In this document: piece by piece, positions 1-64,000 of the stretch
Numbering within the stretch: position 1 is the stretch's first letter
How the letters are laid out: each line of letters starts with the position of its first letter
From: Mycobacteroides salmoniphilum
GTDB lineage: Bacteria; Actinomycetota; Actinomycetes; Mycobacteriales; Mycobacteriaceae
Direction of reading: 5' to 3'
Assembly: GCF_004924335.1 (NCBI RefSeq)
Contig: NZ_CP024633.1
Location: 3,968,001 to 4,032,000 of the forward strand
Length of the DNA stretch: 64,000 nt
The notes under the pieces: generated by a model
Databases searched by the model: none
What the model was told of the DNA's origin: nothing
The model's input: only the letters and a program-made list of their open reading frames with translations
Translations under genes and position numbers: made by a program

Positions 1-605
1 CCATCAAGCCGCAATACGGCGATTCGTTCAATCGGGGCATCATGCAGCGTGTCTTTGAACCAGCCGGGAACAAAACGGACCTGGTTGTCCAACAAGCCAT
101 AGCGCTGGAAATTGGCCCTGACATTCTTTTCGGTCACCGCAAGGATGGGCGCCGCAAGGTGCAGCCTATCCCCCTTGTCCGCCTTGTAATGCGCGGTATC
201 CGGAGGAGGTACACCCTCGAACGAATCGCAGAGCCAGACGTTTCGCGTCGTGTCCCCATACGCGGCGAGAACTCCACGCATCAGGATGGACGCACCACCG
301 CGCCATACTCCACATTCGACCAGGTCGCCAGGCACGTCATCGGCAAGTGCCGTCTCCACGCACTGCTGCAGACTGGTGAGTCGCTGCATCCCAATCATCG
401 TCAACGCATCCGCCGGCCAGTCCAGACCCAAGTCGCGCTTGTGCGCGTCAAACGGACGCTTGCGCACGAGCACGTAGTCGCCAAATTTGAAAAAGGGGCG
501 GTGCAGCCAGTTCCAACCCACTGGCACAAGTTCGTCAACTCCGTATCTGGTGAGATCCTGCCGAAGCAGGTTCAGATAAGCGGATCGAGTGTCGTAATCG
601 GTCAC
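1..605 (-). CDS. TylF/macrocin-type O-methyltransferase, 3' end outside window
   Basis: SAM-dependent sugar O-methyltransferase of the TylF family, probably methylating a GPL deoxysugar (rhamnose or 6-deoxytalose). The visible 201 residues read MTDYDTRSAYLNLL..., with the SAM-binding stretch DLVECGVWRGGASILMRG, then CDSFEGVPPPD and ERIAVLRLDG at the truncated end. The last is the conserved family motif before the metal-binding segment, so about 60-70 residues are missing. A GTG at 605 and a TTG at 611 are both possible starts; a GGGGCAG-like stretch lies upstream of both. It is the first of a minus-strand series of GPL-modifying genes. The exact sugar and position methylated cannot be read from sequence. 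Confidence 0.88.
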   Translation of the reverse strand, partial: MTDYDTRSAYLNLLRQDLTRYGVDELVPVGWNWLHRPFFKFGDYVLVRKRPFDAHKRDLGLDWPADALTMIGMQRLTSLQQCVETALADDVPGDLVECGVWRGGASILMRGVLAAYGDTTRNVWLCDSFEGVPPPDTAHYKADKGDRLHLAAPILAVTEKNVRANFQRYGLLDNQVRFVPGWFKDTLHDAPIERIAVLRLD

Positions 606-825
606 GGTCAAGAACTGCCCCTATCTCGGAAATGCTGGTGTCCCGTCCCAGCGCTAACAATAGCCGTCTGCACGACTCCGTCGACACGTTTCGGACCGGG
701 CTACTCCCCTTGTCGGGGCTGCATTTTCGGTGGAATCTGTCAAGAATTCTTATGCACGAATGTCGCCAAATATCTGACGCTCGCTTGCCGGCGAAGATCC
801 CACGGCCCTGCATTGGTATTCGGTG

Positions 826-1638
826 TCATCGGAACACGGCGCGGGGCAGCCGCTTGGGCTCTTCTGCCCGGTGAATCACGACCACGGAGTCAAACACCTC
901 GATCCGGTCGATGATGGTGGCCGCGAACGGTACCTGGACTTCCTCGAGCCGCTTGGGATGGTCCTCCATGATCTGGTAGACCGAGCTCATCTCGAGATAG
1001 TGAGCGTGCATCGAATCCATCAGCCATTTGGTGAAGTCGATGAAAGATTCGCGCTGATCGCGATAGATCGTCCAGTAGTTGGCGCAGACGTCCTCAACGA
1101 TGTAAACCCCGCCGGGGCGCAGGCGCGGGAACAGATACCTGAACGACCCGATCATCTGTTTAGGAGTGTGGCCACCGTCATCGAGGACCGTGTCGAACGG
1201 CCCGAACTCGTCGACCACTGTGCCGAGAAAGTGCGCGTCAGTCTGATCACCGATCCGCACATGGATATCGCGCCCGGGGTCGTCGTGCTGCGCGGACTTG
1301 GGGCTGATGTCGAGACCCACGATGGTGGCTCGTGGCAGGTGTTCCCGCCACATCCGCAGAGATCCACCCCGATCCACCCCGATCTCCAGCATTCGCTCGG
1401 TCCGCGTGAGAGCGCCCTGGTAAATGGGCAGGTAATGACGCAGCTTGTGGACGTTGTCGGCTTTCTCGAATATCCCTCCGATCGGGGTATCGGCGGGTTC
1501 TGAGTCGTCGGCCCGCATCGAGACCGTCTTGGCTAGGTCTGGGCCCAGCGCATCAAGCATGCGACGGCGACCTCCGTAGGGATAACGCCGCGCGATGAAC
1601 GGCGGTTTGCGCTGCAACGCCAGACGAAAGAGCGGCAT
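826..1638 (-). CDS. Class I SAM-dependent methyltransferase (GPL sugar O-methyltransferase type)
   Basis: Probable O-methyltransferase acting on a GPL deoxysugar. Motif I is LEIGVDRGGSLRMW, followed by IVGLDIS, then VLDDGGHTPKQM and LRPGGVYIVEDV, the pattern of the macrocin/mycinamicin sugar O-methyltransferase group. The frame is open to 1680, but AAAGGA stands 10 bases before the ATG at 1638 (MPLFRLAL...), so that start is preferred; a GTG at 1644 and the ATG at 1680 remain possible. Length is about 270 residues, usual for the group. It lies between another methyltransferase gene and an acyltransferase gene on the same strand. Its specific substrate is inferred from context only. Confidence 0.85.
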   Translation of the reverse strand: MPLFRLALQRKPPFIARRYPYGGRRRMLDALGPDLAKTVSMRADDSEPADTPIGGIFEKADNVHKLRHYLPIYQGALTRTERMLEIGVDRGGSLRMWREHLPRATIVGLDISPKSAQHDDPGRDIHVRIGDQTDAHFLGTVVDEFGPFDTVLDDGGHTPKQMIGSFRYLFPRLRPGGVYIVEDVCANYWTIYRDQRESFIDFTKWLMDSMHAHYLEMSSVYQIMEDHPKRLEEVQVPFAATIIDRIEVFDSVVVIHRAEEPKRLPRAVFR

Positions 1639-1750
1639 GATCACGAGATCCTTTGCTGTCCTAGGATGTTCGAAGAACATCGCCCATTCTCAGAATCCCG
1701 AAAAGCCATGCAAATCAGCCTACCGACATGTTGATGGCGACACCTCTGTG

Positions 1751-2884
1751 TTAACTGTCCTCGCGCGGCGAGAGAGCTCGTTCGCGCAGTTCCGGGCTAT
1801 CCGAACCGGTCGGTCCGGCCCGGGTGGCCACCGCCGCCGGATCGGTGTTCTTGCGGTTGAGGCGCGATTTGAACGCCAGTGCGCGCTTCTCGACCAGAAA
1901 CCAACTGAATGCGGCGGGCACCAGCGTCGCGCCTGCCGAAACAACAAAGAAAGCAAACGGATTCAGGCTGGCCAGCCCCGCAACGGCCAGAAACTGCTGT
2001 GTCGGCGAGGCATAGATATAGACGCCGTACGACAGGTCCGTGCGTATGTTCATGCGCTTGTTCTTGATCAGCACACCCGAAACGACGACGGCATAGGCGA
2101 GCGGAAGGGCGCCGATCACCCGATAGTCGGGCAGCATGCCCGAGGCCAGAACAATCGCGATGCTCACGCCCACCAGTGACCATCGGGCGGGTATCACGTC
2201 TCGCCACTGATACAGCAGCGCGCCGGCAGAAAACATAATGGCGCTCCGCACCGCGAGCTGCGGGATTGTCCATAACCCGGGGAAGGTCAGGGGTGGCAGG
2301 AGAATTGCCGCGATCGTTGCCAGTATCAGTATCACCGGCGCTGTCCAACGGCGGCTGGCGAGCCCGAGTAACCCGAGCCCCGCAACGGCGATGTAGCACA
2401 TCACCTCAAAGACCAGCGACCACAAGGATGCGTTCCAGATTCCCGGGTATGGGATATCGCGCGGCGTCCCACCCACATCGAACTGAAGCTGCACCAATGC
2501 GCTGTTCTTCAGCATGTATTCGATCGGTGCACTGGAGAACAGCAGCCTGGCGGCTGAGCCACCCTGGATCGCAACACTGAGCGGAGCGATGACAAAGGCC
2601 GTCACCGCCAGCACGACGTAGTACCCCGGCAAAATGCGGAGCGCTCGTGCGATGAAATAGTCGCGCGTGCTGGGGTTACGAAGCCAACTCGCAGTGATCA
2701 GAAACCCGGAAAGAGCAAAGAATCCGTCAACTCCGACCGAGAACAGTAGTTGGAGTATCGCCTTCGATTCCACGACGTGCCCCGTCAGTGGGAACGAGTG
2801 GAAAAGAATGACCTCGGTCGCCAAAGCGAGTCGACATGCGTTCAGCGCGTTGTTTCGCGGATCGAATACAGAACCGAGCTTCAT
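1751..2884 (-). CDS. Membrane acyltransferase 3 family protein (GPL deoxysugar acetyltransferase, atf type)
   Basis: Integral membrane O-acyltransferase of 377 residues that probably acetylates the GPL deoxytalose. The N-terminus carries the family signature (NALNACRLALATEVILFHSFPL, with the conserved H-S/F element near residue 29), then FSVGVDGFFALSGFLI, typical of the acyltransferase_3 fold, and about ten hydrophobic segments. GGAGG lies just ahead of the ATG at 2884. The C-terminal tail after residue 335 is hydrophilic and rich in Arg, Ser and Pro. Atf paralogues occur in GPL loci of other mycobacteria; which copy this is cannot be settled here. Confidence 0.88.
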   Translation of the reverse strand: MKLGSVFDPRNNALNACRLALATEVILFHSFPLTGHVVESKAILQLLFSVGVDGFFALSGFLITASWLRNPSTRDYFIARALRILPGYYVVLAVTAFVIAPLSVAIQGGSAARLLFSSAPIEYMLKNSALVQLQFDVGGTPRDIPYPGIWNASLWSLVFEVMCYIAVAGLGLLGLASRRWTAPVILILATIAAILLPPLTFPGLWTIPQLAVRSAIMFSAGALLYQWRDVIPARWSLVGVSIAIVLASGMLPDYRVIGALPLAYAVVVSGVLIKNKRMNIRTDLSYGVYIYASPTQQFLAVAGLASLNPFAFFVVSAGATLVPAAFSWFLVEKRALAFKSRLNRKNTDPAAVATRAGPTGSDSPELRERALSPREDS

Positions 2885-3048
2885 GCGCCTCCACCACTCT
2901 TCGCCGGAAGCGTCATCGTATCGTCATCTCAGTCCGAGATCAGGCTTTCCGGTGTTTCCATATGTAGTTGGAAAACATTGTCACAACTGATGATTCATAT
3001 TCATGAGGGGCGCTCTCGCCACTAGACCACGATCAGGTGACGATGTGC

Positions 3049-4122
3049 TCAAAAGCGATTCGGGCAGTCCTTGTCGATCCATTCGAGAAGTGCCTGCAGG
3101 CCGTCCTCAAGCGTCCACTTCGGGCTCCACGCGAGCTGTTCGATTGCCGGCTCGATATCGCAGCTCGCGGCGCGCACGTCGCCGTCTCGGAATTTCCCCA
3201 CAACGGTGGGCTCGGGTGCGGCACAGATGTCGGCGACCTTGCGGGCCAGCTCGTGAATGGTTGTTGCGGTGCCAGAACCGATGTCAAGGGTGCGCCGCTC
3301 GACAGCGGGTGCATGCACCGCCGCGAAGAGCGCATCGACAACATCGTCGATAAAAACGAAATCACGGACTATCTGTCCGTCCTCGTAAACCTCCAGCGAC
3401 TGTTTCCCGCGAGCCAGACGCGCGAAGAGGGTCACGATTCCGGTGTAGGAATTGGTGAGTGATTGGCCCGGTCCGTACACATTCTGCAGGCGCAAGACGC
3501 TGAGGTTGGTGTCGTGGGCGGCCGCCCACGATGCCAACAGATGTTCCTGGGCCAGTTTGGTGCCCGCATAGACGTTGGTCGGGCGGGGCTCAGTCCGACC
3601 GGCACAGCTGGGAAGCGGCTCCGACGGCTCGCCAGCAGGACCCTTCGGATCCCACTCACCGGCAAGCAATTGAGCGTGGCTGCGCGGGCGCGGATAAAAG
3701 ACCTCGGCACTGGACTGCCATGCACCTTCGCCATACACCGCCCGCGACGAAGCGAGTACCAGCTGGTCGGGCACAAGTGCCGCACGGCTCAGGGCATCAA
3801 GGAGTTGGGTTGTGCCCACCACATTGACCGAACCGTGGCGCGTCGCTTCCGAAAGCGACTGCGCCGTACCCGTCTCCGCAGCCAAATGGACAACCTGCGA
3901 GGGTTCGAACAACCGCAGCACGGCGTCCCAGTCAGGGGCATGCGTGACGTCTCCGGTGAACAGCCGCACCGACGGTGGGAGGTCGATCGCCCGGCCTCTG
4001 GCGTGCACTTGTGGATGTAAGACGTCCATCACCGCGACGTCGTATCCCGCTTGGACGAGACGGTTGGATAGCGCGGATCCAATAAATCCCGCCCCACCAG
4101 AAATGAGTACAGATTTCGACAA
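3049..4122 (-). CDS. epiA: NAD-dependent epimerase/dehydratase (EpiA-like) of the GPL locus
   Basis: Extended short-chain dehydrogenase acting on a nucleotide sugar, probably in formation of the GPL 6-deoxysugar. It shows the Rossmann motif GGAGFIGS near the N-terminus, GDV and VVHLAAETG, the active-site SSRAVYG, and the catalytic YAGTK motif. The frame is open to an ATG at 4167, but the TTG at 4122 is preferred: GGGAGG stands 8 bases upstream, and translation then begins MSKSVLISGGAGFIG, the normal distance from start to Rossmann motif. The gene sits between an acyltransferase and a glycosyltransferase on the same strand. Epimerase versus reductase activity is not distinguishable from sequence alone. 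Confidence 0.87.
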   Translation of the reverse strand: MSKSVLISGGAGFIGSALSNRLVQAGYDVAVMDVLHPQVHARGRAIDLPPSVRLFTGDVTHAPDWDAVLRLFEPSQVVHLAAETGTAQSLSEATRHGSVNVVGTTQLLDALSRAALVPDQLVLASSRAVYGEGAWQSSAEVFYPRPRSHAQLLAGEWDPKGPAGEPSEPLPSCAGRTEPRPTNVYAGTKLAQEHLLASWAAAHDTNLSVLRLQNVYGPGQSLTNSYTGIVTLFARLARGKQSLEVYEDGQIVRDFVFIDDVVDALFAAVHAPAVERRTLDIGSGTATTIHELARKVADICAAPEPTVVGKFRDGDVRAASCDIEPAIEQLAWSPKWTLEDGLQALLEWIDKDCPNRF

Positions 4123-4262
4123 CGCCAACGCCTCCCGTTCCTTACAGAGCAGCTCGGTAACCTGCACGCACCGGTAATGCGTTCCGGGTCAATGATATCG
4201 ATGGTCTACGTGTCACCGCGCGGGGTTCTTCCGGCATGGGCCGCCGCGACGGGACCACTGAC

Positions 4263-5522
4263 CTAAGCACGGGCAGCCCTCTCCTCCAACAGGTCGGCTG
4301 CCTTGTTCACACTCTCGTACGGCTTGGACATGTGGGGAGCGATCGCCCGGGCCCGAACCGCATAGTCCGGGCTGAGGATCTCGCGCAGGTCCGAGACCAG
4401 CGTCTCACGGGTCGTGGTCGAAAAGCGCCGGGAGGCGCCCACTTTCATGCGTTTGAGCTGATTTCCCCAAAATGGCTGATCACCAACAGTCCAGAGGATC
4501 AAGGTAGGCACACCGGCGCGCAGGCTCGCCGCCGTGGTGCCCGAGCCGCCGTGGTGAACGATCGCTCGACTCACCGGAAAGACCGCCGCGTAATTCACCA
4601 CTCCGACCAACTTGACGTGTGGGGAGGTGTGAACGTCGCTGAAGTCTGTCGCGCCGGCGCACACCAACGCGCGCTCCCCCAATTCTGCGCATGCTGAACT
4701 GATCATCTCGACTGTCTCCGCGGGAGATTCAACCGGGATGCTCCCCGAGGCGAAACAGATAGGTGGCGGCCCCGCGGCGATCCACGACATGACCGCATCA
4801 TCGGCCTCTGTCGTCAACTCCATGGTGAGTGCACCCACGAAAGGCCTTCGTTCGCCGTACTTCGCCCATTCGTCCGCCAGTCCGCGGAAGCAAATGCTGT
4901 CGTAAGCCTGGATTTCCAGCGACCCGCGCTGGCCGATCCGCCGCGGCGAAGGGCTCGCCGCCTTGGGCAAGCCGAGCTCGCGCCGTTGCGCATCCTCCGC
5001 CTTCTTGGTCACCCGCCAGGTCAGCCAGTCATAGGCAGTCATTGTTGTACGTGTCAACGGCGGTGGTAGGACCGGAAAGAGCTGACCATTGGGGCGCCAC
5101 GGCATGGTGTGCAGGGCAACCAGGGGGATCCCATAGAACTCGGCAACATTGGCGGCCGGTTCCTCATAGCCCACGCTGGTCGACAGTAGGTCCGCACCCT
5201 CTGCCACCGATACCAGGGCCTTGCTCATTTCCGACCACTGTTCGGTGACCAGTTTCAGGGCCTGCTGACACAGCGCGACCAGATCCTGGACCCTCCAAAA
5301 ATGACGAGTCCACGACATCCACAAGTCGCGGTATTCATCGAGCTGAGGCCCCACATGAACGCCGTATGGCACCGCCGAGAGTCCAACAGACTCCGCGAAG
5401 CCGATCAAGTCAGGCGGAACTGCCGTGCGCACTTCGTGACCCCTGCGCTGAAGTTCCCGTCCGACAGCAACGGCAGGTTCGATATCGCCGCGCGTGCCAT
5501 AACTTGCCATGGCAAATTTCAT
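4263..5522 (-). CDS. GPL glycosyltransferase (GT1/UGT-like, MGT family)
   Basis: Glycosyltransferase of 419 residues that probably adds a deoxysugar to the GPL lipopeptide core. The N-terminus MKFAMASYGTRGDIEPAVAVGRELQRRGHEV is the diagnostic start of the MGT/Gtf group. The C-terminal donor-binding segment reads VHHGGSGTTAASLRAGVPT followed by DQPFWGNQ. Such enzymes are soluble with two Rossmann-like domains. It is divergent from rmlA, which makes its likely nucleotide-sugar precursor. It corresponds to the gtf genes of GPL loci; whether it transfers talose or rhamnose is not resolved. Confidence 0.9.
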   Translation of the reverse strand: MKFAMASYGTRGDIEPAVAVGRELQRRGHEVRTAVPPDLIGFAESVGLSAVPYGVHVGPQLDEYRDLWMSWTRHFWRVQDLVALCQQALKLVTEQWSEMSKALVSVAEGADLLSTSVGYEEPAANVAEFYGIPLVALHTMPWRPNGQLFPVLPPPLTRTTMTAYDWLTWRVTKKAEDAQRRELGLPKAASPSPRRIGQRGSLEIQAYDSICFRGLADEWAKYGERRPFVGALTMELTTEADDAVMSWIAAGPPPICFASGSIPVESPAETVEMISSACAELGERALVCAGATDFSDVHTSPHVKLVGVVNYAAVFPVSRAIVHHGGSGTTAASLRAGVPTLILWTVGDQPFWGNQLKRMKVGASRRFSTTTRETLVSDLREILSPDYAVRARAIAPHMSKPYESVNKAADLLEERAARA

Positions 5523-5986
5523 GACGGTATCGACCTCCCCGATATGTTAGGTACTCGCAGAATGGCCGTCAGTGCTGCCGGTCATTATTACCGATCTTGT
5601 GCGTCACGGATAGCCTCAGGATGATGGGCACACATGTGTCTCCAAATTCCAAAACGTCAATACAGCTACGGCCGAAAGAATTCCGTTTCACGGGTTGCCA
5701 CACGTAAAATCGCTATCTCGGATGAAGTGGCAATGCAATATGGGCCGGGCCGGGTTCAGCAGATCTCACGATATCCGTATACGGCTGCGGGCGTGCCGGA
5801 TCGGTCTCGACAGACTTTGTCACGACTCACCGTTCACCGAGGTCACCCGCCCGCCCCCGCCCCGCGTTTGATTCCGTCGGCATTCCTTCTTCATACGCGA
5901 TAGGGTGGCCTACGGGTTGCGCCGCGGCAGCGTAGAAAATGTCGCCGCCGCAACCGAACTCGGATTGTCGTCGAGTAGGAGCACAC
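5523..5986. other. Divergent intergenic region between gtf and rmlA
   Basis: These 464 bases contain no convincing gene. Short open frames lack a ribosome site and family features. The stretch is less GC-rich than the genes beside it and must contain promoters for the minus-strand gtf-epiA-atf-methyltransferase genes and for rmlA. A TAGGGT element near 5900 could be a plus-strand -10, but it is weak. I see no strong terminator or repeat. Confidence 0.5.
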
Positions 5987-6853
5987 ATGCGCGGCATCAT
6001 TCTCGCGGGCGGGTCGGGCACTCGCCTGCATCCGATAACGACGGGCATCAGCAAGCAGTTGCTGCCGGTGTACGACAAACCTCTGATCTATTACCCGCTA
6101 TCCACGCTGATCATGGCCGGAGTCCGCGACATTCTGGTGATCACCACACCTTTTGACGCCCCGGCATTCGAGCGACTTCTCGGGGACGGCTCGGCATTCG
6201 GCATTAGCTTGAGCTATGCGGTCCAGCCCAAACCCGAGGGCCTGGCACAGGCTTTCGTGATCGGCGCCGAGCACATCGGCACCGACACGGCGATGCTTGC
6301 ACTGGGCGACAATGTGTTCTATGGGCCCGGCCTGGGCACAAGCCTGCGCCGGTTCGAGAACATCAGCGGGGGAGCGATTTTCGCGTACTGGGTGGCCAAC
6401 CCGTCGGCATACGGCGTGGTGGAGTTCGATGCCGCCGGGGTTCCGTTGTCCCTGGAAGAGAAGCCCGCGAATCCGAAATCCCATTACGCGGTGCCCGGCC
6501 TGTACTTCTATGACAACGACGTCATAGAGATCGCACGCTCGCTGCAGAAGTCCGCACGCGGTGAGTACGAGATCACTGAGGTCAATCAGACCTATCTGGA
6601 TCAGGGACGCCTTTCCGTCGACGTGCTGCCGCGTGGAACCGCGTGGCTGGACACGGGAACCTTCGACTCACTGCTGGACGCGAGCGATTACGTACGCACC
6701 ATCGAACGCCGCCAGGGCCTGAAGATTGGCGTACCGGAAGAAATTGCGTGGCGCGCCGGTTTCATCAATGACGACCAGCTCGCTGCGCGTGCCCAACAGC
6801 TACTCAAATCTGGATACGGAAGTTACCTACTTGAGCTCTTGCAGCGGAAATAG
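5987..6853 (+). CDS. rmlA: Glucose-1-phosphate thymidylyltransferase
   Basis: Catalyses dTTP plus glucose-1-phosphate to dTDP-glucose, the first step to dTDP-rhamnose and related 6-deoxysugars. The protein has 288 residues, full length for the family. It opens [18 protein letters not shown], the nucleotide-binding signature, followed by [28 protein letters not shown] and the [10 protein letters not shown] region are also typical. The ATG at 5987 is chosen over an upstream in-frame ATG at 5939 because TAGGAG (5976-5981) precedes it and the family always starts at this motif. It is the only plus-strand gene among the sugar genes of the GPL cluster and is followed by a hairpin terminator. Confidence 0.96.
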
Positions 6854-6908
6854 TGCGATGTTCTGGTCGGCGGTAACACAATGGATTGACGGACGTATAA
6901 ATAGTCAT

Positions 6909-6939
6909 GGGCCCTAAGTGCATCCTGGGCCTTGTTTTT
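6909..6939 (+). terminator. Intrinsic terminator after rmlA
   Basis: GGCCC (6910-6914) can pair with GGGCC (6927-6931) around a 12-base loop, followed by a T run at 6935-6939. The stem is short but the U tract is good. It lies 56 bases after the rmlA stop and before the hemophore-like gene, so those two genes are probably separate transcripts. Confidence 0.5.
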
Positions 6940-6990
6940 CGATGAATACGTAAAGTTGATGTGGTCGGTACGAGGGAGGCAATTGAGAAC

Positions 6991-7329
6991 ATGAACAAAC
7001 TGTCACTGACGAAGATTGCGGCGGCCGTTGCCGGTACCACGCTGGCGTTGACCGCCGGCGCTGGGCTCGCATCCGCGGACCCCGTTACGGACGAGATGGT
7101 GAACAGCACCTGTACATACGATCAGGCGAATGCGGCGCTACACGCGGAGAACCCTACGGCCGCAGAGTATTTTGACCAATCGCCCCCGAATCAGCAGTTC
7201 ATGCAAGAGTTCCTCAGTTCACCGAAAGCCAAGCGTGTGAGCATGATCAACCAGGTCAGGGGCAATCAGGGCATCGAGTTCGTCATACCCGTCTTCCAGC
7301 AGATGGTGCGCAGCTGCCACAAATACTGA
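6991..7329 (+). CDS. Secreted hemophore-related small protein
   Basis: A 112-residue exported protein of the mycobacterial hemophore-like group. Residues 1-29 form a Sec signal peptide with a KLSLTK n-region, an alanine/leucine core and an ASA cleavage site before D30. The mature part is about 83 residues with two cysteines, C41 (NSTCTYDQ) and C109 (VRSCHKY), able to form a disulfide. The family is all-helical, and some members bind haem (Rv0203 type); haem binding here is only inferred. The ATG at 6991 is used, with GGGAGG about 12 bases upstream; a GTG at 6961 is less likely because it would precede the signal peptide. It lies between rmlA and mmpL4b. Confidence 0.78.
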   Translation: MNKLSLTKIAAAVAGTTLALTAGAGLASADPVTDEMVNSTCTYDQANAALHAENPTAAEYFDQSPPNQQFMQEFLSSPKAKRVSMINQVRGNQGIEFVIPVFQQMVRSCHKY

Positions 7330-7341
7330 GTCTTTACCCAC

Positions 7342-7378
7342 AAAGGCCGGGACGAGGTGAACCCTCGCCCGGCCTTTT
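7342..7378. terminator. Strong bidirectional terminator hairpin
   Basis: AAAGGCCGGG plus CGAGG on the left (7342-7356) pairs with CCTCG plus CCCGGCCTTT on the right around a short loop, with one bulged base. T residues follow on the plus strand and A residues precede it, so it can stop transcription both ways. It separates the plus-strand hemophore-like gene from the minus-strand mmpL4b, which converge here. Confidence 0.85.
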
Positions 7379-7427
7379 GCGTGTACGACATTGCATCGAA
7401 CACCAAAGCTGTTGAACTAGAGCGTGA

Positions 7428-10385
7428 TTAGCCGTTGAACTTCGGCAGCTCGGTGGTCGGATCGTCATCGCCGAGTCGAGCCGCGGCGGGCGGTGCCGGG
7501 CGGGCGCCCGCGGGCTCCAGCAGAGCACTCGGCGGTCGCGGCCGTACTCGCTGCGGCCACCAGAACCACCGGCCCAGGAGCGCCGCGATGGACGGAGTCA
7601 TGAACGAGCGCACGATCAGTGTGTCGAACAATAGGCCCAGCCCGATGGTGGTGCCGATCTGGCCGATGATCTGCAGATCGCTGACGACCATCGAGGCCAT
7701 GGTGGCCGCGAACACCAATCCCGCTGATGTGACGACCTTTCCAGTGCCGCCCATCGCGCGGATGATGCCCGTATTCAGCCCCGCACTCAGCTCCTCTTTC
7801 ATCCGAGAGACAAGCAGCAGGTTGTAGTCGGACCCCACCGCCAACAGGATGATCACGGACATCGCCAGCACCATCCAGTGCAGACTGATGCCAAGGATGT
7901 ACTGCCACAGCAGCACCGACAGGCCAAAGGACGCGCCCAGCGAGAGCGCCACCGTACCGACGATCACCAGCGCCGCGATGAAGCTCCGGGTGGTAATGAG
8001 CATGATGATGAACACCAGACAGATCGCTGCGATGCCCGCGATCAGCAGGTCATAGGTCGAGCCGTCCTTCCAATCCTTCGCGGTTGACGCGGCACCGGCG
8101 AGGTAGATCTTGCCCCCCACCAGAGGTGTTCCCTTGAGCGCCTCCTCTGCCGCGTTCTGGATCTGCTCGATCCGGGTAATGCCCTCCGGCGACATCGGAT
8201 CACCATTATGGGAAATGATGAACCGCACCGTCTTTCCGTCCGGCGACAGGAATGAACTCATCGCACGCTGGAAGTCGGGGTTTTTGAACACTTCTGGAGG
8301 CAGGAAGAACGAATCGTCGTTCTTGGAGGCATCGAAGGCCTGCCCCATGGCCATCACGTCATTGGTGGATTCGTCCATCGAAGCGAACTGCCCGGACATG
8401 GTGGCGTACATGGTGAGCACCGAGGTTCGCATGCTCTGCATGACCTCGATCATCTGAGGGAACTGGACGAGCAGCTGCGGCATGATGGCGTCCAGCTGAT
8501 CCATGTCCTTGACCAGAACCATCAGCCCGTCGTCAAGCGCGTCGACTCCGTCCATCGCATCGAAGATCGACCTGATCGAAAAGCAGATGGGGATGTCGAA
8601 ACAGTGCTTTTCCCAATAGAAGTAGTTGCGGATCGGTCGAAGGAAGTCGTCGAACAGCGCAATGCTGCCGCGCAAGTCGTCGGTGAGTTGCTGCACCTCA
8701 TGCGTATGGGCCGTCATTCGGTGTGTGGTCTCGGACATCTTCTTCATCACGAGGTACGTACGCTGCATCGTCGCGATCATCTTCGACATGTCCTCGGCCT
8801 GCTGTTGCATGTCGGCGATGCGCTTCTTCTGGAATCGAGTCGCCTGAACCTGGCCGGCGCTTTGCAAGCTGAGCAAGAAGGGCACCGATGTGTTGGCGAT
8901 CGGCGTTCCCTCGGGGCGGGTAATCCCCTGCACCCTCGACACCCCACGCACCTTGAAAATGGCCTTCGCCACCTTGTTCAACACCAGAAAGTCGGCAGGG
9001 TTCCGGAGATCCCGGTCGGTTTCGATCAACAACACGTCGGGCGTCAGGCGCGACTCGGAGAAGTGACGTTGTGCGGCAGCGAATCCCTGATTGGCCGGGA
9101 TATCACCGGAGATGTACAGCCGATCGTTATAGCTCGTCTTGTACCCCGGCAGCGTGGATAGTCCAACCAATGCCACTGCCAACGAGGCGACCAGGATGGG
9201 TGCGGGCCAGCGGACGACTGCGGTACCCAGCGCACGCCACCGCTGAACCCGCAGCTTGCGCTTGGGTTCGAGCAGTCCGAATCGGCTGGCCACCACAATC
9301 CCCGCAGGAACCAGGGTGACCGCGACCGCGACGGCCGCCAGCATTCCGATGGCGCACGGGATTCCCATGGTTTGGAAGTAGGGCAGCCGCGTGAAATGTA
9401 GACACAGAATGGCTCCGGCGATGGTCAGTCCGGAGGCCAAGACCACGGGAGCCACGCTGCGATATGTGGTGTAGTAGGCCGTTTCCCGGTCTTCACCGGC
9501 CTGGCGGGCCTCTTGATATCGACCGAAGAAGAAGATCCCGTAATCGGTGCCGGCGGCAATGCTCAAGAAAACCAGCATGTTGACGGCGAACGTCGACAAC
9601 ACGAAAACATCGTGGTAGCCGAGAAACGCCACAATGCCGCGGGCCGCGGCCAATTCGACACCCACCATGATCAGCAGCAGGATCACCGTGACCACAGAGC
9701 GATAGAGGATCAACAGCAACGTGAAGATGATGACCACGGTGACCGCGGTGATCTTCAGAATCGATTTGTTGCCCGCATGCTGCATATCCGAGGCGAGCGG
9801 CGCCGCACCGGCCACATAGACCTTGACGTCGGCAGGAGCCGCAGGCGACGTCCGATTGACGATCTCGCGGATCGCGGCGACCGATTCGTCCCCCAGGGCG
9901 GTGCCTTGATTACCGACGAGATTCAACTGCACGTATGCAGCCTTCTCGTCGGGACTCTGCACACTCGAGGACGTCAGCCGATCGCCCCACAGATCCTGCA
10001 CGTGCTCTACGTGTTTGGGATCGTTACGCAGCTCACGGATCAGTCCGGCGTAGTACGCATGCGCGTCCTCGCCGAGTGGCGCCTTCCCCTCGAGCACGAT
10101 CATCGCGGAGCTGTCCGAGTTCGATTCGTTGAAGTCCTTGCCCATGCGCATGATGGCCTTGACCGCCGGCGCATCCTGCGGCATGAGCGACACCGACCGC
10201 GCTTCCGCGACGTTTTCCAACGCGGGGATCGCCTTGGCCCAGTCCCAACTGACCGACGCCAACGTCGTATACAGAATCAGCGCCAGCCAGCCCAGGATGA
10301 TCAGGGGCGACAGGTTTCGTATTGTTCGCGCGATGAACGGCCGCGAATGCGCTGAGTTTGTCTCAGCACTCATACCCGGTCTCAT
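7428..10385 (-). CDS. mmpL4b: MmpL4b, RND-family GPL exporter
   Basis: Inner-membrane RND transporter of 985 residues that with MmpL4a and MmpS4 moves GPL or its precursor to the cell surface. The N-terminal membrane segment [14 protein letters not shown] is followed by a large periplasmic domain containing [19 protein letters not shown]. Membrane clusters contain [18 protein letters not shown] and [17 protein letters not shown], the two conserved MmpL blocks in which Asp-Tyr pairs carry protons. The frame stays open past 10385, but the ATG at 10385 is the start: it overlaps the mmpL4a stop as TGATG, with AGAGGA just upstream. The gene is intact. Loss of GPL transport in the abscessus complex gives rough colonies. 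Confidence 0.95.
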
Positions 10386-13264
10386 CAGTTCCTCTGCAGC
10401 ACGGAGCGGACGAGGCGCGGTCCCTTCCACCCGTGCACCGCACCGACCGGCCGGGGAGACACCTGCAGTGGCCACCAGAACCACCGGCCCAGGAGGGCAG
10501 CGATGGCCGGCGTCATGAACGCTCGCACAATCAAGGTGTCGAACAACAGGCCCAAGCCGATCGTGGTTCCCACCTGCCCAAGGGTGAGCAAGTCGCTGAC
10601 GATCATGGAGCCCATGGTGGCCGCGAAGACCAGGCCGGCGGCGGTCACAACCTTGCCGGTACCACCCATCGCTCGGATGATGCCCGTATTGAGGCCGGCG
10701 CCCAACTCCTCTTTCATGCGCGAGACAAGCAGCAGGTTGTAGTCGGACCCCACCGCGAGCAGCACGATGACCGACATGGCCAACACCACCCAGTTGATCT
10801 GGATGCCGCAAATGTGTTGCCAGACAAGAACGGACAGACCGAACGACGCGCCCATCGACAACGCCACGGTTCCGACGATCACCAGGGCCGCGACCAAGCT
10901 CCGCGTCATCAACAACATGATGATGAAGATGAGGCACAGCGCCGCAACACCGGCGATCAAGAGATCGTATTTCGATCCGTCGACCAGCTCACTGACCCCT
11001 GCCGCCGTACCCGCCAGAGAGAGCTTGGCGTGCTCCAGCGGGGTTCCCTTGAGCGCTTCCTCCGCGGCGGTCTTGATCGGCTCCACCCGCGAAATGCCTT
11101 CGGGTGTCGCGGGATCTCCGCGCTGAGATATCAGCATGCGCGTGGACTTGCCGTCGGGCGACATGAAGATCTTCATGACCCGCTTGAAGTCCTTGTTGTT
11201 CAGAACATCCGGCGGCAGATAGAAGGAGTCATCGTTCTTCGACGCGTCGAACGCCTTGCCCATCGCCGTCGAGTTCTCGGTGGATTCATCCATCTGGGCG
11301 AAGATGCCGGACATCGTGCTGTGCATCGTCAGCATCGATTCGCGCGTGCTCTTCATGGTGTCGATCATCACGGGGAACTGCTCGAGCAGCTGCGGCATCA
11401 GCCTGTCCAGCTCGTCAAGATCGCCCACCAGAGTCTGCATCTTGTCGGTCACCTGGTCGACACCGTCGAGCGCATCGAAGATCGACCTGATCGAAAAGCA
11501 GATGGGAATGTCGAAGCAGTGCTTCTCCCAGTAGAAGTAGTTACGGATCGGCCGCCAGAAGTCTTCGAAATTCTCGATGTGGTCCCGCAGCGTGGACATA
11601 TCTTTCTGAAGATCGTGCGTGGTGCTGACCATCCGGTGAGTCGTCGCCACCATCTGTTTCATCAGATCGAACATGCGCTGCATGAGCGCGATGGTCGTTC
11701 CCATGTCATCGGCCTGCTTGAGCATGTCGTCCATGCGCGCGCGCTGGAACGGCAGGCTCAATCGCTGGCTCGCATTCGACATGCTGAGCATGAAGGGCAC
11801 CGACGAGTGCTCGATCTGCGTTCCCTCGGGACGCGTGATGGACTGCACGTTGGCGATGCCGGGTACTGCGAACACCGCCTTGGCCAGCCGGTTCAACACC
11901 AGCAGATCGGCGGAGTTGCGCATATCGTGATTGGCCTCGACCAACAGGATGTCGGGCGTCGACATTTTCGATTCCGGGAAGTGCCGTGAAGCGGCGACGA
12001 GTCCCTGGACCGCGGGGATGTCCTGCGGTATGTACTTCGCGTCGGTATAGCTGGGGTTGTATCCCGGCAGCGTCAAGAGCCCGATGAGCGAGATCGCCAC
12101 CGTCCCGGCGAGAATCGGTCCGGGCCAGCGCACGATCGCGGTGCCCAGCCGCCGCCAGCGGCGCGTCGTCACCTGCCGCTTGGGATCGAACAGCCCGAAG
12201 CGACTACCCGCGGCGATGCAGGCCGGTACCAGGGTGAGCGCCACCGCCACCGCGACCAGGATGCCCACCGCGCCCGGGATGCCCAGCGGCTTGAAGTACG
12301 GCAGCCGGGTGAAGTGCAGACACGCGATCGCACCCGCGATGGTCAGGCCGGATGCCAGGACGACCTTGGCCACCCCGCGGTAGGCGGTGTAGTAAGCGGT
12401 CTGGCGGTCCTCGCCCGCCTGGCGCGCCTCCTGATACCGCCCGGTGAAGAAGATTCCATAGTCCGTACCTGCGGCAATACCCACAGACACCAGCAGGTTG
12501 ACGACGAAGGTGGTCAGACCCACGATCCCGTGCATGCCGAGGAATGCGACGAGTCCTCGCGCAACCTGCAGCTCGATGCCGACGGTGAACAGCAAGATGA
12601 TGACCGTGATGAAGGACCGGTAGAGCAGGAGCAGCATCAGGAAAATCACGCCGACACTCACCAGAGTGATGAGGACGACCGTCCGGTTTCCGCTCTCCGA
12701 CATATCGGAGACGACGGCCGCGGGACCCGTGACATAGGTCTTGACCCCCGGCGGCAGCCCCGGAGTGTTCTTGACGATCTTCTGGACGGCTTCCACGGAT
12801 TCGTTCGCGTCGGCCTGACCAAAGCGTCCGGTGAGATTCAATTGCACATACGCGGCTTTTCCATCAGCACTCTGGGCGGCACCCGCGGTGAGCGAGTCAC
12901 CCCAAAAGTCCTGGATGTGCTGCACATGTTTCGGGTCGTCTTTCAATTGACGGACGACGGCGTCGTAATACTTGTGCGCGTCGTCGCCGAGGGGGTTCTC
13001 ACCCTCGAGCACGATCACCGCGACACTCTCGGAATTGGATTCCTGGAAGACCTTCCCCATCTGCGTCATCGCTTTGACGGAGGGCGCATCCGGTGGGCTG
13101 AGGGAGACCGAATGTTCTCTTTCGACGATCTCCAGTGGCGGCACCTTGACGGTCAGCACGACAGTGATCGCAAGCCAGCCCAGGATAATGAATACCGCAC
13201 CCTTGCGGATAATGGTCGCCATTATCGGCCGGTGTGATTGACCTTTGCCGCCGTCCTCGCTCAT
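10385..13264 (-). CDS. mmpL4a: MmpL4a, RND-family GPL exporter
   Basis: Inner-membrane RND transporter of 959 residues, paralogue of the adjacent MmpL4b. It has [20 protein letters not shown] before the first membrane helix, the [19 protein letters not shown] block in the periplasmic part, [18 protein letters not shown], and [18 protein letters not shown] in the C-terminal membrane bundle. An ATG at 13264 forms an ATGA overlap with the mmpS4 stop, with GAAGG just upstream, so it is preferred to the ATG at 13282. The stop overlaps the mmpL4b start. The frame is complete with no interruption. Confidence 0.95.
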
Positions 13265-13680
13265 GCGGCCTTCAGCAGGCATGAGGTAAAGGCATTGGTC
13301 TGAGTACTCACCTTCTCGGACTTAACCTCATCGTCCACGATGATGCGGCAGCCGATGCTGCGACCATCTCCCTGCGCCATGATGCTTCCCACTGCGGTCG
13401 TCTTCCCGATCTCGAATTTCACCGACCACGGCAATGGGATTTTTTGAATGTACAGCGGATCGCCATTGACATCGAAATAGCTGATATCCGCCACATTTCC
13501 TGGCGATCCAAAAACCTCATACGACATCTTCTTGGGATCAAACGATTTGGCGTCACTGACATTCGTGTCGGCATACGACGGGCGGTTCTCGGAACCGAAT
13601 ACACCGTGGAGCCGTGACACCGTAAATCCACCGACACCAATTACCGCGAGCACCAGCAGCGGAATCCACAGACGCATCAA
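13261..13680 (-). CDS. mmpS4: MmpS4, accessory protein of the GPL exporter
   Basis: Small membrane-anchored partner of the MmpL4 proteins, about 139 residues. The N-terminus [19 protein letters not shown] is the single membrane helix. The rest ([21 protein letters not shown]...) is the conserved MmpS periplasmic beta-sandwich, with two cysteines near the C-terminus. Start choice is uncertain: TTG at 13680 and ATG at 13677 have no ribosome site at normal distance. AGGAGGG at 13698-13704 stands 5 bases before an in-frame ATT at 13692, which would add ILRL at the N-terminus. First gene of an mmpS4-mmpL4a-mmpL4b operon. Confidence 0.93.
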
Positions 13681-13692
13681 AAGCCGAAGAAT

Positions 13693-14215
13693 CGTAACCC
13701 TCCTCGTCTATCGCCGCATCCGGCACCATGCTCGGACATGCCCATCCCAAATTGCAAAACGCGGAACACCTCAGCGGTGCTCCCCGGCCGTTAAAGATTA
13801 GACCATGCATGAGAGTCGCGTATGTACCCGTTGCACACCCGATATGGAATGAGTAGCACGCTATGTGGGATACATGCGTGTACAGATTTACTGCATGGCA
13901 TCTTGGGCAACTCCAGTGACCCGATTTACCATTCCGCACAAATGAGTGAACAGATGGCTAATCAGCAGCTGGAGCCCCTCTTTGTGACCTCAGCGCCCAA
14001 CCGCCAACCACAGTGGTGTCGGTCATAGCGAGAAGCAGCTCAGCTGGCCATGTTCGCCGGTGGCCTCCGCCGCGGTACATCCAGAAAGCAAACCAGCTTG
14101 ATTGCTCGGTGACATTCGGCCTCCACTTCCCCCGCCGCGGACCGGAGCCTGGATGGATCCGCATTTTTGCCAAGACTGCGAAGTTGGAGTTCGCAAGGCG
14201 CGTAGGCTGGTCAGC
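13693..14215. other. Divergent intergenic region between mmpS4 and ramB-like gene
   Basis: About 520 bases with no supported gene. It should hold the promoter of the mmpS4-mmpL4a-mmpL4b operon and that of the RamB-type regulator. It is noticeably richer in A and T than the coding sequence on either side. Apart from the AGGAGGG ribosome site of mmpS4 at 13698-13704 I could not identify a clear promoter, operator or terminator. Confidence 0.5.
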
Positions 14216-15646
14216 GTGTCCAAAACGTATGTTGGAGGGCGCCTTCGTCAACTCCGGAGCGAACGCGGGTTCAGTCAAGCCGCGCTCGCCCAGATGCTGG
14301 AGATCTCCCCGAGCTATCTGAACCAGATCGAGCATGACGTTCGACCACTTACCGTCGCGGTATTGCTGCGTATCACCGAGGTGTTCGGTGTCGACGCGAC
14401 GTTTTTCTCGTCCCAGGACGACAGCCGCCTCATCGCCGAGCTGCGCGAAGTGGTGCAGGACAAGGACCTGGACATCGACGTCGATCCCGCGGAGATCGCC
14501 GATGTGGTCGCCGGGCATCCCGCGTTGGCCCGTGCCATGGTCAACCTGCATCGGCGCTACCGGATCACCACTACGCAGTTGGCGGCGGCCACCGAAGACC
14601 GCTACACCGACGGCAGCGGCAGTGGTTCGATCACCATGCCCCATGAAGAAGTACGTGACTACTTCTATCAGCGGCACAACTATCTCCATGAGCTCGACAC
14701 CGCCGCCGAAGACCTGACGGTTCGGATGCGCATGCACCGGGCGGACCTGGCCAGGGAGATCGCCGACCGGCTCACCGAGGTGCATGGCGTGCACATCGCC
14801 CGGCGCATCGATCTCGGTGAGAGCGTCCTGCACAAGTACGACCCCGGAGCCAAGACACTCGAGATCAGCAATCACCTCTCCGGCGGCCAACAGGTTTTCA
14901 AGCTGGCCACCGAGCTGGCCTATCTGGAGTACGGCGACCTCATCGACACCATGGTCGACGACGGCAAGTTCACCTCGGAGGAATCACAGAAGCTGGCGCG
15001 CCTGGGCCTGGCCAACTACTTCGCCGCTGCCACGGTCCTTCCCTACCGTCAGTTCCACGGGGTGGCCGAGGATTTCCAGTACGACATCGAACGGCTTTCC
15101 GCGTTCTACTCGGTGAGCTACGAGACCATCTGTCACCGGCTGTCCACCCTGCAGCGCCCCTCGATGCGTGGGGTCCCGTTCTCGTTCGTGCGGGTTGATC
15201 GTGCCGGAAACATGTCCAAACGTCAGTCGGCGACCGGTTTCCATTTCTCCTCCAGCGGTGGCACCTGCCCGCTGTGGAACGTCTACGAGACCTTCGGCAA
15301 CCCGGGCAAGATCTTGGTCCAGGTGGCGCAGATGCCCGACGGGCGCAACTACCTGTGGGTGGCGCGCACCGTCGAACGGCGCGCGTCACGGTACGGCCAA
15401 CCAGGTAAGACGTTCGCGATCGGACTGGGTTGCGAGTTACGGCACGCGCACCGCCTCGTCTATTCGGAGGGTTTGGATCTGTCCTCCGAAGGTGCGACCA
15501 CGCCCATCGGCGTGGGTTGTCGTGTATGCGAGCGCGACAACTGCCCCCAGCGCGCCTTCCCGGCACTCGGGCGGGCACTGGATCTTGACGAGCATCGCAG
15601 TACGGTGTCGCCATACCTTGTTCAGCAAGAAGGAGCCCGACAGTGA
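14216..15646 (+). CDS. ramB: RamB-type XRE/ScfR transcriptional regulator
   Basis: Transcription factor of 476 residues, the length of M. tuberculosis RamB (Rv0465c), which controls acetate/glyoxylate genes. An N-terminal XRE helix-turn-helix covers about residues 5-60 (GRLRQLRSERGFSQAALAQM, then SPSYLNQIEHDVRPL). The middle has the IrrE-like segment GGQQVFKLATELAYLEYGD. The C-terminal short-chain fatty-acyl regulator domain contains the cysteine cluster CRVCERDNCPQRAFP. The GTG at 14216 (MSKTYVGGRL) is chosen because it is the family start; the frame is open further upstream. Its stop overlaps the next gene start as GTGA, so the two are co-transcribed. Rv0465c and Rv0464c are likewise adjacent. 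Confidence 0.88.
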   Translation: MSKTYVGGRLRQLRSERGFSQAALAQMLEISPSYLNQIEHDVRPLTVAVLLRITEVFGVDATFFSSQDDSRLIAELREVVQDKDLDIDVDPAEIADVVAGHPALARAMVNLHRRYRITTTQLAAATEDRYTDGSGSGSITMPHEEVRDYFYQRHNYLHELDTAAEDLTVRMRMHRADLAREIADRLTEVHGVHIARRIDLGESVLHKYDPGAKTLEISNHLSGGQQVFKLATELAYLEYGDLIDTMVDDGKFTSEESQKLARLGLANYFAAATVLPYRQFHGVAEDFQYDIERLSAFYSVSYETICHRLSTLQRPSMRGVPFSFVRVDRAGNMSKRQSATGFHFSSSGGTCPLWNVYETFGNPGKILVQVAQMPDGRNYLWVARTVERRASRYGQPGKTFAIGLGCELRHAHRLVYSEGLDLSSEGATTPIGVGCRVCERDNCPQRAFPALGRALDLDEHRSTVSPYLVQQEGARQ

Positions 15647-16209
15647 GTGATGAGCCGCTTGCGCGAAGAGCAGACCGTGCCGATGGCCGTATCCCATCAG
15701 GTGGTCTGCGTGAGCTCGGACCGGTCAACTGGGTGATTGCCAAGGGCATGGCACGCGCGATCAGCGTGCCGGAGATGCACCTGGCGACCACGCTCGGGCA
15801 GACGGGCGTCCGATTCTGGCCGTGGCTGGCATACTCCGGTGCGATTCTGCGCGGCACCAAACTCTCTGCCCGCGATACCGAAGTGGTCATCCTGCGCGTG
15901 GCCCACGTACGCCAATGCGAATACGAACTACAGCACCACACCCGCATCGCCAAGAGCGCCGGTATCGATCCCGCGTATCAGGAGCGGATCTTCACCGGGG
16001 CCGGCGCCGAGGGACTCTCCGACAAGGAACGCGCACTCATCACCGGTGTTGACGAGATCCTCACCACCAGAACACTTTCCGATGCAGCGTGGGAGGGACT
16101 TTCGAAGTTCCTGGACCGCCGTCAGCTCATCGGCTTTTGCCTGCTCGTCACGCAATACGACGGCCTCGCCGCCACCATGTCGTCGTTGCGCATCCCGCTG
16201 GACCACTGA
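15643..16209 (+). CDS. Carboxymuconolactone decarboxylase-like (AhpD-like) protein
   Basis: A 188-residue AhpD-like protein resembling M. tuberculosis Rv0464c. The helical core includes SARDTEVVILRVAHVRQCEYELQHH. In redox-active members this region has a CxxC pair; here only one Cys with E-Y-E-L is present, so peroxidase-type activity is doubtful. The GTG at 15643 overlaps the ramB stop (GTGA), with AAGGAG 8 bases upstream. The first 13 residues (MSDEPLARRADRA) are encoded by an inverted partial copy of a dispersed repeat, and the conserved part begins at IPSGGLRELGPVNW. True substrate unknown. Confidence 0.82.
   Translation: MSDEPLARRADRADGRIPSGGLRELGPVNWVIAKGMARAISVPEMHLATTLGQTGVRFWPWLAYSGAILRGTKLSARDTEVVILRVAHVRQCEYELQHHTRIAKSAGIDPAYQERIFTGAGAEGLSDKERALITGVDEILTTRTLSDAAWEGLSKFLDRRQLIGFCLLVTQYDGLAATMSSLRIPLDH
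15649..15668 (-). repeat. Partial inverted copy of the DGLRASGSS start-codon repeat
   Basis: The 20-base core GATGAGCCGCTTGCGCGAAG is the reverse complement of the repeats at 21853-21918 and matches the plus-strand reading of the copy at 58865-58897. It lies 6 bases after the first base of the GTG start of the decarboxylase-like gene and encodes DEPLARR there. Beyond this core the sequence diverges from the consensus. Confidence 0.75.
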
Positions 16210-16226
16210 CGTACCCGCGGTGTGCG

Positions 16227-17216
<990 letters not shown>

Positions 17217-17217
17217 G

Positions 17218-17637
17218 TCAACCCTTCTTCTGTCCCACTGCGGCAGTCGGGGCGCCATTGACCGACTCGGTGTAATACGCAACCTTGAAATCGACAACCT
17301 TGAGATCTTCGGTGAGCCGCTCCATGGCGGCCATAATTCGCACACGCTGCGCGAACAGCAGCTCCAGGCGCTCGGCATGGGTCTCCTCGCCGCCCTCCAA
17401 CAGCTCGATGAACCGCCGCATATCGCGCACCGGCATGCCCGTGCGACGCAACCGCAGCATCAGCTGGACACGCTCGATATCGTCGTCACTGAATCGGCGG
17501 CGACCACCACCGTCTCGCGGTACCCGGGGGAACAAACCCTCGCGCTCGAACCAGCGCAGCGCGTCGATCGACAGCCCAGTCCGTTGGGCAACGTGCGAGA
17601 TGGGAAACCCTCCACGCTGCGGTTCACTTGTGCTCAC
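17218..17637 (-). CDS. MerR-family transcriptional regulator
   Basis: Regulator of 139 residues. The winged-helix N-terminus reads FPISHVAQRTGLSIDALRWFEREGLFPRVPRD followed by GGRRRFSDDDIERV, the MerR signature. A coiled dimerization helix follows (about residues 75-115). No Cys is present, so it is not a metal- or Fe-S-sensing member of the classical type. GTG at 17637 is the start. It lies where transcription should begin from the promoter at 17644-17674, so the mRNA is probably leaderless. It precedes and is co-transcribed with the aldo/keto reductase gene, its likely target. Confidence 0.9.
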   Translation of the reverse strand: MSTSEPQRGGFPISHVAQRTGLSIDALRWFEREGLFPRVPRDGGGRRRFSDDDIERVQLMLRLRRTGMPVRDMRRFIELLEGGEETHAERLELLFAQRVRIMAAMERLTEDLKVVDFKVAYYTESVNGAPTAAVGQKKG

Positions 17638-17643
17638 AGAGCC

Positions 17644-17674
17644 ACGGTAGAACCTGGAGTCGACTCCAGGTCAA
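17644..17674 (-). promoter_or_regulatory. MerR-type promoter with 20-bp palindromic operator
   Basis: On the minus strand TTGACC (-35, complement of 17669-17674) and TACCGT (-10, complement of 17644-17649) are separated by 19 bp, the long spacer typical of MerR-activated promoters. The spacer contains the perfect palindrome ACCTGGAGTCGACTCCAGGT (17652-17671). The predicted transcription start, about 7 bases after the -10, falls on the GTG of the merR gene. Confidence 0.85.
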
Positions 17675-17868
17675 GTGGGAGATACGCGCAGGGCGAGCCC
17701 TAAGTCATCGCAGGTACCGGCCGCGGCGTCGCAGGTGCCGTTGACACGTTCTTGATGCGACCTCACCATCGGAATATGCGCTTGGCCCCGGACTGTAGGT
17801 AGGCGTGCAATTTCGTTTGCGCGCTGCCTGTTTCAGTCCATTTTCCGCCAAGCGAAGGTATTTCCCGC

Positions 17869-19410
17869 ATGTCCGCTCCCGCTCACCAGCTCACCGTCAA
17901 CGGCAGATCCCTTCAGAACAGCGAGTCCCACGGACTCGAGCGCGACGCCGTCGGCTCCTGGGGAGTCTTCGCTCAGGGATTGGCGGCCGCAGCGCCCAGT
18001 GTCGCGGTCGCGACGGTGCCGTTTTCCCTGTTCGTGGCGGCCGGTAAGGGCGCGGCCTGGGCGGCGGTGATCGGCCTGGTGGCGGTGATCCTGATCGCCA
18101 CCACCATCAGCTTCCAAGCCAAAAGGACGGTGTCCTCGGGCTCACTCGGGACATACGCCGGCAACGGACTGGGCCCCGGTGCGGCGTATGCCGCCGGTTT
18201 CAGCCTGCTCATCGGGTACATCACCTTCGCCACCACGGGGACTCTTGGCGGCGTGCTGTACTTCGAATCCTTCCTCGACGCGATCGGAATCCACTCGGAG
18301 ACAACCGCGTTCAAACTCGCGCTGGTGGCAGTGGTCGTCGCGGTCGCCGTCTATCTGCCCTACCGCGGCGTGTCCATCTCGGCCAAGTATGAGCTCGTCT
18401 TCGAAATCATTGCCACCACACTTATTCTCATCATCATTGTGGCCTCGTATGTCAGCTACGGCTGGCGCATCGACACCGAGCAGTGGGCGCTGTCCAACCT
18501 CGGCAACAGCACCACCTTCATCGCGGCGGTGACCGCCGTCGGCGCGTACGCCGGGTTCGAGAGCGTCGCATCCCTGGGCGCAGAATCGCGGGACGCACAC
18601 CGCACCATCGCCCGCTCATTGCTACGCGTCGTACTGATCATCGGCGTGCTGTACATCCTGGCCACCTACCCGCAGATCCTGCAGTTCCGGAACATCGACG
18701 GCGACAGCGCGATACTGCCTCAGGTCGCCACGAATTCCGATGTGGCATGGGCGATCTACCCGATAAGCCTGGCGGTGGCCATCGCGTTCGTCGTGTTCGT
18801 CACCGCAGTCATCAACTCGGCGGCGCGGGGGCTCTTCACCCTCGCCCACGAAGGAGCACTCCCGGCGACCCTCGCGCGAGTGCACCCTGTCTACAAGACC
18901 CCCGTCGCCGGCATCTTTCTCATCGGAATCATCGCGGTGGCCTTTTCCGTGACCGCCACGCTCAGCTCGGTGGGCCGCTTGGTGTTCGATGTGTACGGAA
19001 ACTACGTGGCCAACTGGGGCTTCCTCACCAGTTACCTGCTCGTGGTGGTGGCCACCCCAATCTGGCTGTACCGCATCAAGGCACTTACCCCGGCCCGGCT
19101 CGCGGTATCGGCCGCAGCCACCCTGGCCATCGGGTACGTGATCTTCAGCAATTTCTATCCGGTGCCCACGTTCCCGTTCAACATCCTGCCACTCATCTTC
19201 GGTGCGATCCTGCTCGCCGGACTGTTGCGCTACTGGTATCTGCGGGCGCGACGGCCAGACGTCGCCGCCCGGATCGGCTCTATCCAAACGCTTTCCGAAT
19301 CCGAGAAGCAGCGGTTGGCAGACCTCGGCATCCTTGAGGTACTCCACGAGGAACCGGCCGCCGAACCCGAGCCCGCCACGCCCAGTGATTCAGGAGTTCT
19401 CGTCAGATGA
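17869..19410 (+). CDS. APC-superfamily amino acid/amine permease
   Basis: Integral membrane transporter of 513 residues with about 12 hydrophobic segments. The first contains GSWGVFAQGLAAAAPSVAVA, the APC substrate-site glycine-rich region, and SSGSLGTYAGNGLGPGAAY follows. The C-terminal 60 residues are cytoplasmic and acidic (EPAAEPEPATPSDSG). The likely substrate is an amino acid or amine. The ATG at 17869 starts the family-conserved N-terminus. Its stop overlaps the next ATG (ATGA at 19407-19410), placing it first in a run of four genes with a DszC-like protein, an Eis-like acetyltransferase and a flavin monooxygenase. That context suggests uptake of the compound they modify. Confidence 0.88.
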   Translation: MSAPAHQLTVNGRSLQNSESHGLERDAVGSWGVFAQGLAAAAPSVAVATVPFSLFVAAGKGAAWAAVIGLVAVILIATTISFQAKRTVSSGSLGTYAGNGLGPGAAYAAGFSLLIGYITFATTGTLGGVLYFESFLDAIGIHSETTAFKLALVAVVVAVAVYLPYRGVSISAKYELVFEIIATTLILIIIVASYVSYGWRIDTEQWALSNLGNSTTFIAAVTAVGAYAGFESVASLGAESRDAHRTIARSLLRVVLIIGVLYILATYPQILQFRNIDGDSAILPQVATNSDVAWAIYPISLAVAIAFVVFVTAVINSAARGLFTLAHEGALPATLARVHPVYKTPVAGIFLIGIIAVAFSVTATLSSVGRLVFDVYGNYVANWGFLTSYLLVVVATPIWLYRIKALTPARLAVSAAATLAIGYVIFSNFYPVPTFPFNILPLIFGAILLAGLLRYWYLRARRPDVAARIGSIQTLSESEKQRLADLGILEVLHEEPAAEPEPATPSDSGVLVR

Positions 19411-20666
19411 CTGCCGCCACCACGTCACCAGTCCTTGCCTACCAAGGGGCCAGCGATACCGACTTCGCCGCGTGGACGCGGATCGCCGAGCGTGTCGCCA
19501 ACGAGCTGGCGGCCACCACACTGGAACGAGACCGCGCCAACCAAAATCCCGTCGCCGAGATCGCGCTGCTACGCGAGCACGGCCTGCTGTCCTTCGCCAC
19601 CGCCCGCGAATTCGGTGGCGCCGGAGGAAGTCTGACCCAGGCGCTACAGCTCAGCCGGATCATCGCGGCCGCCGACGGCTCCATCGGTCAACTGCTTGCC
19701 TACCACTTCTCCAACGGCGTATGGACGCACATTCTCGGGTCGCCGGCTCAGCGCGAGCACATCGCGCGCGGTGTGGGCGAGCAGGGCTGGTTCCAGGGCA
19801 GTGTCAGCAATCCACGTGACCCGGGCATCACGGTGACCCGGACAGACGAGGGCTATCGGGTCAACGGCACGCGGACATTCGCCACCGGGGTCGCGGTCGC
19901 CGACCTGATCACCGTGCTGCTCTACGAAGAGGAGCCGATCAATGCGATCATCCCCCGTGACCGAGAAGGCCTGCGGTTCAACGACGATTGGGACAACCTC
20001 GGACAACGGCTTACCGCAAGCGGCAGTGTCGAATTCGACAATGTGCTGCTCCGCCATGACGAGGTACTCACCGGCCTTGTCGAGTACGGTGACGACCGCG
20101 AGTATCGGGATGGGCTGCGGGCGTTGTTCAGCCAGCTGATCTTCGTACACCTGTACCTCGGGATCGCCGAGGGCGCACTCGCCGCCGGCGTCACCTACGT
20201 CAGAGACAAGGGCCGTCCGTGGCCCGAGGCGCACTCCACGGAGGTGACCGAGGATCCGTACCACCAGCAGCTGCTAGGGCGCCTGTCGGCCGGTATCGCC
20301 GCGGGAATCGCCCTCGGCGACGCGGTGACCAAGGAGTTCGAACAGATCCTGGCAGCCGATCGAGGGCTCACCGCGGCTCAGTGGGGCGCGGTGGCCATCC
20401 GGGTGGATCAGGCCAAGTCCGTCGCCACCGAGGTGTCCTTGGATGTGACACACAACATCTTCCAGGCCACCGGCGCTCGGTCGACAGCCAATTCGGTTGG
20501 ACTGGATATTTATTGGCGCAACGCACGCACACACACCACCCACGATCCGCTGCCCTACCGCCAGCGTGAGATCGGGCGGTACCTGTTGACCGATGAGTGG
20601 CCGTCACCACGCAGCCTCACGGGCCTTGGGCGCCTCGCCGCTACAACACAGGGCAAGGGATCGTGA
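19407..20666 (+). CDS. Acyl-CoA dehydrogenase-like flavoprotein (DszC/SfnB type)
   Basis: A 419-residue flavoprotein of the acyl-CoA dehydrogenase fold, in the subgroup of FMN-dependent monooxygenases such as DszC and SfnB used for sulfur or nitrogen compounds. Helical N-domain with EFGGAGGSLTQALQL, middle beta domain with GWFQGSVSNPRDPG and NGTRTFATGVAVAD, and C-terminal helices with ATGARSTANSVGLDIYWRNART, the ACAD dimer/active-site segment. No catalytic Glu is obvious, consistent with monooxygenase rather than dehydrogenase chemistry (inference). Start ATG overlaps the permease stop (ATGA); stop overlaps the eis-like start (GTGA). A partner flavin reductase is not visible nearby. Confidence 0.85.
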   Translation: MTAATTSPVLAYQGASDTDFAAWTRIAERVANELAATTLERDRANQNPVAEIALLREHGLLSFATAREFGGAGGSLTQALQLSRIIAAADGSIGQLLAYHFSNGVWTHILGSPAQREHIARGVGEQGWFQGSVSNPRDPGITVTRTDEGYRVNGTRTFATGVAVADLITVLLYEEEPINAIIPRDREGLRFNDDWDNLGQRLTASGSVEFDNVLLRHDEVLTGLVEYGDDREYRDGLRALFSQLIFVHLYLGIAEGALAAGVTYVRDKGRPWPEAHSTEVTEDPYHQQLLGRLSAGIAAGIALGDAVTKEFEQILAADRGLTAAQWGAVAIRVDQAKSVATEVSLDVTHNIFQATGARSTANSVGLDIYWRNARTHTTHDPLPYRQREIGRYLLTDEWPSPRSLTGLGRLAATTQGKGS

Positions 20667-21844
20667 CGGATATCCGCTTCCTACAGACCTCCGCGGAGCG
20701 TGAGGGTGCCTTCAGGGTGTTCTGGAGGGCCATGGTCGGCTTGCCTCCCCTGGGCGATATCGCGACCGACCAATTGCTGGAAGCGGGAAGATATCTAGGT
20801 GCTTTCGACGATGCGGAGCTCGTCGGCGGAGCCGATTCCTACACCAGCTGGCTCACCGTCCCCGGCGGCGCACGGGTTCCGCACGCCGCTGTCACACATA
20901 TCGGTGTGCTGCCCACCCACACCCGGCGCGGAATACTCACCTCTTTGGTCACCCGGCAGCTCACCGATATCGCCGGACGTGGAGAGCTCGTCGCCAGCCT
21001 GCGCGCCTCCGAGGCGGTGATCTACCGCCGCTTCGGCTATGGGGCCGCGACCAGCAGCGCAACGTACCGCATCCAGCGACGGCGGGCAGTGGCGCACAGC
21101 CTCATTGACGCCGGGCCCATCACTTTGCTCGATACATCCTCCTCACCGGAGCAACTCGCCGCGATCTATGAACGTGCGGCGTGGACCGGGGCGGTGGCAC
21201 GTCCGCCATATTGGTGGCGGCTGCACGAACTATTCGACGCCTCCGACCCGGTGAAGCCTTACGTGGTCACTCACGCCGAGGGCTATGTCAGATATCGGCC
21301 GCGGGACACTTCCGAATGGTTCGCCAGCGACACCCGGACAATATCTGTCGATGATCTTGTCGCACATAGCGATAACGCCTACCGTGCACTAGTTGGCCAC
21401 CTATTGGATCTGGACCTTGTCGATGTCATCGAACTCGGCCCGCGCCCCATCGATGACCCTCTCCCCCACCTGCTGACCGACCCCCGCGCGGTGGCCGTCA
21501 CCGGTGTCCGCGACGAGACCTGGCTCCGGTTGGTCGATGTCGAGGCGGCATTGGCAGCGCGCACGTACGCGGACACTGCACCCGTGGTGATCGAGGTCCG
21601 GGATGACCTGCTGCCACACAACTCGGCACGGTTCGCCATAGGTTCCGACAAGGTCCGTCGCACCCAGCACACCCCTGATGTGTCACTCGATGTCGCCGCC
21701 CTGGGGTCGATCTATCTCGGCGGCAACTCGTGGACGCAACTGGCACGTGCCGGCCTGGTATCCGCGCAGTCAACGGGGGCCATCAGCGCGGCGGACGCCC
21801 TGTTCTCCACCGGTGCACAGCCCTTCGCCGGTACCAACTTCTAG
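20663..21844 (+). CDS. eis1: Eis-family GNAT N-acetyltransferase (Eis1-like)
   Basis: Acetyl-CoA dependent N-acetyltransferase of 393 residues with the Eis architecture: N-terminal GNAT domain (VTHIGVLPTHTRRGILTSLV is the acetyl-CoA site), a second degenerate GNAT domain, and a C-terminal SCP2-like domain ending ...QPFAGTNF, whose terminal carboxylate is typically catalytic in Eis proteins. GTG at 20663 with AGGGA upstream overlaps the preceding stop (GTGA). By position it corresponds to Eis1 of M. abscessus, distinct from Eis2, the copy linked to aminoglycoside and capreomycin resistance. The substrate of this copy is unknown; its operon suggests an amine from catabolism. Confidence 0.88.
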   Translation: MTDIRFLQTSAEREGAFRVFWRAMVGLPPLGDIATDQLLEAGRYLGAFDDAELVGGADSYTSWLTVPGGARVPHAAVTHIGVLPTHTRRGILTSLVTRQLTDIAGRGELVASLRASEAVIYRRFGYGAATSSATYRIQRRRAVAHSLIDAGPITLLDTSSSPEQLAAIYERAAWTGAVARPPYWWRLHELFDASDPVKPYVVTHAEGYVRYRPRDTSEWFASDTRTISVDDLVAHSDNAYRALVGHLLDLDLVDVIELGPRPIDDPLPHLLTDPRAVAVTGVRDETWLRLVDVEAALAARTYADTAPVVIEVRDDLLPHNSARFAIGSDKVRRTQHTPDVSLDVAALGSIYLGGNSWTQLARAGLVSAQSTGAISAADALFSTGAQPFAGTNF

Positions 21845-21852
21845 GAGAACCT

Positions 21853-21885
21853 GTGTCAGATGGTCTTCGCGCAAGCGGCTCATCG
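21853..21885 (+). repeat. 33-bp start-codon repeat, unit 1
   Basis: An 11-codon unit beginning with GTG and encoding MSDGLRASGSS. The next unit begins directly after it with another GTG. The core TCTTCGCGCAAGCGGCTCAT is shared with unit 2 and, with one base change, with the copy at 58865-58897. AGGAG at 21843-21847 precedes it at ideal distance for initiation. Confidence 0.9.
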
Positions 21886-23244
21886 GTGTCTGATGGTCTT
21901 CGCGCAAGCGGCTCATCGGTGACTGACCGCCAGCTGCACCTCCTTGCCTTCGGCAACGTGCGCTCGGGCGGCGCGTGGCGACTTCCCGGCGTACGGAACG
22001 GCCCGGCCAACCAGCTCGACACGTTGGTTGCCACCGCGAGAGCAGCTGAGGCGGCCAAGTTCGACGCCATCTTCTTCGCCGACGGCCTCAACTTCGGCCC
22101 GGAGGCTACCTGGGCCCACAAGTCCACCGAGGACTTCGAACCGCTCACGGCCACCTCATACCTCGCTGCGGTCACCGACCGCCTGGGCCTGGTAGTCACC
22201 GGATCCTCGACCTTTCAACCGCCGTATCACCTGGCGCGCCAACTGCTATCGCTCGATCATCTGAGCGCGGGGCGCGCGGGATGGAACCTCGTGACGAGCT
22301 TCGCGCAGGCGGCCGCCGCCAACTTCGGCGAGCGGGGCTTCCTCCCACACGACGAGCGCTACCGACTGGCGGAAGAGACGCTTCAGGTGGTGAAGGCCCT
22401 ATGGCATTCGCTCGAAACGGATGCTGTCATCGAGGACCGCGCCACGGGAATTTACAATGATGTCCACAAGATTCATGTCGCCAACCACGAAGGCGAGTTT
22501 CACAAGGTCAAGGGACCGCTCGGCGTCACACCCTCCCGCCAGGGACGTCCGGTGATCTTTCAGGCCGGATCATCCACCACCGGAAGGGCCTTCGCCGCCA
22601 AACATGCCGAGGTGGTCTTTACCGGGCAGACCGACATCGACCGCGCCAAGAACTTCTATCAACAACTCCACCGGGAAGCCCGCGCTGCCGGACGAACCAC
22701 CGCCCCGTTGATCACCCCCTCCCTCGGCGTCGTCGTCGGCTCCACCGAGGCGGAGGCACATGCCGTGGAAAGCACTGTCTACGAACACTTCATCCCCGAA
22801 TACCAGGCGGGGTGGCTCCTCGAAGTGGATGTCAACGTCATCGGAGCCGACCTGGACGGTCCGGTGCCGGCGTCCGCATTCCCGGAGAGCACCGAGACCC
22901 ATCAAACCGCGCTGGCCGGATACAAACACCTTGCCACCGTGGGCAATCCGACGGTCCGGGAGTTCCTCTACCGTACGTTGAACGCGTTCGGTACGAGGTT
23001 TGTCGGCTCCGCTGAGCAGGTAGCCGATCAGATCGAACTGTGGTTCATCGAAGGTGCGGCCGACGGGTTCATTCTGAGCACATCGGGACTACCTGGCCAA
23101 TTCGAACTATTCACCGAACAGGTCGTGCCAATCCTGGTGCGTCGCGGCATTTTCCGCGCCGAATACACCGGGTCCACATTGCGCGAGCACTTGGCCTTGC
23201 CCTGGCCGGCCCCGCAGCGCGCACCGGTCCTTCTTGCCCATTAG
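21853..23244 (+). CDS. NtaA/SnaA/DszA-type FMN-dependent monooxygenase
   Basis: Luciferase-like TIM-barrel monooxygenase of 463 residues in the nitrilotriacetate/pristinamycin/dibenzothiophene-sulfone monooxygenase group. Markers are QLHLLAFGNVRSGGAWRLPG at the start, FFADGLNF, the SSTFQPPYHLARQLLSLDHLS block, GWNLVTS and VIFQAGSSTTGR. Such enzymes use FMNH2 from a separate reductase to oxidise N- or S-containing substrates. The GTG at 21853 has AGGAG 5 bases upstream; GTGs at 21886 and 21919 are further possible starts, created by a tandem 33-bp repeat that adds two MSDGLRASGSS-like units. It lies 8 bases after the eis-like gene, and its 3' end overlaps the convergent carbonic anhydrase gene by 4 bases. 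Confidence 0.88.
   Translation: MSDGLRASGSSVSDGLRASGSSVTDRQLHLLAFGNVRSGGAWRLPGVRNGPANQLDTLVATARAAEAAKFDAIFFADGLNFGPEATWAHKSTEDFEPLTATSYLAAVTDRLGLVVTGSSTFQPPYHLARQLLSLDHLSAGRAGWNLVTSFAQAAAANFGERGFLPHDERYRLAEETLQVVKALWHSLETDAVIEDRATGIYNDVHKIHVANHEGEFHKVKGPLGVTPSRQGRPVIFQAGSSTTGRAFAAKHAEVVFTGQTDIDRAKNFYQQLHREARAAGRTTAPLITPSLGVVVGSTEAEAHAVESTVYEHFIPEYQAGWLLEVDVNVIGADLDGPVPASAFPESTETHQTALAGYKHLATVGNPTVREFLYRTLNAFGTRFVGSAEQVADQIELWFIEGAADGFILSTSGLPGQFELFTEQVVPILVRRGIFRAEYTGSTLREHLALPWPAPQRAPVLLAH
21886..21918 (+). repeat. 33-bp start-codon repeat, unit 2
   Basis: Tandem second copy, also beginning with GTG and encoding VSDGLRASGSS. It differs from unit 1 at one base (TCT instead of TCA in codon 2). 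It is followed by a third GTG at 21919, which begins the conserved monooxygenase sequence (TDRQLHLLAFGN) and is the probable ancestral start. Confidence 0.9.
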
Positions 23245-23741
23245 TCCTGGGCGAGCACCTCACGCAACGTGCCGTCCGTGACGTCGTAGACAAATCCCCG
23301 CACACTGCCTGTGCGTGGAACAAACGGGTTGGCCTTGATCCGGGCCACCGACTGTCGGACGTCCTCGTCCAGATCGGTGAAGGCCTCGGCAGACCAGGGC
23401 GGCTTGATCCCCGTCTCGTCCTGAATCGAACGCTTGAAGGCATCGTCGGTGAAGGTCAGCATGCCGCAATCGGTGTGATGGATGAGAATGATCTCCTCGG
23501 TGCCCAGCAGCCGCTGCGAGATGGCCAGTGACCGGATCTCGTCCTCGGTGATCACACCTCCCGCGTTGCGGATGACGTGAGCATCGCCCTCGTGAAGACC
23601 AAGCAGTCCATACGGATTCAGACGCGCATCCATGCACGCGACAATCGCAATCTTGCGGCCGGGAGGTAGTGGCAGATTGCCCTTGTCGAAGTTGGCCGCA
23701 TAGGCCTGCGCGTTGTCCAGCAGTTCGTCAGTGGTCGACAT
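23241..23741 (-). CDS. Beta-carbonic anhydrase
   Basis: Zinc enzyme interconverting CO2 and bicarbonate, 166 residues, close to the size of M. tuberculosis Rv1284. Zinc ligands are C36 (in ACMDARLN), H89 and C92 (in HHTDCGM), and the D38-R40 catalytic dyad is present. RNAGGV at 58-63 is the usual beta-class motif. The protein is cytoplasmic with no signal peptide. It is transcribed alone toward the monooxygenase gene; the two stop regions overlap by 4 bases, so there is no room for a terminator between them. Confidence 0.93.
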   Translation of the reverse strand: MSTTDELLDNAQAYAANFDKGNLPLPPGRKIAIVACMDARLNPYGLLGLHEGDAHVIRNAGGVITEDEIRSLAISQRLLGTEEIILIHHTDCGMLTFTDDAFKRSIQDETGIKPPWSAEAFTDLDEDVRQSVARIKANPFVPRTGSVRGFVYDVTDGTLREVLAQD

Positions 23742-23772
23742 GGCGCGAAGCTACGCGCGAGCATATATTTGG

Positions 23773-24912
23773 TCAACGGTTACGAGCGGTCTGATCCCAG
23801 ATGTGATCGCACACCTTCAACAAGTACTCACGGACAGATCCGTGCGGCGGATGCCAACCGCCGTTCAACTCGGACATTGCATCGCGAACCAACCCACGGA
23901 CCTCGCCGTCCGGCCCGACAGCAAGCAGTTCGCCGGGCGCAACAGCGAAGGGCACGGCAGAGCTCGAACCCACGATCTGGAGCACCGACGGCCGCTCGCG
24001 CGTTCGAGGTCCGAACATGGCCACGCTTTTACGTTCGAGTTCGTCATGGAACTCCTGCGCGCTGAGAATTCCTTCCCGCCAACGACTCCCGTCAAGGATC
24101 TGTTCTATGGATAACACCTCGCCGATGTAGCTGCTGGTCAATCCGTTGGCGGCCGCCAACAGTTCCCGATGTTCGGAATCCAACGCCGCACCGAGATACG
24201 ATGTCAGCAAGTTCAATTCGGACTGACTGGCACCGGGACGACGCTGCGCAGGGGTCACGGACTTAACACGCGCTGTCAGCTCAGCGAGCTTAGCGACGAT
24301 CTCGACCATCGTCGGTGGTGACGGGCGGATATCGCGCCCCCAGGTTCGGGCGTGGGGACCCATCTCCTGCTCGGCCAGGTACATCCCTTGCTCAAGATTC
24401 TCGTGATGTAGATAGGAGTACAGATCCGGCCACATCGTCCGCGAATCGATGTCGAGCCGGAACACACTTCCCCCTCGTGCTTCATCGGACTGCCCGGTGT
24501 AGAGATAGAGGCAGCCGGCATAGCCGTTGCCGGTATCGGCGATCGGCGCGAACTGGGTCGAATCGTCGGCGACACCCAGGTCTTCGGCGGTATCGGTCTC
24601 ATCAAACCACTGCGCGATGGTGCGAGCAGTCTCATTCCAACGATCGCCGACACCAATATCGCTGGTGCCCAACAAGTTCGTACTGAAATGATAGCTCTCC
24701 CAGCCATTAGCCACACCGAGGAACTCACGGTACTGCGGATCTAACGGGCGGCCGAGCCGTTCCTCGGCATCGTGAAGTTGTTCCTCAGTAGCACCAGGAT
24801 TGGGGTGGGTCACCGGATACAGACCGTCGTCCACCGAGGCATGCCGCCGCTTGTTATCGATCATTGCGTCGAGTAATTCACGCCAGGCCTGAATTCCCAC
24901 CGGTTCCGCCAC
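23773..24912 (-). CDS. SMI1/KNR4 (SUKH) family protein
   Basis: A 379-residue cytoplasmic protein with an N-terminal SMI1/KNR4 domain at about residues 35-175: GATEEQLHDAEERLGRPLDPQYREFLGVANGW is the diagnostic first helix pair. Residues 210-370 (ELNLLTSYLGAALDSEHRELLAAANGL...) look like a second, diverged SUKH module. SUKH proteins are often immunity proteins against polymorphic toxins, but no toxin gene lies beside this one, so its role is open. Start is GTG at 24912 after a G-rich ribosome site. Base composition is somewhat less GC-rich than its neighbours. It lies between the carbonic anhydrase gene and lpdC. Confidence 0.8.
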   Translation of the reverse strand: MAEPVGIQAWRELLDAMIDNKRRHASVDDGLYPVTHPNPGATEEQLHDAEERLGRPLDPQYREFLGVANGWESYHFSTNLLGTSDIGVGDRWNETARTIAQWFDETDTAEDLGVADDSTQFAPIADTGNGYAGCLYLYTGQSDEARGGSVFRLDIDSRTMWPDLYSYLHHENLEQGMYLAEQEMGPHARTWGRDIRPSPPTMVEIVAKLAELTARVKSVTPAQRRPGASQSELNLLTSYLGAALDSEHRELLAAANGLTSSYIGEVLSIEQILDGSRWREGILSAQEFHDELERKSVAMFGPRTRERPSVLQIVGSSSAVPFAVAPGELLAVGPDGEVRGLVRDAMSELNGGWHPPHGSVREYLLKVCDHIWDQTARNR

Positions 24913-24966
24913 GTTCCCCCCTTTACCGCCCAGCAGATTACGACGGGCCCCCCAGCCCGCGACAGA

Positions 24967-26370
24967 TCAGAAGTTGATCATGTGCCCCGCGAGTCCGTGG
25001 AACGCCTCCTGCAGCGCCTCGGACAGCGTCGGGTGCGTGTGCACGTTGCGGGTCAGTTCGTTGACCGTGAGGTCCCACTTCTGTGCGAGCGTCAGCTCGG
25101 GCAGCAGCTCGGAAACATCGGGACCGATCAGGTGTCCGCCGATCAGCTCGCCGTACTTGGCGTCGGCGATCAGCTTCACGAAACCGGTCGGGTCCGCGAG
25201 GCCGTGTGCCTTGCCGTTCGCGGTGAACGGGAACTTGGCCACCTTGACGTCGTATCCCTCGGCACGAGCTTGCTCCTCGGTGAGCCCGAAGCTGGCGACC
25301 TGCGGCTGGCAGAACGTCGCACGGGGCATCATCCGGTAGTCGCCGAGCTCCAGCGTCTCGGCGCCGGCAATGGTTTCGGCGGCGACAACACCCTGCGCCT
25401 CGGCAACGTGCGCCAGCTGCAGTTTGGAGGTGACATCACCAATGGCGTAGATGTGCGGCACGTTGGTACGCATCCGCTCGTCGATGGCGATGGCGCCGCG
25501 GTCGGTGAGCGCGACACCGGTCTTATCCAGGCCGAAGCCCTCGACGTTCGGGGCAAAACCGATGGCCTGCAACACCTTGTCGGCGACGAGCTCGCTTTCC
25601 TGCCCGTCCTTGCTGACCTTGACGCGAACGGGACCGCTGCCCCCTTCATCCTGGATCGATTCGACCTTGGTGCCCGTGAGGATCTTGACGCCCAGCTTCT
25701 TGTACTGCTTCTCGATCTCCTTGGACACCTCGGCGTCCTCATTGGGCAGTGCGCGTGGGAGGAACTCGACGATGGTGACGTCCACGCCGTAGTTCTTGAG
25801 GACGTAGGCGAACTCCATACCGATGGCGCCGGCGCCGGCGATGATGATCGATCCGGGGAGCTCGCGGGTCATGATCTGCTTCTCGTAGGTGACCACGTTC
25901 TCCGAGAGCGCGGTCCCGGGTACCAGCCGCACGCTGCTACCGGTGGCGATGATCACATTGGCGAAGGTCAGCGTCTCCGTCGAGCCATCGGCCTTTTTCA
26001 CGGCGAGCGTATTGGCATCGGTGAAGGTGCCCACACCCTCGTACTCGGTGATCTTGTTCTTTTTCATCAAGAAGTGCACGCCGGCCACGCGACCCTCGGC
26101 GACCTTGCGGCTGCGGTCGAACGCGGCACCGAAATCGAAGGTGGCCTCACCACTGATGCCGAATGTCTTGGCTTCCTTGGTGAAGATGTGGGCCAGCTCC
26201 GCGTTGCGCAGCAGCGCCTTGGACGGGATACACCCGACATTGAGGCAGACCCCGCCCCAATACTTCTCCTCGACGATGGCTGTAGTCAGACCCAACTGGG
26301 CTGCGCGAATGGCCGCGACATAGCCACCGGGACCTGCTCCGAGAACGACGACGTCATAGTGTGCAGTCAC
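24967..26370 (-). CDS. lpdC: Dihydrolipoamide dehydrogenase
   Basis: FAD flavoenzyme that reoxidises dihydrolipoamide in pyruvate dehydrogenase; in M. tuberculosis also part of the peroxynitrite reductase system. It has 467 residues. It shows the FAD motif [20 protein letters not shown], redox disulfide [16 protein letters not shown] motif [37 protein letters not shown], and the C-terminal [13 protein letters not shown] with the catalytic His-Glu. The sequence matches Rv0462 closely from memory. GTG at 26370 is preferred since the protein then begins [11 protein letters not shown]; another in-frame GTG lies at 26379. It is 38 bases after a membrane-protein gene on the same strand, so probably co-transcribed. 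Confidence 0.96.
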
Positions 26371-26408
26371 GCACTCCACCCTAGTAGGACGACCTCAGGC
26401 GGGGAGCG

Positions 26409-27170
26409 TCAAGCCCGGTCTCGGTACTGAATACCCCAACTGCGCAGCGGTTCCGGGCACAGTGACTGCACCCCGGGCACCGAGGGTGCGGTGCACGCCA
26501 CATAGCCGTACTTGACTCCGGCAGCCGCCACCGAGATCGCGGGCGCCGTCAACACGGCAAAAGCGAGGGCGACAACTATCGGGAGCGGTTCAGCCATGGC
26601 CAGCAGCAGCGCGACCACCACGCAGACAAACACCCAGATCAGCACGTAGGTGACGGCGACTGTCCGGTCGTTCGGCAGCAGAGTCTCGAACCAGTGCTGG
26701 TAGAGCAGCAGCCCGACCGCGCCGGCCGGAATCCATACCGCCAGCAACAGCAACAGCAACACCCAGCGCTTCAGGAAGGCGGGTTCCCGCTCCGCGGGTA
26801 CCCGTACCGGCTTCGCCGGCTCGTCGGCGACAATCGGAACCGCGCCGGTATAGGGGTCGGGCGTCATCGATTCAGCCGAGGTGATCGGCATCGCGCCGGT
26901 GTGGTCGCTGCCAACGTCGAACGCCGCAGTCAGTGGCAACGCATCGGTGTCGATGCGGCCGGTGGTTACCAGATCTTCGTCATCCTTGAACGCCGAGAAC
27001 GCGGTGAAGGTGGCGGTATCCAAACCGTCTCTGTTCCTACCGCCATCGATCGGCACGGCCAGCGGGTCGGCGAGGTCGCCCTCGACGATGCTCGGCCTCT
27101 CCGTGCCGTCCACGAGCTCGGTCTCAGCACTCGTCTTTTCGACGGTGTTTTCTGCATTTTTGTCAGACAC
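26409..27170 (-). CDS. Conserved membrane protein with acidic N-terminal domain
   Basis: Unrecognised protein of 253 residues. Residues 1-135 are hydrophilic and acidic, with repeated short blocks of the form TGAMPIT / TGAVPIV around 90-115. Then three or four membrane helices follow (FLKRWVLLLLLLAVWIPAGAVGLLLY; a second from TYVLIWVFVCVVVALLLAM; a third in IVVALAFAVLTAPAIS). Two cysteines near the C-terminus (ACTAPSV, SLCPEPL) could form a disulfide outside. It overlaps the upstream small membrane gene by 8 bases and precedes lpdC, forming a three-gene unit. Function unknown. Confidence 0.75.
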   Translation of the reverse strand: MSDKNAENTVEKTSAETELVDGTERPSIVEGDLADPLAVPIDGGRNRDGLDTATFTAFSAFKDDEDLVTTGRIDTDALPLTAAFDVGSDHTGAMPITSAESMTPDPYTGAVPIVADEPAKPVRVPAEREPAFLKRWVLLLLLLAVWIPAGAVGLLLYQHWFETLLPNDRTVAVTYVLIWVFVCVVVALLLAMAEPLPIVVALAFAVLTAPAISVAAAGVKYGYVACTAPSVPGVQSLCPEPLRSWGIQYRDRA

Positions 27171-27441
27171 TGTGAATCACCTGTATCGCCGCAAGAATCC
27201 CGAACCACCCGGGAGAAATCGCCAGTACGAATGCCGCCAGGGCCGTCATCCATTTACGCGTGGACGCGATCAAGATGAAGAACCCGATCAGGCTGGGTAC
27301 CGCGACGACAACGCCAATGAATAGGTCGGGCCGCACTGGTTCGTGCACGATGAACACGCTAGACATCCCAGCGACAAGTCCAACTGCTATCCCCAGCAGC
27401 ATCGCGCTAGCTACAACCTGCGCGCGTGGCAGTGGTATCAC
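27163..27441 (-). CDS. Small membrane protein (92 aa)
   Basis: A 92-residue protein with three hydrophobic segments (AQVVASAMLLGIAVGLVAGM, DLFIGVVVAVPSLIGFFILI, ALAAFVLAISPGWFGILAAI). The long open frame upstream is antisense to the peptidase gene and is not real. GTG at 27441 is selected because AGGAG lies 7 bases upstream. It is similar in size and location to Rv0463, next to lpdC in M. tuberculosis, but I cannot confirm orthology. It overlaps the next gene by 8 bases. Function unknown. Confidence 0.7.
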   Translation of the reverse strand: MIPLPRAQVVASAMLLGIAVGLVAGMSSVFIVHEPVRPDLFIGVVVAVPSLIGFFILIASTRKWMTALAAFVLAISPGWFGILAAIQVIHSV

Positions 27442-27519
27442 GAGAAAACTCCTGCTCGGTGTTCTGTCCGCCCCCGGGCCACCTTCGACCATACTGCGAT
27501 CACTGGCACACTGGCTCAA

Positions 27520-29556
27520 ATGACGTCGGCGCGCCGCTCCCCGGACCCACATCTCTGGCTCGAAGACATTGGCGGTGACGAGCCGCTGAACTGGGTGCGC
27601 GAACACAACTCGATAACAACCGGCGAGTTTTCCGGTACGCGTTTTGACGATATGCGGGCCGAGGCGCTGGCCATTCTCAATACGGATGCACAGATCCCCT
27701 ATGTGCGCCGGCGGGGCGAGTACCTCTACAACTTCTGGCGCGATGCCCACAACGCCCGCGGCCTTTGGCGCCGAACCACTTTGGATCAGTACCGTCTGGA
27801 AGATCCCCAATGGGACGTCATCATCGACGTCGACGCCCTGGCGGAGACCGAAGAAGAAAACTGGGTTTGGGCTGGCGCGACCGCGCTTCGCCCCGAATTC
27901 CGCCGGGCACTGGTCAGTTTGTCGCGCGGCGGGTCGGACGCGGTGGTGGTGCGCGAATTCGATCTGGAAACAAGACAGTTCGTGCCGGACGGTTTCGTGC
28001 TGCCCGAGGCCAAGACGCAGATCGGCTGGATCGACGCGGACACCGTTTTCGTGGGCACCGATTTTGGGCCCGACAGTCTCACCGATTCGGGGTATCCCCG
28101 TCTGGTCAAACGCTGGAAGCGCGGGCAATCCCCGAACGATGCGGAGCTGGTGTTTAGCGGTGAATCCTCAGACGTGATGGTGGGTGCCAGCTTTGACGAC
28201 ACTCCGGGCTTTGAACGCACCCTGATCAGCCGGGCCACCGACTTCTTCAACTCCGAAGTACACGAGTTAAGCGTCGACGGAGAGCTGCTGCGCATCGACG
28301 TCCCCACCGATGCCTCGGTATCGGTACACCGCGAATGGCTCCTCGTCGAGCTCAAGTCGCCGTGGCTTGTGGATGGCACCGAGCATTCGGCCGGGACGCT
28401 GTTGGCCGCTCGCTATGCGGACTTCCTCGCCGGCGATCGCGCCGTCACCCCGGTATTCGTTCCCGATGAGCATGCGAGCCTGCATCACTACGCGTGGACC
28501 CGGGAACGGCTCACCGTCGCGATCCTGCGCGATGTGGTCAGCGAGATCCTGGTCTTCACCCCGGGCACCTGGGACTCCGAACCACTGGCCGGTGTGCCGG
28601 TCAACACCACCACGCAGATCGTCGCGGTCGATGACCTGGGCGACGAGATTTTCCTCGACACATCAGGATTCACCCAGCCGTCGACGCTGCTGCGCGGTGA
28701 AGTGGGCACAGCGAGCGCCACCCAGGCCTGGGTGTCCACCATCAAGTCGGCGCCGTCGTTCTTCGACGACGCATCCTTTGAGGTGGCCCAACACTTCGCA
28801 CGATCCGACGACGGGACATCGATTCCGTATTTCGTGGTGCGCGCCAAGGGATCCGATGAGGCGGGACCAACTCTGCTCGGCGGTTATGGGGGCTTTGAGG
28901 TCGCCCGGACTCCCGGATACGACGGTGTGCTGGGCAAGCTGTGGCTGTCTCGCGGTGGCACGTACGTGCTGGCCAACATCCGCGGGGGCGGTGAGTACGG
29001 CCCCGTGTGGCACACCCAGGCCATGCGTGAGGGACGCCATCTGGTGTACGAGGACTTCGCCGCTGTCGCGCGCGATCTGGTGGCTCGGGGCATCACCACC
29101 GCGACACAGCTGGGCGCACAGGGCGGAAGCAACGGCGGCCTGCTGATGGGGGTGATGCTCACGGCATACCCAGAGCTGTTCGGCGCGTTGGTGTGCCAGG
29201 TGCCGCTGCTGGATATGCGGCGCTACCACCTGCTACTGGCCGGCGCCTCCTGGGTTGCCGAGTATGGCGACCCCGACAATCCCGACGACTGGGAGTTCAT
29301 CTCCAAATACTCTCCTTACCAAAATATTTCGCCCGAGAAGCGTTATCCACCGGTTCTGGTGACCACCTCGACCCGCGATGACCGCGTTCACCCGGGGCAC
29401 GCGCGCAAGATGACCGCCGCATTACAAGAGGCCGGGCAACCCGTCTGGTACTACGAGAACATCGAGGGCGGCCACGGCGGTGCGGCCAACAACGAACAGT
29501 CGGCATTCAAGGCAGCGCTGGCCATCGAGTTCCTCTGGCGCCAGCTCGCACCCTGA
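27520..29556 (+). CDS. Prolyl oligopeptidase family serine peptidase
   Basis: Cytoplasmic serine peptidase of 678 residues, the S9A size. An N-terminal segment (SPDPHLWLEDIGGDEPLNWVR) is followed by a seven-bladed propeller and a C-terminal alpha/beta hydrolase domain. The catalytic Ser is S537 in GGSNGGLL, the Asp lies in DDRVHPGH (620-627), and the His is H652 in GGHGGA. LGGYGGFEV and NIRGGGEYGP form the oxyanion side. The start is the ATG at 27520, since the S9 N-terminus begins there; no ribosome site is seen, so a leaderless message is possible. It is divergent from the small membrane protein gene. Substrate unknown. Confidence 0.92.
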   Translation: MTSARRSPDPHLWLEDIGGDEPLNWVREHNSITTGEFSGTRFDDMRAEALAILNTDAQIPYVRRRGEYLYNFWRDAHNARGLWRRTTLDQYRLEDPQWDVIIDVDALAETEEENWVWAGATALRPEFRRALVSLSRGGSDAVVVREFDLETRQFVPDGFVLPEAKTQIGWIDADTVFVGTDFGPDSLTDSGYPRLVKRWKRGQSPNDAELVFSGESSDVMVGASFDDTPGFERTLISRATDFFNSEVHELSVDGELLRIDVPTDASVSVHREWLLVELKSPWLVDGTEHSAGTLLAARYADFLAGDRAVTPVFVPDEHASLHHYAWTRERLTVAILRDVVSEILVFTPGTWDSEPLAGVPVNTTTQIVAVDDLGDEIFLDTSGFTQPSTLLRGEVGTASATQAWVSTIKSAPSFFDDASFEVAQHFARSDDGTSIPYFVVRAKGSDEAGPTLLGGYGGFEVARTPGYDGVLGKLWLSRGGTYVLANIRGGGEYGPVWHTQAMREGRHLVYEDFAAVARDLVARGITTATQLGAQGGSNGGLLMGVMLTAYPELFGALVCQVPLLDMRRYHLLLAGASWVAEYGDPDNPDDWEFISKYSPYQNISPEKRYPPVLVTTSTRDDRVHPGHARKMTAALQEAGQPVWYYENIEGGHGGAANNEQSAFKAALAIEFLWRQLAP

Positions 29557-29615
29557 CCTGAAATCTCAGGGCAATCCCCGATGCCGTGACACCACTCGCG
29601 ACGGACAATGGCCGT

Positions 29616-30053
29616 ATGAGCGAATCCAACACCGTTCCACCGTGGGTTAACAAGATGGTCAAGGGCCTGCTCCGCAGCCCGCTGCACCCCGTACTCAGCG
29701 GCAACATCGCGTTGTTCACCTTCACCGGCCGCAAGAGTGGCAAGGAATACAACATCGCCGCCACCTACGTACGCGATGGCGATGTGTTGACCGTCTTCAC
29801 CGATAGGGCGTGGGCCAAGAACCTGCGCGACGGTCGTCCTGTCACCGCCCTGGTGCGCGGCAAGCGGCTCGATGGCACCGCCGAGTTGTCCACCGGCCCG
29901 CAGATCGCCGCGCCGCTTGCCGAGCTGCTGCAGCGGGTGCCGCGAGATGCCAAATATCACAACGTGCGCCGCAATCCGGACGGCAGCTTCAACCAATCCG
30001 ATATCGACCGGGCCGCCGCCAGTGAGAGCATGGTGACCGTGCGCCTGTCATGA
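29616..30053 (+). CDS. F420-dependent nitroreductase/quinone reductase-like split-barrel protein
   Basis: A 145-residue flavin/deazaflavin reductase split-barrel protein of the Ddn type common in mycobacteria. Typical blocks are LFTFTGRKSGKEYNIAATYVRDGDVLTVFTD followed by WAKNLRDGRPVTALVRGKRLDGTAEL. Such proteins bind F420H2 or FMN and reduce quinones or nitro compounds; cofactor here is inferred. ATG at 29616 is taken as start, with an alternative GTG at 29586. It follows the peptidase gene by about 60 bases, a gap that includes a weak hairpin (CCCTGA/TCAGGG, 29551-29571). Confidence 0.8.
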   Translation: MSESNTVPPWVNKMVKGLLRSPLHPVLSGNIALFTFTGRKSGKEYNIAATYVRDGDVLTVFTDRAWAKNLRDGRPVTALVRGKRLDGTAELSTGPQIAAPLAELLQRVPRDAKYHNVRRNPDGSFNQSDIDRAAASESMVTVRLS

Positions 30054-30503
30054 CGTACGTCACTCCCAGTGGGAACAGTCTCGCAAATCACCTACCCGAG
30101 TCGGCCCGTCACGCGGTAACGACACACTCACACACATGCAGTTTGCTCAATATGTTTTCAGGTCCGCAAATCGCCATGAACAACTGACCACAAAACTGCA
30201 GCTCACAGGTGCTAACTACTGCAAGCACTCTCTGGAGCGATCCTTAATTTCGCAGTTCAGAGGCATACAGATATCGAGGGTTGGCCGCTCCCGCCACAGG
30301 CTCCGTTACCGAAATCGAGACCGATCCGTGACCGTGACGGGTTGTTGCCATCGAGTACGCTCGGGTAGCTTGGCAGTTAGCTGAATTATTGGCCTTGGCA
30401 AAGTTGCCCGGCAGGCCGCAGTTATTGACCGACCGTGACGTGAGCACATTGATGCGCTTGGCGAATAGTCGGTAGTTGGAGCCAGATTGCCGTGAGGTGC
30501 ACG
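30054..30503. other. 450-base intergenic region before the small HTH gene
   Basis: No gene is supported here. It is AT-richer than its surroundings in 30130-30300. The perfect palindrome TGACGTACGTCA (30051-30062) overlaps the stop of the split-barrel gene. The region ends with GAGGTG, the ribosome site of the small gene at 30504. I found no clear terminator, tRNA or known riboswitch. Confidence 0.5.
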
Positions 30504-30695
30504 ATGAGAAACGACCTGTTCATCGGGTTGAGCGAGAACGGGTGGGACCGTGCTCCGTGGGATACCGAACCGGAGTTTTCCCCCACCGAGCTGGACATCC
30601 TGTTGGATCGTCGGCTGTCCGTCAGTGACGCTGCCGAACGCGTCGGATGTGTCGAGCACGACGTGCAGCGCCTCCGCGACGCACACGCCGCCTGA
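30504..30695 (+). CDS. Small putative DNA-binding protein (63 aa)
   Basis: A 63-residue protein. Residues about 30-60 (TELDILLDRRLSVSDAAERV followed by CVEHDVQRLRD) have the spacing of a helix-turn-helix similar to sigma region 4 or short excisionase-like regulators. The N-terminal half is acidic and aromatic (WDRAPWDTEPEF). ATG at 30504 with GAGGTG 4 bases upstream is a good start. It converges with the membrane-protein gene downstream; both stop codons lie inside one short inverted repeat. I do not recognise a named family. Confidence 0.65.
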   Translation: MRNDLFIGLSENGWDRAPWDTEPEFSPTELDILLDRRLSVSDAAERVGCVEHDVQRLRDAHAA

Positions 30696-30707
30696 CGTTC
30701 ACGTCAG
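30692..30707. repeat. Inverted repeat spanning two convergent stop codons
   Basis: CTGACGT and ACGTCAG are perfect 7-bp arms separated by TC. The left arm contains the TGA of the small HTH gene and the right arm contains the complement of the TGA of the membrane-protein gene. It has no U tract, so it is a poor classical terminator. Confidence 0.6.
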
Positions 30708-31540
30708 CGCCGCAAGAGGCCGCCCACCAACCCGGCGGCCACCCCGATCACGATCACCAGGCCGCCGGCGGCCATGGTGAGGCTCAGCCAGTGGTGGGCA
30801 TTGCTCACCGCCTGGGTGACCAGTCCATCGGCCACGTCGCGGAGATTGTCGGTGACGCGGTTCAACGGCCGGTCCAGATAACGGCGACCGATCTCCAGCC
30901 CGGCCCACCCAGAAGCACCCACGAGTAGTGCCGAAATACCCAGCCCGGCAAGACCCTTGGCGCGGCTGCGCACCGCCAACTGAGTCAAACCCGCGAGAAC
31001 AAGGGTCAGGCCGAAGGATATCCAGACCGCAAGCTGGCCGAAGCGTGCCACCGGCACTAGTCGTCCTGGCGTCAATCCGGCCAGATTGTCCTCCGTAACC
31101 GAGACCTTCAGCGTCTCCGGCGCCTCGATGGAAAGACCTTGCGGCACCAGGCTCTTGATCATGGGAGCCACGTCGATCTGCCAGCTGCCCTGCGAATCAC
31201 GCTGCGCTGAGCTCGAGTTCGTGAACAACCACTGGTGTGCCATCCGATTCACCGATGCGAAGTCGGCACCGAACTGCGGACCACTGGTGTACGCAGCGGT
31301 CAACTCCGCGACGTGAGTCTCGTTGACGCGCGAACCCTGCTTCTTACCCAGCGACACGATCTGGGTGGTGAGTTCCGCGGCGATCGCGCGCTGAACCTTC
31401 GGATCGGCCGCCGTCGGCCCCGTCAACGCCACGTAGCCGTTCTCATTGACAATCCTGGACTGTGTCCAGGCCGCCGTCACCGTGACAGCCAGTGCGGCGG
31501 TGGTGAGCAGCCACAGCAGGACCGCGAACAGGAAGCGCAT
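30704..31540 (-). CDS. Conserved mycobacterial membrane protein
   Basis: Unnamed protein of 278 residues. One N-terminal helix (FLFAVLLWLLTTAALAVTVTAAW) is followed by an extracytoplasmic region of about 130 residues and two or three C-terminal membrane segments (from FGQLAVWISFGLTLVLAGLT; from GLGISALLVGASGWAGLEIG; from LTMAAGGLVIVIGVAAGLVG). The layout resembles small actinobacterial envelope proteins of unknown function. It starts 11 bases after the ppk2 stop and is probably in the same transcript. Confidence 0.75.
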   Translation of the reverse strand: MRFLFAVLLWLLTTAALAVTVTAAWTQSRIVNENGYVALTGPTAADPKVQRAIAAELTTQIVSLGKKQGSRVNETHVAELTAAYTSGPQFGADFASVNRMAHQWLFTNSSSAQRDSQGSWQIDVAPMIKSLVPQGLSIEAPETLKVSVTEDNLAGLTPGRLVPVARFGQLAVWISFGLTLVLAGLTQLAVRSRAKGLAGLGISALLVGASGWAGLEIGRRYLDRPLNRVTDNLRDVADGLVTQAVSNAHHWLSLTMAAGGLVIVIGVAAGLVGGLLRR

Positions 31541-31550
31541 CCCGTCGAGG

Positions 31551-32417
31551 TTAGTCCGTGAGCGCGCGTCCCAGGATCAGCGGATCGGCCTGGCCGACGA
31601 CGTCGGTGTCCTTGTCGTCGTAGTCGAATTTGCCCAGGACATGCCGCATCGCGTTGACACGGGCCCGCTTCTTGTCGTTGCTCTTCACCACGATCCACGG
31701 CGCGTGATCGGTGTCGGTCAGCGAGAACATCTCTTCCTTGGCCTTGGTGTAGGCGCCCCACTTGTCCAGGGATGCCAAGTCCATCGGCGAGAGCTTCCAC
31801 TGCCGCACCGGGTCAACCTGCCGGATCGCGAAACGCGTGCGCTGCTCGGCGGCCGACACCGAGAACCACAGCTTGGTGAGACTGATGCCGTCATTGACCA
31901 GCATCTGCTCGAAAAGTGGTGCCTGGTGGATGAATTCGGAATGCTGTTCGTCGGAACAGAATCCCATGACCCGTTCGACGCCGGCGCGGTTGTACCAGGA
32001 CCTGTCGAAGTACACCATCTCTCCGGCCGCCGGCAGATGCGGAACATACCGCTGGAAATACCACTGGGTGCGTTCCCGCTCGGACGGCTTCTCCAGTGCG
32101 ACAACCCGGGCACCACGTGGGTTGAGGTGCTCCATGAACCGCTTGATGGTGCCGCCCTTGCCCGCGGCGTCGCGCCCCTCGAAGAGGATGACGTGCCGGG
32201 CACCGGTGCGCTTGCTCCAGTTCTGCAGCTTGAGGAGCTCGATCTGCAGCAGCCGCTTCTCAAGCTCGTACTGCTGGCGGCTCATCCGCTCGTCGTACGG
32301 ATAGTTTTCCCGCCAGGTATCCACCGCGACGCCGTCAGGCGCAATGAGTATCGGATCGTCGTCATCATCATCGTCGACGGTGTAGCCCTGCGCGGCGGCG
32401 GTAATCGTCTCGGTCAC
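31551..32417 (-). CDS. ppk2: Polyphosphate kinase 2
   Basis: PPK2-family kinase of 288 residues, transferring phosphate between polyphosphate and nucleotides; the M. tuberculosis counterpart (Rv3232c, about 295 residues) favours NDP phosphorylation. Walker A is GRDAAGKGGTIKRF at 81-94, and the Walker B/lid region is VYFDRSWYNRAGVERV at about 135-150. An unusual run of seven aspartates is at residues 15-21. The start is GTG at 32417. The protein is cytoplasmic. Confidence 0.94.
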   Translation of the reverse strand: MTETITAAAQGYTVDDDDDDDPILIAPDGVAVDTWRENYPYDERMSRQQYELEKRLLQIELLKLQNWSKRTGARHVILFEGRDAAGKGGTIKRFMEHLNPRGARVVALEKPSERERTQWYFQRYVPHLPAAGEMVYFDRSWYNRAGVERVMGFCSDEQHSEFIHQAPLFEQMLVNDGISLTKLWFSVSAAEQRTRFAIRQVDPVRQWKLSPMDLASLDKWGAYTKAKEEMFSLTDTDHAPWIVVKSNDKKRARVNAMRHVLGKFDYDDKDTDVVGQADPLILGRALTD

Positions 32418-32475
32418 CAGCGGAAACTATCCCCGGCAATCGTCGCCACGATGGACGGCGAGTGAACGGCTGGTG

Positions 32476-34005
32476 TCAGCGACGGAAGGGGCGCAAGGCC
32501 TTGTTCGAGAGCTTGGTGAGGCTCTTGAGCGCGACCGGAGCCAACCAGCTCGGTCCGCTGTACCAGAGCGGCTCACTGGGCAGTGTCACCCGGGTGTCGA
32601 CGATGGCCTCGGTGCGGCAGTACTTGAGCAGACCGCTGGCGCCCCCAAAACGCGAGCCCATCCCGGAACCCTTCCAGCCTCCATGCGGCGCGGTGAGACA
32701 GGACAGGTTCATGATCACGTCGTTGATGTTGACCGTGCCGCAATCAAGTTGCAGCGCAATACGTTCGGCACGCTTTCGGTCCTTGGACCAAACGCTGGCG
32801 GAGAGCCCGTACACACTGTCATTCGCCAGGGCGATCGCCTTGGATTCCTCGGAGAACCGCATGATCGGCAGCGTCGGGCCAAAGGTCTCCTCCCGCATGC
32901 AGTCCATCGAATGGTCCACGTCGACCAGCACGGTCGGCGCGTAGAAGGTGCCGCCCCCCGGAACCCGTGCTCCGCCGGTGAGCGCGCGAGCACCCGCCGA
33001 GACCGCTTGACGCACATGCTGGTCCACGATTTCGAGCTGATTCTCATCGATCATGGCGCCGACGCTGTGATCCAACCCGGCGCCAATCTCCAAGCTCCGC
33101 ACCTCGTCGACCACCAGATCGACGAACTGCTCGTAGACCGAGTCGTGCACATACACCCGCTCGACGGATACACAGGTCTGGCCGGCGTTGAACATGGCGC
33201 CCCATACCGCTGCGTGCGCGGCGCGTTTGACGTCGGCGTCCGACAGCACCAGCATCGGGTCCTTGCCGCCGAGTTCCAGGCTGACGGGGGTGAGCCGGCG
33301 CGCGGCGCGCTCCATGATCTTCTTGCCGGTGGCCGTCGATCCGGTGAACTGGATGAAGTCGACGTTGTCGATCAGCGCCTCGCCTACCTCACGTGCGCCC
33401 TGGACGATCTCGAACACCGGCGGCGCCCCGATTTCCTCCCAGCCACGTGCGATGAGTTCGTCGGAGAGCGGCGTCCGCTCCGAGGGCTTGAGTAGCACCG
33501 AACAGCCCGCCAACAGTGCCGGAATTACATCCCAATATCCAAGTGCCACAGGGTAGTTCCAGGGTGAAATGACACCTACAACCTTACGGGGCCGCTGATG
33601 CAGCGTGATCTTCTTGGTGTTCATGGCCATCGACGACGCCGGCCGCGACTCGGGTGCCAAAAACTCCGCCGCGCGCGGCGCGTAGTACGCGATGATCGCC
33701 AGAATCGACGGAATCTCGATCCCCGCGTCGATCTTGGACTTGCCGGTCTCGGCGATCAGTTGGGCCTCGATACGGGGTGTGTTATCGGTCAGCCACTGCG
33801 CGAAGCGCGCCAGTACCTTGCCACGCCCCTCGGGGCCCAGACGTTCCCACGACGGCTGCGCCTTCGCCAGTTGCGCGGTGATTACGGGGACATCCGAGGG
33901 ATTGGTCCAGTTCACCTGCCCGACAACCTGTCCATTCGCGGGATTGCGCACGTCGCGAGCGGCGTTGTGGGCGGCAGTGGCGAGATTTTCAGACGTCGTT
34001 GTCAT
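32476..34005 (-). CDS. Aldehyde dehydrogenase, succinate-semialdehyde dehydrogenase type (GabD2-like)
   Basis: NAD(P)-dependent aldehyde dehydrogenase of 509 residues, most like the GabD2/BetB-type actinobacterial succinic semialdehyde dehydrogenases. SPWNYPVALGYWDVIPAL binds the cofactor, FTGSTATGKKIM is the Rossmann turn, the general base Glu is in LELGGKDPM and the catalytic Cys in NAGQTCVSVERVYV. The C-terminal 60 residues (from LTAPHGGWKGSGMGSRFGG) include the usual oligomer segment. ATG at 34005 has no ribosome site, but a TAGACT -10 lies 6 bases upstream, predicting a leaderless mRNA. Substrate is inferred from family only. Confidence 0.88.
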   Translation of the reverse strand: MTTTSENLATAAHNAARDVRNPANGQVVGQVNWTNPSDVPVITAQLAKAQPSWERLGPEGRGKVLARFAQWLTDNTPRIEAQLIAETGKSKIDAGIEIPSILAIIAYYAPRAAEFLAPESRPASSMAMNTKKITLHQRPRKVVGVISPWNYPVALGYWDVIPALLAGCSVLLKPSERTPLSDELIARGWEEIGAPPVFEIVQGAREVGEALIDNVDFIQFTGSTATGKKIMERAARRLTPVSLELGGKDPMLVLSDADVKRAAHAAVWGAMFNAGQTCVSVERVYVHDSVYEQFVDLVVDEVRSLEIGAGLDHSVGAMIDENQLEIVDQHVRQAVSAGARALTGGARVPGGGTFYAPTVLVDVDHSMDCMREETFGPTLPIMRFSEESKAIALANDSVYGLSASVWSKDRKRAERIALQLDCGTVNINDVIMNLSCLTAPHGGWKGSGMGSRFGGASGLLKYCRTEAIVDTRVTLPSEPLWYSGPSWLAPVALKSLTKLSNKALRPFRR

Positions 34006-34011
34006 TAGAGG

Positions 34012-34017
34012 AGTCTA
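34012..34017 (-). promoter_or_regulatory. -10 element of the aldehyde dehydrogenase gene
   Basis: TAGACT on the minus strand ends 6 bases before the ATG at 34005, so transcription should start at the A of the start codon. No good -35 is present at 17-18 bp. Confidence 0.5.
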
Positions 34018-34043
34018 GGCACGAGGTGACCCACGTCGCATCC

Positions 34044-34574
34044 CTACCGGTTGGTTGGGGCGATCCCGCGCAGGTAGGCAGCTTGGCCCAGATGCTGGGC
34101 ACAGTCGTCGACGATGCTGACCAACCGGACACTCGCGGTGACCGGCGGATCCCAGTGGCTGTCCACGACGCGCGCGAGTCCGGAATCGGTAAGACTTTCG
34201 ATGTAGCGCAGCGTCATCTCGTGCACGTCCCCGTAGTAGCCGCTGAGCAGATCAACCGTCGCGACGACCTTGGCCACGTCCTGCGGCGTGTGCCCGTAGC
34301 CGTTGGAGTCGGCGGGCAGGTCGAGGCCGAATCGCGGCTCCCAGCCCCGGGCGGTCCACAACGGCTCGTCCCCCGTGATGGCACAGATCTGCGCATCCTG
34401 GCATCGGGCTGAATGCCAGATCAGCCAGGCGATGCTGTTCGCATCGGGCGTGGGGCGATAGGTCAACCAGGAATCAGGAAGGCCGTCGGTCACCTCACGC
34501 ACGTGTTCGATGATCCGAGTAAAGCTGTCACGCAACAGTTCCCGCGCCGATGCGGCCGCCGCTAAGTCCGTCAT
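34044..34574 (-). CDS. DinB family protein
   Basis: A 176-residue four-helix DinB/YfiT-type protein. Helix 1 contains LLRDSFTRIIEHVREVTDGL, and the segment SIAWLIWHSARCQDAQICAI carries the first conserved His. HEMTLRYIESL and DDCAQHLGQAAYLRGI give further helices and a final His, together forming the usual three-His metal site. Members of this family act in mycothiol-linked transfer or detoxification, but this one is not assignable. ATG at 34574 overlaps the MFS stop (ATGA), so the two are co-translated. Confidence 0.85.
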   Translation of the reverse strand: MTDLAAAASARELLRDSFTRIIEHVREVTDGLPDSWLTYRPTPDANSIAWLIWHSARCQDAQICAITGDEPLWTARGWEPRFGLDLPADSNGYGHTPQDVAKVVATVDLLSGYYGDVHEMTLRYIESLTDSGLARVVDSHWDPPVTASVRLVSIVDDCAQHLGQAAYLRGIAPTNR

Positions 34575-35782
34575 GGTTTGACGGTACGCCCGGGCTTGGG
34601 CACCGCCTTGGTCGCAGGTGCGGTCATCGTCAACGCGCCCGCGGCACAGCCACAGACAAGTACCGCGAAGATCGGCAGTACCAAAGCGGTATTGAGCGAG
34701 AGGGCATCGGCCACCCAACCGATGAGTGCGGGTCCGCCCAGCACCGCCACGTAACCGGTGCCGACAACCCGCGACAGCACTCGGCCCTCGTGTTGCTCGT
34801 CGATATTGCCCGCGACGGTGAATACCTGCGGGACGCCACCGGCGAGCCCGAGTCCCACCGCGGCCCAGCCCGCCAACGTCAGCGGCAGCACCGGAGAGGC
34901 GATGACGATCAGCAGCCCGACAGCCGCCAGGGCGCAACCCCACCGCAACACCGGAACCCGCCCCACCCGCTCCACGAGCTTGTCGACGGTGAACCGGCCC
35001 ACCGTCATCGCGAGCATGAACACCCCGAAGGCGAACGCACCCTGAGAATGGGAGGCGCCCAGATGCTCCTGCGCGTGCAAACTGCTCCAGTCTGTTGCCG
35101 ACCCCTCCGAAAGCATGAGCAAGAACGCCAGCAGGCCGAGCGTCAGCACCTGGCCCCGGCGACACGTCATGGGTGGCGGAAGCGTGTACGGCACCGTGTC
35201 CGGCGCCTCTACCTCGCCAGCCCGCAGCTTGTCGCGAAGCAGCACAGTGGCCGAGCATGCCAGCAGCGCCAGGCACAGCACGGTGACACCGAGCACCGTC
35301 TCCCAGACCTTGATGTGCAGCGCGAACGCGGCCGACCCGATTCCCGCGCCCACCACGTTGCCCACGGAGAACACCCCGTGAAATGAGGCCATGATCGGAC
35401 GGCCGTGGAAACGCTCGACATCGACCGCCGCGGCGTTCATCGCGACATCGGTGACACCCACGGCGACGCCGCACAGGACCGCACCGAGGCCCGCGACCCA
35501 CACGGCGTGGGCTGCCAGCGGAATGTTGACGCCGAGGGCCATCGCCGCACCGCCCGCGACCGCGATCGGACCGCTTCCGAATCGGTCGACAAGCACACCA
35601 CTGAGCTGCATGCCCAGCAGCGCGCCGACCCCGAGCCCCAACACCACGAAGCCCAGCACCGTAGAAGACATCCCCGTGGCCTGCTTCATGGTCGGCAGGT
35701 GCACGGCCCAGGTGGCCACCACAAGCCCAAACGATGCGAATACACCGATTACGGCAATCCGCATCCGCAGCGGCTTCGTCAA
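34571..35782 (-). CDS. MFS transporter
   Basis: Major facilitator of 403 residues with 12 predicted helices. The loop LSGVLVDRFGSGPI after helix 2 is the MFS motif A equivalent. DVAMNAAAVDVERFHGRPIM is the signature of the FucP/YbjJ-like subgroup. The start is TTG at 35782 with GAGGA 8-9 bases upstream. It is divergent from the arsR gene (180 bases away) and translationally coupled to the dinB gene. Substrate unknown. Confidence 0.85.
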   Translation of the reverse strand: MTKPLRMRIAVIGVFASFGLVVATWAVHLPTMKQATGMSSTVLGFVVLGLGVGALLGMQLSGVLVDRFGSGPIAVAGGAAMALGVNIPLAAHAVWVAGLGAVLCGVAVGVTDVAMNAAAVDVERFHGRPIMASFHGVFSVGNVVGAGIGSAAFALHIKVWETVLGVTVLCLALLACSATVLLRDKLRAGEVEAPDTVPYTLPPPMTCRRGQVLTLGLLAFLLMLSEGSATDWSSLHAQEHLGASHSQGAFAFGVFMLAMTVGRFTVDKLVERVGRVPVLRWGCALAAVGLLIVIASPVLPLTLAGWAAVGLGLAGGVPQVFTVAGNIDEQHEGRVLSRVVGTGYVAVLGGPALIGWVADALSLNTALVLPIFAVLVCGCAAGALTMTAPATKAVPKPGRTVKP

Positions 35783-35926
35783 GAAAAAGTCCTCACCTAG
35801 GGCATTGAGCCAACGACCGCGCGCCCACCACGACCTCGGCGAGCAGCACTCACCGGCACCTCTTGACCACAGTACTGATCAGCGCTACGCAAGGCCGAGT
35901 CGCCACATGACCGCCACATATATTCC

Positions 35927-35958
35927 TTGACATTCATATGACGCGATGGTGATATGAA
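35927..35958 (+). promoter_or_regulatory. arsR promoter with overlapping operator
   Basis: TTGACA (35927-35932) and TGATAT (35950-35955) have a 17-bp spacer, a near-consensus promoter. The inverted repeat TTCATAT (35933-35939)/ATATGAA (35952-35958) covers the spacer and -10 and is a good ArsR operator. Initiation about 7 bases after the -10 falls on the ATG at 35962, so the message is leaderless. Confidence 0.85.
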
Positions 35959-35961
35959 GTC

Positions 35962-36300
35962 ATGGATGCCTTCATGGTGATCGCCGATCCGACCCGACGC
36001 CGGATCATCGACACCTTGCGTGAGGGGGCGGCCGATGTCACGACCCTGATAGAACGGCTCGACCTTTCGCAGTCGCTGGTGTCCAAGCACCTCGGCGTCC
36101 TGCGCGACACCGGCACAGTTCGGGTCGAGGTCGCCGGGAAACGCCGCGTCTACCACCTGGCGGACGATCCCCTACCCGCCGTGCTGGCCTGGGTGACGCC
36201 CTATCACCGCACGTGGGCCAACGCGTTCGATCGCCTGGCGTTTCTCATGGACAACGACACGGACACCCACGACAACAAGAAAGAGGACAACCGTGACTAA
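35962..36300 (+). CDS. ArsR-family transcriptional regulator
   Basis: Winged-helix repressor of 112 residues: FMVIADPTRRRIIDTLREGAADVTTLIERL then LSQSLVSKHLGVLRDTGTVRVEVAGKRRVYHL. No CxC metal motif is present, so it is not a classical metal sensor. The C-terminal tail is charged (DNDTDTHDNKKEDNRD). It overlaps the following SRPBCC gene by 8 bases, a common pairing in actinobacteria. It is probably autoregulated through the dyad in its promoter. Confidence 0.92.
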   Translation: MDAFMVIADPTRRRIIDTLREGAADVTTLIERLDLSQSLVSKHLGVLRDTGTVRVEVAGKRRVYHLADDPLPAVLAWVTPYHRTWANAFDRLAFLMDNDTDTHDNKKEDNRD

Positions 36301-36802
36301 TCCGCTGGCCGCCACCCTCGCACCGTGCGATGACCACGAGGGCAAATGGGTCCTCACCATGTCCCGCGACTTACGCCATCCGCCGGAGAAGGTCTGGCCG
36401 TGGCTCGTTGACCCCGACAAGTTGCGCCAGTGGTCGCCCGCCATACCCGATCGCCCCTTGGATTCCGTGGGAGCCGCTCAGGTTCAGGAGACCGCCGCCG
36501 ATCCGGTGCTCGACGGCGAGGTGCTCGCCGTCGACCCACCTCGCGAGCTCATCCATCGCTGGGGTCCGGACGACACCCTGCGCTGGCGAATCGAACCCAC
36601 GGAGGATGGGTGCCGGCTGACCCTCGAGCATTCGATGTCCGATCGCGACAATGCCTCCGGAAATGCCGGCGGTTGGCATATCTGCCTGGACACTCTCACT
36701 CTCGCCATCAACGGGACGCCGCGCGGCCGGGTCGTCGGCCTTGATGCCATGACACATGACTGGCAAAGCCTCAATGATAGGTACGCGGCGATACTCGGCT
36801 GA
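36293..36802 (+). CDS. SRPBCC/AHSA1-domain protein
   Basis: A 169-residue START/Bet v1-like ligand-binding protein (AHSA1 group). The N-terminal MSRDLRHPPEKVWPWLVDPDKLRQWSPAIP and RELIHRWGPDDTLRWRIEPTEDGCRLTLEHSM are hallmark segments. GTG at 36293 overlaps the arsR frame. Members paired with ArsR often bind or modify a small hydrophobic ligand; none can be named here. Confidence 0.88.
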   Translation: MTNPLAATLAPCDDHEGKWVLTMSRDLRHPPEKVWPWLVDPDKLRQWSPAIPDRPLDSVGAAQVQETAADPVLDGEVLAVDPPRELIHRWGPDDTLRWRIEPTEDGCRLTLEHSMSDRDNASGNAGGWHICLDTLTLAINGTPRGRVVGLDAMTHDWQSLNDRYAAILG

Positions 36803-36897
36803 GCCCTCGCAGAATTTGCGGGAACCCCTCTCGCACACCCCAGGGTCGGCCAGTTAATTTGGGTATGAATCTGCACCAAAAATGGCGGTTGAACAGG

Positions 36898-36913
36898 CAC
36901 TACGTGCGTAGTG
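36898..36913. promoter_or_regulatory. Palindrome upstream of the PE-PPE hydrolase gene
   Basis: CACTACG and CGTAGTG are perfect arms around TG, about 120 bases before the start at 37032. Possible operator. The neighbouring AGTGGCC is repeated directly at 36927-36933. Confidence 0.4.
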
Positions 36914-36944
36914 GCCAATATCTCCGAGTGGCCTGATCTGAGGG

Positions 36945-36977
36945 ATTTGGGCATTGGCGAAATTGCTTTGCCCAAAT
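36945..36977. promoter_or_regulatory. 9-bp stem hairpin upstream of the PE-PPE hydrolase gene
   Basis: ATTTGGGCA (36945-36953) and TGCCCAAAT (36969-36977) are perfect inverted arms with a 15-base loop. It lies 54 bases upstream of the gene, probably in the untranslated leader or promoter. It has no T tract. Confidence 0.45.
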
Positions 36978-37031
36978 TACTCTCAGGCCACCGCATTTGG
37001 CATCGGCGCCGAATGCACGGGAGGGGTCCTG

Positions 37032-38645
37032 ATGGCTGCGCAGTATTCGGTTTTGGGGAAAAGTCACTCACTCAAGCGCTCGATAGCCACTGCGGCCGCG
37101 GTGGCGGCGACATGCACGGTTCTGGCACCGGTTGCGATGGAGTCGCGAACCATCGCCTCGACGCTCGTGTCCTATGTCATCGGAGTCGGCGGCAATAACG
37201 ACGGCGCCAGCGCCAACATCCCCGCCAAGATCGGCCATAAGTTCGTCACCGGGTCCGACATCTACCAGCCAGTGTCATATCCGGGCGCCGTCTGGCCGGT
37301 CAGCGGCATCACCGCGCCCACCTTCAAGACATCGGTAACCGAAGGCAACGCCAACCTCAATGCGGCGATCGATCAGGCCCCCGCCGGACACGTCACCGTC
37401 GTCGCCTACTCCCTGGGTGCGGTGGCGGCCAACAAGTCGTATCGACAGCTCGCAGAGAACGATCCCAACGCCGACATAGATTTTGTGTTCCTGGGCAGCG
37501 CCAATACGCCGAATGGCGGAATCTTCGCCCGGTTCCCTTGGCTGAAGGTTCCGTTCGTCGACATCGAGTCCGACGGCGCCCTGGAACCCGGACCTATCAG
37601 GTCGACGGTGATCAACACCGAGTACGACACCTACGGAGACTTCCCTGCCTACTTCAATCCGCTCGCACTCGCGAATTCGATTGCGGCGATTCAGTATGCG
37701 CATCCCGACAAGTACTACGACGAGGTCGACCCTGCCTCGCTCGATGATCCCAACAAAGTGATCAAGACACAGGTCGGCAACACCACCTACTACCTGGTTC
37801 GCGCCGAACATCTCCCGCTGCTGCAACCGCTGCGCGATCTCACCAATCCGATCGGCGCGTCCTTCGTACTCGATGCCATCGAACCCACTCTGCGGCTGTT
37901 CATCGACATGGCCTACGACCGCGAGACCAGCCCAGGCACCGTCACACCGTTCAGTATCTTCACTCCGCCGAAGAACATCGTCGACGCATTCAAGAAGCTC
38001 CCCGGCGCCATCGAGGAAGGCGCCGAGAACTTCCAGAACGGACTGCCCGGTGCGGCGCCCAAGCAACCCGCACCGGCCGACAAGCCGACCAATCCACCTG
38101 TCCCCCAGGCTGATCCCGCGAAGGCCACGCCGCCCGCAGCCCGGACACCCGAGGCCCCCAAGGAAACAGTCCTCACCCTTACCACGTCCGGGCCGACCAC
38201 TCCGCCGGCGCCGGCCAAGGTCACCGATCCCACCGCTATCGCGGTCAGCGCCACCACCGCGGCGACACCGGAAATCGTGAGCTCCGCCCCCGCGCTACAG
38301 CCGGAGACAAAGCCGGAAGCAACGCCGGATGAGAAGCCCACATTGACGTCCGTCAAGGACACCGCCAAGCCGAAGGACACCACGAAGCCCACCCTGCGGC
38401 TTCCGAAACTTCCCGCAGCACGGCCCGGGACGACACCGAAAACCGCGAAACTTCCGTCCATCAGAGACAGCCTCAAGTCGATTCCCGGCCTGGGCATCGG
38501 CAAGGCACCCAGCACCACCGGTGGTAGCACCGACACAAACACGAGCACCACCAAGGCGACGGGCGACACCGGAAAGACCGCTGGCTCCGGAACCGGCGAC
38601 CACGCCAACTCCGGCGACAGCCACTCAGCGAGCAACGCGGCCTAA
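37032..38645 (+). CDS. Exported PE-PPE-domain serine hydrolase
   Basis: A 537-residue protein with a basic N-terminus and hydrophobic segment (KRSIATAAAVAATCTVLAPVA) acting as signal or anchor. A PE-PPE hydrolase domain follows at about residues 40-290: the nucleophile is in VVAYSLGAVAANK (G/AxSxG), and VDPASLDDPNK with LVRAEHLPLLQPLR is typical of the domain end. The last 200 residues are low-complexity, rich in Pro, Thr, Ala and Lys, probably disordered in the cell wall. No PE or PPE N-terminal domain is present. ATG at 37032 has GAGGGG 6 bases upstream, so upstream frame sequence is excluded. Activity is likely esterase or acyltransferase on envelope lipids. Confidence 0.85.
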   Translation: MAAQYSVLGKSHSLKRSIATAAAVAATCTVLAPVAMESRTIASTLVSYVIGVGGNNDGASANIPAKIGHKFVTGSDIYQPVSYPGAVWPVSGITAPTFKTSVTEGNANLNAAIDQAPAGHVTVVAYSLGAVAANKSYRQLAENDPNADIDFVFLGSANTPNGGIFARFPWLKVPFVDIESDGALEPGPIRSTVINTEYDTYGDFPAYFNPLALANSIAAIQYAHPDKYYDEVDPASLDDPNKVIKTQVGNTTYYLVRAEHLPLLQPLRDLTNPIGASFVLDAIEPTLRLFIDMAYDRETSPGTVTPFSIFTPPKNIVDAFKKLPGAIEEGAENFQNGLPGAAPKQPAPADKPTNPPVPQADPAKATPPAARTPEAPKETVLTLTTSGPTTPPAPAKVTDPTAIAVSATTAATPEIVSSAPALQPETKPEATPDEKPTLTSVKDTAKPKDTTKPTLRLPKLPAARPGTTPKTAKLPSIRDSLKSIPGLGIGKAPSTTGGSTDTNTSTTKATGDTGKTAGSGTGDHANSGDSHSASNAA

Positions 38646-38768
38646 CGCCGCTGTGGCCGGCCCCGCGCGATCGGTTCAGCGCCCCGGCGAGCGGAGCAGG
38701 TTCCGGGGATCGCCAGACAAATCAGCCAGATCAAAACCCGCGGGTTCCGCATGGCCCCCAGTCACACG

Positions 38769-39125
38769 TCAGCCCTCCGGATAGAAGAGAAAATGCACGC
38801 AACCCTGCTCGGACTGGGGAATGTGCCAGGACCGCGCAGGTGCATGCAGGAAGGTGCCCGCCGGATAGTCATTGACGCCGTCGTTGAGCACCCCGGAAAC
38901 GACGTACACCTCCTCCGGCCCGGGGCTATGGTGATCTTCCCCGGCCCACACCGCTCCCGGCGCAATGGTTGTGATCAGGGCTTTCGCGCCGTTCTCGCCC
39001 TCCCAGAGCGGTTGAATACTCACCCCGGCGAACAGCTCGATCGGCTCGACGTCGGCGGCCGTTTTCCACGCGTACCCCGGAGCATGGGGACCGAACTGAG
39101 CCGGATCCCCTTGGCTGCTCGTCAT
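38769..39125 (-). CDS. Cupin-domain protein
   Basis: Small single-cupin protein of about 118 residues. EDHHSPGPEEVYVVSGVLND is cupin motif 1 with metal-binding His, His and Glu, and AGTFLHAPARSWHIPQSEQG is motif 2 with a metal-binding His. ATG at 39125 (MTSSQGDPAQFG) is chosen; an upstream ATG at 39158 has its ribosome site too close. It resembles ChrR-like or dioxygenase-related cupins. Function not assigned. Confidence 0.75.
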   Translation of the reverse strand: MTSSQGDPAQFGPHAPGYAWKTAADVEPIELFAGVSIQPLWEGENGAKALITTIAPGAVWAGEDHHSPGPEEVYVVSGVLNDGVNDYPAGTFLHAPARSWHIPQSEQGCVHFLFYPEG

Positions 39126-39189
39126 GCGTGGAGCAACCCCATCCGGGGGTGTGGGCATTCCTCATGTGAGCACTCGGCGCCGCGTCGCC

Positions 39190-39195
39190 TAGAAT
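39190..39195 (+). promoter_or_regulatory. -10 element before the small gene upstream of otsA
   Basis: TAGAAT ends 6 bases before the ATG at 39202, so initiation would fall on the start codon. A convincing -35 was not found. Confidence 0.55.
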
Positions 39196-39201
39196 GGGTG
39201 T

Positions 39202-39366
39202 ATGCCAGCCAAGACCGAACCAGCCGCGATCGACGATATCGAGCCGCTGGCCGACGAGACTGCCCACCAGGCGCAGCGCGTCGTCGCCGCCTACGCGAAC
39301 GATGCCGACGAGTGCCGCATGCTGCTCGCGATGCTGGGTATCGGGCCAACCAAGGTCGACGCGTAA
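39202..39366 (+). CDS. Small conserved protein upstream of otsA (Rv3489-like, 54 aa)
   Basis: A 54-residue protein, MPAKTEPAAIDDIEPLADET through to ECRMLLAMLGIGPTKVDA, helical and acidic with a single Cys. M. tuberculosis has a hypothetical gene of the same size (Rv3489) in the same place directly before otsA, which supports it being real. The -10 TAGAAT predicts a leaderless mRNA. It ends 39 bases before otsA and may be co-transcribed with it. Function unknown. Confidence 0.75.
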   Translation: MPAKTEPAAIDDIEPLADETAHQAQRVVAAYANDADECRMLLAMLGIGPTKVDA

Positions 39367-39405
39367 CTCGATACGTCTCCTCGCGATTGGTTCTGAGAAA
39401 CACAC

Positions 39406-40917
39406 ATGGTGCCTCCCTCGGATGACCGATCGCCGGTAGAGGCTGTCGCGGGCACGTCCGACTTCGTCGTCGTGGCCAACCGCCTCCCGATCGACCTGGT
39501 GAAATTGCCCGACGGATCCACGACGTGGAAGCGCAGCCCTGGCGGACTCGTCACCGCGATGGAGCCGCTGCTGCGCAAGCGCCGCGGCGCCTGGGTGGGG
39601 TGGCCCGGAGTTCCCGACGTCGACGTCGACCCGGTCTCCGAGGACGACATGGTGCTGTATTCGGTGCGCCTCTCTACCGACGAGGTCGCCGAGTATTACG
39701 AGGGTTTCTCCAATGCCACCCTGTGGCCGCTCTATCACGATGTGATCGTCAAGCCGGAATATCACCGTGAGTGGTGGCAGGCCTATGTCGACGTGAACCG
39801 TAAGTTCGCGGAGGCAACGGCAGCGGTCGCCGCCGAAGGCGCGACGGTATGGGTCCAGGACTACCAGCTGCAGTTGGTACCCAAGATGCTGCGCATGCTG
39901 CGTCCGGATCTGACGATCGGTTTCTTCCTGCACATTCCGTTCCCGCCTGTGGAGCTGTTCATGCAGATGCCGTGGCGTACCGAGATCGTGGACGGCCTGC
40001 TGGGCGCCGACCTCATCGGTTTCCACCTGGCCGGCGGTGCGCAGAACTTCATGTACCTGGCGCGAAGGCTGGTGGGTGCCAGCACATCTCGCGCATCGAT
40101 CGGCGTGCGCTCACGGTTCGGTGAGATCCGGGTGGGCTTCCGCACGGTGAAGGTGGGCGCCTTCCCCATCTCGATCGACTCGACGCAGCTCGACAGTGTG
40201 TCCCGCAGCAAGCAGATCCGTCAGCGCGCCAAAGAGATTCGCGCCGAGCTCGGCGGACCACGCAAGATCCTGCTGGGCGTCGACAGACTCGACTACACCA
40301 AGGGCATCGATATCCGGCTGCGCGCGTACGAGGAACTGCTCGCCGAGGGCCGCGCCAGCAGCAGCGACACCGTCTTCATCCAACTCGCGACACCCAGCCG
40401 CGAACGCGTCGACAGCTACAAGAAGATGCGTGGCGACGTGGAACAGCAGGTGGGACACATCAACGGCGAGTTCGGCGAGGTCGGACACGCGGTAGTGCAC
40501 TACCTACACCGCCCGGTGCCCCGCGAGGACCTCATCGCCTTCTTCGTCGCCGCCGATGTCATGTTGGTGACACCCCTGCGCGACGGGATGAACCTGGTGG
40601 CCAAGGAGTACGTCGCGTGCCGCAGTGATCTGGGCGGCTCACTGGTGCTTTCCGAATTCACCGGAGCCGCAGCAGAATTACGTCAGTCTTATCTGGTCAA
40701 TCCGCACGACATCGACGGCGTGAAGGACGGCATCGAGTCGGCGCTCAACCAGAGCCCGGAGGAAGGGCGGCGCCGGATGCGGGCGCTGCGCCGTCAGGTG
40801 CTCGCCCACGATGTGGATCGGTGGGCGCGTGCCTTCCTGGAGGCGCTAGCGACACCAGCCACCGGCGATTCCATCGCACCGGAGCAGCCCGCGGTGTTGG
40901 GCGGCGAACCCCTCTAG
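39406..40917 (+). CDS. otsA: Trehalose-6-phosphate synthase
   Basis: GT20 glycosyltransferase making trehalose-6-phosphate from a nucleoside diphosphoglucose and glucose-6-phosphate; trehalose is needed for mycolate carriers. Length 503 residues. The N-terminus has [17 protein letters not shown], then [52 protein letters not shown], and [16 protein letters not shown] with [14 protein letters not shown] for donor binding. ATG at 39406 is the start, with a weak GAGAAA site. The stop overlaps the convergent Mce-associated gene by 3 bases. Position matches Rv3490, just downstream of the mce4 operon end. Confidence 0.96.
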
Positions 40918-41396
40918 AGCGGCGTGATGTAGGAGATCAACCACTTGTCTCCGGAGCGCGTGTAGTCCACCTGAATCGATGACGAGTCGTACACAGGAGT
41001 GCGTGACTGGTCGGTGATGGTGCGATTCATGTACACCACCACTTGCGCCGAGTCTCTATGCGCGGCAATGATCCCGGTGCCCACGACACTGGTCTGGCTG
41101 ACGATCTTGCGCTGCTTGGCCTGCGGGATGATTTCCCTGTTCGCCTTGTCTTGGAACTCACGCCGGTACTCGGGGGTCAACCCCCCGTACTGCTCGTCGA
41201 GGCTGCGCTCGACGGTCTGGTAGTCGTATCCGAAGATGCTTCCCACCTGCTTGCCGGCCTGTTTGATCAGCGTCTCACCCGCGGCCCGACTGGCGACCGT
41301 GTCGACCCTGTGCCAGTACATGCCGCCGGCCACGGCGGACAACCCGATCACGGCCAGCACCACCACCGCGACGAAAGTTCTTGTCAGCCAGCGCAT
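40914..41396 (-). CDS. Mce-associated membrane protein (Rv3492c-like)
   Basis: A 160-residue protein with one N-terminal helix ([21 protein letters not shown]) and a periplasmic domain of the Mce-associated (Mas) type, SnoaL-like, ending [17 protein letters not shown]. Mas proteins stabilise the Mce complex. ATG at 41396 overlaps the preceding stop as TGATG; an upstream ATG at 41417 is possible. Last gene of the mce4 operon. Confidence 0.85.
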
Positions 41397-42112
41397 CAGC
41401 TCTGTCCGTCCGGCCATCGCAGGTCATATGCGGTCATGTTGCCTTGCTGATCCTCGGCGACGATCATCCGCATACGGTACGACTTGGAGGGCTCGTTGAC
41501 CCCCGAGTCGGCGTTGGTGAGCGTCACACGTGCAGAGATGAGTATCGACGCCTTCTTACTTATCTCGTCGACGCTCTCCAGGCTCGCCTTCTTGATCACC
41601 ACCTCGGAACTGGTCCCGGTTTGGTGGTACAGCGCTTTGAGATTGGCGGTGTTGTCGGGGTTGAACGTGCCGCGCAGCGGACCGCTGGTGCTGTTGACGA
41701 ACTGGTCGACGTTCTTGTCGATGCTGTCCTGGCTATAGGTCATCATGTTCGTCACCGTCTGCACGGCGGTATCGACGAATCGCTGATCGCGCGCGGCCAT
41801 GAGGTCGTCGCGATGCTGCGCACGCCCCATGAGCGCCAGCGCCACCCCCAACGCGCCGATGAGCACTACCGCGAGCACCGCCGCCGCCCACGCGACCCCG
41901 CGCGCGTTCCCTGGCCGACGGGAGTCGGCAACGGAAGGCTCGGCCTTCGACCGCACCTCGGTGCGGCCCAAGGACACACTGATGGTCTCGGCACCGACCT
42001 CGCTGGTCGGGCCGGCCGGCCGAGCCGCCCGACGCCGGGTTGTCGGTGCGGAGCCGCCCACGCGAACAGCCTCGGGCTGCGATGGCGGAGTCGTCGTCTC
42101 TTTGTCGGTCAT
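41396..42112 (-). CDS. Mce-associated membrane protein (Rv3493c-like)
   Basis: A 238-residue protein with a long hydrophilic cytoplasmic N-terminus (about 75 residues, Pro/Arg/Ser-rich), one membrane helix (WAAAVLAVVLIGALGVALAL) and a periplasmic Mas-type domain (DQRFVDTAVQTVTNMMTYSQ then DSIDKNVDQFV). ATG at 42112 makes an ATGA overlap with the mce4F stop. Probably part of the Mce4 import complex. Confidence 0.85.
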   Translation of the reverse strand: MTDKETTTPPSQPEAVRVGGSAPTTRRRAARPAGPTSEVGAETISVSLGRTEVRSKAEPSVADSRRPGNARGVAWAAAVLAVVLIGALGVALALMGRAQHRDDLMAARDQRFVDTAVQTVTNMMTYSQDSIDKNVDQFVNSTSGPLRGTFNPDNTANLKALYHQTGTSSEVVIKKASLESVDEISKKASILISARVTLTNADSGVNEPSKSYRMRMIVAEDQQGNMTAYDLRWPDGQS

Positions 42113-43638
42113 ACCGGCTTGGGTCCCAACATCAGATCCGCCCATGTCTCCGCCTCGCTACCACGCTCCAACGCGGGCGCGTACACGCTGGGCTGATTGT
42201 TGGCATCAAGAAAAACACCGTTCTTCGGATCGTAAGCACGTGTCGCCATCGGCTCCGATTTCGCCGCCACCGGCATCACATCCCCACCGGCCGGGGGTGC
42301 TTCCGGAGCCGGTGGAGGCGGCGGGGGCAGGGTCGGAGTGCCCGGATCGGGCTCGACACCCGGCGGTATGTTCGGGAATTTATTGGGCGGCAGGATATTC
42401 CGTGGGTCCTCCACCGGGGTGCCGTACGGAGCGGGCGGGCCACGCCACGGGTTGCTACCAATCGGCACATATCCGCGCGGGTCGCGGCACAACTGAATGG
42501 TCGGCGCCCGCTTGCCGGGGAACTCCTGGCACGGGTAGTTGCGCGCACCGCGCACCGCGCTCGGATCGTTCTGGGCCGTCTTGCAATACATGTCGCTGGG
42601 CAGCTCGCGCAGGGTCTCGTCGGCCGGGGTACGCATCAGCGGCGCCGGCACGAAACCGGTCAGGCACGGCGGGGGGTCGCCCAGGTTCAGCCGGAAGTCC
42701 AACTTCGCACCCTCGTCCATCGGCGCACCACCGGCGACGGTCAACAGCGCCGAGAACAGCGCGGGCAGGATCACCAACGACTGCTCGATCGACTTGTTGT
42801 AGATGACGCCGACACGACCCAGATTCGCCAGGCTCGCCGCGAGCACCGGGAACGACGGGCGGATACCCGCGAACAGTTCGGAGGCTTCCCCGGCGGCACC
42901 CGGAGCCACCGTGAGGAACTGACGCAGTTGCGGATCGGCCTTGGCGAAATGCTCGGTCAGTGCCGCCAGACTGGAAACGGATCCACGGATGTTGTCACCA
43001 CTGCGAATCTGGGCGTCCAGCAGCGGCCCCACCTGATCGATCAGCTTGGTGGTGCTGTCGTAGTTGGTGTTGGCCTCTTGGATCAGCAGCCGCGACGAGT
43101 CGATCAGCCGGGAAAGTTCCTGACCGGATCCGTTGAACGCCTTGAACGCCTCGGCCAGCACCTCCCGCAGCCGGGTGTCCGCAACGGTGTTCACGAGGCC
43201 GTCCGCCTGGCGCAGCAGGGTGGAGACGTCGGTGGGGATGGACGTGCGATCGGCACCGATGACATCGCCTTGCCGCAGGCTCCCGACAGCACCCGTCGGG
43301 GGCGGCACCAGATCCACGTACTGCTCGCCGATGGCGGACACGCTCTTGACGACGGCCCGCACATTGCCCGGCACCGTCACGTTGTCGTTGAGCCGCATCC
43401 TGGCGGTAACGCCCTCGGGGGTCAGCTCGACATTGGTGACACGACCGATCTGCACACCGCGGTAGGTCACGTTCGCGTTCTGGTACAGACCACCCGTGGC
43501 AACGAACTGTGCCTTCACATCATGGTTTCCGATGCCGAGCGCGGTGGGCACCCGCAGGTAGAAGATCGCCATCAGCGTCACGCTGATCACCGTGACGGCC
43601 GCGAAGATCATCAGCTGTATCTTGATCAGCTTTTCCAT
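42109..43638 (-). CDS. mce4F: Mce4F
   Basis: Substrate-binding Mce protein of 509 residues. An N-terminal helix (IKIQLMIFAAVTVISVTLMA) anchors it, the MlaD/MCE domain follows (LFATGGLYQNANVTYRGVQIG-like segment, about 35-115), then the Mce4_CUP1 helical region. The C-terminal tail is Pro-rich (PPPPPPAPEAPPAGG). ATG at 43638 overlaps the mce4E stop (TGATG). It is the sixth Mce subunit of the cholesterol importer. Confidence 0.93.
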   Translation of the reverse strand: MEKLIKIQLMIFAAVTVISVTLMAIFYLRVPTALGIGNHDVKAQFVATGGLYQNANVTYRGVQIGRVTNVELTPEGVTARMRLNDNVTVPGNVRAVVKSVSAIGEQYVDLVPPPTGAVGSLRQGDVIGADRTSIPTDVSTLLRQADGLVNTVADTRLREVLAEAFKAFNGSGQELSRLIDSSRLLIQEANTNYDSTTKLIDQVGPLLDAQIRSGDNIRGSVSSLAALTEHFAKADPQLRQFLTVAPGAAGEASELFAGIRPSFPVLAASLANLGRVGVIYNKSIEQSLVILPALFSALLTVAGGAPMDEGAKLDFRLNLGDPPPCLTGFVPAPLMRTPADETLRELPSDMYCKTAQNDPSAVRGARNYPCQEFPGKRAPTIQLCRDPRGYVPIGSNPWRGPPAPYGTPVEDPRNILPPNKFPNIPPGVEPDPGTPTLPPPPPPAPEAPPAGGDVMPVAAKSEPMATRAYDPKNGVFLDANNQPSVYAPALERGSEAETWADLMLGPKPV

Positions 43639-44846
43639 CAGCGACCACCTCCCTGCGGGGCAGCAGGAGCCGACGGTGCAGGCAGATCGAACGGGCTGGT
43701 CTCCTTGCCGTTCAGGTTGGCCATGGATCCGATGAGCCATTCCGGAGGGTTCACCACGTCGTTGAAATGCTGCATGTTCGGATCGAAGAACGATGTGGTG
43801 AACAGCGTTTCACCCAGGCGCCGAGCGGTCAGGTCAAACGTCACGAAGACGTTCAGGTAGTCGCCGCGCACCGCGTTCCGCAGATACTTGGTGCTGAACG
43901 GGAATGTGGGCAGGAGGTCAAGGCTGTCGATCAATACGTCACGGTTTTCTGCCAGTGCCCGAACCACCGGGTACAACCCCTTGAGATCAGCGACGATGTC
44001 TTCCTTGGTGGTTCGCAGCACCCGGTCGGTGATCTTCGCAAGGTTTCCCACCGATCGGAACGCCTCGATGATGTTGGCGCGATTCTCGTTGAGCACCTTC
44101 AGCGCAGGCTCGATCGAATCGATGGCGCGTCCCAGGCTTTCCTTGTGCTCGGCCAGGACGCGCGAAAACTTGTCGATGCCCTCGATGGCCGAGATGATGT
44201 CGTTCCGCTGAGAGTTCAGCGACGAGATCAGCGTGGCGAGTTTGGGCAACACCTGGGTCAGATTCCCGGTACGTCCCTTGAACAAGTTGTAGGTCTCGTC
44301 GGTGATGTCTTGTATCGCACCGAGATTGCCCTTATTGACCACGACGGACAGCGCAGACAACACCTCTTCGGTGCTGGGGTACTTGCCTGTCCGGCTCAGG
44401 GGGATGGTGGATCCGCCGACCAGCCGACCCACCGCGGGTTCCCCGGTGGGGGCGGCCAGCTCGATGTGCTGCGAGCCGAGCAGGCTGGTCTGGGCAACCT
44501 TCGCAACGGCGTTGGCCGGCAGCTGCACCTCCGGCCCCAACGACACTTTGACTCCGGCATACCAAGAACCATCTGGCTTTTGGAATGCGTCGATACCGGA
44601 CACGCTGCCCACGGTCACGTCGTCCACCATGACCGGAGAGTTCTGCGGCAGCGTGGTGACATCGGGCAGCTCCACGGTGATGGTGTAGGACCGCGCGCCG
44701 TGACCGGCCGTCCCGGGCAGGTTCAGCGAGTTGAGTCCATTGAACTGGCATCCACTCGCCACGACGGCGACACCGACACCGATCGCCATGCCGCGCAGTG
44801 TGCGATGAGAGCCTCGCGCGAAGAGCGTTGAACTCAGACGACTCAT
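43638..44846 (-). CDS. mce4E: Mce4E lipoprotein (LprN)
   Basis: Lipoprotein subunit of the Mce4 complex, 402 residues. The signal peptide ends in the lipobox VASGC with lipidated Cys33. The MCE domain (YTITVELPDVTTLPQNSPVM then VDDVTVGSVSGI) covers about residues 50-130, and a long helical domain follows. ATG at 44846 overlaps the mce4D stop (ATGA). In M. tuberculosis the fifth mce4 gene is likewise a lipoprotein. Confidence 0.94.
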   Translation of the reverse strand: MSRLSSTLFARGSHRTLRGMAIGVGVAVVASGCQFNGLNSLNLPGTAGHGARSYTITVELPDVTTLPQNSPVMVDDVTVGSVSGIDAFQKPDGSWYAGVKVSLGPEVQLPANAVAKVAQTSLLGSQHIELAAPTGEPAVGRLVGGSTIPLSRTGKYPSTEEVLSALSVVVNKGNLGAIQDITDETYNLFKGRTGNLTQVLPKLATLISSLNSQRNDIISAIEGIDKFSRVLAEHKESLGRAIDSIEPALKVLNENRANIIEAFRSVGNLAKITDRVLRTTKEDIVADLKGLYPVVRALAENRDVLIDSLDLLPTFPFSTKYLRNAVRGDYLNVFVTFDLTARRLGETLFTTSFFDPNMQHFNDVVNPPEWLIGSMANLNGKETSPFDLPAPSAPAAPQGGGR

Positions 44847-46249
44847 CGCGGACCTCCCGGAGCAGCCGGTGGTGCGGGCTCGTCCGCGGCGGCAGGGAAG
44901 CCCGGCGGCACCGGCCCCGGCTCGGCGGGACGCAGCTCCGTGCCCGGGGGCGGCGGGGCGTTGATCTCCTCTGGCCCCAGCATCAATGCACTGAGGTCCT
45001 GCGGCGACGGCTTCGGCGGCGGCGGTGCGCCATTGGGCCGGACCCACACCAGGTCCTCGCGCGGCGCCTCGGACTTCGCCTCGGTCTCGGGGGTGTCGTA
45101 GATGATCTGTCCCTTGTACGCCGAGATCTGATTGATCGGGTGCAGCAAGATCGGGGCATAGTTGAAGGTCGCGCGGCGCAACACGGGACCCATGCGTTCA
45201 CGGCAGATCTCGGCCCGCTTCAAATACTCGGTCTTGGTGCCCGTTTCGAACACACCACCGCAGATGAATTGCACCGGGTTGGCCAGGTTCGGAATCGAGA
45301 GCATGCCGTTCAACGTGCCTGCCGCGGGGTTGTAGATATTGTAAAAGTTGGCCAGGCCGTTGGGCGCGACGTGCAGGATCTGTTCGACGTCGTCGCTCTG
45401 GTCGGAGAAGATCTTCACGAAGTCGCTCAGCTTGTTCACCGAATCGATGAGCGCGGAGTTGGTGTCTCCCAGGAAACCTCGTACATCGGTGAGCGCCTGA
45501 TTGAGTGCGCCCAGGGTGGCGCCGAGGTTCTCGGTGCTGGCCGCCAGGACCTTCGACACCGAGGCCAAATGCGTGCTGAATTGCACGATCTGCTCGTTGG
45601 AATTCGCCAGCGCGTCCACCAGTACCTGCAGGTTCTTGATGGTGCCGAATAGATCAGTGCGCGAGTCGCCGAGCCGCCCGGCTGCCTGCGAGAGCTCGCG
45701 CACCGCATTCCGGAACGAGTCGCCGTTACCGTCGAAGGTGCTTGCCGCCTGGTTGATGAAATCGCTTACCGGCCCCTTGGATTCACCTTGCGGTCCCAAG
45801 CTGTCGCTGAGCTTGGCCAGCTCGGTCTTGACCTCGTCCCATTCGATCGGGACGGCGGTCTTGTCCAGACCCAACGAGGCGCCGTCGGCGAGAGCCTGCC
45901 CCTCGGTGTAGGCCGGGGTCAGCTGAACGAATCTGGCAGTCACCAGATTCGGAGCCATGATGATCGCTTGCGCACCCTCGGGAACTTTGAACTTGTCCGG
46001 GAGCTCCATGGTGACCTTCACGTCACCCTCGCGCGGCTCGACGGCGCTGATGTGCCCGGCCTTCACACCGAGAATCCGAACGTCATCACCCGGGTACAGC
46101 CCGACGGCCGACGCGAAATGCCCGACGATCTTGTAGGTTCCGCGGCTGGGCCACACCCAATACAGCAAGCCACCCACGAGTGCCACAGCGAGCATCGCGT
46201 AGACACTCTTCTGAATCCAGGGTCTGAAACGGGTCTGTTGTGTTGTCAT
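44843..46249 (-). CDS. mce4D: Mce4D
   Basis: Mce protein of 468 residues: N-terminal helix (SVYAMLAVALVGGLLYWVW), MCE domain (YKIVGHFASAVGLYPGDDVR, then ILGVKAGHISAVEPREGDV), a helical domain, and a Pro-rich C-terminus with PPPPKPSP and PAPPAAPGGPR. ATG at 46249 overlaps the mce4C stop (ATGA). Forms the periplasmic tunnel with the other Mce4 proteins. Confidence 0.94.
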   Translation of the reverse strand: MTTQQTRFRPWIQKSVYAMLAVALVGGLLYWVWPSRGTYKIVGHFASAVGLYPGDDVRILGVKAGHISAVEPREGDVKVTMELPDKFKVPEGAQAIIMAPNLVTARFVQLTPAYTEGQALADGASLGLDKTAVPIEWDEVKTELAKLSDSLGPQGESKGPVSDFINQAASTFDGNGDSFRNAVRELSQAAGRLGDSRTDLFGTIKNLQVLVDALANSNEQIVQFSTHLASVSKVLAASTENLGATLGALNQALTDVRGFLGDTNSALIDSVNKLSDFVKIFSDQSDDVEQILHVAPNGLANFYNIYNPAAGTLNGMLSIPNLANPVQFICGGVFETGTKTEYLKRAEICRERMGPVLRRATFNYAPILLHPINQISAYKGQIIYDTPETEAKSEAPREDLVWVRPNGAPPPPKPSPQDLSALMLGPEEINAPPPPGTELRPAEPGPVPPGFPAAADEPAPPAAPGGPR

Positions 46250-47304
46250 GGCGATTTCGGCCTCATGACTTGGCGTTCGCCGATAAGACCGTTCAAGTAG
46301 TCCGAGAGGCTGGCGGGCAGCTTGCCGGGCTGGAAGTAGGTGTCGAACATGACGGCGGTCAGTGTCGCGGGCGGGAAACCGTAGACGTTCACGTGGAAGC
46401 CCGGTCCCGAGGAGACGACCTCGCCCAGTGCGGTGCCGTATCCGGGTAGCCGCTTGAGCGCCTCACTGATATGAGCCTTTCGGTCCAAGAGATCGTCGAG
46501 CACGACGTTCAGCTTCTCCATGGTGGGCCGGAACTCTTGGCGGTTGTCTGCCACGAATCCACTGAGCTGCTGCGAGAGTCCCTGCACTCGATTGATCAGT
46601 TCGCTGATGGCCAGACGCCGCTCATCGAGCGCGGCGAACAGTTGATTGCCATCGGTGACAAGCTTGTTCACCTGCCCGGCGCGCTCGGAGAGAATCCCAC
46701 TCACGGACTTGGCGCGGTTCAACAGCTGTTCGAGGGCAGCATCGCGGTCATTCAGCGTGCGTGAGAGCGAGGCGACTCCGTCCAGGGCACCGCGCAGCTG
46801 CGGGGTGGCATCGCGCATCGCGTCGGTGATGACTTGCAGCGACTGATCGAGCTGCGCCTTGTCTATCCCGCCCGCCGACGCGCCCAGGTCGCTCAGCGCG
46901 CTGTTGAGCGTGTACGGAGTTCTGGTGCGGCCCAAAGGGATCTCAGTAATACGGCCCGACCCGGCAGGCGTCACCGACAGCGATTTCTCACCCAACACGG
47001 TGGTGGTCCTGATAGCGGCCAGCGACTGGTCACCCAGGCGGATCGAGCGATCCACGGTGAAGTCCACGCGAACCTTGTTGCCCGCCAAGGACACATCCTT
47101 GACCTGGCCCACCTTGATGCCCGAAACGAAGACGTTACCGCCCGGCTCCAGGCCTCCAGAGTCCGCGAAGAACCCCGTGTATTGCCTGCCCTGCGGCCAG
47201 AACGGAAGACCCGTGTAGCCGAACGCGACCAGCACCAGCATCCCCACCACGGCGATACCGAAGATTCCGGTGCGTACCGGATCCTTCTCCTGGATGTCAC
47301 TCAT
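46246..47304 (-). CDS. mce4C: Mce4C
   Basis: Mce protein of 352 residues. MSDIQEKDPVRTGIFGIAVV begins the N-terminal anchor; the MCE domain reads YTGFFADSGGLEPGGNVFVS and GIKVGQVKDVSLAGNKVRVD. ATG at 47304 overlaps the mce4B reading frame by 8 bases; the frame upstream of it lies within mce4B and is discarded. Confidence 0.94.
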   Translation of the reverse strand: MSDIQEKDPVRTGIFGIAVVGMLVLVAFGYTGLPFWPQGRQYTGFFADSGGLEPGGNVFVSGIKVGQVKDVSLAGNKVRVDFTVDRSIRLGDQSLAAIRTTTVLGEKSLSVTPAGSGRITEIPLGRTRTPYTLNSALSDLGASAGGIDKAQLDQSLQVITDAMRDATPQLRGALDGVASLSRTLNDRDAALEQLLNRAKSVSGILSERAGQVNKLVTDGNQLFAALDERRLAISELINRVQGLSQQLSGFVADNRQEFRPTMEKLNVVLDDLLDRKAHISEALKRLPGYGTALGEVVSSGPGFHVNVYGFPPATLTAVMFDTYFQPGKLPASLSDYLNGLIGERQVMRPKSP

Positions 47305-48331
47305 TTTTGAAGGAACACCTGCCCTTCGATGGGTCGGGCGGGCCACCGAATGGGATCAGCCAGTCGGTTCCGACGGGTCCGTTGACCTTGATGCGGATGG
47401 AGCAGTAGTAGATGTTAAAGAACGATCCGTAGGCACCAAGAGCGTTGAGCCGCAGATAGTTCTCGGCCAGGTTCTCCACAACCACATTGACGTCGGCCTT
47501 ACGCTCATCCAGCCGGGTTGCCAGCTGGCGAGTCTGCTCAATGGTGCCCTTGATGTACGGGCGAGTGTCCTTGAGTACCGATTCCAGCGATGAGGCCGTC
47601 GAGGCGAGCGGGGGTAGCGCTCCGGCCACCACATCGCGCTGTTGCGCCAGGCCCGAGACGAGCTGCTGCAGCTGGTCGACGCTCGAAGAGAACTGGCTGC
47701 TCTTCGAATCGACGGTACCGAGCACGTCGTTGAGGTGGTTGATCACATCGCCGATCAGCTGATCGCGTTCGGCCAATCCCGAGGTAAACGAGGATGTATC
47801 ACCGAGGAGTTGGGAGAGCGTTCCCCCTTGTCCCTGCAGGATCTGGATAAACGCGTTGCTGATCTCGTTAACCTTCGCGGCGTCAAATCCCTTGAGCACA
47901 GGCCGAAGTCCGCCGAGCAACGCATCCAGATCGAGAGCCGGCTGGGTGTGCTCCTTATCCAGCGTTCCTCCGTCGGGCAGCTTACGCAGCTCGCCAGGGC
48001 CCGACGAGATCTCCAGATACCGGTCACCGACCAGGTTCTCGTATCTGACGATCGCCCGGCTGGAGCTGTAGAGCTGATACTTCGAATCGACGTCGAAGGT
48101 GACCTCGACAGTGTTGTCCGGATTGAGCGATACGTCCTTGACGCGGCCCACCGGCACGCCGGCGATGCGGACCTTCTGGCCGGACCGCAGGTCGGATGCT
48201 GTGCTGAAGATTGCGTGATACCGCTTGCCGGAACCGAATCGGAACTCACCGAAGGTGATGATCAGACCCGCCGCCACCAGCAGCATCACCACGGTGAAGA
48301 CGGCGACCTTGATCTGTGTACCGCGCACCAT
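47297..48331 (-). CDS. mce4B: Mce4B
   Basis: Mce protein of 344 residues with anchor IKVAVFTVVMLLVAAGLIIT and MCE domain YHAIFSTASDLRSGQKVRIA followed by GVPVGRVKDVSLNPDN. The C-terminus ends DPSKGRCSFKNE. Start ATG at 48331 overlaps the mce4A stop (TGATG). Confidence 0.95.
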   Translation of the reverse strand: MVRGTQIKVAVFTVVMLLVAAGLIITFGEFRFGSGKRYHAIFSTASDLRSGQKVRIAGVPVGRVKDVSLNPDNTVEVTFDVDSKYQLYSSSRAIVRYENLVGDRYLEISSGPGELRKLPDGGTLDKEHTQPALDLDALLGGLRPVLKGFDAAKVNEISNAFIQILQGQGGTLSQLLGDTSSFTSGLAERDQLIGDVINHLNDVLGTVDSKSSQFSSSVDQLQQLVSGLAQQRDVVAGALPPLASTASSLESVLKDTRPYIKGTIEQTRQLATRLDERKADVNVVVENLAENYLRLNALGAYGSFFNIYYCSIRIKVNGPVGTDWLIPFGGPPDPSKGRCSFKNE

Positions 48332-49530
48332 CAGAACTCACTTCGCTTCGCGAAGGCACCGTTGTAGAGGTACTGCAGAGTATCGGGGGCGTTGACTTGC
48401 AGCTCCTCCAACGGCTTGTACGGGATGTACGCGTTGTCGGTCACCAGGAAGGGCGATCGGTACCATGACCCGTTTTGCGCCTTGGTCGGAATGTTCGGCA
48501 GGCCACGACAGTTGGGTCCACCGGAGCCGTTCACGATCGGCAGGCTGTCCGGATAGGTGTACACCGGCGCTCCGAGTGGAAAGCTGTTGCTCAGGAACAG
48601 ACCGGGCCGCACACCACCAATGAGCGGGGTGAAGGTCACCAATGCCTTGGAGATCGCCTGCAGCGTGCATGGAATCTCCGGCGAGTATCTGCCGAGCAGT
48701 GTGATGGGGGCGCGCAACCGCTGCAGCGCCGCGGTGAGGTCCTTCTCGGCAGGGGCCAGGGTTTCGTATCCGTTATTACCCAGCCCAATTGCCGCGAGCA
48801 GCGTGGCCTTGAGATCCTGCTGCTGATCCACGATGGTGCGGCTCAGTGTCGGCAGATTGTCGAGGATGCGCACGATGTTCGGCGCGGCATCACCATAGAT
48901 CTGCCCCACCTGTCCGGCCTTCTGGAAATCCTGTTGCAGGGCAGGAAGTTTGGGATTCAATTGATCCAGGTAGTGGTCGAGCTCGATCAAGCCCTGTCCG
49001 AAATTGTCCCCGTTACCGCGCAACCCTTCGCCAACGGCGGTCAGGGTGGCGTTGAGGTTGACCGGGTCGATCTTTCCGAGCAGTCGGGTCAGGTTCTCGA
49101 ACACTGTGTTGACTTCCAGGGCCACCGCCTCGGCGGTCACTGTCGCCCCCGGCCTCAGCGACGAGCCCGACGGCTGTTGCGGGGCAAGAAATTCCACCGA
49201 TTTCGCGCCGAAGATGGTGGTGCCCGCGATGCGGACGGTGGCATTGGACGGAATCAGCCGCAGATCCTTGGCATTGACCGCGAGCTCCAGCTTTGCCTGC
49301 TCGTTGGCGTAGGAGATCGACTTGACCTTGCCGATCTGCAGTCCATGGAACTTGACCTTGCCGCCCTCCTCCATCACCAGGCCCGCGCGGGGCGAGACGA
49401 CAGTGATGGCCTTGGTGTCGGCGAAGGCATCGTTGTACGCCAGGTAGGTCAACACAGTCAGCGCTACCAACACGGCGGCGAGCACCGTGCCGGCTAGCCG
49501 GACGGACCGGCGCGACGAGTCTCCTGACAT
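48331..49530 (-). CDS. mce4A: Mce4A
   Basis: Mce protein of 399 residues, the same length as M. tuberculosis Mce4A. Anchor VRLAGTVLAAVLVALTVLTY; MCE domain TVVSPRAGLVMEEGGKVKFH then GLQIGKVKSISY. The helical domain includes QNGSWYRSPFLVTDNAYIPY near the end. ATG at 49530 has TAGGA 5 bases upstream, and the longer open frame is not used. It follows yrbE4B by 7 bases. Confidence 0.95.
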   Translation of the reverse strand: MSGDSSRRSVRLAGTVLAAVLVALTVLTYLAYNDAFADTKAITVVSPRAGLVMEEGGKVKFHGLQIGKVKSISYANEQAKLELAVNAKDLRLIPSNATVRIAGTTIFGAKSVEFLAPQQPSGSSLRPGATVTAEAVALEVNTVFENLTRLLGKIDPVNLNATLTAVGEGLRGNGDNFGQGLIELDHYLDQLNPKLPALQQDFQKAGQVGQIYGDAAPNIVRILDNLPTLSRTIVDQQQDLKATLLAAIGLGNNGYETLAPAEKDLTAALQRLRAPITLLGRYSPEIPCTLQAISKALVTFTPLIGGVRPGLFLSNSFPLGAPVYTYPDSLPIVNGSGGPNCRGLPNIPTKAQNGSWYRSPFLVTDNAYIPYKPLEELQVNAPDTLQYLYNGAFAKRSEF

Positions 49531-49537
49531 GTGGTTC

Positions 49538-50398
49538 CTAGCCCGAGAGATTGAAGTTGCCGGACCCGCCGTAGACGGCAAGTGAGATGAACAGGGTGAC
49601 AAGCACAACCACGATGAGGGAGGTACGTACGGCCTGGCCGACCGCGACACCCACGCCCACCGGGCCACCGGAGGCATTGAATCCGTAGCTGGTGTGCACC
49701 AGCATCACGACCACCGACATCACAATCGCCTGCAGGAACGACCACAGCAGGTCGGTGGGCACCAAGAAGGTGTTGAAGTAGTGGTCGTACACACCCGGGG
49801 ACTGGCCGTTGATCATCACTGTGGTGGCGCGCGATGCGAAGAACGCCGCCAGCACCGACAGCGAATACAGCGGGACGATGGCGATGAGCCCGGCCACCAA
49901 GCGGGTGGACACCAGATACGAAACCGCGTGGACCGCCATCGTTTCCAGCGCGTCGATCTCCTCCGAGACGCGCATGGCGCCGAGCTGGGCGGTCGTTCCG
50001 GCACCGATCGTCGCCGCCATCGCGATGCCCGCCACCACCGGCGCGATGATGCGCACGTTCAGGAACGCGGACAGGAAGCCGGTGAGCGCCTCGATTCCGA
50101 TATTGCCCAGCGAGGAGTAGCCCTGTACCGCGATGACGCCACCGGAGGCCAGGGTAAGGAAGACGGCCACGCCGACCGTGCCACCGATCATCACCAGGGC
50201 ACCGGTGCCCATGGTGATCTCGGCGAGCACCCGGATCGTTTCCTTGCGGTATTTCGTCAGCGCCGCGGGGATGTAGCTCAGCGACTGCGCGTAGAAAAGT
50301 GCCTGCTCGCCGAATTTGTCGAACGAGCGTCCCAGACCACGCATATACCGAACGGTATAGGAGGTCACGGTGTGCGTCGAAAGATACGGTCCGGTCAC
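49538..50398 (-). CDS. yrbE4B: YrbE4B, MlaE-type permease
   Basis: Integral membrane permease subunit (MlaE family) of 286 residues with about five helices. MGTGALVMIGGTVGVAVFLT and the conserved cytoplasmic loop GAMRVSEEIDALETMAV (family motif R-x-x-EEIDAL) are clear. The GTG at 50398 shares its first base with the last base of the yrbE4A TAG stop. Pairs with YrbE4A and an ATPase encoded elsewhere (MceG). Confidence 0.93.
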   Translation of the reverse strand: MTGPYLSTHTVTSYTVRYMRGLGRSFDKFGEQALFYAQSLSYIPAALTKYRKETIRVLAEITMGTGALVMIGGTVGVAVFLTLASGGVIAVQGYSSLGNIGIEALTGFLSAFLNVRIIAPVVAGIAMAATIGAGTTAQLGAMRVSEEIDALETMAVHAVSYLVSTRLVAGLIAIVPLYSLSVLAAFFASRATTVMINGQSPGVYDHYFNTFLVPTDLLWSFLQAIVMSVVVMLVHTSYGFNASGGPVGVGVAVGQAVRTSLIVVVLVTLFISLAVYGGSGNFNLSG

Positions 50399-51165
50399 TA
50401 GTGCTTCACCAGGACCCGCACGCCAATGGCCGTCATGACGACGTTGATGACGAACAAACAAATGAAGGCGTAAACCACGGTCTCGTTGACCGCATCGCCG
50501 ACGCCCTTGGGTCCGCCCTTGACGGTGAGCCCGCGATAGCAGCCGACAAGGCCCGCGAAGATGCCGAACAGGAAGGCCTTGATCTCCGAGATCATCAGCT
50601 CGCCCAGGCCGGTCAGCACCGTCAGACCGTTGATGAAGGCGCCGGGGTTGACTCCCTGCAGGAACACCGAGAACACGTAGCCGCCGACCATGCCGATGGC
50701 ACACACCAGGCCGTTCAGCAGCAGCGCGACGAACGTCGACGCCAGCACCCGCGGCACCACGAGCCGCTGGATCGGATCGATGCCCAGCACCTGCATCGCG
50801 TCGATTTCCTCGCGAATGGTGCGGGCACCCAGGTCGGCGCAGATCGCCGTGGCACCGGCGCCCGCGACAACGAGCACCGTGACCACGGGCCCGAGCTGCG
50901 TCACCGTGCCGAAGGCCGTCGCCGCACCGGACAGGTCCGCCGCACCGATCTCGCGTAGCAGGATGTTGAGCGTGAAGGCGACCAGGACCGTAAACGGGAC
51001 GGCGACCAAGAGCGTCGGCAACAACGAGACCCGCGCGATGAACCACGTCTGATCCAGGAATTCCTGGCCCTGGAACGGGCGGCGGAACATGTTACGGAAC
51101 GTGGCCAACGACATGGAGACGAAGCCGCCGACGGCGCGCGCCGGCGCCGCGAGCTGCTGCTTCAA
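50398..51165 (-). CDS. yrbE4A: YrbE4A, MlaE-type permease
   Basis: Permease subunit of 255 residues. The loop GARTIREEIDAMQVLGIDPI is the MlaE signature; the C-terminus has IKAFLFGIFAGLVGCYRGL and a final helix. The start is taken as the TTG at 51165, because AGGAG lies 6 bases upstream and the length then agrees with about 254 residues in M. tuberculosis; a GTG at 51183 would add six residues. First gene of the mce4 operon, with the promoter at 51264-51292. Confidence 0.93.
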   Translation of the reverse strand: MKQQLAAPARAVGGFVSMSLATFRNMFRRPFQGQEFLDQTWFIARVSLLPTLLVAVPFTVLVAFTLNILLREIGAADLSGAATAFGTVTQLGPVVTVLVVAGAGATAICADLGARTIREEIDAMQVLGIDPIQRLVVPRVLASTFVALLLNGLVCAIGMVGGYVFSVFLQGVNPGAFINGLTVLTGLGELMISEIKAFLFGIFAGLVGCYRGLTVKGGPKGVGDAVNETVVYAFICLFVINVVMTAIGVRVLVKH

Positions 51166-51263
51166 CCTTTGCTCCTGTCTCACACATCCCGGTACTGCCG
51201 AAGACTGGCCCCTATGATCCGGTTAACGATCGACGTGTACCTACCACGCTGTGAGGCGCATCA

Positions 51264-51292
51264 TATTAACGAGAAAAAATTCTTAGTGTCAA
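51264..51292 (-). promoter_or_regulatory. Probable mce4 operon promoter
   Basis: On the minus strand TTGACA (complement of 51287-51292), a 17-bp AT-rich spacer and TTAATA (complement of 51264-51269) make a strong promoter. The leader before yrbE4A would be about 90 bases. The KstR box lies 65 bp upstream of the -35. Confidence 0.65.
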
Positions 51293-51356
51293 TTCTTGTA
51301 CGGGCAGGCAAATCGCACGCCACGTCCACTTTGTCCTGCGATTTTGGTGCGATAAA

Positions 51357-51370
51357 TAGAACTGGTTCTA
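51357..51370. promoter_or_regulatory. KstR operator upstream of mce4
   Basis: TAGAACTGGTTCTA fits the KstR consensus TnnAACnnGTTnnA. The symmetry extends to AAATAGAACTGGTTCTATTT (51354-51373), perfect except the two central bases. It lies between hsd4B and yrbE4A. Confidence 0.85.
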
Positions 51371-51401
51371 TTTAGTGCCGCACCGCCACCCTCGGCGTTG
51401 C

Positions 51402-52307
51402 TCAATCTTCGACCATCAGTGCGGTCGCGGAAAACGTGCGCTTGGGATCGTGTCCAGCAAAGAAATCAGCAAGGGCTGAATTGAGTGCTGACGGATCCCA
51501 TGCGCCGGAATCCGCGGTGAACTTCGCTTCTACAGTAGGCGCCGCCAACAACGTCACGGTCGGTCCGTACACGATGAACAACTGACCGTTCACCGCCTCC
51601 GCCGCCGGCGAGGCCAGGTAGCGCACCAAAGTCACGACATGTTCAGGGGAAAGAGGATCAATCGAGTCCTCGGGTGCGTCGCCAAAAACGTCCGCGGTCA
51701 TCGCCGTACGCGCGCGTGGGGCGATGGCATTGGCCCGCACCCCGTAGCGCCCGAGGGCACGCGCAGCCGACAGCGTCAGCGCGGTGATGCCGGCCTTGGC
51801 GGCGCCGTAGTTGGCCTGCCCCTCCGGCCCCAGCAGGCCGGCTTCAGACGACGTATTGATCAGGCGGCCGTACACCGGGGCTCCCGCAGTCTTCGACGCA
51901 CCACGCCAGTAGGTGGCGGCGTTGCGAGTCAGCAGGAAGTGACCGCGCAAGTGCACGTGGATGACGGCGTCGAACTCCTCGTCCGACATGTTGAAGAGCA
52001 TCCGGTCGCGCGTGATACCCGCGTTGTTGACCACGACATGCAGACCACCGAGCGATTCGGCGGTGGAGATCAGCTCGTCCGCGGTCGCGCGCTCACCGAT
52101 GTCACCGGCGACGGTCACGCCCTTGGATCCCAGCGCGGCGATCTCGTCGAGCACATCGCTGCGCTCCAGAGCGGGCGCGATGTCGTTCACGATGACGGTC
52201 GCTCCGGATCGGGCCAGACCGATCGCCTCGGCGCGGCCGAGTCCCGCGGCGGCTCCGGTGACAATGGCGACGCGGCCACTCAGGTCGGCATCAGCAATCG
52301 CGCTCAT
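51402..52307 (-). CDS. hsd4B: Short-chain dehydrogenase Hsd4B-like
   Basis: SDR of 301 residues, acting on a hydroxyacyl-CoA or hydroxysteroid in cholesterol breakdown. Cofactor motif TGAAAGLGRAEA (NAD type), VVNNAGITRD, active-site Ser in INTSSEAGL, and YGAAK. The C-terminal extension after residue 250 is usual for the 17-beta-HSD4-like group. AAGGGA precedes the ATG at 52307. The gene lies between fdxD and the mce4 operon as in M. tuberculosis (Rv3502c). Confidence 0.9.
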   Translation of the reverse strand: MSAIADADLSGRVAIVTGAAAGLGRAEAIGLARSGATVIVNDIAPALERSDVLDEIAALGSKGVTVAGDIGERATADELISTAESLGGLHVVVNNAGITRDRMLFNMSDEEFDAVIHVHLRGHFLLTRNAATYWRGASKTAGAPVYGRLINTSSEAGLLGPEGQANYGAAKAGITALTLSAARALGRYGVRANAIAPRARTAMTADVFGDAPEDSIDPLSPEHVVTLVRYLASPAAEAVNGQLFIVYGPTVTLLAAPTVEAKFTADSGAWDPSALNSALADFFAGHDPKRTFSATALMVED

Positions 52308-52401
52308 ACAAATTTCCCTTCAGTCCCATGCTTTCGACGCACCCCAACCGAGCCGGCTCCGCTCCGCCGAGCGCGGGCGGGCCGGTGATTTACGAATGCC
52401 T

Positions 52402-52593
52402 CTAGTCTTTGCGGATCAATGCGGCACGCGGGCACTCCGCGATCGCCTGCTCGACCAGATCTTCCTGATCGGCCGGTACTTCCTCTTGCAGGATGACGAC
52501 ATAGTCGTCGTCGTCGACGTCGAACACCTCCGGAGCGATGCCGAGACATACCAAGTTGCCTTCACAACGGTCAGGAACTACACCGACACGCAT
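52402..52593 (-). CDS. fdxD: Ferredoxin FdxD
   Basis: A 63-residue single-cluster [3Fe-4S] ferredoxin. Cluster ligands are C10, C16 (RCEGNLVC) and C54 (ECPRAAL); the position that would be a fourth ligand is N13. The acidic patch DVDDDD suits docking to a reductase or P450. It supplies electrons in the sterol pathway; its redox partner is not in this window. Divergent from fadE26 across a KstR box. Confidence 0.92.
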   Translation of the reverse strand: MRVGVVPDRCEGNLVCLGIAPEVFDVDDDDYVVILQEEVPADQEDLVEQAIAECPRAALIRKD

Positions 52594-52764
52594 TGGAAAC
52601 CTCTTTCCGGCGCTGTATGACGCCTCAAGGCTCGGCGAGCCGACGTCATCGTCTATTTGGGCTGTATCGCCAGACTACGACACGTGACCCACGACACAAC
52701 CCGGGTAACACCAGGATCTCTGGGCTGAGTTTGTGCCGTGGCGCCGCGCCTGGACTCCCTAGAC

Positions 52765-52778
52765 TAGAACGTGTTACA
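52765..52778. promoter_or_regulatory. KstR operator between fdxD and fadE26
   Basis: TAGAACGTGTTACA fits TnnAACnnGTTnnA. It is 67 bases before the fadE26 start and 172 bases before the fdxD start, so it can control both directions. Confidence 0.85.
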
Positions 52779-52844
52779 AATCTTGTGTCAACGTGGGTCA
52801 CACCTGAGGGCCACGACAGCCGACGGGCAGCAGAAGGAACACAC

Positions 52845-54023
52845 ATGCATATCGCCTACACGCCCGAGCAGGAAGAGCTGCGCCGCGAGCTACGCGCATA
52901 CTTCGACACACTGCTGACCCCGGAGCGGCGCGAGGCCTTGGCGTCGAATCAGGGTGAATACGGCAGCGGCAACGTCTACCGCGAGACCGTCGAGCAGATG
53001 GGTGCCGATGGCTGGCTCGCGCTGGGCTGGCCCCAGGAGTTCGGGGGCCAGGACCGTTCGGTGATGGATCAGCTGATCTTCACCGACGAGGCAGCGATCG
53101 CCGGCGCTCCGGTGCCGTTCTTGACCATCAACAGCGTCGCGCCGACGATCATGCACTACGGCTCCGACGAGCAGAAGAAGTTCTTCCTGCCGAAGATCGC
53201 CGCGGGCAAGCTGCACTTCTCCATCGGCTACTCCGAGCCGGGCGCCGGCACCGACCTCGCCTCGCTGCGTACTTCGGCCGTCCGTGACGGCGATGACTAC
53301 GTCATCAATGGCCAGAAGATGTGGACCAGCCTCATCGAGTACGCCGACTACATCTGGCTCGCGGTGCGTACCAACACTGAGGTGAAGAAACACCGCGGCA
53401 TTTCCATGCTCATCGTGCCCACCACCGCCGAGGGCTTCTCGTACACCAAGGTCCGCACCATGGCCGGACCCGGCACCAGCGCCACCTATTACCAGGATGT
53501 CCGGGTACCGGTGACGAGCCGAGTCGGTGAGGAGAACGCGGGCTGGAAGCTGGTGACCAACCAGCTGAATCATGAGCGGGTGGCTCTGGTTTCCTCGGCG
53601 CCGATCATCACTGCGCTGCGCGAGGTACGCGAGTGGGCACAGAACACCAAGGGCCCGGGTGGCCGGATCATCGATTCCGAGTGGGTTCAGCTGAACCTGG
53701 CCCGCGTGCATGCCAAGGTCGAGTACCTCAAGCTCATCAACTGGGAGCTGGCCTCCAACACCGATGCCGCTCCCTCCCCCGCAGACGCCTCCGCCACGAA
53801 GGTCTTCGGCACCGAGTTGGCCACCGAGGCCTACCGCCTTCTCATGGAGGTTCTCGGGACGGCGGCAACGCTGCGTCAGGACTCCCCCGGCGCGCAGCTG
53901 CGCGGCCGCGTCGAGCGGATGCACCGGGCCTGCCTGATCCTCACATTCGGCGGCGGCACCAACGAGGTTCAACGCGACATCATCGCGATGACCGCCCTCG
54001 GCCAGCCCGCCGCGACACGCTAG
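52845..54023 (+). CDS. fadE26: Acyl-CoA dehydrogenase FadE26 (ChsE4)
   Basis: Acyl-CoA dehydrogenase subunit of 392 residues for cholesterol side-chain CoA esters; with FadE27 it forms an alpha2beta2 enzyme in M. tuberculosis. LGWPQEFGGQDRSVMDQLIF, FSIGYSEPGAGTDLASLRTS (FAD site) and FGGGTNEVQRDIIAM near the end are typical. ATG at 52845 has AAGGA upstream; the longer frame to 52593 is not used. Seventeen bases separate it from fadE27. Confidence 0.94.
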   Translation: MHIAYTPEQEELRRELRAYFDTLLTPERREALASNQGEYGSGNVYRETVEQMGADGWLALGWPQEFGGQDRSVMDQLIFTDEAAIAGAPVPFLTINSVAPTIMHYGSDEQKKFFLPKIAAGKLHFSIGYSEPGAGTDLASLRTSAVRDGDDYVINGQKMWTSLIEYADYIWLAVRTNTEVKKHRGISMLIVPTTAEGFSYTKVRTMAGPGTSATYYQDVRVPVTSRVGEENAGWKLVTNQLNHERVALVSSAPIITALREVREWAQNTKGPGGRIIDSEWVQLNLARVHAKVEYLKLINWELASNTDAAPSPADASATKVFGTELATEAYRLLMEVLGTAATLRQDSPGAQLRGRVERMHRACLILTFGGGTNEVQRDIIAMTALGQPAATR

Positions 54024-54039
54024 AAGGGACTGCACTGCA

Positions 54040-55137
54040 ATGGATTTCTCCCTTACCGAGGCACAGACCGATCTCGCCGGTCTGACCCGCACCATCGCGT
54101 CGGCGATCAGTACGCCGGAACGTCAGAAGGAACTCGACAAGCAGGACAGCCGGTTCGACTGGCAGCTGTGGACCAAGCTGGTCGAGGCCGACATCCTGTC
54201 CACCGCGGCACCCGAGTCGGTGGGCGGCGGGGGTTTCGGCGTCCTCGAGCAGTCCTCGATCCTCGTCGAGCTGGGCCGAGAATTGGGCGCCGTGCCCTAC
54301 CTCGAGTCTGTCGTACTCGCGGCCGGTGCGCTCGTGGCATTCGGTTCCGAGGTGCTGCAGAACGATTGGGCTGCACCGGCTGTCGCCGGCAAGAAGGTGC
54401 TCACCATCGCGCTCGAGGGTGAGCCGGGCGAGGGATCGGTCGCCGCCCGCACCGAAGGCGCCGGCTATGTCCTGACCGGTAATCGCGTCCTGGTGCCGTT
54501 CGGCGTCGAGGCCGACGCCTACCTGGTGCCTGCCGAGACCGAGACCGGCACCGCAGTATTTCTGGTGGCAGCCGACGACGCGGGCGTCACCCAGGAAACG
54601 TTGTACACCACCGGTAAGGACAGTTCCGCGGAGCTCATCTTGTCCGAGGTTCCCGTTCCGGCCGACCGCAAGGTCGGCGGCATCGAGGTCGTGGAGTGGC
54701 TCCGGCTGCGGGAATCTTTGGGCCACAGCGCCTATCAGCTAGGCGTGTTGGAGCGGGCCCTAGAGCTGACCGCCGATTACGCGCGCACTCGCGAGCAGTT
54801 CGGCAAGCCCATCGGCGGCTTCCAGGCAGTGGCCCAACGACTGGCCGACGGATACATCGACGTCAAGGGGCTGCGCCTCACCTTGTGGCAGGCCGCATGG
54901 CGGGTCTCGGAAGACCTACCCGCCGATGTCGACGTCGCGACCGCCAAGTTCTGGGCCTCCGATGCCGGTCACCGTGTCGCGCACACCGCGGTTCACGTAC
55001 ACGGCGGCGTGGGTATCGACGAGGACCATCCGGTGCATCGCTACTTCCTCGCCGCCAAGCGGGGGGAGTTCGCCTCCGGCAGCGCGACGGAGCAGCTGCG
55101 CCGCATCGGGCGCGAGCTCGCCGACACACCTGCCTAG
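54040..55137 (+). CDS. fadE27: Acyl-CoA dehydrogenase FadE27 (ChsE5)
   Basis: Second, smaller acyl-CoA dehydrogenase subunit, 365 residues. It has ADYARTREQFGKPIGGFQAV and VHVHGGVGIDEDHPVHRYFL, the C-terminal FAD-contact segments. The middle region lacks the full FAD-site motif of FadE26, as expected of the non-identical partner. It is in an operon with fadE26 and fadD17. Confidence 0.93.
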   Translation: MDFSLTEAQTDLAGLTRTIASAISTPERQKELDKQDSRFDWQLWTKLVEADILSTAAPESVGGGGFGVLEQSSILVELGRELGAVPYLESVVLAAGALVAFGSEVLQNDWAAPAVAGKKVLTIALEGEPGEGSVAARTEGAGYVLTGNRVLVPFGVEADAYLVPAETETGTAVFLVAADDAGVTQETLYTTGKDSSAELILSEVPVPADRKVGGIEVVEWLRLRESLGHSAYQLGVLERALELTADYARTREQFGKPIGGFQAVAQRLADGYIDVKGLRLTLWQAAWRVSEDLPADVDVATAKFWASDAGHRVAHTAVHVHGGVGIDEDHPVHRYFLAAKRGEFASGSATEQLRRIGRELADTPA

Positions 55138-55146
55138 TATCTGGTT

Positions 55147-56688
55147 GTGAGCACCCCGGAAGACGCAACGGTCACTCAGCTGCTGGCGAGCCTGGCCGAT
55201 GTCGAGGACCGGGGGCTGCACTTCGAAGGTTCGTTCACGCCGTGGCGTGATCATGTGGCCGAAAGTCGCCGCCTGGCTTCGGTATTGCGCGCCCGGCTGG
55301 ATCCTTCGAAACCCCCGCATGTCGGTGTGCTGCTGGAGAACACGCCGGCGTTCTCGTATCTGTTGGGCGCCGCGGCACTCGGCGGACTGGTACTGGTGGG
55401 CCTCAATCCCACCCGGCGCGGCAGCGCGTTGCGGCGAGACGTTGACTTGGCCGACTGTCAGCTGATACTCACCGATTCGGCGAGCGCTCCCCTGCTGGAT
55501 GGAGTCGATCACATCGACATCGATTCCCTCGCTGGGCAATCCGCAGCGCCGGTGGATGTTCCCGACATTCGGCCGGATGACCTGTTCATGCTCATCTTCA
55601 CTTCGGGCACCAGCGGCGACCCCAAGGCCGTCCAGATCACCCACGCCAAGGTTGCCTCTGCGGGAATCATGCTGTCCTCGCGCTTCGGCCTCGGTCCGGC
55701 GGATGTCTGTTACCTATCGATGCCGATGTTCCATTCCAACGCGGTGCTCGCGGGCTGGTCGGTTGCGCTCGCGGCGGGAGCGTCGATTGCACTGCGGCGC
55801 AGATTCTCCGCCTCGGGCTTCCTGGACGACGTCCGCAGGTACGGAGCCACATACGCCAACTACGTGGGCAAGCCCATGTCGTATGTGCTGGCGACACCGG
55901 AACAGCCCGATGACGCCGAGAACCCGTTGAAGATCATGTACGGCAACGAAGCCGCCGCTGGGGACACCGATCGATTCGCACAACGGTTCGGCGCGTTCGT
56001 TATCGACGGATTTGGTTCGACCGAGGGAGGCGTCGCACTGGGGTGGGCACCCGGTACTCCCCCGGGCGCGATCGGGCCGCTCACTCCCGACGTCCGCATC
56101 CTGGATATCGAGACCGGAGAGCCCTGCCCCCCGGCAGTTTTCGACGGTAGCGGCAAGGTGGTAAATGCCGCACAGGCCACCGGCGAGCTGGTGAACATCG
56201 CGGGACCCGGGCGATTCACCGGCTACTACAAGAACCCCGAGGCCGATGCCGAACGCATGGTCGAGGGTAAGTACCGCAGCGGCGACCTCGCCTACGCCGA
56301 CGAGAACGGATATGTGTATTTCGCCGGACGCCTGGGAGACTGGCTACGCGTCGACGGCGAGAACCTGGGCACCGCCCCCATTGAGCGGGTACTACTGCGC
56401 CATCCGGACATCACCGAGGTCGCCGTCTACGGGATCCCCGACCCCACCGTGGGCGATCGGATCATGGCGGCACTGGTGGTACGCAACGGTTTCCAGCCGT
56501 CCGAACTCGGCGGATTCCTGACCGCCCAAGAGGATCTCGGCCCCAAACAATGGCCCGCACTTATCAGGGTGAGCCAGACTCTGCCACGTACCGCGACGTT
56601 CAAGGTGATCAAGCGTCAGCTGTCCGCCGAGGCGTTGGAGACCAGCGACCCGCTGTGGCGGTTGAGTGACGGGGCATATATCCCATAG
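55147..56688 (+). CDS. fadD17: Acyl-CoA synthetase FadD17
   Basis: ANL-family acyl-CoA ligase of 513 residues activating short sterol side-chain acids. P-loop LIFTSGTSGDPKAVQITH (A3), DGFGSTEGGVALGW (A5), YRSGDLAYADENGYVYFAGR with DWLRVDGENLG (A7-A8), and a final Lys in TATFKVIKRQL (A10). GTG at 55147 is 9 bases after fadE27. The stop lies 6 bases before a 56-bp palindromic element. Confidence 0.93.
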   Translation: MSTPEDATVTQLLASLADVEDRGLHFEGSFTPWRDHVAESRRLASVLRARLDPSKPPHVGVLLENTPAFSYLLGAAALGGLVLVGLNPTRRGSALRRDVDLADCQLILTDSASAPLLDGVDHIDIDSLAGQSAAPVDVPDIRPDDLFMLIFTSGTSGDPKAVQITHAKVASAGIMLSSRFGLGPADVCYLSMPMFHSNAVLAGWSVALAAGASIALRRRFSASGFLDDVRRYGATYANYVGKPMSYVLATPEQPDDAENPLKIMYGNEAAAGDTDRFAQRFGAFVIDGFGSTEGGVALGWAPGTPPGAIGPLTPDVRILDIETGEPCPPAVFDGSGKVVNAAQATGELVNIAGPGRFTGYYKNPEADAERMVEGKYRSGDLAYADENGYVYFAGRLGDWLRVDGENLGTAPIERVLLRHPDITEVAVYGIPDPTVGDRIMAALVVRNGFQPSELGGFLTAQEDLGPKQWPALIRVSQTLPRTATFKVIKRQLSAEALETSDPLWRLSDGAYIP

Positions 56689-56694
56689 CACCGC

Positions 56695-56750
56695 CGAGTG
56701 TGCCGATCCGGTCGAAATCTCGCCAATGTTCGACACTATCCACACACTCG
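56695..56750 (+). repeat. 56-bp palindromic element, left copy
   Basis: Outer arms CGAGTGTG/CACACTCG and inner arms GTCGAA (56711-56716)/TTCGAC (56729-56734) are perfect inverted repeats. They enclose symmetrical 8-base internal loops and a 12-base apical loop. It differs from the right copy (57645-57700) at one base, A at 56742. Confidence 0.92.
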
Positions 56751-56784
56751 AGAGGCTGTCGGTGGTCGGTGCAAGGCTGCCATT

Positions 56785-57642
56785 ATGGGGGACGTACCGT
56801 GGCCGTTCATCAGGGATGAGGCGCTCGCGAATCATCTGATCACTGGGTACGCCCTCCGCGGATTCACCGCGCTTTACCCCGCCGTATATGTGCCGCCGAG
56901 TGCCGAAGTCACACCGCTCAAGCGAGCCGAAGCGGCATGGCTATGGTCGAGGCGCCATGGTGTGCTTGCCGGCATATCCGCGGCCGCCGTCCATGGCACA
57001 AAATGGTTGCCACCGAGCGGTCCCGCCGAACTCATCCATACCAATCGTCGTGCTCCGCAGGACATTTCGGTATGGAGCGACCGTCTGCGCCGTGACGAGC
57101 AGACGGTCATCAACGGACTGCCCGTAACCACGCCCGCACGTACCGCGTTCGACATCGGACGACGCACCACGGTTGACCTGGCAATAGAACGTCTCGACGC
57201 CTTGATGAACGCCACCGGAACGTCCGTCGCCGACATCGAGACCGTCGTGGCACGGCACCGGGGTGCGCGAGGTCTGACCAGGCTCGCTCATGTCCTCGAC
57301 CTGGTAAACGGCGGCGCAGAGTCACCCTGGGAGACACGCACCAGACTCATCGTGGTGCGCGCGGGCTTTACGGCTCCACAAACTCAGCTCGTTGTGCGTA
57401 ACCGATTCGGCGACTTCGTCGCCCGCCTCGATATGGGATGGAAAGACCACAAAGTGGGTATCGAGTTCGACGGTGCCCAACATTGGACGGATGCAGGCCA
57501 ACGCTCCCGCGATATCGATCGCGCCAAAGAACTGGCAGACGAAGGGTGGCGCATCGTTCGCGTGAGCTCCGACATGGTGCGCCATCGTGCGGGAACGATC
57601 GTCGCCAGGGTCGCGGAAGCATTCGCCACACCGACCGCGTAA
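56785..57642 (+). CDS. AbiEi-like N-terminal and DUF559 (Vsr-like) endonuclease-domain protein
   Basis: A 285-residue two-part protein. Residues 20-125 match the AbiEi antitoxin-like region found in many actinobacterial DUF559 proteins (RGFTALYPAVYVP, LAGISAAAVHG, then GLPVTTPARTAFDIGRR). Residues 178-265 form the DUF559/Vsr-like nuclease fold: ESPWETRTR, RLDMGWKDHKVGIEFDGAQH with D216, E227 and H233, then DIDRAKELADEGWRIVRV. All expected nuclease positions are kept, so it may be active. ATG at 56785 has only a weak AAGG site. It is flanked by palindromic repeats. No partner toxin gene is present. Confidence 0.82.
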   Translation: MGDVPWPFIRDEALANHLITGYALRGFTALYPAVYVPPSAEVTPLKRAEAAWLWSRRHGVLAGISAAAVHGTKWLPPSGPAELIHTNRRAPQDISVWSDRLRRDEQTVINGLPVTTPARTAFDIGRRTTVDLAIERLDALMNATGTSVADIETVVARHRGARGLTRLAHVLDLVNGGAESPWETRTRLIVVRAGFTAPQTQLVVRNRFGDFVARLDMGWKDHKVGIEFDGAQHWTDAGQRSRDIDRAKELADEGWRIVRVSSDMVRHRAGTIVARVAEAFATPTA

Positions 57643-57644
57643 GT

Positions 57645-57700
57645 CGAGTGTGCCGATCCGGTCGAAATCTCGCCAATGTTCGACACTATCCGCACACTCG
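57645..57700 (+). repeat. 56-bp palindromic element, right copy
   Basis: Same structure as 56695-56750, with G at 57692 instead of A. It begins 3 bases after the TAA of the DUF559 gene and ends 48 bases before the convergent nitronate monooxygenase gene, where it might also act as a transcription barrier. Confidence 0.92.
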
Positions 57701-57748
57701 GCGGCCCTGGGAGGCGCGCTAGCGAGGCTCCGGGAGTGGCGCGAGAAC

Positions 57749-58897
57749 CTACCCGCGGATCTGGTTCAGCCTGTCAACCGTGCTCTCGAAACCCGCCACC
57801 AGATCGGCCACGATGTCCGCAGCGGGCCGAATCTCATTCATCCGCCCGACGATCTGTCCCGCCGGGAAGCAGACCGTCTCCGGATCGTGTGCACGATTCA
57901 TCCGCTCATGGGCCCCGCTGACGAGGATGTTCTGCAGCGGCATGGGCAGCGGCGTCGGTGCGTCCTCGGCATCCCAGGCCTGCGTCCACTTGGTCTTCAG
58001 TAGTCGCGCGGGTTTCCCGGTGTAGATGCGAGTGCGCACGGTGTCACTGGAAGTCGCCTTCAGCAGTGCCTGCTGCACGACGGACTCGCCACCAGCGGTG
58101 ACGGTTCCGAGGTCATACTCGGCAGCGGTCAGCCAGATCGAGCCGGTCCAGACACCCGAGGCACCCAGCGCCAGGGCCGCGGCAGCCTGTCTGCCGCTTC
58201 CGATACCGCCCGCCGCCAGCACCGGGGCGCTGCCGTCAAGTGCGTCCACGATCTCCGGCCAGAGCACCATGGATGCCACGTCACCGGTGTGCCCACCGGC
58301 CTCATAGCCCTGGGCGACAACGATATCGACGCCGTTTTCGACATGTCTTCTGGCATGTTCGGCCTTACCCGCCAGTGCCGCGACCGGCACGCCATGTTCA
58401 TGGGCCTGGTCGATGACGTCCTTCGGCGGCGACCCGAGTGCATTGGCGATCAGCTTGATCGGATGCTTGAGCGCGACCTCCACATGCGAGCGTGCCACCG
58501 AATGCAGCCAGCCCAGCACACCGGCCGACTCGCGTTCGCCCGGCAGCGGTGGCACGCCCAACTCGGCAAGCGTCTTCTCTACGAAGTCCTTGTGTCCCTG
58601 TGGAATCAGCTTGTCGATATCCACTGCCGTGCCCTCGGTGGGCACCTTGGCCGGCATCACGATGTCGACACCGTACGGCTTGCCGTCGGTGTTCTCGTCC
58701 ATCCAGTTCAGGACCGCGTCCAACTCGTCGGGGTCGTTGAAGCGGACGCAACCAAGCACACCCATGCCGCCCGCGCGGCTGATGGCGGCGGCGACCTTCT
58801 CCGACGGCGTGAAACCGAATATGGGGTAACGGATTCCAAACCGCTCGCAGAGGTCGGTATGCATAGATGAGCCGCTTGCGCGAAGGCCATCAGGCAT
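57749..58897 (-). CDS. Nitronate monooxygenase (2-nitropropane dioxygenase) family protein
   Basis: FMN TIM-barrel oxidoreductase of 382 residues, the NPD/nitronate monooxygenase family, which in mycobacteria includes steroid-pathway members. CERFGIRYPIFGFTPSEKVA, GGMGVLG, IVVAQGYEAGGHTGDV and VLAAGGIGSGRQAAAALALGASGVWTGS are the conserved blocks. The first 11 residues MPDGLRASGSS come from a 33-bp repeat. The ATG at 58864 immediately after it (MHTDLCERFG) is the probable original start. It follows fadD19 by only 3 bases on the same strand and so is co-transcribed with it under KstR. Substrate unknown. Confidence 0.87.
   Translation of the reverse strand: MPDGLRASGSSMHTDLCERFGIRYPIFGFTPSEKVAAAISRAGGMGVLGCVRFNDPDELDAVLNWMDENTDGKPYGVDIVMPAKVPTEGTAVDIDKLIPQGHKDFVEKTLAELGVPPLPGERESAGVLGWLHSVARSHVEVALKHPIKLIANALGSPPKDVIDQAHEHGVPVAALAGKAEHARRHVENGVDIVVAQGYEAGGHTGDVASMVLWPEIVDALDGSAPVLAAGGIGSGRQAAAALALGASGVWTGSIWLTAAEYDLGTVTAGGESVVQQALLKATSSDTVRTRIYTGKPARLLKTKWTQAWDAEDAPTPLPMPLQNILVSGAHERMNRAHDPETVCFPAGQIVGRMNEIRPAADIVADLVAGFESTVDRLNQIRG
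58865..58897 (-). repeat. 33-bp start-codon repeat, single copy
   Basis: On the minus strand the unit starts with ATG, encodes MPDGLRASGSS, and is directly followed by another ATG at 58864. It has the same length, frame and core as the two plus-strand units at 21853-21918. Confidence 0.9.
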
Positions 58898-58900
58898 GGA

Positions 58901-60562
58901 TCAGGCTCCCGTGTTGACGTGCTTGGTGTTCACGAGGTCTACCTTCTCGGTCTCCGAGACCTCCTTGGCCCAGCGGTAGTCGGCCTTGCCCGCGGGGTTG
59001 CGCTTGACGGTGTCCACAATCCAGACGCTGCGCGGCACCTTGTATCCGGCGATCTCCTTGCGCGCGTGGCTGTCCAGGTCCTCGAAGGTGAGCGGTACAC
59101 CGTCGCGCACCGCGATCACGGCACCCACATGCTGTCCCCACTTCTCGTCGGGCACACCGACGACAACCGCGTCGAACACGGCGGGGTGGCCCTTGAGAAC
59201 GCTCTCGACCTCTTCGGGGAACACCTTCTCGCCGCCGGTGTTGATGGAGACGGACCCACGGCCGAGCATCGTGACGGTGCCGTCGGCCTCCACGGTCGCC
59301 CAGTCACCCGGAATCGCGTACCGGACCCCATTGAACGTCTTGAATGTCTCGGCGGTCTTCTTCTCATCCTTGAGGTATCCGACCGGGATGTGGCCGCTCT
59401 TGGCGATGAGGCCGCGCACCCCGGAACCGGGCGCGATCGGGTTGCCTTCTTCGTCGAGAACCGTTGTGGTGGAGCTGATCTTGACGGTCGGGCCGCCGGG
59501 GTGCATCTGCCCCTTTGCCACGCTGCTCAGGCCGCCGGTGCCCGTCTCCGAGGAACCGATGGCATCGGTGATCATGCGGTTGGGCAGCAGCTCAAGGTAG
59601 CGCTCCTTGACCGTCTGCGAGAAGAGCGCGGCGCTGCTGGCCAGCACCCACAGCGAGGACAGATCGCGCGCCCGGCCCTTATCGGTGTCCAGCGCATCGA
59701 TGAGCGGGCGGGCAATGGCGTCCCCGGCGAAGAACAGCATGTTGACCTTGTTCTTCTCGATGGTGTCCCACACACCGTCGGGATCGAATTCCGGTGCCAG
59801 CACCGTGGTCCGGCCGCTGAACAAGGCCATGAACGTGGCGGCCTGGGTGGCGCCGTGGATCATCGGTGGGATCGGGAACCCGATGAACGGCGCGGCCTCA
59901 GCGCCCTGCGTGGCCAGATCCCATTCACCCTCGACAACCTCCCCGGTGACGTAGTTGATGCCGCCGAACAGAGATCGGTAGATATCCTCGTGCCGCCACA
60001 TCACGCCCTTGGGGAAGCCGGTGGTGCCGCCGGTGTAAATGAGGAAGATGTCGTCGGGGCTGCGCTCCTCGAAGTCGCGTTCCGGAGATCCCTGTGCGAG
60101 GGCATCCGCGAACGCGACACCGCCGTAACTGCGGAAGTCCACGCCTGCGCCGTCACTGCCGTCTTCGACGACGATCGCGGTCTTGACGTTCGGCGTGCTC
60201 GGCAGCACGTTTGCGACCTTGTCGCTGTACCGCCGCTCGTGCACCAACGCGACCATGTCCGAGTTCTCGAACAGGTAGTGCAGCTCGGACTCGACGTAGC
60301 GATAGTTGACGTTGACCGATATCGCGCGGATCTTCACGATGGCGACGAGCGCGACGACGATCTCGATACCGTTTCGGCAGTACAGGCCAACCTTGTCGCC
60401 GGGGCCGACACCCTGGCTCTGCAGGAAATGACCTAGACGGTTGGCCTGCTCCTCAAGCTCGGCGTATGTCAGCTTCCGATCGCCAGAAATGATGGCAACA
60501 CGATCGGGCATAGTGTCGATTGCATGCTCGGTGAGGTCGGCAATGTTAAGGGCCATGTCCAT
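58901..60562 (-). CDS. fadD19: Acyl-CoA synthetase FadD19
   Basis: Steroid side-chain acyl-CoA ligase of 553 residues. MDMALNIADLTEHAIDTMPD aligns with M. tuberculosis FadD19 from memory. IYTGGTTGFPKGVMWRHED is the P-loop region, AIGSSETGTGGLS is A5, YAIPGDWATVEADGTVTMLG is A7, and NPAGKADYRWAK holds the catalytic Lys. ATG at 60562 is used; ATG at 60556 is an alternative. The KstR box ends 5 bases upstream, so repression is likely direct. Confidence 0.94.
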   Translation of the reverse strand: MDMALNIADLTEHAIDTMPDRVAIISGDRKLTYAELEEQANRLGHFLQSQGVGPGDKVGLYCRNGIEIVVALVAIVKIRAISVNVNYRYVESELHYLFENSDMVALVHERRYSDKVANVLPSTPNVKTAIVVEDGSDGAGVDFRSYGGVAFADALAQGSPERDFEERSPDDIFLIYTGGTTGFPKGVMWRHEDIYRSLFGGINYVTGEVVEGEWDLATQGAEAAPFIGFPIPPMIHGATQAATFMALFSGRTTVLAPEFDPDGVWDTIEKNKVNMLFFAGDAIARPLIDALDTDKGRARDLSSLWVLASSAALFSQTVKERYLELLPNRMITDAIGSSETGTGGLSSVAKGQMHPGGPTVKISSTTTVLDEEGNPIAPGSGVRGLIAKSGHIPVGYLKDEKKTAETFKTFNGVRYAIPGDWATVEADGTVTMLGRGSVSINTGGEKVFPEEVESVLKGHPAVFDAVVVGVPDEKWGQHVGAVIAVRDGVPLTFEDLDSHARKEIAGYKVPRSVWIVDTVKRNPAGKADYRWAKEVSETEKVDLVNTKHVNTGA

Positions 60563-60566
60563 AAAT

Positions 60567-60580
60567 TAGAACGTGTTACA
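60567..60580. promoter_or_regulatory. KstR operator between fadD19 and echA19
   Basis: TAGAACGTGTTACA, identical to the box at 52765-52778. It is 5 bases from the fadD19 start and 63 bases from echA19, positioned to control both. Confidence 0.87.
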
Positions 60581-60643
60581 TTTTTAGACAAGCCCCGGCC
60601 CCACTGAGGGGTTCCTCTTGGACGGAAACACGGAGGAAAGACC

Positions 60644-61453
60644 ATGACCGAGACAGTGACCGAGCAGGACGCACCCCACGCTCTGGTGGAGTTACGCGAC
60701 CACGTGCTGATCGTGACGATGAACCGTCCGCACGCGCGCAATGCCCTCTCGGGCGACATGCTGGAGATCATGACGCAGGCGTGGGACCGCGTCGACAATG
60801 ATCCCGAGGTTCGCGTCTGCATCCTGACCGGCGCCGGCGGGTACTTCTGCGCGGGGGCCGATCTCAAGGCCATGAACAAGCGCGCCCCGGGTGATCAGTT
60901 CTCCGACGGCAGCTACGACCCCTCGGTCATCCCCGGGCTTCTCAAGGGCCGCCGCCTGACCAAGCCGCTGATCGCCGCGGTGGAGGGACCCGCGATCGCC
61001 GGCGGAACCGAGATTCTGCAGGCCACCGATATCCGCGTCGCCGGCGAGAGCGCCAAATTCGGTGTCTCCGAGGTGAAGTGGAGCTTGTACCCGATGGGGG
61101 GATCGGCAGTGCGCCTCCCCCGCCAGATCCCGTACACCGTCGCCGCCGACATTCTGCTGACCGGACGGCACATCAAAGCTCCCGAGGCCAAGGAAATCGG
61201 ACTCATCGGGCATGTGGTCCCCGATGGGCAGGCACTGGAGAAGGCACTGGAGCTGGCGGCGATGATCGCGGCGAACGGACCTGTCGCCGTGCAGGCCGTG
61301 CTCAAGACCATCCGCGATTCGGAGGGCCTGCACGAGAACGAGGCGTTCAAGGCCGATACCAAGGTGGGCATCGGCGTCTTCACCAGTAACGACGCCAAAG
61401 AGGGCCCGCGCGCCTTCGCCGAGAAGCGCGCACCCAACTTCACCGGGACATAA
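60644..61453 (+). CDS. echA19: Enoyl-CoA hydratase EchA19
   Basis: Crotonase-family hydratase of 269 residues acting on sterol side-chain enoyl-Co[20 protein letters not shown] supplies the oxyanion hole and [20 protein letters not shown] the second; [20 protein letters not shown] is the active-site segment with a Glu. ATG at 60644 has GGAGGAAAG upstream. Divergent from fadD19 under a shared KstR box, as in M. tuberculosis Rv3515c-Rv3516. Confidence 0.94.
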
Positions 61454-61476
61454 GCCAGCACGCATAGTGTGGGCGG

Positions 61477-62103
61477 GTGACGCCCATGTTCCCGCTGCAG
61501 TCGGTACTGCTGCCCGGTGAGCCCCTACCGCTGCGCATCTTCGAGCCGCGCTATGTCGCTCTCGTCCGCGATGTGATGGCCGCCGACCACACCTTCGGTG
61601 TCGTTCTGATCGCCCGCGGCCGGGAGGTCGGTGGTGGAGACATCCGGCATGACGTGGGGACCGCCGCCCGGGTTCTCGACTGCGAGTCGCTCGGGGCGGA
61701 GCGTTTCGCGTTGCGCTGCGAGGGCGCACATCGGATACGAATCACCCGGTGGCTCGAGGACGATCCGTATCCGCGCGCCGAGACCGAACCCTGGCCCGAC
61801 GAACTCGATGATCGGGTGCTGCCGTTGAGCGCCCTCAATGAGGTGCAGGCACGTATCGAGAACTTGCTGCGACGGGTCGCAACCGCGCAGCAGGTCCGAC
61901 TCCCCCGCCGTTGGTCGATCGCCACCGGGCTGCCGAGCGGCGCAGAAAAACGGTTGTACGCATTAGCATCTCGCGTGCCCATGGGTCAGGCCGACCGGCA
62001 TGCCGTGCTGGCCGCACCCACCCTGGCGACGCGGGTCACCGCACTGAACGAGGCCGTCGACACCGTCAACGCGATGCTCGACTTCCGCGAGTCCGAACGC
62101 TAG
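61477..62103 (+). CDS. LON N-terminal substrate-binding-domain protein
   Basis: A 208-residue stand-alone LON-N domain protein: MFPLQSVLLPGEPLPLRIFE then PRYVALVRDVMAADHTFGVV is the diagnostic start. No ATPase or protease domain is attached. Such proteins may bind unfolded substrates; function is not established. GTG at 61477 or ATG at 61486 may be the start. It lies 23 bases after echA19 and may be co-transcribed. Confidence 0.88.
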   Translation: MTPMFPLQSVLLPGEPLPLRIFEPRYVALVRDVMAADHTFGVVLIARGREVGGGDIRHDVGTAARVLDCESLGAERFALRCEGAHRIRITRWLEDDPYPRAETEPWPDELDDRVLPLSALNEVQARIENLLRRVATAQQVRLPRRWSIATGLPSGAEKRLYALASRVPMGQADRHAVLAAPTLATRVTALNEAVDTVNAMLDFRESER

Positions 62104-62106
62104 CTG

Positions 62107-63138
62107 CTACGTCAGCGCCGACAGTTGCTTGATGTGCTCGACGCTGCGGCAGCCGACCACCAGCATGGTGACCCCGGCGGCTTCCCACGCCTTGATCTGC
62201 TCGCGCACCTCGGCCTCGGTTCCGACGATCGTGGTGTCGAGTACCAGCTCGTCCGGAATCGCTTCGGCCGCTTTGTCCTTGCGATTGGTGCGGAACAGCT
62301 CGGTGACCTCGTCCACCACCTCGCCGTAACCCATGCGCCGATACACCTCGGCGTGGAAGTTCAGTTCCACCGCACCCATGCCTCCGATGTACAAGGCGGA
62401 GAACGGCTTCAGCTGATCGAGCACCGAGCGGCGATCGTCGGTGACGATGACCTGTGCGGTGGCGGCAATCTCGAAATCCGCACGGCCACGCCGGGCACCG
62501 GGACGTGCGAAGCCCTCATCGAGCCATTCGTTGTACATGTCGGCCAGTCGCGGCGCGTAGAACATGGGCAGCCAGCCGTCGGCGATCTCAGCGGTCAGCG
62601 CGACGTTCTTCGGGCCCTCGGCCCCGAGAAAGATGGGGATATCAGAACGCAGCGGATGCACGATCGGCTTGAGGGGCTTGCCCAGCCCGGTGGCCTTATC
62701 CCCGGTCAGCGGCAGCGGATAGTGGGGACCGTCGCTGCGCACGGGCGCCTCACGGGCCAGCACCTGCCTGATGATGTCGATGTATTCACGAGTCCGAGCT
62801 AGGGGCTTGGGGAACGGCTGTCCGTACCAGCCCTCCACCACCTGGGGTCCCGATACGCCCAGCCCAAGGATGTGGCGGCCGCCGGAGAGGTGATCCAGGG
62901 TCAGGGCCGCCATGGCGCACGCCGTCGGCGTTCGCGCCGAAAGCTGAATGACCGAGGTGCCCAGCCGGATACGACTGGTGTCCGATCCCCACCAGGCCAG
63001 CGGGGTGTACGCGTCGGAACCCCAGGCCTCGGCCGTGAAGACGGCATCGAATCCGCCCTCTTCGGCGGCGGCCACCAGTTCGGCCGCATTGTCCGGCGGA
63101 GAGGCCGACCAGTATCCCAGCTGCAATCCGAATTTCAT
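62107..63138 (-). CDS. F420-dependent luciferase-like oxidoreductase (Rv3520c-like)
   Basis: LLM-family TIM-barrel enzyme of 343 residues: MKFGLQLGYWSASPPDNAAE start, FTAEAWGSDAYTPLAWW, LGTSVIQLSARTPTACAMAA and LGLGVSGPQVVEGWYGQPF are typical of F420-dependent members. ATG at 63138 is used; the upstream frame crosses the KstR box. By position it matches Rv3520c in the cholesterol regulon. Substrate unknown. Confidence 0.9.
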   Translation of the reverse strand: MKFGLQLGYWSASPPDNAAELVAAAEEGGFDAVFTAEAWGSDAYTPLAWWGSDTSRIRLGTSVIQLSARTPTACAMAALTLDHLSGGRHILGLGVSGPQVVEGWYGQPFPKPLARTREYIDIIRQVLAREAPVRSDGPHYPLPLTGDKATGLGKPLKPIVHPLRSDIPIFLGAEGPKNVALTAEIADGWLPMFYAPRLADMYNEWLDEGFARPGARRGRADFEIAATAQVIVTDDRRSVLDQLKPFSALYIGGMGAVELNFHAEVYRRMGYGEVVDEVTELFRTNRKDKAAEAIPDELVLDTTIVGTEAEVREQIKAWEAAGVTMLVVGCRSVEHIKQLSALT

Positions 63139-63192
63139 GGCCCGACTGTAACCGGCCGGATATGCCGCGACCACCACCCTTGCGAAAAAAAC

Positions 63193-63206
63193 TAGAACTT
63201 GTTCTA
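63193..63206. promoter_or_regulatory. KstR operator between the F420-type gene and the OB-fold gene
   Basis: TAGAACTTGTTCTA, symmetrical and fitting TnnAACnnGTTnnA. It is 9 bases before the plus-strand start at 63216 and 54 bases from the minus-strand start at 63138. Confidence 0.88.
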
Positions 63207-63215
63207 CTCGGGGGT

Positions 63216-64000
63216 GTGACAGTCAGCCAAAGCAGCACAACCGGGCAATTGCCCCTCCTGACGGCACCCCTCGAACTGTCTTTTGATTACACCCGTTCGG
63301 TGGGACCGACCCTCTCCAAGTTCTTCACCGCCCTACGCGATCGGCAGATTGTCGGCACCCGTGGCAGTGACGGCCGGGTTCACGTACCCGCGGCCGAGTA
63401 CGACCCGGTGACCTACGCGCCACTGAGCGATGTGGTGCCGGTGTCGAGCGTGGGCACGATCCAGTCCTGGTCGTGGCAGCAGGAGCCGCTGGAGGGCCAG
63501 CCGCTGGCCAAACCGTTCGCCTGGGCGCTCATCAAGCTCGACGGCGCGGACACCTCGCTGCTGCACGCTGTTGATGCGGGGGCCACGGGTTCCGCGGGAA
63601 TCGAGACCGGTGCCCGCGTGCACGCGGTGTGGGCCGACGAGACGGTCGGCGCGATCACCGATATCGCCTACTTCGCACTCGGGGATCGGCCGGTTGACGT
63701 GCCGGCCCCCGCACCGGATCAGGAGCCGGTGACCATGCAGGTCACTCCCATCCGGCTCGAAGTTCAGCACATCACCTCACCCGAAGAGAGTGCCTACCTG
63801 CGCGCACTGGCCGAGGGCAAGCTGCTCGGCGGCCGCACCGGCGCGGGCGGACGGGTCTACTTCCCTGCTCGGGGTGCCGATCCCCTGACCGGTGAGCCCA
63901 CCTCCGACCTGGTGCAAGTGGCCGACAAGGGCGTCGTCACCACCTTCGCGATCATCAACATCCCATTCCCCGGGCAGCGCATCAAGCCGCCGTACGTGGC
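63216..64000 (+). CDS. Tandem OB-fold (DUF35-like) protein, 3' end outside window
   Basis: The first 261 residues of a protein resembling Rv3521, a partner-type protein of lipid-transfer thiolases in sterol degradation. It contains two similar units: about residues 20-150 (LRDRQIVGTRGSDGRVHVPA...) and from 170 (LAEGKLLGGRTGAGGRVYFP...). Each has the post-zinc-ribbon OB-fold pattern, but the usual four cysteines are missing. GTG at 63216 starts it, just behind a KstR box. Confidence 0.85.
   Translation, partial: MTVSQSSTTGQLPLLTAPLELSFDYTRSVGPTLSKFFTALRDRQIVGTRGSDGRVHVPAAEYDPVTYAPLSDVVPVSSVGTIQSWSWQQEPLEGQPLAKPFAWALIKLDGADTSLLHAVDAGATGSAGIETGARVHAVWADETVGAITDIAYFALGDRPVDVPAPAPDQEPVTMQVTPIRLEVQHITSPEESAYLRALAEGKLLGGRTGAGGRVYFPARGADPLTGEPTSDLVQVADKGVVTTFAIINIPFPGQRIKPPYV

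Follow-up and report, generated by a model that had tools for sequence, protein, structure and literature searches.

In REPtrons, a RAYT (TnpA-REP) gene is flanked by its own palindromic repeats, copies of which also occur alone, and enzyme and repeat are described as co-evolving (PMC3733652, PMC8266576). Short palindromes are likewise known as CGTC-tagged REPs, which have no known transposase and lie mostly in unidirectional or convergent gaps between genes (PMC3733652); the main text of that paper makes no mention of actinobacteria or mycobacteria. A 2008 survey described stem-loop families of M. tuberculosis and M. leprae (PMC2267715). Among nucleases, the phage EDxHD homing endonuclease I-Bth0305I has a target of nearly 60 bp (PMC3943268).

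The locus described here lies in the window, a stretch of 64,000 nucleotides from a closed genome of 4.78 Mb whose nearest named protein relatives belong to Mycobacteroides. It seems to represent a widely distributed, not yet named type of cassette that mycobacteria and other actinobacteria acquire, lose or exchange at the flanking repeats. Its features are as follows.

55147..56688, + strand: fadD17-like AMP-binding enzyme, left neighbour of the site, outside the cassette
56695..56750, no strand: left 56-bp palindrome, ends CGAGTGTG...CACACTCG, from repeat comparison and folding
56785..57642, + strand: cassette gene, 285 aa, with a predicted AbiEi-type part (about residues 1-175) and a predicted Vsr/EDxHD-type nuclease part (about 178-285)
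57645..57700, no strand: right 56-bp palindrome, in direct orientation and 55/56 identical to the left one
57749..58897, - strand: nitronate monooxygenase (NMO), right neighbour of the site, outside the cassette

The layout resembles that of RAYT REPtrons, since window-type genes sit between cognate repeats, copies of which are also found singly. This part of the likeness to REP-associated transposases proposed in the first-pass annotation stands, whereas the likeness does not extend to the enzyme, which is of the Vsr/EDxHD type with an AbiEi part rather than an HUH Y1 tyrosine transposase (PF01797). A RAYT-type Y1_Tnp transposase was found in none of seven of the eight genomes searched, the window's own genome among the seven. 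The repeats differ as well: those of RAYTs are GTAG-tagged and 20-40 bp long, in contrast to palindromes of about 56 bp with CGA-type ends. The CGTC-tagged REPs share the short palindromes and the preference for unidirectional or convergent gaps, but are shorter and carry another tag. I-Bth0305I is the closest fold of the predicted nuclease half and has a target of similar length; however, the DNA-binding half is AbiEi-type here, and the cassette, with its putative cleavage, occupies intergenic chromosomal sites between two intact palindromes instead of an intron. As with EDxHD/Vsr-type homing endonucleases, occupied and empty alleles exist at one site (seven against three at site A, the window site; one of four occupied at site D). 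Unlike the AbiEi proteins of type IV toxin-antitoxin systems (S. agalactiae AbiEi, Rv2827c), the window-type protein carries a nuclease, has the fadD17-like and NMO genes rather than an AbiEii toxin gene beside it, and is accompanied by palindromes on both sides and elsewhere. A literature search, with most subscription journals outside its coverage, found no work joining DUF559 with palindromes or with AbiEi. The kind of cassette is thus likely, though not certain, to be new.

The window cassette and its protein

The first-pass annotation had reported two direct 56-bp repeats, identical at 55 of 56 positions and each with nested perfect arms of 8 and 6 bp, and repeat comparison confirmed them. 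The outer arms pair at 8/8 positions and the inner arms (GTCGAA/TTCGAC) at 6/6, with 17 and 18 of 22 arm positions paired in the two palindromes. When both were folded as single-stranded DNA, 1/200 and 0/200 shuffles folded as well. The pair is the best direct 56-mer repeat at a spacing below 5 kb in the whole window, and the 21-base left arm occurs twice against a shuffle mean of 0.01 at up to three mismatches. Elsewhere in the window, 8554-8609 and 11469-11524 form a non-palindromic 53/56 direct repeat within a longer similar stretch, probably paralogous coding sequence.

One intact AbiEi-like/DUF559 gene is enclosed, as had been noted and as reading frame and Pfam agree. It runs from an ATG at 56785, 34 bases after the left repeat, to a TAA ending at 57642, and the right repeat starts at the third base past the stop. 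A longer frame would start from a GTG at 56698; database homologues begin at the ATG instead. The fadD17-like and NMO genes converge on the cassette. Downstream of the left palindrome, TGTCGGTGG or a close variant was seen by eye inside several units (56757-56765 in the window), perhaps a promoter element.

Pfam assigns DUF559 to the protein at 28.6 bits (cut-off 20.6), with MTES_1575 (37.9 against 38.2) and AbiEi_1 (19.6 against 22.2) falling just below their cut-offs. In the predicted structure, the N-terminal half has an AbiEi fold and the C-terminal half a Vsr-like nuclease fold; Foldseek returned no match below E 0.001 for the predicted protein. The protein is predicted to combine a DNA-binding part of AbiEi type with a nuclease of the Vsr/homing-endonuclease type. 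E183, D216, H233 and D243 are invariant in 30 aligned proteins and, judged from the alignment, may occupy the E, D, H and D positions of the catalytic motif. Homologues are named in databases as DUF559, endonuclease domain-containing or hypothetical proteins, with no role given. In one family member (P0024), the reading frame enters the right palindrome (L219 4953-5009), which encodes the C-terminal tail.

Association of palindromes with DUF559 genes

Of 148 genomes sampled in the genus, 146 carry relatives of the window gene, the richest of them at least 16. Sixty loci were examined, namely 58 from the best-scoring relatives listed and two G000 paralogues, a non-random set with some near-identical sister loci; the window's own unit was excluded and its G147 counterpart (L220) included. 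Palindromes were defined as 46-65 bp long, with at least 7/8 outer and 16/22 arm positions paired, no more than 250 bp from the matched stretch. They lie on both sides of 26 genes, on one side of 20 and beside none of the other 14. Their density was about 19 times higher beside these genes (72 in 30.0 kb) than elsewhere in the same loci (58 in 452.3 kb), other intergenic gaps holding 16 in 43.1 kb. A few hairpins in this count have the look of chance matches or terminators (L189 right, terminator-like and retained; L211 right). Two close palindrome pairs, in G028 and G078, also enclose a relative of the window gene.

DUF222/13E12, another multicopy nuclease family, served as a control, with 24 of 30 loci usable and six too short. 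It had two palindromes in 12.0 kb beside the genes and six in 47.8 kb away from them, and one DUF222 gene had palindromes on both sides. In the same run, DUF559 genes had palindromes on both sides in four, on one side in 16 and on neither in eight of 28 cases (one of 29 loci was too short), at 1.79 against 0.15 per kb; this rate is below that of the 60 genes, probably because frames extend into palindromes. With a palindrome near 46 of 60 genes and no enrichment in the control, the palindromes are tied to DUF559 genes. They are not the common intergenic repeat without such an association that the first-pass annotation had held against its own proposal.

The association reaches beyond the genus. 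A homologue at E 1e-15 or better was present in 23 of 296 genomes of a phylum sample. Among 20 loci outside the genus (28-40% protein identity; 450-bp margin, since matches are partial), palindromes were found on both sides of seven, on one side of five and on neither side of eight. In the two-sided loci (L346, L349, L350, L357, L359, L367, L368), left and right copies are alike by eye.

Unit-specific palindromes and their family

Palindrome types vary widely between units, and the two copies of one unit match. After five of the 26 two-sided units were left out as ortholog-like, left and right palindromes of the same unit scored 34.2 on average against 7.5 across units (0/10,000 permutations), and the own partner was the best match for 16 of 21. 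Most pairs are direct and some inverted, most clearly L221. Palindrome similarity also tracks protein similarity (r 0.315, 0/2000; 58 non-redundant units), and the partial correlation is higher for residues 8-110 than for the nuclease half (0.26 and 0.16). Shared descent contributes to this correlation.

A genome search allowing 46 to 66 bp found ten palindromes with CGAGTGTG/CACACTCG ends in the window genome, all exactly 56 bp; the reversed pattern, used as a control, matched nowhere in that genome. Across the genus, such palindromes are present in 98 of 148 genomes, mostly 54-59 bp long among the matches listed, and the control matched in three genomes. G147 holds 34 palindromes with CGAGTGTG ends. 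In 45 non-redundant 56-mers, the search fixed the outer 8 bases; further in, pairing clearly exceeds that of shuffled sequences at arm positions 9-12, 14 and 16-21, where two to four kinds of base pair occur. Positions 13 and 15 pair more weakly, and the middle 14 bases little, position 25 somewhat. Symmetry is maintained while sequence varies, which is compatible with either a two-fold protein target or a hairpin. An Rfam scan of 56500-57900 gave nothing over the gathering score (one match, 13.8 bits against 50, E 0.45).

The type found at site B comprises 18 palindromes across four genomes, each with a core of 45 bp in a search open to 40-58 bp. Three pairs are spaced 944 bp apart, two of them being known units of G000 and G088 and the third lying in G147. 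G092 has a different cassette at site B, yet carries two lone palindromes of this type.

Gain, loss and exchange at orthologous sites

At site A, the gene is present in seven of ten genomes read (G000, G092, D16Q14, D16R12, M. franklinii, LB1 and CBMA 271). Empty sites between the fadD17-like and NMO genes, for which the first-pass annotation had proposed a search, do exist: D16Q13 has no palindrome, M. chelonae S00154 one of 55 bp and G088 one. The arrangement is therefore not fixed in all relatives; such fixation, with ordinary divergence, is what the first-pass annotation would have counted against a mobile unit. In G088, a single palindrome exactly replaces palindrome, gene and palindrome between flanks 94 and 96% identical to those of G092; it shares the altered left end seen in the left copy of G092 and then continues into the right flank, as expected after recombination between the two copies. 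Since most relatives carry the gene, loss in G088 is the simpler reading. Two different site A deletions (L235 and L240, each near 7550) both retain CGAGTG, the opening six bases of the palindrome, which hints that breakage favours one point.

Site D is occupied in G088, with one palindrome in G092 and G000 and another in G147. The right palindrome of the G088 unit equals the single G092 copy at 56/56 positions, which is more simply read as a gain next to a palindrome already resident. At site B, the flanks of G088 and G092 are 97.6/98.5% identical, the proteins 70%, and the palindromes different; at site C, flanks of 95.5/96.6% enclose proteins 64% identical, on opposite strands and with different palindromes. 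L191/L192 resemble the site C swap (protein 65% identical between flanks of 88/87%, with opposite strands and other palindromes), and protein identity is also below flank identity in pairs such as L193/L227 and L177/L207. Units thus appear, disappear and replace one another, and these changes have their edges at the palindromes, as a comparison of these four sites among close relatives bears out. No clean target-site duplication was seen at the gain and loss sites as read. In most of the 39 site pairs listed of 125, protein diverges about as much as the flanks, which indicates long residence with occasional exchange.

Eight solo palindrome sites were aligned between G000 and G092 (queries L105 and L101 had no counterpart, and G092 sites L109 and L076 were left out). 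Four are conserved, one shows a precise 57-bp presence/absence (L112/L403) and one an imprecise one (L106/L391), and two slots hold different palindrome types (L103/L385, L108/L387). The L102/L111 palindromes belong to the same type but have diverged, and an additional gene is present in G000. This gene (L102 284-1873, near 1597.8-1599.4 kb in G000) encodes 529 aa with a PQQ_2 match, adjoins the palindrome and is missing in G092.

The high repeat identity at the window had been taken to suggest a recent event. The site A data overturn this: the unit is present in seven of ten genomes, and its protein is 79-93% identical to the window copy in relatives, about as diverged as fadD17 (84-93%; NMO 95-98%). 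Left and right repeats differ by 1, 2, 4, 3, 9 and 10 mismatches within six genomes (mean 4.8), against means of 13.1 for left-left and 11.3 for right-right comparisons between genomes; exceptions include G092-D16R12 (right-right 3, against 4 within D16R12) and LB1-franklinii (9, against 10 within franklinii). The repeats have therefore been homogenised by concerted evolution and are not fresh duplicates. Within each of G000, G092 and D16R12, the two copies have the same unpaired centre, and between these genomes the centre differs by one to three bases, so pairing constraint alone is insufficient; gene conversion would explain the pattern.

Proposed mechanism and alternatives

The main reading, to which we give a probability of about 0.52, is a single-gene homing-type cassette (palindrome, nuclease gene, palindrome) whose nuclease would act on its own palindromes. 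The AbiEi-type half, probably as a dimer, would bind both arms of its palindrome; the Vsr/EDxHD-type half would cut or nick in or beside it. Repair of the break could copy the cassette into a palindrome slot lacking one; alternatively, it could convert one flanking palindrome to match its partner, or recombination between the two could remove the cassette and leave one. Lone palindromes would then be slots to be targeted as well as scars left by former cassettes, and a cassette of another type might later capture such a slot. Several observations weigh against homing. In classic homing the gene interrupts its target, whereas here it has an intact palindrome on either side, so self-cutting must somehow be avoided. 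At site D in G088, the clearest gain, the resident palindrome is unchanged with a new one to its left, a poor fit to a cut at the palindrome centre. Long residence, the 14/60 genes with no detected palindrome, the few hairpins resembling chance matches or terminators, the conservation of 4/8 solo sites and the lack of a Foldseek match below E 0.001 also count against it. The broader proposition has even odds: an Actinomycetota-wide class of one-gene mobile cassettes, in which an AbiEi-guided Vsr/EDxHD nuclease recognises its own palindromes of about 56 bp, inserts at and exchanges between slots, homogenises the flanking copies and leaves type-specific scars, a REPtron look-alike with an unrelated enzyme. 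If true, the window gene and its relatives would constitute a new class of enzymes for palindrome-based mobility; one family of intergenic palindromes in mycobacteria would be explained, and there would be many natural pairs of nuclease and target of about 56 bp, with specificity readable by comparison. It would also become testable how palindromic repeats spread in RAYT-less bacteria.

Palindromes could themselves be the mobile units, copied as hairpins with help from the DUF559 protein as a resident enzyme. Their excess over genes of a type (34 in G147), the precise 57-bp difference between G092 and G000, their folding as hairpins and the lack of a match to an alternative Y1 transposase in seven of eight genomes, the window's own included, fit this idea. 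It is nevertheless unlikely, as entire cassettes are exchanged and Vsr-type chemistry speaks against hairpin copying: Vsr-type enzymes work on duplex DNA and are not known to have any strand-transfer chemistry. Somewhat less probable again is a regulatory role, with the palindromes as operators of an AbiEi-type autoregulator and/or terminators, and the gene as a vertically kept nuclease for defence or repair. AbiEi proteins are described as autoregulating via inverted repeats (PMC7319586), convergent neighbours are over-represented (25 of 52 units, compared with 63 of 329 for other gene pairs, by heuristic gene calls), and protein divergence tracks the flanks in most of the listed site pairs. 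Such a role leaves unexplained the matching second palindrome 3' of the gene, the lone copies elsewhere, the homogenisation of pairs, and absence or replacement with edges at palindromes. As for terminators, no T run follows either window hairpin by eye, and a terminator scan, limited to loops of 3-8 bases, found none there. The least probable account makes the gene a passenger, with some other recombination activity or plain homologous recombination using the palindromes. Recombination in the flanks could import alleles and so yield some swaps, and other genes lie between palindromes at L099; against this stand the co-divergence of protein and palindrome, two-sided palindromes at 7/20 loci outside the genus at 29-35% protein identity, and the invariant catalytic-type residues of 30 aligned proteins. 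The homing-type cassette remains the preferred reading.

Genomic placement

Divergent neighbours flank 4 of 52 units against 82 of 329 other gene pairs, the mirror of the convergent excess; these calls cover the 52 of 60 genes with both neighbours called, and the left neighbour of L220 was miscalled. Sites A-D are convergent as judged from stop codons. Flanking DNA is common to units of many species (at least L177, L179, L182, L185, L189, L198, L207, L210, L373 and L374), which suggests that the genus reuses a limited number of chromosomal slots. Other genes, too, may occasionally be enclosed by palindromes. At L099 2462-5784 in G117, there are three palindromes, with a TetR-like frame and a 513-aa DUF899/glyoxalase-type frame between the first two and a broken DUF559 gene between the last two.
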